Of a stretch of DNA of 64,000 nucleotides, positions 1 through 64,000 are shown piece after piece. The stretch is from Sipunculus nudus (lineage: Eukaryota > Annelida > Sipuncula > Golfingiida > Sipunculidae), in contig CM049319.1 of the NCBI GenBank assembly GCA_026874595.1, forward strand, positions 16,643,601 through 16,707,600. The letters run 5' to 3'. The position numbers and the translations under genes are program-made. Under the pieces are notes generated by a model that was not told the DNA's origin, made no database searches, and saw nothing but the letters and a program-made list of their open reading frames with translations. Position 1 is the first letter of the stretch. Each line of letters opens with the position of its first letter.

Positions 1-1400
1 GGTAAGCCGATCATCTCAACAAAATTTCATCACTTCGGGCCGTTTCCTCCAAATTTTTAATGTCAGTTTTTCATCCTAGTCCGTCCCGAAGATTGTTGCC
101 CTGGTTAATTGATCAAGTATGGATGTTTGATATTAACGAGCAGTGTCCACAAAAGTGAAAAAATCGATCTTGGCTGGCCCATTGACCTTGAAAATCTTTA
201 AGGTGACATTCACCCACACTTATTATACACCCGTACGGGAGTATTATGGTATGCCCACCGTCCGTCCGTCTATGCACCGTCCGTCCGTTAACTTTAAGTG
301 TCGCCGTGATATAACTTACAAGGGCTTTAATGGATTTTAACCAAACTCACCATAACTACTTTCGAACAGATTATCTCGCTCGAGTTCGATTATGGGCAAA
401 AACCAATAATATTTAATGCTAGGGCCACTAAGGTACTTTGTGGTGTCGCCGCGATAACTTACGAAGAATAGTAAGGATTTTGGTAAACTCATAAGAAATG
501 AGTTTTCCAGCAAAATCCACGCATATTATTTAATGAGGTCAGAGGTCACCGCTTTTAAGAGGCACCGTGGTGACTTAACAAAAATCATATAAATTATCAT
601 GAAACTCATTATACATACATTAGAACCCCGCCTTGCGACCACCCCGCAATTGCGACCACCCCCACAATTACGTCCACTTTTCTTGGTCCCATATATACAA
701 TCCAGGTAACTTAGAGTTTCACAAATACGACTTCCCCCAAATAACGACCACTTTGGGCTGTCCCCAACGTGGTAGAAATTGTGGGGTTCCACTGTATTTG
801 CTAATAGGGTTTCTCACCTCAGTTAAATTCTCAGCATATTTCACGCATATTTAATGAGGTCAGAGGTCACAAGACATACGACGGAGGTATTATGCAAGTT
901 TGCGGTGCTCTTGTTTCTTCACTCACCTGGCTCATTGATCTAACATGGATGCCTGCTGTGAACAAGCAATGCCCTTAAAAGTGAAAAAAAATCAACTTTG
1001 ATGTCATACCATGCATAGGGCTGTCTAAGATCATGATATACAGAAAATTTTCAGGAGGGCATTGCGTGAATTATTAGGAAATGGATGCTCTTTTGTGAAT
1101 TTATACTCAAAACGGACTGACACTTACCTGCAGTGATATTTCATAACTTTTGCCTGCTGTTAACAAACAATGTCCTTAAAAGTGAAAAAGTCAACTTTGG
1201 CTGGCCCACTATTATCCATCAGGTGACCGAGAAGAGAAACATAAATCAAGATTCTGGTAATCTGATCACTATGTTTCTTTAAAATTTTCGAAGGTCAGTT
1301 TTTTATCCCAGTCCGTCCCGAACTAATGAAATGGAATTCATAAAATCAATTTGATCACCCGTACATGAAAAGTATTAGATAATTACTCACAGCACACAAA
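1..1400. repeat. Mosaic of diverged dispersed repeats
   Basis: Several phrases recur in altered form. A CAGTCCGTCCCGAA-type phrase occurs near 86-92 and 1305-1320. A block reading roughly GAACAAGCAATG-CCTTAAAAGTGAAAAA occurs near 137-165, 957-990 and 1158-1195, followed in two cases by TTGGCTGGCCCA. TTTAATGAGGTCAGAGGTCAC occurs near 530-550 and 850-870. A CCGTCCGTCC microsatellite sits at 260-290. This is the pattern of nested old copies of one or more repeat families. I see no coding exon. Confidence 0.5.
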
Positions 1401-1689
1401 TACATAAATACAGACGCATTAACAAACGTTTGAGTCAAGAACGATAGGGACACATACTCGACTCTAGGTGGCCCACCATGGGTTTTGCCGGGAGAAGAGG
1501 AAATACAAATTTCCTGCTCTTATTAGTCCTTGCGTGCTTGTGCTAAATATATGCAACAATCATTATTTGTACAATCAATTTGTTCGGTCGATTTTTTTTT
1601 AAATATGAATTATTAAAAGAATGTTAGCTATTAAGTATATGTATATGTATCTGTATGTATACGTATTTATCGTATATCAGAAATGTTAG
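1401..1689. other. Unassigned intergenic DNA
   Basis: AT-rich sequence with a short TATGTATATG stretch near 1640. No gene, repeat boundary or RNA was recognised. Confidence 0.4.
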
Positions 1690-2295
1690 GACTTATTTTC
1701 AATCTTCCTTCCATCTTTCCTCACTTCTGGTCTTCCTTAAACCCTTCTTTCTATAACTGCTTTTCTCTTTCTTCATGTCTCTTTCCCTCCCCTCCTTATT
1801 CAGTTCCGTTAATCCTTTTTTCCCTAGAATAGTTTCTCTTCATAATGTTTTTTCCTCCTCTCCTACTGCATCAGCCCCTCCTTTCTTCTCCCTTTATTTC
1901 GCAATGGGAACATCCTCTCAAAATTTCCCGACATGTCCTCTTGTCCCCCTCTGTAACAAAGCTCTTTATCTTTTTATTTAGCTTCTGTTGTCTTTCCGTA
2001 TTCTCTTTTGTTTCCTACTCCTTCCCCCCTTATTCCCTTTCCTTTTCAATCTCAATCATTTCCCTCAGTTTGTTCTTCTCTGCCTTATTTTCTTTTCACT
2101 GGAGTCATTCCTAACTGTCCTTCATCATTACTTCTTTCCTTCTACTTTCTGCTTTCTTTCTGTCATTTTCAGCTAATTTTCAACTCATATTTCCTTCGGC
2201 CCTTACTTCTTCCAGTCAGGACTTTCCTCTTGTCTTCTTTTTGTCTTTATTGCATTATTTTTGTCCTTCTGTCCGTACTTTTTCCCTTCTCGCTT
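1690..2295 (+). repeat. Pyrimidine-rich low-complexity tract
   Basis: About 600 bases dominated by C and T on the plus strand, with TTCC, TCTTTC and CCTCC words throughout. Several overlapping open frames here translate to Ser/Phe/Leu/Pro-rich strings only because of this composition. No domain is visible. Confidence 0.6.
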
Positions 2296-3354
2296 AAGCA
2301 GTAATAAGAGCGCCTTCGCTTTATATAACAAAGTTCTGTTGAACTATTAAATGCAGCTCTGTTTGTAAATAAGAATTTCTACAACACCAAAGGTGTAGCG
2401 ACAGTTTTCAAACAGCTAATGTTTTAGCTAAGGAAGCTAAGGAAGTGTCAACTTGATATGAAATTTAAAAGGATAAATACATATTTCAGAGCGTTTGTTT
2501 CACTTTATTTTGCTCTTTCTATCTGACATATCAATTGTGGACATGTATATATGACAATTCTGCTTTAGCTTTGGATGGTTTTAATAGCTTAAATGACACC
2601 ATCAAATCAGCACCTGTCAGTGGAAGCAGTTTTAGCATGTAACCAAATATTAGTGACAGTAAAACATAAAAATTTTATGCTCCCTTAAATATTGTGACAG
2701 ACACGTATATCCGTCCCTAGTTGTAAATATATTTCCGCCTCGCAGTTCCCTTGCAAACATGAATTATTTATAATGAACTGCGGAGTTGAAAAATAGTCCC
2801 AAAATACGTGGACAGGGATATGGAACAGGCGACAGTAACATGACACAATAACTACTCGACAGAAAAGAGTAAAGTGGTTTCTAGACAAATGGTATTCATA
2901 AAACATTCAAGACCATTATCGTGGCCTCCAATTGCGCTACAACGAAGAATACACTTACGTAATTCTGTATGAAAAATGAGACCATTATCTTTTATTAATC
3001 AAATAGGAAACTGAATGAATATAAGTTTTTGCTCCAGGTATTGACTCTTCGGTTATAATTATTTAATATTTGCCGGACTTAAATATGAAAACCTCATATT
3101 AGCGTAATAATAGGTTGACTGATTGGCTTTTAAACCATTGCTTTTCTTACTTGACCTTTAAGTGCCCTATAAAATAAGCAACATAGGCCACAAAACCTCC
3201 AAAATGGAGGTCATGAATAAAATTTGTTTGACACAACTTCCTACTTCAACAATGTTTATAATTTCTCTCGGCTACATCATGGTAGAAAGTATCATATATC
3301 CTGGCGTACCTCGTGGCATGTTGTGACATAAAGAAGACCAATCATTATTGTTTT
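2296..3354. other. Unassigned intergenic DNA
   Basis: AT-rich single-copy-looking sequence. I saw no homology, TIR or tandem structure. Confidence 0.4.
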
Positions 3355-3545
3355 TAGTATACTTTCTGACATCATCTGTCATGTGCGAGAAAATTATCGT
3401 TGTTACCCAGTATATTGGAAAATTTCTGACCGCATGAATACAACATATGTTCGCACGGGTAACTGGACGATAGCTTATTTGTTCGCTTTATATAAACAGA
3501 AAATGATCCGTTACCATAGGAAAGGATTTTCATTTTGGTTTGTGA
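3355..3545 (+). repeat. Dispersed repeat, copy A (pairs with 26951-27150)
   Basis: Shares an ordered series of phrases with 26951-27150: ACTTTCT near the start, ATG-GCGAGAAAA, AGTATATTGG versus AGCATATTGG, the identical word AATTTCTGACCGCATGAA, a CG-ACG-GTTAC-GGACG segment and TTACCATAG. Spacing is similar in both, so this is one old repeat family present twice in direct orientation. No coding content. Confidence 0.5.
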
Positions 3546-5004
3546 TTTAAAAGTATGAAACCAAAACAATTTACTGTCAGACTGTGTTATTATATTCTAG
3601 TATGAGAAAATAATCGCCAAATTTCAATGGGCAGATACCGTTGGAGCAGATTATATAGTTCTGTCAGGTTTGCTCTATCTAAGTACCATCCTTTGTCAAT
3701 GACCCCGTATTGATCAAGTGTAAATAATGTCCGCTTAATTGCGATTAATATTTCTTGTGTATGATATTCAAATATGCTATTTCGGGTAACTAAACATTTA
3801 AAAAAAATTTCTACCTAACCACAAGAATATTTTGAAGCCTCTGACGATAACAGTTGCTAGGTTACATGACCGCAAACTATCTTACATTACCGTAAACTAT
3901 CAACCAGGGATGATCTCATCATCGGCAAGGATTCGCTTATGGACAAGATGCCGCGTCCAAAATTATGTGAATGATGAAGATAAAACTCGATTATTATTTT
4001 TTGTCGTGTTGATAGAAATTTAAGGATGAACGACCAACACTAATAATACGTTTTCAGACTGACATTGTGTTGAATGAGAAAAAATAACAAACAACGACTC
4101 GTTCTTGTAAACGAATCCAATTTCCTTCAATATGAGAGTTAGATATACATTTACATATTCATTGAAACGTTTAACTGAATTGAACACACTACCTCGGAGA
4201 AAATTTGCCTAATTCAGGCGAAACAGGAACACAAAGTAAGTCCTGACAAGTTGAACCAAATTTTCTTCCCTTTAATGCAACACTCCGTTTTTGTGACTGA
4301 GTGTTGACAGGAATTCAGCAATAACAGAAAAGCATCCCGAGTGATCTGAATGCGAAATCGATGTCACTCTTGTTCTCAGATTGGCCGCAGGTGGATGTTA
4401 TCTCGCTAGTTCTCGCGTGATTTGCCCCGCGGAGTCATTCACGCAGGTGCAATGCCGGGGGTTCTGTTAAACCAATATGCACCGCCATTCAGGAAGGATG
4501 ATAAGATTTTGGAGTGTTTTGCCACGCTTTCGCTTCTCATTGCTATTAAGAGAAAACGTCCCGGTTTTTATTGCCGCCAATCTGCATACTTGGTATTCTG
4601 GAGCGGGGCTTGGGTTCGGTTCTTTCAAACAGAGACGAGGGACAACTAAAGGATGCCGTAACCGCCGAACGGAGATGGAATTTCAACTATCTTCCTTTCA
4701 GAAAGTATTATTCATTTAACTCTTTTGACAGAGGATATAATGGGTTCTGCCTCCCCCTCAGCTTTTCAGGAGTTGATCAGGTAATATTGCGAATTAAGTC
4801 GTAAGGAAAACCAACATCTATTAAGATTGACTCTTGAAGGTCAAACCACTGAAGGTATTTTCTTAGGTATTTTTCTTTTTTTTTTAATAATATATGGGAT
4901 CTTGAAGGTCAAACCACTCACCATCAATATTTCAAATGTGCGCCATCATATGTTTAGAATATTTAATATATTCCGAGCGTTGTTTGAAATATTGGCTTCG
5001 ACTA
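3546..5004. other. Intergenic DNA; short direct repeat near the end
   Basis: No gene recognised. The 17-base word TTGAAGGTCAAACCACT occurs twice, near 4834 and 4902. The open frames at 4422-4804 have no recognisable domain. Confidence 0.35.
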
Positions 5005-5810
5005 CTGCATATGGTAGGTATCCCAGACACATTTATAATATGTTGGTAAAGCTGGTTATAAGGGAATAACAACATGGGCTACCCATATAAGATCCTTGTT
5101 CTTTCACACTGCATTGGGTATGTGTGGATGGCACAACATATCGGAGATTCTGATAGTTTTCTTAAATGTATTAAACAACGATTAAAAGATACGGCGGTAC
5201 ATGAATGACATAATGATACAAATATAGGTAGCAAATTATTTACTTATGGACTTGTAACATGTGTCAAAAACAAAGTTTACAGAAATGCATTGGCCAGATA
5301 TAAGGGTTCTAGTCATAAGTTAGCTATAGAGATTGGACGTCAATCGGGTATAACCAAAGAAGAGAAGATCTGTAAATATTGTTTTTTTTAAAAAGGTTTT
5401 AATATTATTGAAGATGAAGCACATTTTTTGTCAGAATGTCCAATGTACATTGATTTGCTTAATAAATATGTGCCAATACTTTATCATGAACCTAATTATA
5501 ATAATTTTAGAAAATTACATAATTCAGACAGTCGATTTAGCTACTAATATTTTTCATGCTTTCAAGAAGAGATCAATTTTTTTTGTGTATGATGTGAAAT
5601 AGAAATCCATACATGCACACTATGTTATGATATATTTTAAAAATGTGTTATTCAAGTGTTTGCTAGTCCTTTATTTATATTTTTTAATTATTTACTTTTA
5701 TTTGACATTCTTCATATCACTGAGTATTATCAATTAATTGATGAATTATTTTTGAAGTAACTTTGGGCCCGAGGCCTTTTTCTTGAATAAAAACTTGTTC
5801 TGTTCTGTTT
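5005..5810 (+). pseudogene. LINE relic: C-terminal end of a non-LTR reverse transcriptase ORF plus 3' UTR
   Basis: Translation of the plus strand gives, with stops and frame changes, the conserved end of a LINE polyprotein. YGRYPRHI lies near 5008-5032. A segment reading SDSFLKCIKQRLKD lies near 5150. Then come SHKLAIEIGRQSGITKEEKICKYC and, after an in-frame TAA at 5389-5391, EDEAHFLSECPMY near 5407-5454. The CxxC (5371-5382) plus H...C (about 5425-5439) matches the zinc-finger-like C-terminal segment common after RT domains. The 3' end reads GGGCCCGAGGCCTTTTTCTTG, AATAAA at 5786-5791, and a short TTCTG repeat tail typical of one class of animal LINEs without poly(A). No RT core is present, consistent with 5' truncation. 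It is unrelated to the LINE at 50.7-56.2 kb. Confidence 0.7.
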
Positions 5811-8553
5811 TCTTGTGACGGGTTCTTTAAAGACAACATTTTCCCATATATGTATTTTGAAATATTTCATGTCCTTCATTCTCACGTGCGCGAAAGGGTA
5901 TAATTTGTCAGACACAAAAAAAAAACTGAAGAAATAAAAACGAAAAGTATTCTTGACTTGTGTAAGGTTTCGTGTAATTCAAAACCATGCATCCAAATGA
6001 AAAGCACTCAACAATTAACGGTTGTATTTATATATTTATATTTAAAAGGATTTTGACAGACATATTAAAATGATTGAAATGAATTATCAATAAAGCTCTG
6101 AAATCCTTTGTCCGACTTTACACCTTGATTGCATCCCGTCATTTTTCTAACCCTTCTAGGTGTCGCCACCCCTGTAGGCATCTTTAATAGTTTGTGTTAA
6201 AAGACCAGTCTCACCTTAAACCCCCAAAGCTGTCTGTTGGTTTTTGTTTTCTTTATATAGAGCTCCGAGTCCAGCAGTGTGTATACTTCAATCGTGCAAT
6301 ATATGAACATTTCGGACAATATACGATAATTTCGTGCAATATGTGAACATTTACGGCAATATACGAATATTTTGGGCAATATATGACAGTATATCCGAAC
6401 ATTATCTATAAATATATGCGACAGAGTGATTTATAGATAAGCTCTAAGTCTTGAACCGACACCGTGTTTTCTTTTGGCATCACCAGAGGGCACGAGAGCC
6501 GCGAATGAAGCAGTTATTTCTTGTAACCGCTATATCACGTTACACAGTGGAATATTTGAAGTGTTATATTGGGCCTTTCATGAATCTTTTTTTGTAAATG
6601 AGAAGCCCGACAAGTTCGTCGTGCGTTCATCCGTCGAATATAAGGAATACGTACGGAGATGTATGGACAAAGAGATGAAATGGTACTGGAAATGATTGGT
6701 AGGTTTGGCGAAGAGATTAAGCGATAACAATGGTAATGGAGCTTTAAATTTAAAGTGAGAATTCAAGGTGAGAATCACGTTTGACCCATAAAATCTAATT
6801 CTACCCGCGTTCAAGTTAAATTTTTTTTCACGTCGAAGTGACATTTACAAACCATGGCATCAACCTTTATTGTAATGACTTTATAATTACTTCACCTTTA
6901 TAAAAAAAATATAGCTGAAAGCCATCCTTCCAACAGCTTTAATATGAAGCCTTTTTTATAAGGCGAAATTGAATAACAATGATATTAATAATAAATGTAA
7001 AGTTGATATTATAATTTAGGAATTCAATACACAGTTGAATTGACACATTATATGGATAATCATTATAAGGTAACATAATCAGCTTTCTTACAGAAAATAA
7101 CTGCTAACGTGACTCCTCTCAAAGGTGTTTAAAACAATGAGCTACATGATCTTCATTCTGTAACATAAGCTGATCCTTAATAGGAATTCGGATGAAAAAG
7201 CACTGGAACCAGTTTTAACACGAGCCAGATGGAGGAAGGAAATAATTGTAGTTTCAATGCTTCCCATTCGCAACTGCAATGGATTGAATGTGTGAAGAAT
7301 AACGCATCAGCATTTGATTAGGTTTAATTGGCGCTTCAATCAACGTGAGGAGAAAGCAAAGTGTTCAAATAAATAAAAACCAAATGAGTTATCATGGCAT
7401 CATGGAAAAACCATGACGAGGTATAAGTTTCACATGTCCGCGCTGTACTTGATGAACTTTAGAGCTGATAGAAACCAATGGGCGAATTCACCACCAAGTA
7501 GAATAGATCTCAGTATTTATATCAGCTACAGAGAGTTTAGCTGATATAGATACACAATAATGTCGCTTATATTTCAATGAGGTTTATTGGACAAATGCCC
7601 TCTTTCCACCATGGTCTGTGAAGATAACTTATTTTTACTCGGAAAACCAATTAAGTACGTCCAAAACCAAATCAAGTCAGTGTGTCTATTCATTAAAAAA
7701 AGTCCAAATTATTGAGATATCAAGTTACATATGTTAATTTGAAATTGAAAAATCCGTAATCACTGAAAGTATCTAACAAATGTGAACAAAACCTACTGAC
7801 CAGGTGAGTATACCAATAAAACAAATACCCTTTGTAGTTGAAATGCGGCATACTTTCTGAAAAAAAAATCCTGTCGTATATATGAGATACAAAAGGTTGT
7901 AAAATTCATAAAAATACCATGTCAACCGAGTTTGACCAAAACCGTATCAGATACACTTGACACTTGAATTAGAAGCTTATACAAAAAAGTCATATAAATC
8001 ATTTACGGACTGACGGACGGACCGATAATATATCGTACAGAGGATTAAGGTACATCATACGATGTCCAATACTAAACAAATAGAAATAACAATTAGTAGT
8101 ACAGTGTTGGATCCCTCAACTGTGAGTTGCATGATGACGTCATAGGATCTGAATTCACCAGGACTTGGAGGATGCTTCCTCTAGTTTGTTCATCTTCAGA
8201 GATTTCTGGAGACATTACTTAATAATTAAGTTCATTCAGTCCAATCGTTTGTATAAAGATTATTTTTATATTTTTATATTTTTTAAATTACATAGACTGT
8301 TACCAGTGGAACCAGTAAAATTATATCTCCCTCTGTGAGATATTAAAAGAAACAAGTAAATTATTTGAACTGCACATATATAATATCATTTTTTTTTCAT
8401 TTAAAAAAATGTGAAAAATATGAAAAAAATCTTCTCTGCCTGCATATACAATGGAAGACCTATATAGCCACCTACAACACAATATTTGTATGTGAATTGT
8501 AGGGCAGTTTCCAGACTGTAAGTAACCCTCGCTTATGTAGGCACTTATTATAT
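5811..8553. other. Unassigned AT-rich intergenic DNA
   Basis: No gene recognised. Near 6290-6400 a phrase of the type GCAATATACGAATATTT recurs about five times (an imperfect ~22-base tandem repeat). Near 8005 there is a short GACTGACGGACGGACC run like the repeat-associated motifs elsewhere in the window. Confidence 0.4.
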
Positions 8554-8772
8554 CAGGGGCGGATCCAGGAGTTAGGAAAAGGGGGGTCCAACCCAGGAGG
8601 ACAAATGAAAATCCTAAAAAAATGGTCATCAGGTCTGGAAAAGGGGGGTCAAGGCCGCAAAATTAAGTCTAAAACCCCTTAAAAAAGGTTGCTTCGGGAG
8701 AAACAAAAAAAAAAAAAAAGGGGGGGGGGGGGGTTCCGGACCCCCTAGACCCCCCCCCCGGATCCGCTTCTG
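8554..8772. mobile_element. Small palindromic (MITE-like) element, CAG...CTG ends
   Basis: Left end CAGGGGCGGATCCAGG and right end CCGGATCCGCTTCTG are inverted copies with few mismatches. The interior is A-tract then G-tract rich, with CCCCTTTT/AAAAGGGG words in opposite orientations. No coding capacity. CAG ends suggest a hAT-type origin, but the flanks (TATTATAT / TATATACT) do not form a clean 8-bp duplication. Related ends occur at 22265 and 22384. Confidence 0.55.
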
Positions 8773-11700
8773 TATATACTCAGTACTTTTATTCCTCATG
8801 TTCAAAGTATGGCATCAGCAAAAAGATATAAAATATGACTAGAAGAGCCTATATATATTAACAAATATGGGCTAAAGTGATAAAGGATGGTCAGAAGGTC
8901 GGGCCACCTTTCATAGCGGAGTCTCAGGAAGGCTGGCTTCATGGCGTGTTGTATATGTATGAGTCATCACTCTGGGTACCCTGGGTATTCTTTGTGATTA
9001 CTTAATAATGAATGCTATTATCTCCATGCCTGGTTCCCGTTCCTATGTGAGATGAGGCATGTGGCCAGTCTCACTGTTCCCGTGAGTAGAATTTATGTAT
9101 ATGATATACTTCAGATGGAATGGACCACCGTCTGGTTTGTAAATAATCCGTGTACGCATGTGGTCCCACCAGCCGATATTTTCAGTCGGCCCTCTTTTAT
9201 GAACCGATCTCAGGAACTTAAGGCACTGGGAACAAAAACTTCGGGTAATCTTTTGCTGAGAAATTCAGACCAGCAAAATTTGGAATACGTTCCTCATGCA
9301 GCTGTTATACAGAGCAGTCGTCAATAGGGCTTACGCACAAAGGCAATTTCAAAGGTATTTCAATGTTCACAGAGTGTTGTTGAAACGTGTGCTCTCAGCT
9401 CTGAAGTAAGCGGCCGTCTGCCCAAAGTATCTAACAGTTGGCTTCTCTCAAGGAGCCCTTATTAAAATAAAGCCGACTTTTAGAAAAGACATTACAGCTC
9501 TGGTGGCACCAGGAGTTTATGCATTCATCCCTGTCGTATGGGTTTGTGTGTTTATATACCTAACATAACTAAACCAGTCATGGACAGAATCTCGTAAAAT
9601 GCCATTTCGGGAATAGGCCAATTAAGAATCGATTACATTTTGCTATGGATCCCTCATATGATCCTGATTCAAAAACGTCATCAAGGAATATTCACAAATG
9701 TAAAATCACGTATGCACGAATGAACCTGGGAATATGGGCCGAATAAGTGAATGCAAACACGGTTTTGGAGAAGCAAATCACAGCAGGGAACCCCCACATA
9801 ACGGAGTCTTGGATTCCTTGGAATGCAGATTTTAGTTTACATATGCATTTTACTTATACGTTAAATTACTTTTAGGTTCCGATTCCGAGCCGAATCTTTA
9901 TAATTATAAATATATATATTTTTGTAATATTCCGTTTGTAGTTCGTACATGTATAGACTATATAAATGATTTTATGATATGTGAGAGATTTTCAACTACC
10001 GGACTCGAAATGGACCTGGCCTGATTTCTCGAGCCTTTGCCTTCAAGTCCAAGTCCTAGTCCTCGGTCTTGAATCCAAGTCCTGGTCCGAGTCTCTATAA
10101 ACATGGAAACGAGTCCAGGCTCGGGTCAAATTAAGTCAATGTCAAAAGTGATACTAGTGTTCAATCCAGGTTCCAGGCTGTAACAGATATTTTCATTTAA
10201 CAAAGAGTGTAATCCCTATATTTAAAAAAAAAAATATCCACTGTATGGCACTGGTTGAGCGATAACAGATGAAATGTCGAATCGTGTTGATTGAGGTCAA
10301 CAAAACGGAGAGAGGTTTTTACACTGCACTTCATTTACTTGAATTATCTTGAAAAGACCGCGATCTTTATTAGAATGTGTTCTCTGTGATATGAATGATG
10401 GAAAGCCTGTTAGGTCTGTTGTATCAGTTAATGAAGATTGTATTTACTTTTCATGTTGATTCTTGCCCCAAGCCAAGGATACTCGAATACTATTGTCCAG
10501 GCCGTCGGAGATTTTATTGCTTTTTGTCAGTTCTATCTGTATTCTCGTTTGTCCTCTTATTTATTTCGATCAAAAATTTAGATATAGTATAATCCCATAG
10601 TATTAGATACGGTTGATATAGCTTTGGTGATATAATCTAAACTCTGCTGTACTCTCATAAAGTAGGACTTTTAGGAAAGCGTCTGACCATTTCCTACAAC
10701 CCTAAATACACTTGTCAAAATCTGAGCTGGTGATTTGCAACTGATCCTTTCGTTTTACTCGTATTAGACAATCAGATAATAAACATATATAATGATACGA
10801 TAAAAACACGACCAAACCTTACATGAACCTTTAAAATTTGACACATATCCTTCCTTTTAGAAGCTCACAAATCTCATGCGACTCTCAGAAAAAGCGACCT
10901 GAGCGTCCCTGACTGTCTAATTTTTCATCAACTTGGAAGCCTTGTAAATTATAATTTTGTTTGCAAGCAATATTCCTGAGGCCATTTCCAAATCAGAATC
11001 GGGATCCTTTCTTGCATTTTAGCGAAATGATCCTACTTTAACTTATGGAACTTTGGACAAGTCTAATATAGTAAATGCAGGTAGCGATTTTCATCTAATC
11101 ACACTGGAGGAGGATGATCCAAGTCGTATTTCAGTGACATCAGCTTGCCTCGATATGGTCTGTGCTATTCTAATGCTTGTAAAACCAAGTTTGACACAAA
11201 CATGACGGTCGCATGATTTTTTTTATTACTCCAACTGAACCCGGAATCCAAGTCATAACCCGGGCAAATAAACTACATAGTTTTGATATTTCCTTGCCAA
11301 CCAGATCATGATTTCATTTCCACGGTTGTCACATTCCAAAGCTCGGCAAGATTTGACAGATTTATGAAGAACAAAGCCACTGGCAGGTTGGGATGTTTAG
11401 AGTTCCCGTTTTATATCAGCTGCCAAGTCAATTTCATTGCGTTTGATTTGATGATGTCATCCGTTTCCATAGCAACACGCTTCTTGTCCAAGTTTATCAT
11501 GTTACTTTTGTATTTAATATGCATAATTTTGTTAATCGGACGAGAGTTTTCTTGATTGACCAGCGAGATCGTCTTTTTTAAACGATTGGTCTGTAGCTTG
11601 TCGATGGCATTGTATATTGAATGAGGGCGATATAACCATGCGATAACTTATTATTAAAGTGGCCTATTCCGATATATAATGTCTATTTACTAAAGAGAAT

Positions 11701-12824
11701 CACTGGAATTGTTCGTAAATATAGGCCAGAAATTATCTATCCCATAACACACAGGCTGTCCAAACCCATGCATTAAGGACATCTGGCGACAAGTCAGACT
11801 AACTAGAGTTTGTAAAGGGAAATTTTAACTATTGACCTCTCAGCTTCCGCACGTATGTAACCAATCACCTTAGGTTACATGGTTTTTCTGTTGGTCAGTA
11901 TGGGCGGATGCAACGTGTTTACTAACAGCTTGTAAATAAACAAGCTCTTACTATTATAACAGAGCAGGCATAAGAACGTTTCATGACAGGATTGCCTACA
12001 CTTCGTTAAAATATAAGCAGGGTAAGCCAGACACCAAATAAGTTCAACAAAAAAGGTCGGTATATAGCTGTCTTTGTGACGTTTTGGTTCCTGAGGCTTC
12101 GTATGTACGAAGCTATAGGCATTGGTTTTGTTTGCTGAGAAAATGTGTTGGGGGGGGGATCCAAATTAGTAGTAACATAATATACCACCAGCCCCCCCCC
12201 CCCGAAATAACAACATAATAATCTCGGGACTTCTCCCCCCTCTTTATGACAAACAAAATTCCATAATTTTCGTCAGTCCCACCACTTATTAAGAAATATA
12301 TTTTATTATACAAATATAATTTTGCACAGTTTTCAGCGATACAGAATTCATAATTTCTTTTTGTTTTTAACATTCTAAAACTTCAACTGATATTTGTGGC
12401 AATTCAACGAGACACATGCAAGATCCTATATATTCTCAATATGGGACGCATACTAGAAAGATCTTTGAAGGAAATATGAGTGAACTCATATTTGATTGAT
12501 AAATTTATGTTGAAATTTATGTAAAATTATGCATTTTTTCCCTTAAAAGTGAGGAGGACAAAAGATACTTTGTTCTCCATCCCTAAAAAAAGGTAAGGGG
12601 GACAGGGGCGTCAATACGGGGGGGAGATATATCCCCCCCCCCTACTTTTTATCAAGGGAGGGCGATGGTCAATATAATTATTTGACAAAATATTATATAT
12701 ATATATATATATAATGAAATATATTATTTATTAGAATAATATATTTGGTTCTACTTCTGTGTTAACTATGAAATGTTATAAATATAAACCTGGTTTAGGA
12801 TTAACATACTGAAAAACATGTTAT
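8773..12824. other. Intergenic DNA with minor simple repeats
   Basis: No gene recognised. 10030-10140 is an imperfect AAGTCC/GAGTCC short tandem repeat. 12143-12152 is a G run, 12193-12204 a C run, 12618-12650 a G-then-C tract and 12690-12714 a (TA)n tract. The remaining open frames lack domain signatures. Confidence 0.4.
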
Positions 12825-13518
12825 TTTCGCGAAACTCAAATTTCGCGAAATGGCAAGGTCCGACCTTTTGCGAGTATGTAATTTTCGCGAATTGCCTGAT
12901 GTAAAATTTTCACACACGCACACACACATAAAACCAAATAATTAAATTGAGATAGAAAATATACGTTAGCATAAGCTAGGCTTGGTTATGGTTGATTACG
13001 CAGGTAAGAAATGTATTTAATTGTGCTGACACAATCAGGTGGGAATAGTGCGTGGGTGTCCCCGTATAGGTAATTGTAATTACGTATATGTAATTAGTGT
13101 CCGAACAATGCCCTCGCAATAACTACTCCGGGAGGAGAACTGATTATCGGCTTGTCATGGCGGTCAGACATCCATAACTCACTTTGATGATCAAAGAGTC
13201 ATGTGAACTCCAACAGGTTTTGTTCTGTTTCTATTAATGTGATGTGATTAATTAACATTATGATATATTTTCAAATTTCATGAGGTAAGTTCTCTGCTTT
13301 TTCTATGTACAAAGCATTCAGTCCCGTTGACACTACACCTTAATATGTTTGTGTGTGCTTTACGACAAAACTGTTTTCATTTAACTAATATACATAGATT
13401 TAATTTTTAGAGGTCCAGTTAAATTGAACCTCATAATCTTGCACTAGGCATGCTTACTTCCGTGAGTATTACTGAGTTCACATTTAATTACATGCTCGCG
13501 AAAATTTCCGGTTATACA
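12825..13518. repeat. TTCGCGAA-motif repeat fragments
   Basis: TTTTCGCGAAA, TTTCGCGAAATGG and ATTTTCGCGAATTG cluster at 12826-12895, and CTCGCGAAAATTTCCGG is at 13496-13513. The same palindromic words appear at 20125-20200 and 20488-20515. They look like pieces of one dispersed repeat. Between them is unassigned sequence with a short (AC)n at 12911-12926. Confidence 0.4.
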
Positions 13519-13767
13519 GTATATTCGAAACAAAAATACCTGTGTATGTGTGTGTGTTTATGAAAAGGTTGTCCCAACTTTGATTATCCTCCCATGCGTG
13601 CGATTCACTCCCCCCCCCCCCACCCTTAAAGATAAATTGACGCCACTTGATGGGGACATGTCCCTCAGTCCCTTCTGAAACCCCGCGTATGGGACTACAG
13701 AAGTAACAAAAAACTATCATGACAACCATAAAAGGTTCTGTCCAGATTTCCACAGATTTTGTTATTG

Positions 13768-13769
<2 letters not shown>

Positions 13770-13841
<72 letters not shown>
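13770..13841. repeat. (TA)n microsatellite
   Basis: About 72 bases of uninterrupted TA dinucleotide. Confidence 0.95.
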
Positions 13842-13844
<3 letters not shown>

Positions 13845-14234
13845 CTGGGTAGTACATTAAATATTCCTTAAAATAGAAGAATAACACACAAAACTACAGA
13901 GAACCTGTGTTGCACAAATGCGTTCACACTGCCCATGTTGTACCGGTTGTGAGCAGCATGGATGCGAATGTATTCTTGGATTAAATTCTCGGGAACCGAA
14001 CTTAAAAAGTATCGGTTCGCATCGCGTTATTTTATCTGCCAAAACAGAGTTTTCACCCGCCGCTGCACAGGTTTCCGGAGAACTCCTCCGTAACCACTAG
14101 ACGGAATTTTATGAAACTCGGAATTGTGATCGGGTCACACGTGGACTGCTGCGGCCTGATTTTGGGTTTACCTCTGACCTTTCCTCACTGCAGATCGTCC
14201 ATCTGTGCGTCTGTTTTCACACATAAACCCACAT
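13842..14234. other. Unassigned DNA between microsatellite and tandem repeats
   Basis: Open frames on both strands are short and carry no recognised domain. Base composition is more balanced than its surroundings. I cannot exclude that it is an older unit of the adjacent repeat. Confidence 0.3.
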
Positions 14235-14790
14235 ATCTTGTGACTCGTTTGACCAATCGGACTGAAAATTGGCATGAATATAACTCTGGGATAGCTTTAA
14301 ATCATACACACAACTGGTGGCGCCATCTTCAACCATTTTTGCACAACGGCTTTCTGTTCGTCTGCCTTGGGTTAAAATATCTCGGCAGTGGTTGGATTTG
14401 TTCGCCGGAAATTTTGCACTTATAGACATTATGGAGAGGTTTCTCGTTTATATGACAGGTGGTGCTACCTACAATCACTTTAACGCTGCAGCCATCTATG
14501 CTAATATCTCAGGATTGCCTTGATGTATCGGCCTGAAATGTTGCATGTGTATAGATCTTACATAGCTCTACAACTAATACAAATTTTGTGGCCCAACCTA
14601 CAAGCATTTTTGCGAAGTGTCCATGTGTCACTCATATCTCAGTAGTGATTTGACATATCCACCTGAAATTTTGCATGTGTATACATCTTGGACAGCTTTC
14701 TCGTTCAAATGACAGGTGGCGCCACCTGCAATCATGTTTACATAGCAAACACCCATGCTAATAACTCAGGACTAGTTTGACATATCAGCC
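14235..14790 (+). repeat. Diverged tandem repeats, period about 128 bases, four-plus units
   Basis: The same ordered elements recur. These are ATCTCAG-ATTTG near 14382, 14508, 14636 and 14762; CCTGAAATTTTGCA-type words near 14408, 14531 and 14665; GACAGGTGG-GC-ACCT near 14455 and 14710; and CAATCA--TT. Full-form units carry a GGTGGCGCCACC-type palindrome. Divergence between units is high, so the array is old. The short open frames across it are shadows of the repeat. Confidence 0.6.
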
Positions 14791-16004
14791 TAACCCTAAC
14801 CCTAATTGTGGCCTTCCCCTTCCCGTCAATAATGCAACACATCTCACTCTATTTCCCCTTACCACTCAATCCAGGCCTCACTTCACCCATACCTCTCTGA
14901 TTTCAGCAGATACACGTTGTCGCTTGTCGAATACAGTTGTATACCACTTAACCCAGTATATGTGTCGGCAATGAAAAAAAAAACCTTCATATAAATCATG
15001 CGACGTTTCGTCGCAGAGTATTTAGATTAAATCATGTTACACGCCGTTACAACAAAGGTGGTTGTCTTTGCTATGTATTAATACATCTAATTTGACATCT
15101 ATCGTGACCGAGTGAATAGTAATGATATTATTGTTATCGTGACTGAGACTTTAAAACTAATACTTTTCTTCATCAGATCATTAGGGTTTAACAACAGCTG
15201 AATGTAAGTCATGCTCAGTCATAATAGTGGGTCTTTGACTGTCTTCCTTTAGCAGAACACAGATCGTGCCCATTTCATATAGAATGTTATCACTTAACAC
15301 AAGGCGGGTTTTCATAAAACTTGCGAATCTTAAAGTCAGATTACAGATAATGTGTGTTCAATACAGCACACGGTGAAAATTCGGCTGGACTAATTTCAAT
15401 GTTGAAGATTTCCCGACAAAACATTTTAAAGTATAAATCATAATTCCCCTGGACAGCTCAGTATGGTTGGCAAAATTTCAGAACCACTTCACGTAATGAT
15501 TTGATTTCTAAATAGCTTGCATAGATGGATTTGAAACACGTAATACGTCTTTTTTTAATATCAGTATAAGATCTGGGTCATTATAGGGTAATTTAATTTA
15601 TGGTTGGTCCATCATTGCTACGTACATAGATGACGCATAAGTCACCATGCAGCATATTGAGGTTTACATAAAGCTGATGGCATTACCAACCAATGCCGGG
15701 GTTTACTGATTTTTGGATATATGCTGACGTGATATATAGACGACAAGTAGTAAATATTTTATTGTATTCTGGTCTATCCCATAATTATTGAAAATCATGT
15801 AATCATCCGAAGTGCTGTTGTAACTGTGTCCATGATAAAGATTAACTTCAAGCAAACCCAGAAAGATATGAAACGATACAGAATTGTATGATGGAGGCCT
15901 TGGTTTCAGACGATATTTCATATTGGGTCATGTGACAAGTTTTTTTTAAGTGCTTTCTGGAAGCGGAGAATAGAAGCTTGTTCAAACACAGCAAAGGTAA
16001 ATGG
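14791..16004. other. Unassigned intergenic DNA
   Basis: Begins with a 17-base CCTAACCCTAACCCTAA string at 14789-14805, too short to call telomeric. No gene or other repeat was recognised. Confidence 0.4.
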
Positions 16005-16292
16005 ATTTGTCCCGATGTCGTTCGATGTTACCCCTATGTTATGACATAAAACGAAGAACCGGAAGTGGAAGTGGTTTGGGCAGAAAGTTTACATCGGGAA
16101 TACATCGGAGACATCGAGGCGACATCGGGATAAATCGGGAAATATTGTGACCTCGGCATAACATCCTTTAACATTTCCCAATATATCCGCTATTGTCTCT
16201 TAGTTCCTAATTTCCCCCGATGTTCTCCGATGTTTTTCCGATCACTCCCGATATGGTTCCCGATGTTAAACCTATGTCACATCGGCACAAAT
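16005..16292. mobile_element. Palindromic CCGATGT-rich element (candidate MITE)
   Basis: The left half carries ACATCGGGA-type words (near 16091, 16102 and 16122) and the right half their complements (near 16216, 16227 and 16259). The outermost pair, ATTTGTCCCGATGT at 16005 and ACATCGGCACAAAT ending at 16292, is inverted with one mismatch. Arms are separated by about 65 bases of unrelated sequence. No coding capacity. Confidence 0.45.
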
Positions 16293-19200
16293 CGCCATCG
16301 GCGTTGACAAAGTGGTACGCTCTGAACACAGCGCGTGACCTCCCGGCTCAGTTACCTTCCACTCACACGCTGTGGGAAATAGCAGGATTTTTAAGGTTTG
16401 GCAACACCAAGTCAGTTTGCGCTGGATTAAGTAAAATCTGATTGGCTCTGCGTTTAAAAAAATCTGCAGAACTGATAGATGAAATCTGATAGGCTTAGCG
16501 GGCGTGTAAACAAACATAGTTATGCGGGGCAAGCTCATGCGGCACTTGTCTCGGCCCAAGACGTGTGATTCCGATCCGCTCTGCTCCTCTCCGTCAACAA
16601 CGTCTTGGGAACGACCCTTAGGAAAACGCCTTGTAAGGTTCCAAATAGGAGACCCCTTTGGAATCGTATAATTGACATTTCAAGCGGTGTCAACATAAAA
16701 TAATTACCTTATTGTTGTCTCTGGATGTTTTATAAAACATTTGCAAAGTATTGGCACAAAAATATTGCTCAGTAGCCCTACTTATCCATAATTTTGCCAA
16801 GAGCTGATGTGTTTACATAGAGAACAAGCCGCCATGATTACATTAAGTGACCCACAGTCCTTTGCAACGGGATTTAGACTGGGAACCCGCTCTGATCTTA
16901 TCGCTGTTTGAACTGGAAAAAGCGGGCAATAATAGATCTCGGTGGCGGGTACCAGTCGATCAACGTCCGCTCATTACAAATTCCTGTATATTGTTATGTT
17001 TAAATCACCGCGGGCTTACAAGGATCGTTAGGGATTATATTTCATTAATATATTAAGGTAAGAACGTGGTAAAGTTGCCAGAAAGACCCAATTACTACCA
17101 AAGACACTAACGGATGCATTTTGGTGTGTATATTTAGTAGTTTTAAGAGTTTTTTTGGTGCCTTCTACCAGTGTCTACCATTTCACCATTACAAGGCCTA
17201 ACTGTACAGGCCATTCCCACAACTGTGATCGTATCACACTTGTGGATCCGCAACAAATGCGGCACGCATTACATGAAATCGCAGGCAGTGGGGGATAACT
17301 GACCTCAGGCAAATCAGTATAAATACTGTGTTAAAGCTGACGATTGCATCGTGTGTATTCCAGTGTGTTACCAAGCGCTTTCGACAGCAGTGTAAAGTGA
17401 CCGGTACCTCGAAGACCATCCGTTTGTGCTGGTGATACCTGTTATCTATTTGGTTAAATATAACGCAGGGGGAATTCCACAGAGACAGTACCGCTTGGTG
17501 GCCAAACCTGACCGGCAACCGCGTTTAATGCAGCGGTTAGTGTAGCGAATAGTTGAGCGTAGCCTAGCCGCTGCTAATGGAGCGTAACAAAGTGGGAGCC
17601 TCTCTCGCGAGATTCAGGAATCTGTGTAAAAAGGACAAATCGGTAGATGTCCACCAGCCTCAGATGTCCGTGGAGCGACTTGGGTAAACACAAAACCTCC
17701 TTTACAAGTGAAATAAAATAGATCAGTCGAAAGTACAACGAAAGTACAGTGTGTACGGTGTTCTCTCATACGTCCATTATCATAAAAAGTACTGCTCTGT
17801 ATCGTCACATTGCAAGACCCGGTTTCCCACCACACAACTACCTACTATATATGTATTAATGGGAATGTGTTCGTTTGGGCATATTCCTGTTGCAATACCA
17901 GATCGCATTGTTCTCATGAATACATACGTGTGTCTTAAAATACCAGTCAATAGTGTATGTCCTTTGATTTCAATGCTGTTGATCATATATATCAGATGCA
18001 TTGGAAAAAAATGAAAATTTAACGTTATATCATTAAATAAAAATAAAATGGAGAATCTGAGGGTACGTAAGCACATCTCTCCTTGCCGCCATTGTTGCCA
18101 GCCATCACCTCGATCCTGCGCCCCCTGGTGGTGTAACCAACTACCGGAGTTGGGTACGTTTTTCTTGAACAATGCACAAGCAATTTGGTGTTCGTGAACA
18201 AAAGTACATGAACAGGAACGTGTTCATGAGAAAAAAAACCCGCCCTTGGTATTCAAGCCTTTTTTTATGATATAGGGGTTAATTTGTTTCAATAATATTT
18301 GAAAAGAAGTAGGACTTTGATTTGGGGCTTAGAAAGCATATAGCCCAACATTACACTGGGGCTTCTAAAGACACCCGCGGCGTAGGTATCAATGTATTGG
18401 GCTGAAATGTAGAGGGTAATGCAAATACATGAGAGAAGAATTGTCTCAAGGCAAAATACGTAAACACTGATGTTTTGTGTTAATTAAGGACGTCACGGAG
18501 TCAGAAATATGTTGTAAGATTGTGAATGTGAAATGTAAACAAAATGTTTTCTTGAAATGTAAAGAATTTTCTTGCGGAAGGGTGCGAAATGCGGTCAGAA
18601 CTGGACCGGAACCGACCATCTTGCAATCACAAGTCCAGCGTCGCCATAGCCGTTACGACACCGCGCTCCATATAACATGTGCGGAGGAAACAAAACACGT
18701 CTTATTCCATACTAGCTATGTCATGTTTGGTTTCTTTTCAATACCTATTCCTCATGACACCGCTAAAATATACATATTTACAGGTGCCCAACCTTTCCTT
18801 GGTTAGAGAAACTGCATTCAAAAAGGGTTGAAAAACGAAGATGCTCTATAAATCATTGACCTCTACTGCTTATACGTGTATAAAAGATGGTCAGACATCA
18901 TAAATGAAAACAAACAAAATTCCTAAATGTGGTCGTAGCCGAAATCAATTTTTTTGTTTTGTTTGTATACTTAAACATTATTTGTACTAAATGTGGATTA
19001 CCACATAAATAACAATATGCTACCAGCTTTAATTTTACCGAACCGTTACAGAATAAAAGTAACCATATTGTCCAAAATGCTAGAAATATTTTTGCCAGCA
19101 GTCATGGTAAAATATTTCATGAACGTTCTTTTGTAGACCGCGATTCACTGCATGAGCTGATTAAAAAATTATGAGTTTGCAAAGAAACGATAGCTTTTGA

Positions 19201-20119
19201 AGGGCAGTGGAATTTAGCGGGGGTTAATCCTGTATTATAAGTCTATCAGCCTTAACAACGTGCCGGCCATTACAATGACTTAAACCAATCACAGCTTTCG
19301 AAATGGGCCACGTGATTCGATTACCTGATGCATTAAAGTAGTCAAGGGATTTCATGCGAAATTTATATTTGACTATAAAACAGGATTCTACATCGGAAGC
19401 GGAATTTATATCCCGGGCGGCTGTACCAAGAGGCCATGTGACATTTGGAACTATTCAATTTGGTTTTTAAACTACACCAGATGCCGAGGGCGATAAACCG
19501 GGGCCTGTCATCGTGCTGGTATGAGTCGTCTGCTTTATCGCCTCCCGAGGGGACATCTATTTAATAAGTATTCTGCTCCCGGTCGCCGCCATGATGTACT
19601 CGCTCTTTCACCGGTGACGGCTGACATGTTTATAGGCTCCCGCAGATTCCCCTGATTGTCCATGACGTGAGCGGCCCGCCAGCTATATGTGGTTTCTATC
19701 GGACTAGATTAAATTTGTAAAATAAAATCTGTGAAAAACATATTTGAAGCCATGTTTAAATATCCTCCAGATATTTTTGCTTGCTCATAATTCCCAAAGT
19801 CTTTATTAGTTGACTGCTCGCCCACCAGGTGGTACCCTAGAGAATGGTGATAAATGGACATAAAATAGATAATTAAGTTTTTGACTGAGAACCAATCATA
19901 GACAAGCACACTAATATATCCTGAGCGAGGAGCCACTTAACAAGGGCGGATTAAGAGGATTTTCGAAATAAAAATTTATAAATATAGAAAAGAAAAATCA
20001 CGCCTAATACCCGTAAGGGGAACGAGTAAACATCTCTCACCGTTTTCCTGCTTAGTTCAGAAGGTCATAGTTATGTTTAAAGTCTACATGTAGGCATACT
20101 TTGGTTGCCTTTTTGTTCC
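16293..20119. other. Intergenic DNA; possible regulatory block at 19380-19700
   Basis: No gene recognised. 17530-17576 can fold into a ~15-bp hairpin (GCAGCGG...CCGCTGC). 19380-19700 is more GC-balanced and repeat-free. It contains an inverted pair GAGGGCGATAAA (19485) / TTTATCGCCTC (19538). This could be conserved non-coding DNA, but the sequence alone does not show it. Confidence 0.3.
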
Positions 20120-20545
20120 CGAGGGTTTCAAAATTCGCGGTATTCGCAAAAGGGGAATTATCGCGAAAATAAAACCCTCGTGAATAAGAGATTCCACCGC
20201 TGAAGGCAAGTTGAAAGGTAAAAGGATGAATAATAATATATCTTGGATACAAATAAAATATATTATAAATAATATCAGTTCATTCAAATTCTCTGTCATT
20301 AATGAATTATAATTAACATAATTATTTAATAATTTCCCTGTTTCCATGGATCTCCGTGTAATTATAAAGAGTTTTCACACTTATTATTTGATATAAGTTA
20401 TAAATATAATAATGGTTACAATCTGTGTAGGTCTTTTGTAAGGTGAGATCATAGAAATGGAACTCTAGCAAAAGACTGAAAAAGTGAAAATCGCGATATT
20501 TAACCTCGCGAATATATAGCAAGCCATAATGACCGGCCCACAGAT
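20120..20545. repeat. TTCGCGAA-motif repeat, second cluster
   Basis: AATTCGCGGTATTCGC and ATCGCGAAAATAAAACCCTCG lie at 20132-20185, and ATCGCGATATTTAACCTCGCGAA at about 20488-20513. They share words with 12825-13518. The two clusters flank a very AT-rich middle, consistent with one decayed repeat, but end points are unclear. Confidence 0.35.
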
Positions 20546-20778
20546 TCAACAGGGATAAGATGTTGCGCACCCCCTTCTAAAGTCCAATATCCGCCTCTAA
20601 AACCAGTTTGATTTACTGCGAAGGATTACATGCCCTGTCTCTTTAAATTAAAAAAAAAATCCAGCTAACGGGAAACAACACATTTAATACAAAAAAAAAA
20701 AATAACCGGATTTGCGTTTTCTTCTTTTATTCGGTATGATTAATGTATAAAAGTTACTCTCGGTGTATAGCGATTTCA

Positions 20779-20870
20779 GATTACCCCCGCTTCAGATTAC
20801 CCCAGCTTTAGATTACCCCAGCTTTAGATCACCCCCGCTTTAGATTAACCCCGCTTCAGATTACAGGGGT
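20779..20870 (+). repeat. 16-bp tandem repeat, five-plus units
   Basis: Consecutive 16-mers start at 20779, 20795, 20811, 20827 and 20843, of the form GATTACCCC-GCTTNA, with a partial sixth at 20859. Two neighbouring units (20795 and 20811) are identical. Complementary words (AGCGGGGGTAA near 21056 and TTAATCTGA at 21139) occur downstream in inverted orientation. Confidence 0.85.
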
Positions 20871-21105
20871 GGAGTGTACAAGTCAATAGAAATATAATAA
20901 ACAATGTCATTAACATTTTGCGAAAATTTTATTTTTCATGGATTGATTTCAGATTTTCAGTATCATATCGTTCACGTGGTTTATTTTAATAATATATCAT
21001 GCGTTTCAAGGATGAGAATTATCATTTGTTTGAATCAGCGAGGGGGTATCTGAACAGAGCGGGGGTAACCCGTAATTACGTTCAAACTCACCCCGAAAGC
21101 GAAGT

Positions 21106-21146
21106 CAGATTAATGGGGGGGGGGGGGGGGGGGGGGGGTTAATCTG
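21106..21146. repeat. G24 homopolymer flanked by inverted CAGATTAA / TTAATCTG
   Basis: 24 consecutive G at 21115-21138, with CAGATTAAT immediately left and TTAATCTG immediately right. Exact length may be an assembly estimate. Confidence 0.8.
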
Positions 21147-22190
21147 AAAAGGAGTCAACCTGCAGTTTTCACATGGGCACAGATGTTTACCTGTGGCGGA
21201 ATGTCCCCCCTCCCCTATAATAAACATCCTGTATCCGTCCCAGATTAATTAACGGGAGGTTAAGTGGTAATTAACCCAGTCCCGTTCTCGATCAGCATTT
21301 GGCAAGAAGAATGATAGTCACCGAAACTAATTTACACGTGGTTACGTCTGTGCATTGATTCTCGCACATATCATAATTCCATCACATAATTCCGCACTGT
21401 ATATGTGACATCGTGAACTTAATAAAATCTGGTAATTACGTTTTTGTTTTTATGGGAGCTCATTGTGAAAATGAGATGGTGATATTTTTCAGGTTAAGAT
21501 TTTTTAATATTGAGTTATTGCAGTTGATAAGCTGCTTTATGGATTCTGGCGCACGAACAGCAAGATTAAAAATAGGATTTAGGACTTAGTTTTGTGGAAA
21601 TGATGTTGGACGTCAGAGCAGGTAAAACTTCAGAGATTAGGGCTAGTGAATTAAGCGGTCGCATTTCGAGGGGATCGTCTGAGCGTTGATATAAAGTGCT
21701 AACAAGAATTGGGACCGTGAAAAAGTTGTCGTTATTTGAGGTGGTCGCTAAACCGAGGGGGTCTTTATGCGAAATTTTTTTTTTATAAAACACTTATTTA
21801 ATGCTTGGATAGGTCTGGATTTCCCGGTTCAGTTCCGCCATAGAAGAAAAAACATAATGACTTTCAATAATAAAATCTCCGCTGTTTGTTTAAAATCTGG
21901 GGCCGGTAAATAAATTTATTATTAATCGGTCGTATTGGTGAGAACAATCACCGGGGTCGACATCAAAGGAATTAATAAAAGGGACGTTCCCTTGAGCTTC
22001 AGGGGGACTAGCACGGCCCTGGCTTTAAAAGCTGATGATTGTAAGTCAGCCAATGTTGTCTTTGATTGTCCCCCCACTCCATCAAGATCAAGCAGAGCTC
22101 TGTCGCCGTCAGTCAGTCAGGGGTGCACCTGTCATGTCAAGCCAATTAAGGAAAACTACCATTACAGGATCCACAATCGATCACGGCAGG
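21147..22190. other. Unassigned intergenic DNA
   Basis: Open frames on both strands (for example 21935 onward) have no recognisable domain. The end of that frame runs into the tandem repeat that follows. Confidence 0.35.
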
Positions 22191-22451
22191 CCTGGATTAA
22201 CTGTTTCACCAATATACTCCAAGTCCTTCCAGCTCTGGTCTTTCCATTTCAAACCAGTCCACACAGGGGCGGATCCAGGGTTGGTGGGGAAAATGCATGG
22301 GGGATGATGTCCCGGATTATCTGTTACACAAATATGCTTCGAGTCCTTTCAGCTTGGTCTTTTCATTTCAACCCAGTCAACTCAGGGGCGGATCGGGGAG
22401 GGGGAGGGGGGGATGATTAGTTCGTGTGTTATCTGTTACACCAATATGCTG
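22191..22451 (+). repeat. 120-bp tandem repeat, two units and a partial third
   Basis: Units start at 22191, 22311 and about 22424. Each has GGATTA-CTGTT-CAC-AATAT near its start, a middle segment AAGTCCTT-CAGCT and a late CAGGGGCGGATC followed by G-rich sequence. The CAGGGGCGGATC word resembles the end of the palindromic element at 8554-8772, so each unit may contain one transposon end. Confidence 0.7.
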
Positions 22452-23289
22452 TAATTTTAACGATTAAATGTTGTTCGATACGTATGACCTTTGCCGTTCA
22501 TGTGCCACATAACTTTTAATCTTACACCGAGCAAGTTGTCCAGGGATAATATCCATATACTTAATTGTTTTTATACCAATGATGTCACGATGTCGAAAAT
22601 AAGTTGCACATGGACAGACTTTATCATTGGCCTACACTTATGGTGATAGTGTCACAACCCAACACTTCGAAATATTTAGCCCTCCAGGAAAGTCAAAATG
22701 ATATTATTCAGCATTCCTCGGAGCAATTTACTGGAATGAGAATATAAATAAGAGAGGTTTCATTAAGCTTCCGTATTCACTCTTAGAATGTTTACCATGT
22801 CCTAGGGATGCAGATATCTGATAAAATATTATATTATCATATAATTTATATATTTCGTATAATCATATTCAGGGAAGCATGGATTCTTATTTTGAAGAAG
22901 AAGGGTTTATATGAGATAATGATGGCTAATTAAACCATTGCTGATGGATAGCTGAGCTATTTTACACGTTAATAACCGCAAGAAGTTGCCAGCTGAACAA
23001 TTACGGTCCCTCATTATGGCTAATTAGGCAATAACAGTTAAATCAATTTTGCACTGAAAATATAAACATTTCTTGAAGAAAAGCAAGATTTGTAATCGTA
23101 AGGTCTTTAGATCTATTACGTTATGATAGATCACTCTGAGTTTGGATTATGAATTTATTTTCATAGAGCGAGTGCTCTGGTTATGATGAAAGAATGGATG
23201 ACAAGCCTGTGTGAATATTTTGTTATTAATTTTCACTGCAAGGGGCTGTGATGATACATTATTGAACGTATACATATCATGTGTTTTGA
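22452..23289. other. Intergenic DNA with a TAAT-rich block
   Basis: No gene recognised. 22900-23050 is rich in TAATTA-type words (GGCTAATTAAACC, GGCTAATTAGGC) and looks repeat-free, a composition often seen in homeodomain-bound enhancers. This is compositional evidence only. Confidence 0.3.
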
Positions 23290-23510
23290 ATCTGTCGCAA
23301 GCCGAGGCGTGGCGCATGATTGACGCGTGACGCAAGCGTGCGTAACACGCGCGTTAGTGTTTTTGGCTTCACGCGTCAAAAAAATGTGTTTTGCTTAAGA
23401 TAATTAGACCGAAGCGACTTTTTTTTCCAGATTTGACGATTGGCGCGTGAATCTTTATGCGCGCGTGACGCATGCGTTAGTGTGTTTGGGCTTAACACAC
23501 CCTGCGCCCC
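23290..23510. repeat. CpG-rich GCGTGACGCA / GCGTTAGTGT direct repeat
   Basis: GCGTGACGCA then GCGTTAGTGT then GGCTT occurs at about 23325-23369, and again in the same order at about 23463-23491 with shorter spacing. Many overlapping GCGTGA, ACGCG and GCATGC words stand out against the AT-rich surroundings. Confidence 0.55.
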
Positions 23511-24764
23511 TGAATATATGGTTAAAGGTTGGGTGTCACTATTAAATGTCGGACTTCCGGTTGGATGGTCATATATTGTCAACATATTAATGCAGGAACA
23601 TATGACTATGCCGATATATACGATATTTGGCGTTATACTGCGATGTATCAGCGCACTGGTGAATCATTATTTTGCCGACATCCTTGACTAAATAATATAT
23701 ATATTTTTTTTAATTCAGACCGTGGGATTACTTAAACGTTACGTCAGTTCTCATAATTGTGAGAGATCCTTCGTGATTTTAGACATTATAAAATAGTAAA
23801 ATGTATAAAAACCAAGTGATGCATAATACTGTTTTCAAACTAATTAATGAAAGCGGGGGGTTTCAATTAAAAGGTATATGGATTCATGTTAAATCCTCTG
23901 GGGTCTGGTAGGTTTTCTGCCTCGCCAGACCTAACGTCCGGAAAATATGTTTTTTGCCAATTTCAATTCGACATTAGTACTTCTTCTTTTCTAAGTCAGT
24001 TGACATCTCACAACCGTGGGATCCCATGTGGACAATTTTTGTTGTCTTTTTACTTTATCCTCGAGTAAGGGGAGCCCTTTAAATTTTTGATCTGATGAAA
24101 AAGATGAACCGATGCATGCAGGCGTTATTTTAAATTCGGCGTGGGTGACTTTTACTGATTTGAACGCATTACATTTTTCATTCAGTTGCAGCAGCTGAAA
24201 ACATGGTTATAACAAAGCAGCACGAAAATTCCCGTTCCTGCTTAGTCCCGGTTTCTCCGTCTCATTATGAGTACACGTTTGTTGTAAATGTATGTAAATG
24301 ATCCATTTATATGGTGGTTTGGAACAGCTGGACAAATCTAAGATGGCTCATTTTCATGGTGACGTCGCAGATGGCTCTGTCAGCAGAAACAGCTGCATCG
24401 AAGCTTTACTGCCGGACAAACGTTATGTGTCTTGTCACTATCACAGACATAGTTCTATCATGGTAAGACCATACATGTATAGTGACTCATGGTGAGTCTT
24501 GTATTGTAATTATAAGCCATACAGTACTACCATCTTCGAAGGGATTTATTATCTACTGATGTTGGCATTATTGACAACCTAAAAAGTCACCAAAGTAAGT
24601 TAATTGTAAGAAAAAAAAAATAAATAAATAAATTACAGATTGAAATGGTATAGAATTTATTTTGCTACCTTGTCAAGATGAAACAGAAATGTGTAAGGAT
24701 TCTTGAAATGATGCATACAATGTTAAGTACAACCTATCCATTTTCAATGGTACTTAATAAATAA
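23511..24764. other. Unassigned intergenic DNA
   Basis: AT-rich, no recognisable gene. Contains an AAATAAATAAATAA run near 24618. Confidence 0.4.
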
Positions 24765-25272
24765 ACTAGGGACCCCTGGGTTTCGACGCTCAGCTGAATT
24801 TGTCCATAAGGATGAGTTTCTGATTTTTTCAAGATATGGGTCCTGTGATCAGTTTGAAGTCAATCTGTCAACCCAAACTGGCATTTTCACCCATAAACTA
24901 ATTTGTCAATGGATGGTCCCTGTGACCTTGACCTTTGACCTGGTGACCCCATAATCAAAAGGAACCTTCCCCTATTGGCAGGTGCGCCATGTTAAAGATG
25001 GAAGTTTTGGATGAAAAGTTTGGCTTAAAATGCATCCACAATCTTTTAAAAAGGCGGATCCTGTGACCTTGATCTTTGATCTCATGACCCAAAAATCGAA
25101 AAAGTTCTTGCCTTAAAATTGGGCCATATATAAGTCAAGTTTGAAATCCATATGTCAATCCAAACTAAAGTTATCATCAGGAAACATATTTTACAGACAT
25201 ACTGAAAGACAAACAGACGGACGGAAAGGGTGATTAATATGCGGCATCCGCTTATTCAAGCGGGGCCCTAAT
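24765..25272 (+). repeat. Dispersed repeat with TGACCTTGACCTTTGACC motif
   Basis: Carries GTGACCTTGACCTTTGACCT near 24922 and a variant near 25067, ACAAACAGACGGACGGA near 25211, and GCGGCATCCGCTTATTCAAGC-type ending near 25241. I recognise this combination as common in mollusc genomic repeats. No coding exon. Confidence 0.5.
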
Positions 25273-25880
25273 AAGCTACACAAGGTTTCAGGACACAGAT
25301 GATGGTATTACTATAATTTGGCAGTCTTGAAAAAAGGAAAAATAATGCATCAAAAATAGAAAAAAATACAGGTGGGACCAACATGTCTTCAGGAACTGAA
25401 GAAATCAATCATAATCAATAATCACACTGGGTTTCAGGACAGTTGATGAAGCCATAGCTGAGAACCTGACATAATTGCTGTCATTTGACGGTCTCAAAAA
25501 CAGGAAAATAAAAAATCGCAATAATTAGAAAAAATACGTCACCAGTTTTCGGGAACTGACTTAACTACTCATGGTCAATATTCAAGGCAAGATTCATGGC
25601 AATCCGTGCAATAAATATCAAGATACTGGAGGTTTTGTATAAACTTTTTAATTATCAGGAAGGGGGGGGGGGGGGGTATATACAAGCTCCATAGCTCGGA
25701 GGATATAGGTCACACTGACTTAGTTTCAAGTTTCCAAGGAGATTTTTTATTCACCTCCCTGGATGTACACTTAGAAGTTTCTAGATCCAGCGGTTACGAT
25801 TTGTGCCCTGCCAACGAACGGCCGGACGGACGACAGACCGCCATATCTAAACCTAATTTGACTTTCAGTCAGCTGAGCTA
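25273..25880 (+). repeat. Two diverged ~155-bp tandem units, then a related repeat
   Basis: Units start near 25286 and 25431 with GGTTTCAGGACA. Both continue through TTTG-CGGTCT-AAAAACAGGAAAA-type words and a CAGG/CGGGAACTGA segment. Following sequence to 25880 contains a G-run at 25664-25677 and a CGGCCGGACGGACGACAGACCG end near 25820, in the style of the preceding repeat. Confidence 0.4.
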
Positions 25881-26222
25881 AAAAATACAGTTATAATATA
25901 TATACAATTTTCTTAATTGATTTCGGCAAGAACTGCAATAATAACCATCAATACCAGGCTTATAAACACATACGATTATTTTTTGTGTGACCTAAGGGTG
26001 TTGATAAATAAATATTAAGAAAGGTGAACAACCCCATACCAAGAAAATTCATGGTGATCTTATATATACCGATTTAGTTTGCTCACCAAAATGCAGCGTT
26101 CCGGATAATTACAATGGTAATTGTCGATAATAGGGATTTTTTTTGGAAAATGAGAACAGAGGAAATACCGAATTCATTCAAAATAAAATGTATGCTATCT
26201 GTAAGCGGTCACAGCATGGAAG
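25881..26222. other. Unassigned intergenic DNA
   Basis: AT-rich, no gene or repeat boundary seen before the polypyrimidine tract. Confidence 0.4.
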
Positions 26223-26670
26223 TCTCCTCTCCTTCCTTCCCCTCTCCTCTCCTCTTCTCACCTCTCCTCTCCTCCCCTCTCCTCTCCTCTTCTCACCTCT
26301 CCTCTCCTCCCCTCCCCTCTCCTCTTCTAACCTCTGCTCTCCTCTCCTCCCCTCCCCTCTCCTCTTCTCAGTTCTCCTCTCCTCTCCTCCCCTCACTTCT
26401 GCTCTCCTCTCCTTTGCTCTCCTCGTCTCTCCTCTGCTCTGCTCTTCTCGCCTCTCCTCGCCTCCCCTCCCCTCCCTTCCCCTCGCCTCCTCTCTCCTCT
26501 CCTCTCCTCTCCTCTCCTCATCTCTCCTCACCTCACCTCACCTCACCTCTACTCTCTTCTCCTCACCTCCTCTCTCCTCTCCTCTTCTCACCTCCTCTCA
26601 CCTCACCTCTACTCTCTTGTCCTCACCTCACCTCACCTCACCTCACCTCTCCTCTCCTCTCCTCTCCTCC
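26223..26670 (+). repeat. 450-bp polypyrimidine (CTCTCCTC)n tract
   Basis: Almost entirely C and T on the plus strand, in CTCCTCTC/CTTCTCACC words, with isolated A or G. Longer open frames on both strands (Ser/Pro/Leu on plus, Arg/Glu/Gly on minus) come only from the repeat. Confidence 0.95.
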
Positions 26671-26950
26671 GTGGCCTTCAACTTACCAATAATCGGAGAT
26701 GGATTATTGAGTGTACGACCTTTTGAATAAGGTCAGCACCAAAAATAATTAATAGGTGCAGTCCTTAGCGTCATATCGGCCCTCTGCCATTACGGCCAGA
26801 AAATAGGATGCCAGAGTGCCTTTTAGGACTGAGGAACGCGGCAATAGGCCCCATGAGGATGCAAATATTTTCGTCATTTTTGACAACGCCTCATGACCTA
26901 CAGGTACACTGTCGATTGACATATACCAGACTAATCGTTAGCATTTTAAG
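26671..26950. other. Unassigned intergenic DNA
   Basis: No gene or repeat recognised. Confidence 0.4.
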
Positions 26951-27150
26951 TGTACTTTCTAACAACACCAAACATGAGCGAGAAAAGTTCCGTTTTAAGT
27001 CAGCATATTGGTAAATCCCTTGGCATGTTTGTTGAATTTCTGACCGCATGAAAACAATCATGGCTCGTACGAGTTACAGGACGCAGCCAACTTGTACGCG
27101 ATACAGGAAATGACAATTTACCATAGAGGAGGGATATGCAATATGAATGC
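26951..27150 (+). repeat. Dispersed repeat, copy B (pairs with 3355-3545)
   Basis: Direct-orientation partner of 3355-3545. It shares the 18-base word AATTTCTGACCGCATGAA near 27037 with the same neighbouring phrases in the same order. Confidence 0.5.
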
Positions 27151-27818
27151 AACATTATGGAAGTCCACTGCGATGCATTCCTCGATAGTGCTTGTATCAC
27201 GACTCAAGTACCAGCCCAATTATTTTTGCCTACTGTGTCGGGTTGTTACGGCTAGTGCAGTCCTATAGCCCGGGACTAACATTGTGTCCAAATTACAGCT
27301 TTTCAAAATTAGTATTTTTTGAGATAGCACAAACAGAAACGGCAGAAGAATGATGCCCTGGATGGGACCTAAGTAGGTCCAGTCAAAACAATATTTACCC
27401 AGAAATAAATATTGAAATAAACTGATCAACTCTGGTACTACGGGAGAAGCTAGCTAATAAACAAAGCAGACACAGAGGAGGTTAAATAATTTATTCATGA
27501 CGTCATTGTGTGGCACTGAGACCTGAGAACTTATGGTTGAAGCGGCAGATCTCGAGATGTTAGTTCAACATCTATTATGAAAAGCATGCTTTTATGGCCA
27601 ATACTACATGTGTCTGTATAAACATTAGAGAACCTTGGATTGTTTAAATGGACACAATCATTCGTGCATGTATTAAATTATTCTTAGCCTTCTATAGCAT
27701 GCAGACAAAGATAATTTGCAATTTCAAACCGGTTCCTTAAGTCGATTGTTTCATTTTTATCAGGGACACCGCAGCATTGGAACCGGTTTTTATGAAGGCA
27801 TCGATGATCTGGCAGTGA
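27151..27818. other. Unassigned intergenic DNA
   Basis: No gene or repeat recognised. Confidence 0.35.
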
Positions 27819-28154
27819 GGCCAAAAAAAATTAAAGGTATGGTTTTCAGGCACCGCCCGCATCAATTTTTAACCCCCGCATCAAAAATTTTTATTTTTAT
27901 TTTCAATAAAAACTTTCCAATTTTGAGCTGCTGCCGTTCCGACATTTCTTTCAAGAAGATAAAACCATACAATTTCCTTTGTTTTGTAGTGCTTTTACTT
28001 ATTTAGCAAAATAAAACTGTTATTTTCATGCTTTTCCCTTATCATTTGACATTTTTATCGAAACATACCAAAAAATTAAAATAAAAAAAAAGCGCCCGCC
28101 CGCATTGATTTCTGAAAAAAGTGCCTGAGAACCATACCTTTTTTAATTTTGGCC
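27819..28154. mobile_element. Harbinger-like MITE, copy 1
   Basis: Ends GGCCAAAAAAAATTAAAGG and CCTTTTTTAATTTTGGCC are inverted. Inverted pairing continues with ATGGTTTTCAGGCAC / GTGCCTGAGAACCAT. Flanks are TGA on the left and TAA on the right, one mismatch from a TAA duplication. The interior is A/T-rich with CCGCCCGCATCAATTTT and its inverted form. Noncoding. TIRs beginning GG and 3-bp TWA duplications are the hallmark of PIF/Harbinger elements. Confidence 0.75.
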
Positions 28155-29021
28155 TAATATAGAACCTTTGTCAAACACTGTTCTAGAGTAAAGAAAACAG
28201 AAGATTTGGAGCCTAAATGCAAGAGCTACTTAATAAAAATATGATACCCCTTGGTAAAGAGAATTCCCAGTGGGAATAAAAAGACAATATCGTGAAAACA
28301 AATCTAGCCGATGTCTTTGAAGAAAATAGTTTTAAAATACCAGCGCAGATTGCAACCCCCGTGGGAACTAATCAGTGAGCCTGTAATATGTGACATGCCC
28401 CACGCCGCCAGTAGTCGCAGATTCAATTGAGTGTTATAATACCAGACGTATTAAAACCTATGGAACCTGCCTTAAAACCACAATATAAAGAGAGGGGTTT
28501 GTATTTCAGAACTTGATTGGTAACTGAAACTGTGAGGTTGCATCGATTACAAACTACAAACGAATTTAAGAACATCAAATAAGAAATGCTACCCAGCAAC
28601 TGCATATTAAAAACCCAGTGAATGCGTCAAAATATGTTTAATGAAAGCTTAACCGCTACAAAGAATCTTTCAATGCTGTGGTCTTAAGTATATTGGAAAG
28701 GAAATCTATCTTTAAAAGAAGATCAGAATAAGGAATTCCTGGATCACAGGAACTCCTACTTAATATCCTGTCTGTTCGTTATTTTCTTCGACAGATATTC
28801 ATGACAACCCACTTTTGTTTGTCGTTTTTACTCCCAGTCACTGTCCGATTTCACTCTCCATTATTAATCCGAGAATTACTCGTAATTACTGGCTTGTTAA
28901 TTTTAGGTGAATTCATTGCTGATTGGTTCGTTATACATGTCGCTCATGTTGATTAATTAAACGGCGTTTTACCTAATTGTTCAATTTCCTAAAGCTCAAT
29001 TCGGGAAGTACAGACACAACC
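28155..29021. other. Intergenic DNA; TAAT-rich block at 28780-28990
   Basis: No gene recognised. 28780-28990 is repeat-free and has many TAATTA/ATTAAT words. It is a weak candidate for conserved regulatory DNA. Confidence 0.3.
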
Positions 29022-29176
29022 AAAATAAGTAATTATTGAAACTGCAAAATCGCTTTTTCGTATGCACGGGATATAATTATCAGGGTTGCTTTAACAGTTA
29101 ATTAAAATAAGTAATTATTGAAACTGCAAAATCGCTTTTTCGTATGCACGGGATATAATTATCAGGGTTGCTTTAA
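29022..29176 (+). repeat. Perfect 73-bp direct duplication
   Basis: 29022-29094 and 29104-29176 are identical as read, separated by 9 bases (period 82). This is a recent local duplication. Each copy contains AAGTAATTATTGAAAC. Confidence 0.9.
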
Positions 29177-30474
29177 TTAAATGTAAGTATTTACGGCAAT
29201 AACCTAACGACCTATCAAAAGGTCCGTGTGCTGAACATGCATGTATAATAAGTTGACAGTTTAGCTTGAACTGTGGTAATGTGGGGGTATTGTGGATTAT
29301 AACTTGCTCATGTTTGAAAAAATTCATTGTTTTTACATATTTTGGTCAACAATTTATTGGTGACTGGTTCATATACAGAACAGGTGTATACATGCTGACG
29401 CCTGTATCTATTTATTTATTGACATTTTTTGGTATATAGGCTGTGCAAAGCATTGCTCTAACTGACTAAAAATTATTGAACAAAAGATGACGTCACCAAG
29501 CAAATTGGGTATCAGTTTTTGATGTCTTCTTTGAACACGGTAAATAAATGCCATACTATGCTTAGACTGTTAATGTTTGATGTCTATGTTGTTCCGACTG
29601 AAACTAAGGCTGGAAAGGTGCTTGTGAACGATATTTATAATCTTCCACTATAGTCAGAGTCGGCCTTTTTCATGCGCATGAGCATTTAATAAAGGTCATG
29701 GTTATCTACAGTGTTTTGCACTGCTTTGTCAGGTAAAATCATATTTATATACAATACAGAGGCTTCATCGGGATTCTCGCAGTTAAATATAATGCTATTA
29801 AAATATGACTTTCGTGTATATAGGGGATCCGAATACCTATTGTCAGCCGTCACCGATAGGTGTCGCTGACGTTTTGGGAAAGGTCGATAAAAACTGAGGT
29901 GTAGCAATTTGTCTGATTAGGGTCAGTAAGACGCACTGGTAAGCTGAAAACGGACAGTGATGAGTGGTAACGAGTTGGTTCAGGTTCTATAGTATGCCCG
30001 GCTCGATAGCTCATTCAGGGTACCAATCACCAGGCGAACTCGTTGATATGCAACGGGAGTAATCTACCGAGAATTCACAGAGGCTTAGATGTTTGAAGAG
30101 ATTAGTTCTGGAGTAGCCAGGCGGAAAAGTAATTCTGCCTCTCATCAGATCTTTATTGTCCCTGCTGGTAAGTCAGTTTACTGGGGACTGTCTCGCTTTC
30201 TGTTTACTATGCTGTTCTGGGTACATGGGTAATATTTCTTCACAAGCTTACGGTATGTTTCTTTCCAACCTTACGGTAGGTTACTGCGGCTTCATGGTTG
30301 ATTATGTTTCGGTTTCCGGTTCCTGTAAATGTCCCCATACACAACAAGCGTATTTCTATATTAGTAACATGCGGTCTATTTATACCAGAGAAACGATCGT
30401 TTATTTGCTTTTTAAAGGAACGCAGTGGCCTATTGACAACCTTAAAACCCGTTTCTAAAAGCCAGTGGCCAGTG
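29177..30474. other. Unassigned intergenic DNA
   Basis: Open frames on both strands lack recognisable domains. No repeat boundary seen. Confidence 0.35.
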
Positions 30475-30563
30475 CCACAGTAGTTCAATATACATATATA
30501 ATATATATAAATATATATATATACCACAGTAGTTCAATATACATATATAATATATATAAATAT

Positions 30564-30657
<94 letters not shown>
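30475..30657. repeat. Compound (TA)n/(GA)n microsatellite with an internal 49-bp duplication
   Basis: CCACAGTAGTTCAATATAC followed by TA-rich sequence occurs at 30475 and again at 30524. A (TA)n run follows to about 30617 and then (GA)20 at 30618-30657. Confidence 0.9.
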
Positions 30658-30661
<4 letters not shown>

Positions 30662-33600
30662 ACATGCCTGAAAGACTACTTATTGAATAAGACCACCTAT
30701 CTTGTAGAAACCAAACGCATTCACATTTGTTAAAACTGACCCATTATAAATGACCAAATGGTATTCCTTTTAAGTTCCATTTATAGTATTTTGCCGTTTC
30801 CGGAAGTCATCAGCCATGTGTAGCTTGGAAGTCCTTCGTAAATAGAGGCTTGTATCCACGTTAGTCAAGCCAATATTGGACTGTCAGTTATCAAATGCGG
30901 GTCAGGCCACCCCTGAATAAAGGCCACTTTTTGCCAGTCCTACAGATGGTCTTATTACACGAGTTTCATTGTACATACCATTCATCGACACTCTCCGCTT
31001 TTCTTATTCGTATACTTATATGTATCTTACTCATACTGGTTTTGATTGGTTTCATAAATGAAATAAGATATCATTTTTTTCAATATTAGGCCTAAAACAT
31101 TACGATTACTCGTGTTCATTTATTTGTGTAAGTATACGACAAATGCTCTTTCATGAATTCTAAAAAGTCTTTGTCTTTGCTTTGGTCTTAAATTTATCAG
31201 GGTTTACCGAAGCTTTTTACTATATATATATATATATTTCTTAGAAAAAAATCTGTGCAAATTGGGGTTTAAGAAGGTCACTCTATTTCAGTAATATTAA
31301 AGTTTAGAACAAGACTTTAGTGTGCATTGTTCACGTCCCTTTTTTTAGCTTGCTCCATATGCATGCAAGGAGAACTATACTAAATTTAAATATTTTAAAT
31401 TTAAATTCAAGGCTGACAGACACCCCACAAGAGGAATCTTTTCATCAATCGGGTCCACACGGCTTACGGACAAATAATAGTTGGATACTAACTAATGCAA
31501 ACGAGCCTCCTATCCTATCCACCGAGTTATAATATAATGGTTTGTGCTTTTATGCTGTAATGGTGTTTATTTTAAATTTTACCATTCCAAATTTTATATA
31601 TATAAATAACACTTTAAATATCAGACTACTAAGTGAATGGGCTCTCCTGTACAAATGTTTGAAGTAATGAATATGTAATAAGTAATAAATAAATGTGTAA
31701 ATAAACAAAGGAACATAAAAAAGTAAGGTATAAATAAATACATAAAGAATGATATACCGATTAGAAAAAAGATAAGAAGATTATGTCATTATATAGAATA
31801 TAAACTGTCAATAGAAATTTAATTTCATATTTATAAATGTCATCACTGCATAGCTGATCTAAAGTTAGGAAATCCTCACTCAACCAGTCAAGCAGACAAT
31901 TTCCTGGTATTTGCACAGTGCAATTAAATTCTTCAACCATAACATTCTTTTGTACACTGTGAGTACTACGTTCATTACGGGTCAAATAACGTTCTATTTA
32001 TCTTTGCATTACAGAAATCCTTTGGAAAATTTCCAGCCTACGCTAAAACCAGGAGAAGGCTCAAGTAAGCCCAGTGCAATTACTGCCGGGGATGTCGCGT
32101 AAAACTGGCGTAGCTAACAAGACCACGTGTCAGTCAAGGGTTTGAGATGATTTCCTGGAGATCTCGGGGGATGAGGCCGCTAATGCATTAGAAGTGATCC
32201 TTTAATTGTCCCCGTATGGAGTGCCACGCGAGGTAGTGGCAGGGATTACGAAGGCAGACTATGTCAATGAATGGCGCGCCAACACCTAGAGCAGACGACA
32301 TTTAGAAAATCTCAGCGATGACCTCACCTCTGCTCCTGCTGATGGGCAAAATATTACCACTCCAAACTACTACCTTGAAAACTGAGCATAAAAAATTGGA
32401 GAGATTAGTTTATAATTCAACCTTAAACATAGGAAGTGTGTGTCTCGGACGAATTATATTTTTACGGTTACAGGATATCCTGATATTTCCTGTTAAATTG
32501 GTTTTTATGCGTATGCTCTTAAGCGACTGTTGCACAACAAATGCCCTGTTTGTGGACTATTCACTTCGAAAATGAAACGTGAAATATAAATTATAGTGGA
32601 AAATAATTTATTCAATTGAAAAATATTCAAGATGCCCTATTAATTAACTATCTATGACAATTTCTATTCCCCATAATTATTTGATAAAAAGAACAGAACT
32701 TTAGAAAAAGAATTAAAACAACTAACATATGCCAATCGGATGCTGTTTGCAAACATTTTCTCTCTTCAACCAGAGGTTGTTTTTACTCAAAACGAAAATC
32801 TTCCAGTTGCGAATTGTGGTGATGGTGGTCAGTACTTCTTGTCTCACCACAATTCGCAATAGTGCTGTTTTAGACTGGCCCGATCGTTATGCTTAAAAAT
32901 TTCAATTCCTAGTAAGTGAAATCGTTTTTATACGCGTTTCAATCCAGAGGCAAAATTTATTCTTGTGAAGCTATCAACTGGAACAGTAGAAAGAATGGGG
33001 TATTATGCGGGCCACCTGTCACCGGCCAGCAAAACGTAGGGTGTTTCCCAGTAATGTCTGCAGTAGCTTGGTCTTTCCCGGGAGTTAACCGCTAATAGAG
33101 CGTTGGGCTTTTTGAACCGCGTATTTAAACAAAAAGGTATATGCACCGTGACAGAAATGAAAGAGCCCCGACAAGCAGCCCCCTTCAACGGCCTTGTGAT
33201 GCAAGAGCCTGTGCAGAAGTTTCTTGCTATCAAAGATTCGCCCCATTCACTAGAAAGGTCGTTAGAATGAGCCTGTACAGAAATTTCTTGCTCAGTGACG
33301 TCTGTCCAAGCATTGAATTACACTTTATTTATCATTTTTAGATGCAAATATAATTACTTATGGTCTGGCAGGTCTCGTGGGGCTATACGCAAACGCCACA
33401 GGTGGTCGGCATCACACTGCCAGCAAATAAAAGAGCACACAAGAAGAGAAATTCCTGCTGACCAGATTTTCTCCATCCTATAAAAAAGATCGCTCAGACC
33501 TTTCTTTGAACGGCGTGTCCTTGGTACTTTGGAGCCCCAGCTGTGGAAAATTATTTTTGTTAGTGCCACAGCGCCGTTTCTGTGGAGGACAGAAGGGTCT

Positions 33601-34978
33601 GAGGAGTTCGACTGTATTTGTCCAAATTGTTGCCTTATGATAATCTAACAAATAAAAGAGGTAAAAAATAGATCCTTTGGCGAACCTTGTAGATTGTTGT
33701 TTGGTTTTAATAATAATTTTGGTCTATAATATCGATTCTTACTCCTTTTATACAATTTAGTTTTCCATTTGCTATATTATAATGACAGCTGCAAAAAAAA
33801 ATCATAAATGATCTTGTTAATACAACAACAGTGTCTCCGTTAGAAAGGTCATGTTGTCAAATGGTAAAAACATTTGTAGAAAATATATATATAGGATATC
33901 GATATGCACTCCAAGAAAAAAAGGTTATTTAAGATTCTTTTCAGAACCTACATATTTCAATCTGGAACCATGCTTCTTTCTGGAAGTTTTTTTCGCATTG
34001 AGGTTCGTGCCCTGATTATAACTCATGAAAGATTTCCCACTGAGTCCTCCGTAAAGAGTTCTACCTGGAACCTTTTTCTTAGAGTGTAGGCTTAATGTTT
34101 CCTAGAAGTATAACCTCCTTTTTAACATCTTCTATGATTGTTGTTCAGATATGGTTAATGAAAATTAACCCAGAGTTAGCCTCATTTTATCTAAATATTT
34201 ATGATCCAACAGACAAGTCTCAGCTGGAAATATAATCAAATCAAAATGTTTTTTAAGTTCTAAAGCATTTTGGTCATATAGATCATACAGATCAATTAGA
34301 TGAATTTATCATCCCTGGTCTATCCACAGCTGTAAAAACATAATTAAATCACAGTTATTTTCGGTTAAAAAGCCTTTTTACCATGTTGGACAGACACAAC
34401 AATTCGATAAATTAATCATCTTTGTGTTCTTATAGTGATGGAAGTCATCCCAATTAAGGGAACCTTCAGAAAAGCTGTTACTTTATAATGTCCGCACGTT
34501 ATGCAACCTGTATCTACTCAGTCGTGTGAAAAGCCTGCCCAGACAGTCTCAAGCATTGCTGCAACAGCAAAAGTGATTAAAGGGATGAATCAGTTTTGAT
34601 GCGCCTTTATTCCCAGAAGCGATTGCATTTTGCCGCCAAAATAATTTAGGGTAAGACTGGACAGTTAGGGCTGTCGTCTGGCGCAGTAGACGACATGTTT
34701 TATAAAAGCAATTATCCCCTTTGTCAACAAATAACAACAGATCCCAACACAATACCAAAACACATAACGCACCACAGAATGTTACAAGCTATATGTTGAA
34801 CATAATCTTCAGAACCAGTGCTGACACGGATATCTAATATTCGAATACTCGATATGTTTCACACACTCGGACTCGAGTAGTCGTTGTCATGGTAACCTGT
34901 AAATAAAGAAATCGAAATCTATATAATTATACAAAATGTGTATAAATTTGACTTGCTGTTGGCTTATGTTTCTCCCAA

Positions 34979-34981
<3 letters not shown>
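30658..34981. other. Intergenic DNA; possible conserved block at 32030-32310
   Basis: No gene recognised. 32030-32310 is less AT-rich and repeat-free (it includes GGCCGCTAATGCATTAG near 32176). It may be conserved non-coding DNA. 33350-33620 is also balanced in composition, with short open frames on both strands but no domain I can name. Confidence 0.3.

Positions 34982-35013
<32 letters not shown>
34982..35013. repeat. (TA)n microsatellite
   Basis: About 32 bases of ATATAT. Confidence 0.95.
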
Positions 35014-35018
<5 letters not shown>

Positions 35019-35158
35019 GAAAAAATGTTATACAAGATTAAAATCCTGTCCATTATATACCGCACGTTAGTTTGTAGTAAAAATCAGATATGCATGTAGA
35101 CTTGAATACTCGTTCTAACCGGACTCCAGTATACCACAGTAGTCCCCATATAGCCTAC

Positions 35159-35523
35159 AGCGGCGTTTACCTGGCTTGGAACGCGGAATACGGAATGCGG
35201 TATAGATTCGCGTTGGGCATTTATCGGGCGGGCGCTTTAACACTGCTTAATACATCGACCGGCAGGATTTACTTCTGTGGGCTATGCTGACATAATTTAG
35301 GTCACGTTGAAGCCTGGTCAGGTATTTCACGGCAAGCAGTATGCCGATCCAATTCTCCCCTGAAAATTTTCCCTATGTCTTGTGCCGCATACCGCATATC
35401 GCATATACCGCGGGCCCGGTAAACGCTTTATGATAAAATAACTATAAAGCGAAAAAAAATCATTTTCGCTTACCGCTTACCGCAAACCGCATATGGCATT
35501 CCCCGCGCCCGGTAAACGCAGCC
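35159..35523. mobile_element. Fold-back element with GCGTTTACC / GGTAAACGC arms
   Basis: Left arm (about 35159-35204) contains GGCGTTTACCTGGC, GGAATGCGGTAT. Right arm (about 35470-35523) contains the inverted ACCGCATATGGCATTCC, GCCCGGTAAACGC. A third, inner copy of the right-arm phrase is at about 35384-35428. No coding capacity, and no clear target duplication. Confidence 0.55.
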
Positions 35524-36892
35524 TTTTTCGGAACATGGAAAACTTATACCGATTGTAATAATAGTGAAGCGGTTTTATACCACAACACAGTTCCCCAAGA
35601 TACAGCTCTGTGGTCCAATTTTAAATACAGTCAAACAAGAAGTGCAGAAACTGATTGTTACTCTCTTTGAGAGGATTTTTATTTCATACGTAAAAGCACG
35701 TACAAAATGTTTTACTCGTAAAGAAGAAATAAATGGGCCTTTTCTTTAGAAATTAAATAAAGTGCCCGGTATTTGACTGTAAATATTGTTCCTGTTTCAT
35801 CCAGTATACAAAATAAGGTCAACAATTAATCACTATATGATACATAGAAATAAATAGTTTTATATTTTATATTTTATATATTATATATTATAATTTAGAT
35901 ACAGAGCAGACTTCAATTTCTATTGGGTGATTCAATCTCGTCCACTTTTCGAAACATGGATAACTGACGATAGCGAAATCGTATTTGACATTGTATCGCA
36001 TTGTTAACATGCAGGAAACGTAAGACGCATTTATAGATGAATGCCAAACTGAATGGGTTTCCAAAAACATGTTTAACAAACACCTTTCTATTTGGTGCCC
36101 AGAGGTATTCTTTATGACAAATAAGTATGCTAGAACATGATTTTAGTGAACTACATGAAATGAATAATAATATTCAAAGTATCTAAATAAGGTCAACCAA
36201 TACTTGAAAACCTTAAGTTTCCATATTCCTTAGCAGAGCACATTCCCAGGATTAAGGATTTGTACATGTCAAGTGGTCTCAGAGCAGGAAATTGTAAATT
36301 ATAAAAGGAAAAATGAAACAATGCTTACACACGGTTTGTGGGACATTTCATAGACACTATAAATAAAAAAAAAAGTGTTTGCATCATTATAAAAGACTCC
36401 CTGTGGCTCTGCAAATCACCAACCAAGTTTGTGAGTGTGATTGCGGTCGTTCTTCCACAGACCAAATCAGTTACGTTAAGGGCTGGCCAAAAGCAGAGAA
36501 AACCGTCTCGCATCCAGCTCACGATGAACTCATAATCGTACGACCGGCGCTGAAATTATAACACGTTCCTGGATGACATGTGGAGAAAAATCTAATTTAT
36601 ACCATAACTGTCCGCCGGAAAGCCAGACCGATTGTCTTCACGGTGAGTTTCGAGATCCCTTCCGGCTAGCAGACATCCCATTAATTTTACTTAACCCAGC
36701 CAGGTGCCGGACTTGTATACTTTTCTTATTCTGTCCCCCTCGTTATGCGTCTATAGGTAACAAAAAACCACTTGGCAGGCACAGACTAGTGGCAGGTGCC
36801 CGTTCTCATTAACCTGCGAGAACACGCTTGTTGACGGTACCACCAGATGCCGGGGGTCCGTTCATCACGCCCCTGTCTACTGCAGTTATTAC
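35524..36892. other. Unassigned intergenic DNA
   Basis: Open frames at 36325-36561 and 36573-36812 show no recognised domain. No repeat boundary seen. Confidence 0.35.
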
Positions 36893-37215
36893 TTTTGTCT
36901 CTCTCGTCTGCACATAACCATGTGATTGCCCACAGATATTTATACTCTCCCATTGTCTCTCTCTGTTTCTCTTTCTATCTCTCTCCAACTCTGGTTTATC
37001 TCTGTCTGATTCTATTTCCTGTCTCTGTCTTTCTTTGCTCCTGTCTCTTTCACTCTTTCTTTCCGTGTCTTTGTTTGTCAATATGTCTGCATCTCGTCTG
37101 TCTGTCTCTCTCTCTTTCTCTGTATTTTTTGTGTGTGTCGTTCTCTCTCCCTCTGTCTGTCTCTCTTTCTCCCTTTGCATTTCCCTTCCTTGTCTCTGTC
37201 TCACTTTGTGTCTTA
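36893..37215 (+). repeat. Pyrimidine-rich (TCTCTG/TCTCTT)n tract
   Basis: Imperfect TCTCTGTCTC/CTCTTTCT repeats for about 320 bases. Hydrophobic plus-strand and Arg/Glu-rich minus-strand open frames are artefacts of this composition. Confidence 0.85.
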
Positions 37216-37532
37216 CTTGTTCATAAAACACAAAATGGTCAGCGTATCACTCTCTGTCGCAAAGTCCCACTAAAGCATGAAAATAGTTTGTTAAATATGT
37301 CATGGCTATCCATTATCATGATTTAGAAATATATACAAAATTAGAAAATAAAAATAGGCTTTTTGATGGTGATTATCAGCTGAAATATTTATAAACTCTG
37401 GCACTATGGCTGGTGGATGTCGCAAACCTTATTGAGATGGGAAAGGAAGTTAAACTGTGATTTTTCATCTCTATCCATAGGCTATAAAGAGAAATGAAAG
37501 ACGCGCGAGCTGGCCCGGCCCACTAGGTGGGT
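37216..37532. other. Unassigned intergenic DNA
   Basis: No gene or repeat recognised upstream of the probable LTR. Confidence 0.35.
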
Positions 37533-37537
37533 CTGAC

Positions 37538-38060
37538 GTGTAGAACCACAGCGTTCTTTGTTCTAGTATGTTCTTTGGGCGTTTGTATTATGTATTCTTT
37601 CGATTGTTCGTGAAATAGAAGTTTCTAGAATTTTCGCATGAAAAGTTATAAATAGGGGGCTGTGTTTTAGAGCCTAAGAGGGAGGAGAGAGAAATATTCC
37701 AGCAGACACGGAAGAGTGTGAGTCAGTTTTGGATCTATTCGATAACTGCAGTAGTTTCAGGAATTCTACATAGTCTATGCAGATTTATTGCGGCCTGTCT
37801 CCAGTTTGCTTTCGGGATTATTAGAAGAGCTTTACTTTGGACTATTAGAACTGTTTACGTGGATTATTGGTTTTAAAGGATTTGTCGTTGTTACAGTGGT
37901 GGTATCCAGGTTCTGTACACTTTATTTATTTATTATACTGTGTATTTGTATTGATTTGCTGTTTCGCTGTTGTTATACTGTGTAATTGTATTGATTTAGT
38001 GTATTGTAATGATAGGATTGTTTTAAGAATAAAATATAATTATTTGTAAACAAAAAAACA
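37538..38060 (+). mobile_element. Probable solo LTR of an LTR retrotransposon
   Basis: The block starts (G)TGTAGAACC and ends AAAAACA, with CTGAC on both sides (37533-37537 and 38061-38065), a 5-bp duplication as expected for Gypsy-type integration. Inside are a TATAAA box at 37647-37652, a GA-rich stretch downstream, and AATAAA at 38028-38033, in the order of an LTR promoter and poly(A) site. A near-duplicate of about 37 bases (TTATACTGTGTA-TTGTATTGATTT) lies between 37934 and 38000. No internal gag-pol follows. The extra G before TG is a weakness. It could instead be another element type. Confidence 0.5.
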
Positions 38061-39263
38061 CTGACTTCTTTATTCATATCCCTAGAGATTTTACGCTGCC
38101 TTGTGTTACAGAATCTGATTTTTTTATCTCCATAACAAAATTTATGCTCGTCACGACTACGTGATCTGTTGTTATAAGGTTCCGTAACAGATGTCACCAT
38201 CTGTCCCATCTTAAACGAGAGGTCGTATCTACTCAAAACAATCCTCTTACATTAAGGCACTGTTGGAAAGCCGGGACTTCTTTCCTCAACTGTCAAACTT
38301 TAAAATCAAAATTTGTAACATTTAAAGGAAACACCTTCTGTTTACATTTCACAAGCGTATGCTTTCAAAATATTACTTATTCCGTGAAGTCCATACCACA
38401 AAAACATAAATGTTTATGTATTTGCCTTGAAACAATTCTTGTCCAACGTATTTGAACGGACTACATATCCCTCTTCATTACATTTAATGCTACGCCGCTG
38501 GTGTATTTAGAACACCAAGTGCATTGTGGGGTTTGAATTTCAATGCCCATAAAGCCTAACCCTCAGAGTCATACTCTTGAGAGTCTGAGTGTCTCACCGT
38601 GTAAGAACTCACCGTGGCGAGAGGTTTTGTTTAGCCATTGGTTATATGGTTTGTGTATTAGCAACTTTACGCAAAACCTTCTTCACAAAATTTGATGAAT
38701 TCGTTTACGAGGGTTTTGTTGAGAACAAAGAATTAATCTGTTAAATTGTGTATTCGAATTAAATCACCATAAAATGCTTTTATATAATTGCAAGGATTGT
38801 GAGTTACGACAGTTTCTTTATAATAGAGATTTGTTATGGTATTAGGGAGCAGCTTTGTTTTGTATATGGCCTTTGACTGGGTTGTTGTGTTGAACCGTGG
38901 CATCTGTGCACACAGTAGAGTTTCATGGGAATACTGGCGGCGGTTTGTGGTCTTAGACAACTTCTTGTTAAATTATACCAAGATGATATTTTTCGAAGTT
39001 TTAAATGTTCGACGACTATTGGAAAACGGATGGAAAATAAAGGCTATTGTTCTTACATTGCTATCCGTGCTAAATACTTCAGTCATACACGAATATGTTT
39101 GACATAATGCTTATTAGTACAGGGCAATGTTGAGTATATATACGTAAACAAATATGTTTAAGGACAACTTACTAATTACTAGAAAACAGGGAACTATACG
39201 AAATAAATAGTGAGAATTAAACATTCATAACAACAATCATTTTTGCAGATAGGTGCGTCGTCT
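38061..39263. other. Unassigned intergenic DNA
   Basis: No gene recognised. Confidence 0.35.
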
Positions 39264-39270
39264 GTGTATG

Positions 39271-39777
39271 CACAGGCGCTTGAATTGCTATTAGTATAGA
39301 TTTCGGTTGAATTGGTTCTTTTTCTGGTTCGTTTTCTTATAACTATTACTTATCTGGCATTTTCCCTGCGTTTTTCGCACTATATGGTCCATCTCTTTAT
39401 TATTTACTTAATATTTGAGATAGGCTGGCGAGAACCCCCGTTGTCAGACCCGACAGCCATCGCACATCGGTTTCAGACTAAATTTAGAGTACATGCGTGA
39501 TTGGCTGAACCATTGTTACGTTAGCGGTGTCAATATCTGATGACTCCAGTAGTAGACATATCAACCAATCAGAAAGTGCGTCCTCGGTTGCTATGCCATG
39601 GCTGTCGGGTCTGACAAAGGCGCTTTTTGCCAGCCTTTCTCAAATATTAAGTAAATAATTAAGAGATGTACCATATAGTGAGGAAAACGCCAGGAAAATG
39701 TCAGATAAATTATAGTTATAAGGAAATGACAAAGAAAAGGAACGAATTTAACACTAATAGCAATTCAAGCGCCTGTG
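39271..39777. mobile_element. Non-autonomous DNA transposon with ~190-bp inverted repeats and 7-bp target duplication
   Basis: The left arm (39271 to about 39463) and right arm (about 39598-39777) are inverted copies along their length. They start CACAGGCGCTTGAATTGC and include TTATAACTAT, TATCTG-CATTTTCC, CACTATATGGT, TTATTTACTTAATATTTGAGA, AGGCTGGC and GTCAGACCCGACAGCCAT. GTGTATG is duplicated exactly at 39264-39270 and 39778-39784. The central ~135 bases hold ATTGGCTGA and ACCAATCAG in opposite orientation. There is no transposase. The 7-bp duplication does not settle the superfamily. Confidence 0.85.
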
Positions 39778-39784
39778 GTGTATG

Positions 39785-41762
39785 TCTCTGTGTTAAGTTA
39801 TATACTTGTGTATATGCGTGTGGAAATGTTCCTTGGCCTTTAGAAGGAATCATGACAGCTTCCTCGGGGCAGTAAGTAATGAACATTTAAGTCCTCGTTT
39901 CTCTTATATAACAGGTCAGGGACTACCTCTCAACCCGTGGATATTAATGTTTCCTGAGGCTCTGTTGTTCCTTTACATCTCTGTTGTTGTATTGATTGAT
40001 AATGGTCCCAGAGTACAGGCTGATGATGAATGATGTCTTAACGAGTCAATCGTGAATAAATAAAACCGGGCTGTCATCCTTTACCTTTGTCGCCAGCCAG
40101 CTGTCTCCACTCATCCAGTGCCTTCAAATTTACACGTCTTCTGGCTTACATCCGGGTATCAACTTCCCGGCCATCCAATCTGAATGGAGTAAAGCCCCGG
40201 CTGACTACATTGTAGAAATATAGAAAAAAACTTCTCCAAGATCATGAATTAGTATTCCGTGGACATGAATAATTATTATATTTAGCCATGTCGTATCTCG
40301 GATGTAAGAGAATTGTAGTTTTCATTTTAATTCGTGGAACGTGAAAATTAGTAAAAGTTGTAATTAAAACACTATATTTTTTAATACATTTTAATACATT
40401 GGTACTTTTTGGATGATGAAAATATTAACTCTGATGTGCTGAAATTAACATTATTCTAATTAAACATGGTATAACTAGTGCAAATTCATTTGCGATATCA
40501 CAGAAGATTTACATTAAAATAATAAAAAAAAAACTATATTACGACATTTGCTCAACAGCTTTTTATATCCATAAATATAAATATACTTGAACCTATTTGA
40601 ATTTTTCTAGATCTTAAAGTACAATGACATGATATATTCACTGGGTAAGGTATTTAGGGCTTTACAATTCTTTTATATAACGTGAATGTTTATGATACAC
40701 AACAAGTATATTTAGAAGTTTTTCACTTATATGCTCTTTCCTTTTCTTTTAAATTAATTTCACGTTTGTTTAATCAACATAGGTGTCAACTGAAGGCTTG
40801 CAAGATATTAAATTTAAGGCGAACATTCAACAAATATACTTCTCCTTATATGGATGTTTGGTGCCGTGTCTATAATATTTGAAAAAAGAAACATATTCAA
40901 AGTTGGTGTCAAAGAAACTAGCAAATTATGACCGGATAGCAAGTAAAGGAAAAAACCCCTAGATTTTCAAATTTAAGTTTCTTTTTATCGGTGCGGCTTC
41001 AAAAAGAGAATAACGGTATTTGTCATAATTCATGCAGACGGTATCCAGATGGCACGTAAAGAAGATGGGTGAGCTCGTTTCCTGACAAAATGAAGATGGG
41101 CGAGGTCATTTCCTGGAGTGGGAACTATTATCCCAATCCTGTAGGGATAGCCGCGCCTGGCATAATGCCCTTTAAGCGCCAAAATGGCTACATACGTGTA
41201 ATAATATGTTGTAACTGGATTTCCTTTTCTCTCTTCGGAGAATCATTTGTCGTTTTACCACGTTTCCATGGCCTTATTTCACATGTTTACAGAGGTACCT
41301 AGCCAGCACGTGGAAATTTATAGCGTACATGGCATGAGTTTTCTAGAATCAGGCATGCTAGGATTTTGGTTTTATACAATTGCATCGATTTCCTAACCCG
41401 GTTTTACAGTGGTGACTTGATATCTACATGTTGTTTAGTATTTTAACGTGCATAACAACTTTCTTATAAAGTCGATCATTATTCATTCTAGCACAACAGC
41501 ATTATGATGCGCTTGTGAGCAGGTGGTATGAGTGCAATATAAAAAAATAAATAATTACAGTTTTATTATTGATAAAACTGAACGAGTGAGTTTTTAACTG
41601 AGATTAAAAGAAATACAGACATGATTGTGGTCACAGGTTTCCGCTAAGTTTCATTCCAAAGTCTGGGAAGAGATATACAAAAGCTCGCATGCAAACGATT
41701 TGTTTTCTTTAAATCCTGGTAATCTATAGCATATTGGAGTTCAAAAAGGCAAGAATATAAAA
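39785..41762. other. Unassigned intergenic DNA
   Basis: Open frames (39806, 40682, 41069) carry no recognisable domain. No repeat boundary seen. Confidence 0.35.
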
Positions 41763-41840
41763 GGGGTAGGCGAAGCCGAGTGATTAAGACGTTGTACTGC
41801 GGAGGTGAATTTCCTCGGTCGAATCTCGTTGACATCTCAA
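41763..41840 (+). repeat. tRNA-like relic (Ser/Leu type), probably SINE head
   Basis: GAAGCCGAGTGATTAAGACG resembles a Leu/Ser-type A box, and CGGTCGAATCTC about 40 bases on resembles a B box lacking one T. The acceptor stem does not pair, and there is no intact cloverleaf. A decayed tRNA-derived SINE is more likely than a working tRNA gene. Confidence 0.4.
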
Positions 41841-42040
41841 TTTTATAAGTGTGAAATCTCGTGAGAACTAAGATTCGCTCTAATGTATTAAGAACAGTTT
41901 ATGATTCTAAGTTATTTCTAAACCCGTGCATATAAAACCTGAAATCCAGAAGACTTAATAATAACATACCATTCTTACTGTATGGATACCTTTATTCCTA
42001 TTCAATAGACAGTGCCACCAAGTGGCAATGGACCTATGCT
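41841..42040. other. Unassigned DNA
   Basis: Could be the body of the tRNA-like repeat, but no second copy is available to define it. Confidence 0.25.
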
Positions 42041-42041
42041 T

Positions 42042-42092
<51 letters not shown>
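42041..42092. repeat. (AC)n(TA)n microsatellite
   Basis: Short AC run followed by about 40 bases of TA, abutting the MITE at 42094. Confidence 0.95.
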
Positions 42093-42093
<1 letters not shown>

Positions 42094-42095
<2 letters not shown>

Positions 42096-42363
42096 CCAAA
42101 AAAGGTATGGTTCTCAATTTTAACCCCCTCATCAAAAATTTTTATTTTGATTTTCATCTTTCAAGAAGATAAAATAATACAATTTTGATTTTAAAAATTT
42201 TGGTGCTTCTACCTGTTTAGAAAAAAAATTATGTTATTATCATGCTTTTCCCTTTTCATGTGAAATTTTTATCAAAACATACAAAGAAAAGGTAATAAAA
42301 AGCCCCGCCTGCCCACACTGATTTCTGAAAAAAAGTGCCTGAGAACCATACTTTTTTATGGCC
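42094..42363. mobile_element. Harbinger-like MITE, copy 2
   Basis: Ends GGCCAAAAAAGGTATGGTTCTCA and the inverted TGAGAACCATACTTTTTTATGGCC, flanked exactly by TAA at 42091-42093 and 42364-42366. Same family as 27819-28154, slightly internally shortened. Inserted beside a TA microsatellite. Confidence 0.85.
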
Positions 42364-42366
42364 TAA

Positions 42367-43290
42367 GGCATGCGTTTTTTTTTGTTTTTTTGGGGGGTGG
42401 GGGGTGGGGTGGTACCACATATTTCAAATTATATTGCGAATCACATTGCATGACGAATCAGAGTTTTGGAACTGACTTTTTGTAACCAGTGACCTTTCAA
42501 CTTCCGCGCATTAACATCCAACCACCTCCAGTTACACGGTTATTCTGTTTGTCAACATGGGTGCATGTTACAGACTGTAGATGAACAAAGTCACATCCCC
42601 GCCACAGATTCACATTGTTTTACATATAAGATGGGCGAGTAGCTTGTTTTAAATCAAATAAGAACTTATAAATTATTTTGAAGACGAGCAACTCTCATGA
42701 GCCATGGATGAATGTGAAAAGGGCGTCGATGTTATCACGTCGTCATCAAGGAAGTTTCGTGTATCGTAAGGTAAGTGACAATGACGTCATAATAGTAAAA
42801 CCAGCATGCTGACTTGATAGGCTTTTGGAAATGTATTCTTCTTGCCTTGGGCAGTTGTGGGACATCTTTAGGCCTGCTAGGGGTTGGCCTGGCTGTTCTC
42901 CGAGTGTTCTGGGTGGTATTTGTATTTTAACTGTTCTTAATTGAATAAGCTGAAGTTTTTGCTGGGCAGATCTCATTTCTCTAACCGCTGTGAACTGCTG
43001 TGTGCTGACTGTTACGGATGTATCAAGATGTGTTTTTATGGTACCCCAGTGTTTTTCCGTTATCATCCCATCCCAGAAAAAAAACTTTCAAATACCACGC
43101 TACTTATATATTTAATCAAGATTTCTCGGTTTCAATCGTTTAATTTAAATTTGTTTCTTTTTCCGTGTTACTGTTTCTTGTCTGGGAGTTGTCTCACATG
43201 CGAACATCTAACGCACGCAAGATCGAACCTCTGGTCATGCATATTTGTTATGCTAACAGACCTGTGTTTACTCGCATATAGAGCAACGTA
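42367..43290. other. Intergenic DNA
   Basis: 42379-42413 is a T-then-GGGGTGGGG tract. A minus-strand open frame at 42746-43066 (106 codons, Gln/Thr-rich) has no domain I can name. It lies just left of the TIR element that follows, but nothing links the two. Confidence 0.3.
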
Positions 43291-43636
43291 TAGAGGTTTT
43301 GCACTGACGTCACTGATAGCACGTGGAGTTTGTTTATGCTGCGAATTTGGACAGTCTCAGCATGTCAGCAGAACACAGCTCAAGCCAAGTGGATGCTCCC
43401 TCAAGTTTAAGCATGGATACGCTTTCAAAGTATGCTGAAAGTTTAGATTCAGTAGCCATAGGTCGCTACAAAGAAAAACTCACACTATGTGGTGGTTTAG
43501 ATCTATATTTAGTTCAGCCTCACCAGTCAACAGCACTGATTGCTGTACCAGCTGGGGACATACCAGCGGTCAGCTATGCAGACATGGCTGATAAACAATA
43601 TCACGTGACCTAGTGACGTCTGCTGCAAAACCTCTA
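43291..43636 (+). mobile_element. Short TIR transposon carrying a coding fragment
   Basis: Left end TATAGAGGTTTTGCA (43289-43303), then GACGTCACT and CACGTG, is matched in inverted form by CACGTG, AGTGACGTC and TGCAAAACCTCTATA (43602-43638). If TA is the duplicated target, the element is 43291-43636. The left end contains a perfect TGACGTCA palindrome (a CRE-like site) and a TATA-like start, and may act as promoter. The interior is an open reading frame. This looks like a deletion derivative that keeps the first coding segment of its parent plus the right end, or a transposon that has captured a gene piece. Confidence 0.6.
43362..43613 (+). pseudogene. N-terminal fragment of a transposon-associated protein (YqaJ/SWIM-type family)
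   Basis: The frame from ATG 43362 encodes about 83 residues. A Ser-rich start is followed by LSKYAESLDSVAIGRYKEKL, CGGLDLY and DIPAVSYADM. The RYxEKLxLxGGxDxY ... LPPVTYPDI-type pattern is one I associate with the N-terminal region of large invertebrate proteins annotated with SWIM-type zinc fingers or YqaJ-like nucleases; this is recall, not a search. Resemblance stops at about 43592, where the right inverted repeat starts, and the frame ends at TAG 43611-43613 inside that repeat. So the fragment was cut at the transposon end. An intact function is unlikely. Confidence 0.4.
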
Positions 43637-44301
43637 TAAAGCAGGTGGATTAGAGAGAGTAAGTCCGTATGGGGTTTTTTTCTGGAAAACTTTTTATCCA
43701 GCCAAAGTGAACTAATTGCATGGTTTCCGTGGCAAATTTACGGAAAGCTGATACCTAGCCACACTGATTCAAATTTGATGCCTGCTAAAACGGGCGTGGA
43801 CCATTAATAAGCTTACTTACTGCACAGCCCCGTGTCATGGGTGTCATGTGGACTGCATGCTACAGCAAATTGCTGTCGTCACGAACACATGACCACGCGT
43901 CCGGTTTGGTTTCAAACTATATTTACTTTAAAGGAAGATATGATAAAGTAAAGCATTTTTTCCTATAATGTGAAAGCAGGCCCTCTTAAGATGCGATTTC
44001 TTAAGAATTCCTGTTATATCGTAGGAAGTTGTAAGAAATTGCTACATGACAGTGAGTCAACGACTGGTTTCTGCAGTGACAAATCGAATAGCGTTGGAAA
44101 TGGTAACATATCGTAGCAATATTACGTGAACTCCGTGAACTCGTCATGTCATATCGCAGGGAATCATATACACTCCTCACACAGGGGTTAAATAATCTTA
44201 ATTTCCGTTTTCATGGTGGTTTATAATTTTTGTTTGACAGTCAAGTTTGACGTTTATCCGATTGAAATTTGTCCACGATTATTGTATTTCGTTGCTATAC
44301 A
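43637..44301. other. Unassigned intergenic DNA
   Basis: No gene or repeat recognised. Confidence 0.35.
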
Positions 44302-45160
44302 GCTAGCTTTCCATACATGAGTATATGCGATGCGTATGCAGTACGTATGCGTAATGCAGCTATAAAACGGACGCCTGTGATTCTATTACGTATGCGTATG
44401 TAGTACGTATGCAGCAAAATCGAGCCTATATAAAGTATAGAGCTGCAGGAATAGAAAAGTCATATGCCAGAGGAATACCCTATGAATGACGACAAAATTT
44501 TATATTTCCCACCCGTTACCATGCGTATACGTTTCCACTCGCTACTCTGAGCGAACGAAACGTTCTGCATATACGCATTACGCTCTTTACACAGCGCTTT
44601 ACCCATAGGCCAACTACCTATATCGTAAGCGCTGTTTGTTATGACCTTGTATTCTGAATCTCTACACCAGAGGGGAGCACTGTATTTTGGTCCAATCAGA
44701 TGAGACCCTGTGCTGGAAGCAAACCGGTTGACCAGCCAAGCGAGGAATACACGAAGCCAATGTTGTTTTGAGTGAAAGCTCATCGCCCCGGCGACCGTTT
44801 GAACAGGCCAAAGGCTCAGAGAGAATTGCCCCGCACGTAGTTTCTGGGCGGAGCCTGATGCCTGTCGAGTGTTTGTTGACTTGCATTTGGTTGGCTGATA
44901 GTCACATCAGCAGTTTCTCAAGCAGACGGGCCCATGTGCACAACCTGGTGATTAAATGCATCATAAACGGTCAAAGCAGGCAGCGTGAAAACCAGTAGCT
45001 TCTTTAGAAGCGCATGATTTCCGCTGCCTAGGGAGCGTAATACGCATATGTTTATAAGCATTCGTAGTTATGGAATCACTGAAATATAATGGGTGCGATT
45101 TCTAGCTGCATGCGCATGCGTCACGCACAACTACTGCATACACACATGTGGAATGCTACC
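44302..45160. mobile_element. TIR element of about 860 bp with GCGTATGC-rich ends
   Basis: The left end (GCTAGCTTTCCATACATGAG... to AATGCAGCTATAAA near 44365) and the inverse of the right end (GGTAGCATTCCACATGTG... to GCATGCAGCTAGAAAT, i.e. about 45096-45160) align over ~65 bases with mismatches. ACGTATGCGTATG-type words are repeated inside the left arm at 44328-44355 and 44387-44414. The interior has CCAATCAGATGAGACCC and moderate GC, and short open frames on both strands without a domain. No clear target duplication. Confidence 0.5.
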
Positions 45161-48100
45161 TTATAAAAGGCTAAGCATTGGCGGTCACTGACAGGTTTAT
45201 ACCAGCACCGCTACCACATGCAGTCACTCGACTTTCTGAATACCATTTTTCAAAATAATGTAAAGGGACACAAAATAAAACACCTAGATTTTTTTACATA
45301 TACGGTGCCTTTAGCCATGAATATCTTTGGTTAGGTTGAACATATTTATTCTGGACCGTTTCATCGGTCCGAGAAACTATGGAGGCGTGCAAATAACCCT
45401 AAGATTTCCTATTCTAATTTAAACATGCATGGGACAATTATAAGTGTGACCGATAGCTACCAAAGAAATTCCGGATATTACAACTATACGAATAACTAAA
45501 GGCACATTAAAGAGAGACATGCACCAAGTACATCTTAAACTACACGCGGTTTGATGACGTCAGGACTGAACTAGCGGAAACTAAAATGTGACACATATAA
45601 TTGTGGGGAAAATCTCAACCTGACAGTTTCAGGGTTTTTGCCGGAAATCCATGAGGTTCGGTGACAGCAACGTCTGCCGGACTTCCTTAACTTTTACCGG
45701 GAATTTCCGGTGGTCCGGCGTTAATATATCGCTTTAAGTATATGTGCCAGAAACTGATTAGCACCGATTGGTGCAGATATAGCGTGATATAGGACCTGAA
45801 AACTGAAACAAAAGGCTTACTCACTTTTCTATTAAAGTATGGGTGTGGGATGGTTTGCTTTCAAAACCACAAAGCAGGATCAGAGGTTTATTAGGATTCG
45901 TGACTCATATAATGGTTCATTTCGTGGACTTCGTATGCGTGGGCGATTATTCTTTAAAAACGCTCAGTGATCAGTACCAGCATTAACTGAAATGAAACTG
46001 AAACGAAATAATGACTTCTTATATCGGTAACAGTACAATATTTCCGAGCATTTATATAAGTGATATGAAACAAAGAACCGAATGGAAGTCGCCAATACAA
46101 TATTCAACAGAAAACGAATGCCCATTTTTGCCTTGACTAATGCCCGACCCCCCCCCCCCCCCCCTTACACACAGACCCTTACACATAAAGTGAGAGGGAG
46201 ACATGCACACACAAATTTACGCGTACACGCACACATACACAGACACACCATCAACAGTAAGCGTTGACATAAAAACCCAAAAAGATATAATGTTGCAACC
46301 ATGTATTTAAATATATTCCATTTGATATACATAGTTGAGAATAAAAGTGCACAACTATTTACTTGTTAACTTTTTACACATATACTTCTTGAAAGTCCGC
46401 GCTATTCATACATATTATAAATGAAACAGCGACATGTCTGTTCTGTGTAAAAAAATAAGCACTCTATAATACAGTTATGATTGTAAACACTGAAAACAGT
46501 ATCTGCCGGTAATCTTATAGATCTTACATCAATATTGTTATGAGTCTTACCACTCAAGCAAAACCTGTTGCTTAATTGTCATGATTTACAGAAAGACTTA
46601 GTATACGTTTTAATAGGGCTAACATATATATGTTTTGTAAATAAATTGATTTTTTAATGTAAAACATTGAGAAAAAAATAACTCAGGAAGGAAAGAAAAC
46701 TTAAAGCAAAGCAAATGTACATATCCGGATATAGGGAAAAAAATAACCATTATTTAGCATTGGAATGATATAAAATATATCAGAATGTATAATAAATGAG
46801 ATCATGTATACTTGAGTGATATTTTCTCTGACTCATTGAGTAATCGCTGCATTAAATTGTGTATTGCTTAATTGTTGGTGTATGATTATATTTATATAAG
46901 TATACATGTCTTGTTTTCATGTGTGTAGATTCACTTGTCTGCATGTATACCCGTATTCGCGGTTTTTTCTTCTTCTTCTTACTGTAAAATAGTGTTTGTA
47001 TCCAGTCGTACCATGAACTATGTTGTTTGTATATTTTTCAAGAACATTAAACCTTGAAAAAGCGGAAGTATTAAAATGATAAGGATGTGAATGCAAACTA
47101 GTCCATTTTGGGTTATATTTTTACAATATTATGTGGGAATATGTCTACATCCGGCCGTTTACAGGGTGTTTGGTTACAACTGCCCGTCATTGCGGTTGTC
47201 CTAATGATGTGGCAATCTGATTTAACATCAAACGATATTACAGAGTCGCTTTCGATCAATTACTCTTTCATGTTGACATAAGACAGAGTTCAAGCAGTGT
47301 AGAATACTGGCTGAACGATCAAAGGATTTCCCGCATCCAGAGAGAGGCTTTCACGTGGCTTTCCCCGCCATTCACCTGTACTAGCATAGTCCTGTAGTTG
47401 ACCGAGTACCGAGTGACTTTGACTTTGTATTCACTGTTTACACTGCACTCTTTATTAAAAGAGGAGAGAAAAAACTGTACACTTCTTCTTAAAAAATTAA
47501 AATAACTTTGATTTATTAATGCGATTAAACTACGTTATTTTCTGTCAATGCATCCTTTAGTATTTAAAGGGGCCCAATCACCTATAAAGCATGTTGAATT
47601 AACTAGAAAAATAGCTTCCTTCCTTTTAAATAAATTTGTACCATTGACTTGGAACCATTTGCTTACTCCTGTAAACGAGTGTTAAAAACAGTGGACGGGC
47701 GCGATCACAGGTGTCAACATGAACATCGTGTTGCATTGCCCGGGCCAAACGCGTGTCAATCAGGAGATCCTCTGACTGACTTGGCCCAACAAATGTAATA
47801 CATGCATGTTACCTCTGGTTGAAAAATCGTTCACAATCGGATCTCTGGTCACACGCCTTGTTATGGTAAACAGACACAGGTGGACTGTGTTTACTAATAC
47901 TCGGAGCCATAACAAGGTGTTAAACAGCAGTATGCGAGGTACTGAAACTGTGTGCTGGGATGGTTCTTTGTAAAGGAACAATGTAGAAACCACATCTCAA
48001 TAAAAACAAATATCTGAAAGTTAGTGTTCTTTAGCAGGTAAAGGAACAATGTAGCTTGGCCATTTTTTTAATGTGAGTGCAGCTTTTTACCGGAGAAGTT

Positions 48101-50701
48101 TTAAACTATAGATTTTGAGCACACAATAAACAATCTGGATATCGCAGCAAGCTCCGACAAAGTTCAATGAGGGGCTTGGAATTGTATATACAAAATATAA
48201 TAATACCCTGGATCTGCGCCTGACTACTTAATCGAGGAGTTGTATTTCAAGGCATGAACTTTTCGTTGCATTGTTACACCCCTTGTATAACCATCCGATA
48301 AGACTGATGTGTTTTTGAAGCCTTCAAGATTCAAGTTAAAATAAGCACGGGGCTATGAAAAAACTGTGAAGTCAAAACCTGTGTTAAGACATTAGAGGTC
48401 AAGCAATCGTGTTACAATTCTCATTATATTATCATATAACACAATTGCCTATAAAAAATATTAATACAGATTTTACATAAAATGAACCCAATTTTATTAC
48501 TGAGGTTGTGTGATTTGTTCAAAAAGTAGTGGCACACCTACGAGCACTGTCAACTTGGCAGTAATGTCACACACAGGGGAATCCCCTGTGACAAAATATT
48601 CTATATATCCTAAATATTTTTAGGGAAGAGTAGAAACAACATGTATTGCTAGATTTAAGTTATTTCTAAATTTTACCTGTGACGTCAAACTTTGCACAAG
48701 CCAATCACATCAGGGCCTGGTCACTATTCAAAAGGCCGAAGCGTAGAGAATGATCACTATTCTGGATGAAATTTACCAGGCACATATAACATGCATGTCA
48801 CGTGCTATTACGTTTACCTAACCTAGAACGAATCTCTGCATAAGGTTCTATCATTCAGAAGCGGCCTCACAGGTTAACGTTTTCTTCTCGCGTTTGGCTC
48901 TGTTTTTGCTCGTGTTATGAAATAGTCAATAAATGTTATACCATGTTTATATGCCAACGAAAAAAATCACACACAAACTCAAGAAAACGCTTGTGAGGGA
49001 TAAAACCGCGTGAGAAAGTGGACAGAGACGCGATGTGACGATGTGTGCATGGAAATATTTTTGGTCATGCTCAAAATATTTCGTGTTACCGCACGTAAAC
49101 TCTAAGAAAACACAATGCAAAGCAACGTTTGGAAACTCTCGAAAAATAAATACAAAATACAGCAAAAAGCACTGGTCACATGTTATATCGAAGCATATAT
49201 AGAGACGTGTAAGATCGCACAAGCCTTGAAAATGTAAAAGAACGCGGGCACACCTGAAAACGCATGCATGTTGCGTGTCTTTAAAACGTGGCATCTATCG
49301 CGTTCAATCGCTTACACAATGCTATGATGTGAGGGTTACATGCAGGTTCTTATTGTCACCAGGGAACAAGAGACAAGATACCGGCAACTGAAACCCTTAA
49401 TCTGCTGAGGAAGTAATTAGGTGTCGTGATCGCTATGGATTCCATCTCTGCCACAAGAAATGCCTGCTGAACTCTTATATTTAACAGATAATCAACTCGC
49501 AGTGTCTGTTCTGTAAGAAGAGGCCAATTTAATCAGATTCATCAGGATGCCACAGCCTTAGAAACGTGCCCAGGCCGCACGTTCATTAAGTTGTGAACAG
49601 CTGATTATACCTGAGAGAAGAAATGTCATTCAAAGTGACACCAGCATTGTTCAGCTATCACCAGGGCTGGTAAAAGATCAGATCGACTTCATTAAGTTCT
49701 TGATTTGAACTAACAATTAAAAATGTTCAAATTAATGAGTGAATTCCATATCGAATTCTGTAACTGTTTAAGAGCAAAAGCATTACCAATAACATGGCAA
49801 AATTATTGTACCGTTGTTTCACAATGCTGATAGAAATACAAAGGCTTTGTCAAATTTAAGAATATGTAATTACATACGCTTCTTACGTAGCGGTTATAAA
49901 CTGCAATCGTCCCAGACATTCTTTCATGTTACCGCTTTTTGTGGCAAGCTTATCTTGATTCGAACACCAGATAAAGCACAGAGCAAAGAATTGTAATCAG
50001 TCCAGTGAGAGCGTAGGATTACATTGTGCATCCGCTCCAAATTTTAAACATGAGACATCCTTTCTCGTGGGTCAGATAACAACGGTTCTGGTATAACGTC
50101 AAAAATGAGGCTCTTTTATAACGGTGTAAAATTATATTTTGCAACAGATTCTGTATTAACTAAGGAAGTAATATAAGGATTATATAGGAATCTAGACATT
50201 CCATCTCTCATGTTGAGCTTGACAGTCATGCCTGTTGCACAGTGTTGATGTCTCAGGTTTAAGGCACGTGACTCACGCGTGTTGCAAAGTATATACTAAC
50301 ACTTTTATATATACATCAGGCCGTATTCACATCCAGGTGTAACAAGTGTTTCCCAGCTATTAACGACTCCTTCTACAGAAGACAGGTCACTGAAGACGCA
50401 TACCTCCGCCTAGTTTTGAACAACTAGAGGTGTGACAATAAATACATCGAGTAAGCCATGCAATTAATTGAAGTCTCTCGATTTAATTGTGATCGATTCT
50501 TAACCTAGAAATTGATTCATTTCAATTGTATTCTTGTATTTAATACCCCTAAGCCCAAAAAGATGTATCAAATTTGTTACATTCCGTTGTGCTTGAACAT
50601 GATGTCATAATATATATTTTTACTCCATTTCTTTTACAACGTTTTTAAAGAGAGGCATAGTTTTTCTACATATTTTTTGTAAATGTAGCATTAATGGTAG
50701 T
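45161..50701. other. Intergenic DNA; possible conserved block at 49370-49720
   Basis: No gene recognised over 5.5 kb. 46147-46163 is a C17 run, and 46188-46250 is (AC)-rich. The word AAAGGAACAATGTAG recurs at about 47974 and 48040. 49370-49720 is repeat-free and balanced in composition, with GGAAGTAATTAGGTGTCG and TTTAATCAGATTCATCAGG, and is my best candidate here for conserved regulatory DNA. Comparison with a related genome is needed to say so. Confidence 0.3.
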
Positions 50702-50716
50702 AAAACAGTTGCTTTT
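50702..50716 (+). repeat. Left target-site duplication of the LINE
   Basis: AAAACAGTTGCTTTT, identical to 56234-56248 beyond the poly(A). The A residues at its left edge cannot be told apart from tail bases on the right copy, so at least 11 of the 15 positions are unambiguous. Confidence 0.9.
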
Positions 50717-51039
50717 TTGTGGTGCTCGTGTGCTCGTTGTGAGTGGACGTGTGCTCTTTCTATGGCAAATTATACCTGTATTACCAGCTGAATATTGATG
50801 AAAATTTGCTGAGAGACCCATGAGGGACAGTTTCGAATGATGTGGAAATATAAGGTAAATTTGGCAAAGAATTCTTTGTAAAACTGACAGTAATATTATT
50901 GAATTGTATTATTGGATCCTGTGATTGTCTGCTCAGTGAACCATTCAGTGAAAGCCCTGCGGTTAGGGCACGGATTTGTGTGGCGCGTGTTCAGGTACCC
51001 TGTTCACCGAAGCGCTGAATTCACGATAGCATTGTCAGA
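50717..51039 (+). promoter_or_regulatory. LINE 5' UTR, presumed internal promoter
   Basis: 323 bases between the duplication and the ORF1 start. It begins TTGTGGTGCTCGTGTGCTCG. Full-length LINEs carry their promoter here; I see no specific factor site worth naming. Confidence 0.5.
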
Positions 51040-52357
51040 ATGGAACACGACTCTGTGTTGCCCGTGTTCTTTAAAAATTACACTGTGCTTTCCAATACAA
51101 ACATTAAAAACTCTATGAGACCTTATGAAGTTTGTTCTGCTGCAGCTCAGGTTGTTGGCTCGGACAATATTGATAGTGCACAAAAAATAAAAAATCTGTG
51201 GAGAATATATGTGAAATCAATTGATGCAAGAATAAAACTTTTGACAGAGGGAGTGTCTCTACGGAATAAGTTTGTACAACTTTCCGACACAAACCCTTAT
51301 AGTGCAAGAAATTCAGACAATTTCCCAGCACCCATCAAAGTCACAATTGCAGATGTCCCCCTCTCATTTGACAACCAATCTATTGTTGAACACTTACAGT
51401 CAGAATATAAGTTTGAACTACGTTCTGAAATAAAATATCAATATAAAAGGACAAAAGAAGGACCCCTGAAACATTACAAAAATGGAAACAGATTTGTGAA
51501 ATCGCCATTGGCAAACCCACTACCACGAAATGGACAAATTGGACCATTTCAGTGCAGATTTTTTCAAATTGATTAGTTCAAGGACCTGACCTGTATAGTA
51601 TGTCATAAAGAAAGGTCACAAACCAGGTAGCAAGTACTGTGAGCATTACATACCTGATCAATCAATGGAAATTGTGTCTGGCCATGATGATATTCTCTCC
51701 AACTCCTTCCCTTGTTCTTTGGAAATGTACGGGAAAACTTTTAAAAGCGCTGAACATGCGTTTCAGTATAGATGCGCATATGAATTGGACCAAGATGCGT
51801 TGGCCAATGAAATTGAAAACGCAAAACATGCAGGAGTTGCCAAGAGAATTGGCCAGATCTTGAACTCTGATGAATCTGTGGACAGACATGAAATTGAAAT
51901 TTTGGAAAATATCCTGTTAGAGAAAGCAGAACAGATCCCTGAATTCAAAAAAGCTCTCATGAAATCAGGTATACAGCACCGATCGCCCACACAGTTCAAG
52001 ATAAGCAGTGGGGAACAGGGCTGTCCAAATTTCTCTCCAGAGTCAACAAGGTGGATGCATGACCTGGTAAGAACTTATACGGTGCCACACTTGAGAAAAT
52101 AAGATCCTTTTATAGTGCGGAAAATCATGACAGAGAAAAAAGCAACTAGCAATGTAGCCTCAGTACAAGACCAAGAGTCCAACCAGGTTTTTCAAGGCAT
52201 GGGAACACCGAAACGAAAACTATCTGAACAGTCACCAAATCAGCAAAAACATACAAGTTTAAGAGTTTCACTGAAATCTCGCAGATATGACTTTAGCCCA
52301 CAATCTGAACAAAGAGGGGTCGTCGAAGATCGTGTTTTTGAAGAAAGTGATGGTTAG
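51040..52357 (+). pseudogene. LINE ORF1: RRM, CCHC zinc knuckle, NADAR domain, basic tail (broken)
   Basis: The first frame (51040-51576, 178 codons) has a helical N-terminal region, then an RRM-like segment at about residues 97-155 (APIKVTIADVPLSFDN ... YKNGNRFV), then IGPFQCRFF, the usual lead-in to a zinc knuckle. After TAG 51574-51576 the knuckle CIVCHKE continues. One extra base in the A-run at 51611-51613 moves the frame, and the rest of the knuckle (GHKPGSKYC) is read directly into the NADAR domain. A second shift near 51967, TGA at 52060-52062 and a third shift in A6 at 52136-52141 follow. The tail (to TAG 52355-52357) is Ser/Lys-rich with TPKRKLSEQSP, a possible nuclear signal. LINE ORF1 proteins bind the element RNA. 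The added enzyme domain is atypical for the class. RRM-CCHC assignment is by motif order. Confidence 0.85.
51614..52128 (+). pseudogene. NADAR (YbiA/COG3236-like N-glycosidase) domain within LINE ORF1
   Basis: NADAR signatures appear in order. LSNSFPCSLEMYGKTFKSAEHAFQ (51689-51760) has the SN-F, the G-K-T/W-F and the conserved E-H-x-F-Q, whose Glu is the likely catalytic residue. AKHAGVAKRIGQ (about 51820-51855) is next. Then comes the helix IEILENILLEKAEQIPEFKKALMKSG (51893-51970). After a frame change at about 51967 the family's C-terminal motif IAHTVQDKQWGTGLS is read, and later PGKNLYGATLEKIR, with a TGA exactly where the Trp of the usual WPGKN motif belongs. NADAR proteins cleave N-glycosidic bonds in riboflavin intermediates, and some release ADP-ribose from modified guanine in DNA. 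Finding all motifs in order, joined to the zinc knuckle, leaves little doubt about identity. The activity in a retrotransposon is unknown. Confidence 0.88.
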
Positions 52358-52364
52358 CATATAA

Positions 52365-53222
52365 AAATGTTCATATTACTTTTTACAAGAAACCTATTGC
52401 ACTATAATATCATCGAATATAATTAATAGTTCATGGAAAGGTCAAATATTTCATAGTCATGCATCCTCACCACATAGCAGAGGTGTTGCAATACTATTAT
52501 CAGATAAAATAAATATAAAAATTTTAAATATTCATTGCTGTAAAAATGGTAGAAAAATACTGTTGAATACAGAATACAAAGGTAAAAAATTATGCTTAGT
52601 ATGTGTTTATGCACCGAACAAAGAAGGGGAACGGAAACTTTTCTTTGAGGACTTAGAGAAATGGTTAATGGAAAATAGTGATTCTTTAAGGTGTATCATT
52701 ATGGGAGGTGATTTTAATTGCTGTCTGCAAGATGATGATAGAAGCACGATGTCACATATGGCAGACCAAAGTAGAATACTATTGAAAAATATGTTAAATA
52801 CTTTAAAGCTTACTGATATATGGAGTTGTTATGGCAGATTAAATAACCGATTTACATGGTCAGAAAGGAATGTAAGCAGTAGACTTGACTATTTCTTTAT
52901 CTCTAAATCTGAATTCTGGAACCGCTTAAATTATGACTGTAAATACGTACTGTCAGAGCAAAAAGAACATCGGCTGTCAGATCACAAAGCTATAAAGTTA
53001 TGTCTGGATTTTAAAGTAAGCATTAGAGGGTCGGGATATTGGAAACTAAACGTCAGCCTATTAAATGATCCAATTTATATTGGGCTGATGAAAGACTGTA
53101 TTGCCTCTAGTTACGCCCGTTATAAACACAATTCTGCGAGGCTAGCTTGGGAAATGATAAAAATTAACATAAAAGAAGCAAGTATTAACTACTCTAAATC
53201 GAAAAGAAAAGAAAAAAAATAG
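52365..53222 (+). pseudogene. APE-type endonuclease domain of ORF2, N-terminus missing
   Basis: One open frame from 52365. FLQETYC (52380-52400) has the catalytic Glu. HSRGVAILL follows, then VCVYAPN, IIMGGDFNC (52698-52724) with the catalytic Asp/Asn, SSRLDYFFIS (52878-52907), and LSDHKAIKL (52974-53000) with the Asp-His pair. These are the apurinic/apyrimidinic-like nuclease motifs that nick target DNA in L1-type LINEs. The domain is otherwise continuous; the missing N-terminal strand would disable it. The frame closes at TAG 53220-53222 because of an A-run frame change. Confidence 0.9.
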
Positions 53223-53427
53223 TAGATTAGCTATGATAGACAAAAGGATTAAACAAATTTCACAGCTTATTAGTTTAAATTCAATAGCTAAGGATATAGA
53301 AAGATTAAAAGAAGAAAAGCATTTACTTGAAATAGAAAAAAAAAATGAAATATTTTATAATATAACAAAAGGTGCTCAAATACGTAGTAGAGCTAATAGG
53401 ATTGAACTTTTTCAAGCTGGAGAATAA
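53223..53427 (+). pseudogene. ORF2 linker between endonuclease and reverse transcriptase
   Basis: This frame reads a Lys/Glu/Ile-rich helical segment (MIDKRIKQISQLISLN..., 53233 on) ending KGAQIRSRANRIE. That is the usual lead-in to the LINE fingers region (RSRxxWIEEGE). The frame shifts there into the RT frame at FFKLENKNQSDN, with about five to eight residues absent at the join. Confidence 0.8.
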
Positions 53428-55534
53428 AAACCAGTCAGATAACACTATTTATAAAATCAGAGAAAACAATAATATAATAGAAGATGATGAAGGAATACTA
53501 AATCATATAAATAATTATTACAAAAACTTATATACATCACACAATCCATGTGTGAAAGGGATACAGAAATACTTAAATAATATAAAATCTTTAAATGTTT
53601 TAAGTGATGAAGATAAAGATATATGTGATGCAGAAATGACAATGGATGAAATTAAAATTGCTGTAACTCAAATGAAGAAAAACAAGTCACCAGGATTAGA
53701 TGGCATCCCTATTGAATTCTACGTGACTTTTTGGGATGACCTAAAAGAGTTTTTATATAATGCTTTTATAGAATCGTATCGTCACAATAAATTATGTACT
53801 ACAATGCGTACAGCTGTAATAGCAATATTATTTAAGAAAGGAGACAAATATAATTTAAATAATTATAGACCTATAAGCCTCTGTAACACTGATTATAAAA
53901 TATTAGCACAAGTATTAGCAAATAGATTGCAAAATATTTTACCAAAAATAATTGACACAGATCAGACCGGATATATTAAAGGTAGATACATCGGAAATAA
54001 TTTACGCCTAATCACGGACATATTTGAATTTGCTAAGAAATATGATAAAGAAGGGGGGTTAATTTTTCTCGATTTTACAAAGGCTTTTGATAGCTTAGAA
54101 TGGAATTTTATGTTTGAAACTTTTAAAAAATTTAATTTTGGTCAGAACTTTATCAACTGGATTAAAACTATTTACAATAACCCACTTTTTACTACAAAAA
54201 ATAACGGATGGTTATCTTTCAAAAGTGTTATGAAAAGAGGTATACGACAGGGCTGTCCAGTATCTGCATTACTTTTTATTATTTCAGTTGAAATATTGGC
54301 ACAAAAAATACGAACAAATGATAATATTAACGGCTTTATTTTTGGCAGTAAAGAAATAAAACTTAGCCAATATGCAGATGATACTACTTTGACTCTGAGA
54401 AATGATAAATCAGTTTCAACTGCCTTGAAGGAAATTTATGAATTTGGAAACCTAGCTGGTTTAAAACTAAATATGGAAAAAACTACCGCTTTAGATCTGG
54501 GAAATAATAAGAGGCATAAAGATCCAATAGGAGTAAAATGGACAAAACAGCCAGTGAAATGCTTAGGAATTCGGTTTGGATATTATGAGAAATGTATAGA
54601 AAAACTAAACTGGGAAGATAAAATTGATAAAATAGAGAACAACATAAAAATTTGGAAGTTGAGGAATCTAAGTTTAATGGGAACAATATTAATTGTTAAG
54701 ACAATACTTTTATCCAAAATAGCATTACAAGCTTCGGTACTACCAATTCCGGACGGATTCAAAAAAAGAATAAACAAAGTAATTAATAACTATATTTGGA
54801 ATAAAACAGAAAAAATTAAAAGGTCAGTTTTAATAAGAGATATAGAGGAAGGCGGTCTTAAAATGATCGATATCAATAGTTGGTTACTTTCATTAAAAGC
54901 CGCATGGGTACCAAGAATACTTTATGAAGAAAATAAATGGAAACATATCTTTAAATATTATTTACACAACTGTGGGCTCCATAGAGACTGGGTATTTAAC
55001 ACAAACTGTGTATCAATAAAGCAGTTTTGCATATTGAAACATATACCCAAATTTTATAGAGAAGTGATATTAGCTCTTAATAAATGTAAGGTTAAAAGAG
55101 AGATTACTTCACCAGAAGATATTTTAAAACAACCATTATGGGGTAACACTGAATTTATGATCAATAATAAATGCTTATATTTAAAAGCCTGGGTTGAAGA
55201 AAATATAATTTATATTCGAGATGTTCTGAACAATGACGGCACTTTTATATCAGTCAGCAACCTTTTAAAGAAATTAAAAATAAAACACAATTGGATATCG
55301 GAATATATACAGGTTAAAAATGCCGTTAAAAAGACTCTTTCTCTATTTCCAAAAGAACAATTCATAAAGAAATCGGTTTATCTAGAACACACATACACGC
55401 TTGGTAAACATAAAATTAATATATATAAGAAAAAATCAAAATTCTTTTACAATGAATTAGTAAGAAGAATTATGTTTTCTCCCAAACATCAAATTATTTT
55501 GCAGGAAAAATTTAAAAAAGAATTAATAAGTTAG
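53372..55534 (+). pseudogene. Reverse transcriptase domain of LINE ORF2
   Basis: 720 codons open. MKKNKSPGLDGIPIEFY is at about residues 101-117 and NNYRPISLCN at 163-172. LIFLDFTKAFDSLEWN is at 230-245, with catalytic Asp 234. MKRGIRQGCPVSALLF is at 288-302, and LSQYADDTTL at 331-340, with the catalytic YADD at 334-337. Thumb motifs such as KCLGIRFG follow. All metal-binding aspartates are present. The start drawn at 53372 is arbitrary: in the parent this was internal to ORF2. The end TAG 55532-55534 is an in-frame nonsense change, since homologous sequence continues directly after it. Confidence 0.95.
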
Positions 55535-56053
55535 ACAAAAGTCTATCAGTGTAAAATTAAAAGCATGCCAACGAAAAAACTATCAGAATTTAATTTCAAA
55601 TTATTACATGGCATTATTCCAACAGGTACCAAAGTGTCCAAATGGAACTCAAATATTTCCCATCTTTGTAAATTTTGTAATGTAAATGAAAATGCAGAAC
55701 ATATGCTGTATGAATGTAAATTATTGAGGGGGATATGGGAAAATATTATGAAAATACTTCATATCCAGATAAACTGGGAAACGCTCGTAATTGGTCATAA
55801 ATACGCACAGGATGGTAATTTTGTAAAAATGAACAATTTCATAATACCAGTAACTACGTGTGCCATTTTTAAGTACAATATGCATTGTAAATATAATGAA
55901 ATTAGCCTATCAGAGAGTAAAATACGACAATATGTATCGCAAGATATTATGAAACATGTATATATGCAGAAATATTTAAAATATCCTTACTTGAATCAAA
56001 TTTTCATTGATAGATTTATAAAAATTAAAGTTAGTATTTTATCTGTATGTTAA
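55535..56053 (+). pseudogene. C-terminal zinc-finger segment of LINE ORF2
   Basis: In the same frame as the RT and continuing it after TAG 55532-55534. KLSEFNFKLLHGIIPT, then LCKFCNVNENAEHMLYEC (55667-55720) gives C-x2-C-x8-H-x4-C, the RT-associated zinc-binding segment that follows many LINE RT domains and may bind RNA or target DNA. It ends at TAA 56051-56053. Confidence 0.85.
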
Positions 56054-56197
56054 TATTGTATGTTTATTTATTTTTCATTTTATTCTTAAATGTTATTGTG
56101 CTGACAGATAAAAAGTAATAAGTATTTTGAATGTATTCATTCCATCCCCTCTATCTGTCGGAGTGGATATGGCTTTGTCAAAGGCAGAGTATAATGC
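56054..56197 (+). other. LINE 3' UTR
   Basis: About 145 bases between the ORF2 stop and the poly(A) signal, AT-rich with CCATCCCCTCTATCTGTCGG near 56142. No structure assigned. Confidence 0.7.
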
Positions 56198-56203
56198 AAT
56201 AAA
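56198..56203 (+). terminator. LINE polyadenylation signal AATAAA
   Basis: AATAAA lies 7 bases before a run of 27 A (56211-56237). The last four A residues may belong to the target duplication. Confidence 0.9.
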
Positions 56204-56233
56204 GGTCATTAAAAAAAAAAAAAAAAAAAAAAA

Positions 56234-56248
56234 AAAACAGTTGCTTTT
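56234..56248 (+). repeat. Right target-site duplication of the LINE
   Basis: AAAACAGTTGCTTTT immediately after the poly(A), identical to 50702-50716. Confidence 0.9.
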
Positions 56249-57417
56249 GGAATTGCATGGAATTAAAGATGTTCATACTTCATGAATATACCTTTCCAAC
56301 ACCATGCGCACTGCGTGTGTTTAACTGACAGATCGTCCACTGCTATTGCCATCAGAAACAGCACTGTGATTGTCACCAGACACAGTCAAATTCAACCTGC
56401 GATAGGAAAATCTTGTAAAATATCATTTTTAAAGATATGGCATTTTAAAACCAAAATTATATGAGATAAAACTGAACGTAATATCCCACACTTCGCAGAA
56501 CCGGACTCACGAGAGTGCGCCACTGCTAGTCAATTATTAACGGGCTTTGGAATTCAAACCCCTCAATGCACAAAGAGTTCTAGATACACCTGCGGATTAG
56601 ATTTAAATGTAATGAAGAGGATAATGCAGTCCGTGCAAAGAATTGTTTCAAGGCAAATTAGAGAAAATGAGTGTTTTTGTGGTAAGGACTTCATGTTATA
56701 CATGTATTTTGTAAGCACACTGTTATGGAACCTAATAACAACAGATCACGTAATCGTTACGAGCACAAACGGAGATAAAAAAATCAAGAACAATACACAC
56801 GCACATGGACAGACCTGAAACACCTAGAACAAAAATGAACGCTGTGTCGCTACGCTTCAGACCCAACACGTGAGCCAGCGCCGAACAAGCGAGGTTCCCA
56901 TAGTAACGAACTATGCCTGCACTACACGAATCAGAATGTCAACAGAGACACGTAACACTCCTGCGAACAATAAAACAAATATCTATAACAATACGCATGT
57001 GAAATTTAAACAGAATGTGTTTCCTTGAAATGCAACATATTCTGATTTAAAAGTCTGACAGTTCAGATAAGTAGTCCTGCAAGGCCATCTGACAGTCCCT
57101 ACCAGGAAGAGGTTAGTTATGAGTAGAAACGTTCTCTGACGGAAGGGTGAAGGTACCTTACCCGAACATCTAGTGTCAGTCGCTGACAACAGGTGTCGTT
57201 GTGTTAGTGATTGGAGTTCGATTTACTGGGTCGGTGTCTGTTTAAACCATTGTTTATCTACAGCTATAAATCACGGCCTTTTGTATTTCAAATATGCTGT
57301 GATCTTGTCCGGTAGACCCATCAGCCTGGGAAAAACACCTGTTTATGACCAACTGAGCTGTCAGGATGAGGTGAATACATAACACTGGCCCTGGTAAGTT
57401 ATGTATTCAGAAACGGC
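56249..57417. other. Unassigned intergenic DNA
   Basis: No gene or repeat recognised. Confidence 0.35.
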
Positions 57418-57620
57418 TTCTTTGGTCTATGGGGAGATTACATGATTCTTAGCCGGAGAAAGTGGGTTCGAAACTCAGCCGAGGCAGTGAGATTTTTTCA
57501 CGGTCTTCCCCACCTAGGATGAGCGCTCGACCTGCAGGTTGAACTGGAAGACCGAGCCCCTAGGCCGTATTTGACTCACGAACGAGTCCGCCTTTAGGGG
57601 GTTCCTCTTTGGTATGACCG
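57418..57620 (+). repeat. Possible tRNA-derived SINE fragment
   Basis: GTGGGTTCGAAACTC at about 57467-57481 matches a Pol III B box (GGTTCGAAACTC). The A box upstream is not convincing, and no cloverleaf forms. Following GC-balanced sequence to about 57600 could be a SINE body. No second copy in the window defines ends. Confidence 0.25.
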
Positions 57621-59125
57621 AATATGTTGAAAATTACACACCTTAGGCCCGCAGGTGCCAGGCCTGCATTGTTGAAACCGTGCTGGATATAAAATGAAAG
57701 GAAGCGTGCTACACAGCACAAAATCACAAAATGGTCTTCTAGATATATACACCATTAGCCAAATACGTATATAGCCAGTGAGGCAATGTGTATGGTCACT
57801 ATAAGAGCATATATAAAATGATTTGTATATTGTTTGAGGTGCAATGATACATATTCTAAATATCAATGTAATATAATTACAAATCATTTTCTCAGTCGTA
57901 ACTTGTTTGAATTGTTTGTTGAACCTTTTTTAATCTGGCATTATGAACTTGATTTATATATTTGCTTATGTATACGTTATAACTTTGAAAGTTCGGAACC
58001 CATCAGAAGTCCCTCAGAGTGAAAATATTTATACCCCCTTATGTTCAGGGGTATCTGCCTTGATCCCCCATAGGCCCCACCTCCGGGGCGCATAATTTAT
58101 GTTTTCAATATGGCGTCTGTGATATGGCGTCTGTTCTCGGCTCTGCCGTATTTCTCCTGTGGGTTATTTGTCAGTGGTACCCGACTTTATTTCCTTGTGC
58201 ATATTTGCTGTGGAGATTAGTCTCTCCTAGCTTAGAGTCATCTAGACGTCATAAATCACTATAAATCTTTATAGATTTTACTTATAAATCATCTAAGCAT
58301 TATTCTCCCTGACACATGGCCTCTCTCTTTACTTTTACGGTATTACCCGGACAATATACGGTGTGATGTGATAGAACTATATTAGACGAGTATGCGCACT
58401 GCACGTAATGATAGTCTGCAGCGTCCGGGTCCAATGGAGCTCAAAAATCTTGAAATAAAGCCCAATGCAAGCCAGAGGCTGCATTAAAGATTTTGCCATT
58501 AAAGACAAGGTAGAATTGCTTATTTATATCATTTCGATTATTAGAAAATATTATCTTTCTTGTATTTTTTTTCCGGTCCGACCACGCAGTACCTGTCTTC
58601 GCCGACAGGTGGGCTAGTGAGATGGGAAGTGAAAGGGCTATAACGTTGCGCATGCGCAATTGTTTTTGCATGTTTTTCATCATGTGTTGCAAATTATCTG
58701 TCTGTAAACAGGGCCAAACGTGCAACTTGCCTCATTCGAGGATTATTATACGGCATTTAATGTTTTTCCATTAAGCCCTTGATGTATATAACAGCAACAT
58801 ATGAAATAGGTTATATCAGCCACCGATGTGTTCGTGTTTTATATCATTACTTGTGGATAATAGATATTTGCTTTGTCTGATGCTTTTTGCACCGAAGGCT
58901 TAGAGGCTTTAAACACAGCTATAACCAGGTATAGTAAAAATGCTGTTATTTGTTTCAAGGAGTGGTAGTTAGCCCAAACTGGAATAAAATCCTTCACACA
59001 GCATCTCATGAACACAGATGATCTAACAAAACAAAGACTCCTAATCACAGACAGACATGGGTGGAAATCGAAAATTCCATTTTCATCAAGTTTTTTACGC
59101 GCACAACAACACCGTCACTACCACC
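57621..59125. other. Unassigned intergenic DNA
   Basis: No gene recognised. GGCGTCTGTGATATGGCGTCTGT at about 58112 is a small doublet. Confidence 0.35.
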
Positions 59126-59138
59126 AATAATAAAAGTA

Positions 59139-59174
<36 letters not shown>

Positions 59175-59236
59175 GTAATAATAATAATAATAATAATAAT
59201 ATTAAGAGTAATTATAATAATAATAGTAATGATTAT

Positions 59237-59287
<51 letters not shown>

Positions 59288-59323
59288 AAGAGTAATAATA
59301 ATAGTAATAATCATAATAAGTGA

Positions 59324-59375
<52 letters not shown>

Positions 59376-59423
59376 GTAATAATATTAAAAGGAGTAATAA
59401 TAATGATAAAAATAATAATAATA
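59126..59423 (+). repeat. (TAA)n microsatellite, copy A
   Basis: About 300 bases of imperfect TAA/AAT with AAAAGT and ATTAAGAGT interruptions. Poly-Ile and poly-Asn open frames are artefacts. Partner is 60146-60410. Confidence 0.95.
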
Positions 59424-60148
59424 TTAAGAAGAGGAAGAAGAAGAATCACCATTAAAAAATGAGTAGACATTTTCGACCATCTTATTAGAATATTTATTTA
59501 CGGCCCGAATATGTGCAGCAACACCGCATACTTTCGCTACCTAATACGGAACGACACACTTGACGTAAAAAGGACTATGATAAATTATATTAGCGGGTAT
59601 ACATAGAGCAGAATATAACGGGACGTTTAGACATGTACTCTTGTTGGCTTAAACATATCACAGTAGCAGAGAACCGGAGGTTATCGGTTTGATTACCAAA
59701 GGAAATGGAAGATCAGGTCTTATAAAGTCAAATTAAGAGGAAATCTTGGTGAAAGTCTTGGTCGACGTATCTCGATTTCTCTGTGTATCATGTGATACGA
59801 ATTAACAGATAGTGACAAGTTTCATTGATTCAGAAACCCTAAAGTAAAAGTTGGGTTATAATTATGGTTATATAATATAATTGGTTTTGTGATATACCAT
59901 AGCGTATAAGGTTACGACTGAATGTATCAACGGTTGGCACCTCAGGTGATTGATACATCGGCAGGTGGTCGGCATCACAGCATGTGGTCAATACCTAGGC
60001 AGGTCTTCGGCACATAAGCAGGTGGACCATACCTCGGCAGGTGGACTACATCTCAGCAGGGGGTCTGCACCTCAACAGGTGGAAAATAATTCGGCAGGGG
60101 GACGGCGGGAATGGATTGGCTTCGTGTCAAGAAGGGCTAAGTGGCTTT
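59424..60148 (+). repeat. Tandem duplication, copy A
   Basis: 725 bases nearly identical to 60411-61138. By eye about ten differences, such as GCAACACCGCA versus GCAACACAGCA and one extra T in ACCCTTAAAG. Together with the preceding (TAA)n the unit is about 1 kb, present twice head to tail. Contains the minisatellite at 59959-60109. Confidence 0.95.
59959..60109 (+). repeat. 19-bp minisatellite, eight units (copy A)
   Basis: Consecutive 19-mers of the form CGGCAGGTGGNCNNCANCT run from 59959, with the last unit 18 bases. The open frame across it (VVGITACGQ..., HTSAGGLHLS...) is only the repeat in translation. Confidence 0.85.
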
Positions 60149-60215
60149 AATAATAATAATAAAAGTAATAATAATAATAATAATAATAATAATATTAAGA
60201 GTAATTATAATAATA

Positions 60216-60254
<39 letters not shown>

Positions 60255-60319
60255 GTAATTATAATAATAATAATAATAATAATGATAAGAGTTATAATCA
60301 TAATAAGTGAAATAATTAA

Positions 60320-60371
<52 letters not shown>

Positions 60372-60410
60372 TTAAAAGGAGTAATAATAATGATAAAAAA
60401 AATAATAATA
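60146..60410 (+). repeat. (TAA)n microsatellite, copy B
   Basis: Same interruptions as copy A, slightly shorter. It separates the two unique parts of the duplication. Confidence 0.95.
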
Positions 60411-61138
60411 TTAAGAAGAGGAAGAAGAAGAAGAATCACCATTAAAAAATGAGTAGACATTTTCGACCATCTTATTAGAATATTTATTTACGGCCCGAAT
60501 ATGTGCAGCAACACAGCATACTTTCGCTACCTAATACGGAACGACACACTTGACGTAAAAAGGACTAAGTTAAATTATATTAGCGGGTATACATAGAGCA
60601 GAATATAACGGGACGTTTAGACATGTACTCTTGTTGGCTTAAACATATCACAGTAGCAGAGAGCCGGAGGTTATCGGTTTGATTACCTAAGGAAATGGAA
60701 GATCAGGTCTTATAAAGTCAAATTAAGAGGAAATCTTGGTGAAAGTCTTGGTCGACGTATCTCGATTTCTCTGTGTATCATGTGATACGAATTAACAGAT
60801 AGTGACAAGTTTCATTGATTCAGAAACCCTTAAAGTAAAAGTTGGGTTATAATTATGGTTATATAATATAATTGGTTTTGTGATATACCATAGCGTATAA
60901 GGTTACGACTGAATGTATCAACGGTTGGCACCTCAGGTAATTGATACATCGGCAGGTGGTCGGCACCACAGCATGTGGTCAATACCTAGGCAGGTCTTCG
61001 GCACATAACCAGGTGGACCATACCTCGGCAGGTGGACTACAGCTCAGCAGGGGGTCTGCACCTCAACAGGTGGAAAATAATTCGGCAGGGGGACGGCGGG
61101 AATGGATTGGCTTCGTGTCAAGTAGGGCTAAGTGGCTT
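60411..61138 (+). repeat. Tandem duplication, copy B
   Basis: Second copy of 59424-60148. The homology ends after GGGCTAAGTGGCTTT, where copy A instead runs into the next (TAA)n. That places the junction in the microsatellite. Confidence 0.95.
60950..61100 (+). repeat. 19-bp minisatellite, eight units (copy B)
   Basis: Same eight units as 59959-60109 with a few substitutions, so the array formed before the 1-kb duplication. Confidence 0.85.
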
Positions 61139-61140
61139 TT

Positions 61141-61734
61141 TAAACGACCGCAAATATGGCATTTTTTTAATAAATTTACCTGGGCTAATAACGCACGGCG
61201 GAAGGACCACTTTCACTTTTTTATATGACATCAAAAAGCTTTTAATTGAAAGAATCCCAATAAGTTTTAACGCCCCGTTGGTTAATTCTTTCCATGCAGT
61301 GAATTATGGGTTCAGTCGGGAGCTTTGACGAACAAGCCATGCACGCCAGAGAAGGTGAGAGGACTGATCAAACTTGGAAAATGTGTTTATCACAGCGTTA
61401 AACCGCTCCCTCTGAAAGATGGCGAACATTCTACCTTTGGATTGATGAAAAGCTTCCCTTCCTAAACTTAGTTTAATACTTAAAAATAATACGCACTTGA
61501 TGAGAGCCCGGCAAAGGAAAATCGAGACTTCCCCTATTGTCCTGTCAGCAGGTATGAATATAGCGACAGATCAGTTTAATTGACGTTGCCATTCTCAAAC
61601 AAATGTGTCAAAGAATATGAAACAAATCCTTTATATGTCATGACGACCTTTTGAAGTTGCCTAATTATACTGAGATAAAATTATACAATTAACGTCGCCA
61701 AGCCAATGCAGTCTCCTAAAAACGAGCCGAATAA
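61141..61734. other. Unassigned intergenic DNA
   Basis: No gene or repeat recognised. Confidence 0.35.
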
Positions 61735-62055
61735 GGCCAAAAAAAATAAAAGGTATGGTTATCAGGCACCGCCCGCATCAATTTTAAACCCCCGCATTAT
61801 TTTGATTTTTAATAGAAATTTACCAATTTTGAGCTGTCTCTGCTCGGACATTTCTTTAAAGAAAATAAAATTATACAATTTTGTTTGTTATGTATAGTAC
61901 TTTTACTTGTTCAGCAAATTAAATCTGTTATTATCATGCTTTTCCCTTATCATTTCACATTTTTATCGAAACATACCAAAAAAAAAAAAAAAAAATAAAA
62001 TAAAAAAACCCTCCGCCCGCAAGAGAACCATACCTTTTTTTTTTTTATTTTGGCC
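61735..62055. mobile_element. Harbinger-like MITE, copy 3
   Basis: Starts GGCCAAAAAAAATAAAAGG and ends TTATTTTGGCC, with exact TAA on both sides (61732-61734 and 62056-62058). Interior GGTTATCAGGCACCGCCCGCATCAATTTT matches copy 1. Near the right end part of the inner arm is missing relative to copy 1. Confidence 0.85.
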
Positions 62056-62058
62056 TAA

Positions 62059-63385
62059 GCTCTCTCCAGCTCTCCATATAAATGCCCTCTATCCCATATC
62101 TCGTTGTGCATCCTATGACACCATATTCAACCCTCCCTATTTGACAATATGCTGTAAATCAACTCGTGAATTAATCAGCAGTTTTAAATAACGTGAGAAA
62201 TCCTCGCCTTCTGTTATGAGCAGCCTTTATTGTACTGGCAATGCCATGTAAATGACAAGCTCACTCATCCTAATCTGACAGAAAGCAAGTGCCGGCAACT
62301 GTGAAAGGTAGATCTAACAACCGGTGCATATAAGTGCCTGAACCAAAATAAACCCAACGTTCTCAAAGCTTTTCAGCAGAACACAAAAGGAAAATATATC
62401 AATTCCCAATTCCATCCAGAATTAGAACAAAACTTATTTTCACTATAATCAAATAAAGACAACATGTAATCTTAAACTTATCAGAACATACTTGAGACCA
62501 CAACTTCCGGAATGGAGGTTGTGTAAGGCGGTCATGATAGCGGGATCATGTTTTATAATGTCAATAATACACTCCTCAGGAGAGCTGATCCGTTTGCGCT
62601 CGCTGACATATAAAGCCATAACTTGAGGGTGAACCCCCGTGTAATATTGCATCCTGTGCGCTTTGAATCAGGGCGGCTTTCAAGACGGCATGAGTAATGA
62701 AAATAGACACCTGGGATTTCCATACAGTCAAGTAAATGCCATAAAAGAGATACGGGAGTCGCACCTGCGTCTAATGAATCACTTACCCAATCTCTGAGCA
62801 ACAAAGAACCACTTGTAGCAAATGTTGTAATTAGTTTATACTGCAAAGACACGGATATTCACTCGTGTGGATTGTGCTATGTATCCTCGGCTGTAATGAC
62901 GCATGATCAAAACACTCACTCTTTGCGGGATACGTCGGTATTCTGGTAGAAATAAGCTTTGGTCTCACTTACCCGTTCTCTCTACGATTTACCACGGTTG
63001 GCGGTCTAAGTTAAACATAACCTTTGCGGTATTTAACGTGGGTGGTCGTGAAGGGTTCACAATCTCTTTGAAATGTTTTCTACGGCAAGCCATTTTTTTT
63101 TTACCTTAGGAAAAAGTGCTTCTAATAACCGTGACTACGCCGTAGCAGTTCCATAGATGAACGTGGGGTTCGTGCCATGAACTTCACGAGAAAGCGGTCT
63201 TCAATTTCGTCACGGTCATTTTTGGCATTGCCGTGACTGAATTCCGTAGTTTTAAGGACGTGAGACCGAGGACATAGGAATTGGTTTTTATATTGTGTTT
63301 AAAGTCTGAGAGAGAAATAAAAGTTAATGACGATTGATCATTGATCATTCTTTTTCATGTTAGATTAAAGAAAAGCACACTCTAA
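62059..63385. other. Unassigned intergenic DNA
   Basis: Minus-strand open frames at 62449-62852 have no domain. Repeat-poor; 62200-62320 is balanced in composition. Confidence 0.35.
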
Positions 63386-63756
63386 GGCCAAAAAAGGTTG
63401 GGTTCTCAGGCATTTTATTTTCAAATCAATGAGGGAGGGCATTTTTTTTACCTTTTATTTATTAGGCGCTCATATAAAAAAAAGCATTCGGGCCGCTTAA
63501 AACAGATTGCAAACATTTGGTTGTGACTAAAACGTGTAGGGTCGGTTATATTTTAAGGTAAACAGCGGAAACATGCGTGTACGCGTTCATGCACGCATTT
63601 TAGTCAAAAACGCACATTATCGCCCGCAAACACCAAGCGTCCGAGAGGATTGAGCACAATTTGTGTTGATTTCTTTTGAAAATCTAAAAAAAAAATTTAA
63701 TGCGGGGGGATAAAATTGACACGGCAGTTCCTGATAACCCAAACCTTTTTTTTGCC
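63386..63756. mobile_element. Harbinger-like MITE, copy 4 (diverged)
   Basis: Left end GGCCAAAAAAGGTTGGGTTCTCAGGCA is preceded by TAA (63383-63385). Right end CCTGATAACCCAAACC-TTTTTTTTGCC is its inverse but has lost one G and is followed by TTG. The interior is longer and less similar than in copies 1-3, containing about 150 bases not seen in them. Confidence 0.65.
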
Positions 63757-64000
63757 TTGCATCTGAGCTGAATTTATAACCAACAGCAACTACATATTTG
63801 TGTATTTGCGGTAATACATTTGTCAAGGTTATGACTTATGACGCAGTTCCTGATGCTTTTTCGTCAGCTACTCAAGCTTAAGACTTAACGTTGTTTGGTA
63901 CTTGTTCAGTGGTGTCAATTTATATACAAGGGGATGACTCGTAGGATGGGGAGATGACTCGCAAGGGTGCATGGGTTGAATGACAGGCGTGGGATGATTA
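63757..64000. other. Unassigned intergenic DNA
   Basis: Ends with GGGGATGACTCG / GGGGAGATGACTCG, a short direct doublet at 63930-63962. Nothing else recognised. Confidence 0.3.

Follow-up and report, generated by a model that had tools for sequence, protein, structure and literature searches.

The ORF1 proteins of LINEs are generally seen as chaperones that bind RNA. A preliminary description of a LINE copy in a 64,000-nucleotide stretch of Sipunculus nudus DNA (the window) placed a NADAR domain in ORF1. In this study, we asked whether this domain, a relative of enzymes that remove ADP-ribose from DNA bases, is a genuine and inherited part of the element and what it may do there.

Structure of the LINE copy in the window

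The LINE copy lies on the forward strand and extends from its 5' end to the poly-A at 50717..56233. These limits are based on the ends of the target-site duplication and on the 5' starts of other copies. The left duplication, AAAACAGTTGCTTTT (50702..50716, 15 bp), matches the right one (56234..56248) exactly, and the poly-A tail, read by eye at 56211..56237 (+), overlaps the latter. The 5' boundary is fixed by a blastn comparison with five other copies, three of which start matching at 50719 (L035), 50721 (L042) and 50724 (L030). A target-site duplication of 17 bp was found at relative L025, and the search at relatives L023 and L024 found none.

ORF2 was examined with Pfam and PDB. The APE-type endonuclease (52365..53222, +), whose N-terminus is deleted here and retained in copies L030 and L031, matched Exo_endo_phos (PF03372, E 2.1e-10 on 52365-53219) and L1 ORF2p (E 2.2e-14). 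The reverse transcriptase (53366..55534, +) matched RVT_1 (E 1.9e-40 on 53366-55531), and among PDB chains it was nearest to human L1 ORF2p (E 1.5e-61, versus 6.5e-23 at best for R2). After an in-frame stop, the ORF2 C-terminus (55535..56053, +) contains zf-RVT (PF13966, E 1.9e-8 on 55535-56050). With an APE endonuclease and a reverse transcriptase in ORF2, a 15-bp duplication and a poly-A tail, the unit is a LINE.

The N-terminal half of ORF1 (51040..51573, +), aligned to relative P0001, contains two RRM-like domains. The AlphaFold2 model of P0001 has RRM folds at residues 9-92 and 100-183, so the single RRM described earlier has to be replaced by two. No Pfam match below E 0.026 was obtained for this half of the window ORF1. 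The zinc knuckle (51592..51640, +) is split by a frame change into a frame-1 part (CIVCHK) and a frame-2 part (GHKPGSKYC); it is uninterrupted in copies L031 and L033, and its Cys and His columns were invariant in 50 proteins. The NADAR domain follows at about 51665..52113 (+) and then a tail at 52114..52357 (+), where conservation is weak; in three of the four family pairs compared, pN was close to pS. The window ORF1 is not one open frame owing to frameshifts and stops. Frame 1 encodes the RRMs; the knuckle's second half and the bulk of NADAR lie in frame 2, the NADAR C-terminus returns to frame 1 and the tail is again in frame 2. In addition, about 155 bases of copy L030 are absent from the window copy. 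The missing stretch covers the ORF1 end and about 34 residues (counted by eye) of the endonuclease N-terminus.

In the window, NADAR was matched by PF08719 at E 1.9e-8 on 51599-52099, with 35.2 bits against a cut-off of 35.1, and by PDB 8bau at E 3.4e-4; the preliminary description had placed the domain at 51614-52128. A chance match was considered and excluded because NADAR of the intact copy L031 scored E 2.1e-17 with PF08719, and the NADAR fold was confirmed on P0001 with an AlphaFold2 model and Foldseek. The reported order of RRM, knuckle, NADAR, endonuclease and reverse transcriptase on the forward strand of one duplication-bounded unit is real. The window unit is a dead, decayed copy of an L1-superfamily LINE, and its ORF1 has the plan 2xRRM-CCHC-NADAR-tail. 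Like human LINE-1, it has an EN-RT ORF2, a poly-A tail and a target-site duplication; unlike human LINE-1, it has an ORF1 of the type with two RRMs and a knuckle, and to our knowledge human ORF1p has no NADAR domain. The element is probably Tx1-like, a name taken from the oyster elements in a passage of PMC12477816.

NADAR as an inherited part of ORF1

We examined 21 further genomic loci, which were selected by their NADAR match. Twelve of them were copies of the window family (84-95% amino acid identity) with NADAR at the same place, and two of these 12, L031 and L033, each had one open RRM-RRM-CCHC-NADAR ORF1 of 442 aa. No family member lacking NADAR was seen among these NADAR-selected loci. 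The single frame claimed for knuckle and NADAR exists in the intact copies; in the window copy, NADAR changes from frame 2 to frame 1. Two protein searches gave 58 relatives, and Pfam NADAR was present in 56, while P0002 and P0064 were frame-broken inside NADAR. LINEs can carry along flanking DNA, and single-domain NADAR ORFs, probably host genes, occur in this genome, both of which would fit a host gene fragment captured by one copy only. However, NADAR was at the same place in 12 of the 21 loci and intact in two, and proteins from other genomes had the same domain order, so we rejected such a one-off insertion as extremely improbable. These results indicate that NADAR is part of the element and not a later insertion, as initially proposed.

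Whether NADAR in a LINE ORF1 had been reported before was left open in the preliminary description. It is already in print for oyster, since one passage of a 2025 Ectocarpus paper (PMC12477816) describes NADAR (YbiA family) within ORF1 of Crassostrea gigas Tx1 LINEs (Repbase). The window LINE shares this feature, but it is another family in another host. The passages on the Crassostrea gigas elements hold no domain order, state of the catalytic residues, copy or selection data, which are available here for the window family. The same paper places a YbiA-family NADAR in another kind of retroelement, within Pol of Ectocarpus Gypsy elements.

We also found a second LINE class (class 2) with a human-L1-type ORF1p plus NADAR. 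Its ORF1p has the coiled coil-RRM-CTD fold common to human LINE-1 (match to 2yko, E 3.8e-8). Furthermore, the NADAR of TRIM-knuckle-NADAR genes fell inside the LINE clade. Our literature search found no report of either such a LINE class or such genes. In the NADAR tree, with only two rows of single-domain host NADARs, the TRIM and P0067/P0068 rows were placed inside C1. In p-AU tests bearing on whether NADAR was gained once for both LINE classes, weakened by the naming of groups after a first tree was seen, a clade of LINE classes C1 and C2 alone was rejected (p-AU 0.00036), as was C1 without TRIM/P0067/P0068 (p-AU 0.018); C1+C2 with the TRIM and P0067/P0068 rows added was not rejected (p-AU 0.179).

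Active-site residues and selection

Residues were numbered according to Phytophthora nicotianae NADAR, with Glu43, Lys50 and Glu/Asp125 as the key set. The window family resembles P. nicotianae NADAR (8bau) and E. coli YbiA (2b3w) in the fold and in part of the ADP-ribose site, but its NADAR is fused to RNA-binding domains and differs at two key positions. Lys50 was replaced by Cys in 13/13 copies, and Glu125 by His in 8/13 and by Leu in 5/13, including both intact copies. Glu43 was kept in 12 of 13, L049 being gapped there. Accordingly, the residue set of a catalytically competent NADAR was not found in these 13 copies. As two of the three residues important in a characterised NADAR are changed, the "NADAR enzyme domain" proposed earlier is, in the window family, only a putative enzyme.

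The essential Lys and the catalytic Glu were both kept in 33 of 54 two-RRM-type domains. Protein P0006 has the full set. Glu occupied position 125 in 38/54 by code and 40/54 by eye, since the heuristic calls at this position misread P0038 and P0029, both Glu by eye. The wider set of E + K/R + E/D/H + W was kept in 39/54 by code and 40/54 by eye (P0038 misread). A plausible catalytic set was present in only 5/12 class-2 domains, and the TRIM-type domain tested had Gln at position 125.

Within the family, dN/dS was mildly below 1 (NADAR 0.63, overall 0.70), values blurred by the poorly aligned copies L032 and L036. Between the two intact copies it was 2.01, on very few differences. In the window family and a sister subfamily, the catalytic residues are changed, yet the domain fold persists, as does the selection contrast between families. 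This is what would be expected if NADAR were a non-catalytic module that binds ADP-ribose, NAD, modified RNA or protein, aiding particle assembly or targeting ADP-ribosylated chromatin, e.g. DNA breaks. Leu in place of Trp133 in L046 and L052 (by eye; both outside the class-2 count of 12) points in the same direction. The wider catalytic set kept in most two-RRM-type domains argues against it, and we consider this possibility rather unlikely.

Proposed role of NADAR in the LINE particle

The best overall explanation, to which we give a probability of roughly 0.4, is an L1-superfamily LINE whose ORF1 carries a long-inherited NADAR, maintained by selection, that handles ADP-ribosylated guanine in the particle. 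The RRMs and knuckle would coat the element RNA, and NADAR within the LINE particle would recognise or remove ADP-ribose on guanine of RNA, nascent cDNA or target DNA, which may keep reverse transcription unblocked. We infer a counter-defence role because clams possess enzymes that ADP-ribosylate guanine in DNA; substrate and activity are likewise proposed. In the window family, NADAR may bind rather than hydrolyse, since its active site is altered. The residue changes in this family and in L046 and L052, the small share of class-2 domains with a plausible catalytic set, Gln in the TRIM-type domain and the within-family dN/dS values weigh against the explanation. Another processing of the RNA intermediate, apart from defence, has been suggested in PMC12477816, in passages on the Ectocarpus and oyster elements. 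However, guanine-ADP-ribose is the demonstrated NADAR substrate in the literature consulted, where we found no test of RNA processing, and we regard this suggestion as improbable. Other NADARs are reported to relieve DarT1 toxicity in laboratory E. coli.

If handling of ADP-ribosylated guanine is the true role, a selected ADP-ribose-handling domain in ORF1 would mean that nucleic-acid ADP-ribosylation bears on animal retrotransposition, and it would provide a natural role for animal NADARs and for the clam guanine-ADP-ribosyltransferases. More speculatively, and with a still lower likelihood than the alternatives on binding and RNA processing, LINEs of two ORF1 classes might package a de-ADP-ribosylase to counter CARP-1-like guanine-ADP-ribosyltransferases of their host, and that host might in turn have recaptured the knuckle-NADAR module of a LINE for a gene family of the TRIM type. 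Such an arms race could be tested through the TRIM-type genes that contain a LINE-like module.

The NADAR-bearing LINE and its copies in the genome

The unit at 50717-56233 on the + strand is flanked by a perfect 15-bp duplication (50702-50716 and 56234-56248), and a long A-run closes its 3' end. Pfam profiles matched, in + strand order, NADAR (E = 1.9e-8), an APE-type endonuclease (2.1e-10), RVT_1 (1.9e-40), and zf-RVT (1.9e-8). The preliminary description of NADAR, then endonuclease, then RT in one duplication-bounded unit was borne out, and the significant NADAR match on which it depended was present. Among PDB chains, human L1 ORF2p was nearest to both the RT (E = 1.5e-61; R2 at best 6.5e-23) and the endonuclease (2.2e-14). 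The ORF1 frame shifts at the knuckle, near the NADAR end, and before the tail, and also contains stops. ORF2 is split into three open pieces, and relative to the copy at locus L030 a stretch of approximately 155 bases is missing where ORF1 ends and the endonuclease begins. The window copy is a dead element. Elsewhere in the window, a long repeat region with 9-12 bp steps (59011-61124) is duplicated at ~990 bp, and an inverted repeat (39306-39752) has 159-bp arms, 85% complementary and spaced by 129 bp.

The genome assembly (1.43 Gb, 153 contigs) contains at least 141 NADAR matches, and 51 stretches were taken by choice from the match list in batches of 20, 1 + 20, and 10. Window-family copies made up 12 of the 21 loci in the middle batches, with NADAR at 84-95% amino acid identity to the joined window reading. 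A sister subfamily made up 5 (46-50%), and the remaining 4 were something else. In three of five copies compared, the 5' start lay no more than 7 bases from window position 50717. On the question raised earlier of ORF1 continuity, intact copies keep one continuous frame: 442 aa are open in L031 (NADAR E = 2.1e-17) and L033. In the sister subfamily, L046 has a single open ORF1 of 428 aa (4.0e-14). Two more families, represented by L053 (2.9e-26) and L052 (1.2e-25), also have an intact ORF1. The element behind L053 is visible in its relatives L023 (RRM-NADAR-EN-RT), L024 (NADAR-EN-RT), and L025 (RRM-NADAR-EN, with its own 17-bp duplication); no duplication was found at the ends of L023 and L024.

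The first batch of 20 loci held three of this class (class 1; L023-L025), three of a second LINE class (L012, L013:1886-2935, and L014), six NADAR-SGNH repeats, one TRIM-type gene (L027), and seven host-like or unclassified loci. The repeats (L015-L019 and L026) are ORFs joining NADAR to an SGNH/GDSL-like domain, as seen by Pfam in L017. L019 and L026 have 1.9 kb in common, their ends matching each other inverted over ~460 bp. L017 and L018 have 4.1 kb in common at 99.6%; this stretch includes a PHD ORF, which also gives an Ulp1-like match below the cut-off. The top-scoring NADAR matches in the genome (L001, L002, and L003; L002 and L003 7 kb apart) are single-domain ORFs and probably host genes.

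A second ORF1 type and TRIM-type genes

Protein searches of other genomes gave 58 different relatives, 6 via the joined ORF1 and 56 via profile A2; since this profile itself held NADAR, ORF1s lacking the domain were disfavoured among them. Pfam NADAR was present on 56 of the 58, and the other two (P0002 and P0064) are frame-broken within the domain. P0067 and P0068 differ from the two-RRM type and have, by eye, an SGNH-like region after NADAR. The two relatives bearing an organism name are both from Pinctada imbricata.

The RTs of L012, L013, and L014 were at 31-37% to class 1 and 50-73% to each other. The ORF1 upstream of NADAR in L013 is different from that of class 1, and in L012 the NADAR-EN gap is 2.8 kb. 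A search with L013 found 10 proteins, all with Pfam NADAR. The model of one relative, P0010 (pLDDT 91), has a coiled coil, RRM, and CTD followed by NADAR. It matched the human L1 ORF1p trimer (2yko, 3.8e-8), whose coiled coil-RRM-CTD fold it shares, and a NADAR structure (8bau, 3.2e-10). Thus two dissimilar kinds of LINE ORF1 carry a fused NADAR. Class 2 grouped in the tree with two single-domain host NADARs (97/89), separate from class 1.

Four TRIM-like genes each read through in one open frame (596-676 aa) and show, by eye, a knuckle-like motif ahead of NADAR. RING, B-box, and NADAR exceeded Pfam cut-offs in L027:6602-8629, L060:132-2159, and L054:396-2324, and NADAR alone did in L051:227-2014. 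The first three lie on contig C5, L027 and L060 ~21 kb apart with another NADAR match between them and L054 0.7 Mb away; dN/dS among their NADARs was 0.10-0.19. In the 9.7 kb around L027, tblastn found no match to the window RT. The four formed one clade (98/92) inside the class-1 LINE NADAR clade (97/94). This nesting and the common knuckle fit uptake of a LINE ORF1 module by a host gene, although the module may have moved in the opposite direction, from a host gene into the LINE. For groups named after the first tree was seen, a class-1 clade without the TRIM-type rows and P0067/P0068 was rejected (p-AU 0.018). One acquisition for both classes, with TRIM and P0067/P0068 included, was not rejected (p-AU 0.179).

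Selection and the active site

As synonymous change is near saturation between families, only the domain contrast of pN/pS was used. For NADAR, the values were 0.403/0.780 (L031-L046), 0.518/0.664 (L031-L053), 0.508/0.756 (L031-L052), and 0.384/0.807 (L053-L052). The RRMs gave 0.294/0.713, 0.387/0.652, and 0.421/0.761 for the first three pairs. The tail gave 0.526/0.558, 0.548/0.601, 0.643/0.650, and 0.624/0.948 (29 codons) for the four. NADAR is therefore under constraint, weaker than that on the RRMs, and the tail evolves almost neutrally in all but one of the four pairs. Across 13 window-family copies, dN/dS was 0.63 for NADAR and 0.70 overall, as expected if many copy differences postdate insertion. 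The two intact copies by themselves gave 2.01 from very few differences.

Passages of PMC11543638 report that, in the E. coli C7 NADAR, efficient guanine-ADP-ribose hydrolysis is abolished by substitutions equivalent to Lys50 or Glu125 (Asp in C7). Lys to Arg at 50 is active in vitro without rescue; at the Glu43 equivalent, activity is lost with Gln and slightly affected in vitro with Ala. Phage NADARs have His at 125. We compared 54 two-RRM-type domains (56 proteins minus 5 with a short or absent NADAR match, plus L023, L025, and the window). Glu43 and Trp133 were retained in all 54. Position 50 was Lys in 42, Met in 6, Arg in 3, Cys in 2, and Gln in 1. At position 125, 38 domains had Glu by code (40 by eye) and 8 had His. 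The strict set E + K + E + W was present in 33 of the 54, and the wider set E + K/R + E/D/H + W in 39 by code (40 by eye), in 5 of 12 class-2 domains, and in 6 of 6 NADAR-SGNH domains. The one TRIM NADAR checked has Gln at 125 and falls outside the wider set. In the window family, position 50 is Cys in 13 of 13 copies and position 125 is His in 8 and Leu in 5, including both intact copies. Because of these residues, the evidence counts against a working hydrolase as the label for the window's own NADAR.

Possible role of NADAR in LINEs

NADAR in LINE ORF1 is already in print, mentioned in passing, since passages of PMC12477816 place it in ORF1 of several C. gigas Tx1 LINE families, via a Repbase query. 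They also place it in an Ectocarpus Gypsy Pol and suggest a role in RNA-intermediate processing. Among the papers listed in a search of mainly open-access journals, none was found to describe class 2, the TRIM-type NADAR genes, the states of the active site, or the selection contrast. PMC9503650, on NAD/ADP-ribose systems in viruses, does not contain the words retrotransposon, retroelement, or reverse transcriptase; PMC10294476, on bivalve transposons, does not mention NADAR; and PMC11203168 concerns gastropod LINEs.

The step with the strongest support is that a NADAR fold under selection moves along with the RNA-binding protein of the LINE. Guanine-ADP-ribose is a substrate of NADARs (PMC11543638), and guanine N2 ADP-ribosylation activity on DNA is present in six edible clams, according to passages of PMC11209040. 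Joining this substrate with the clam activity, we infer that LINE NADAR might act against clam-type guanine ADP-ribosylation as a counter-defence. In the window family, hydrolysis may have been replaced by binding.
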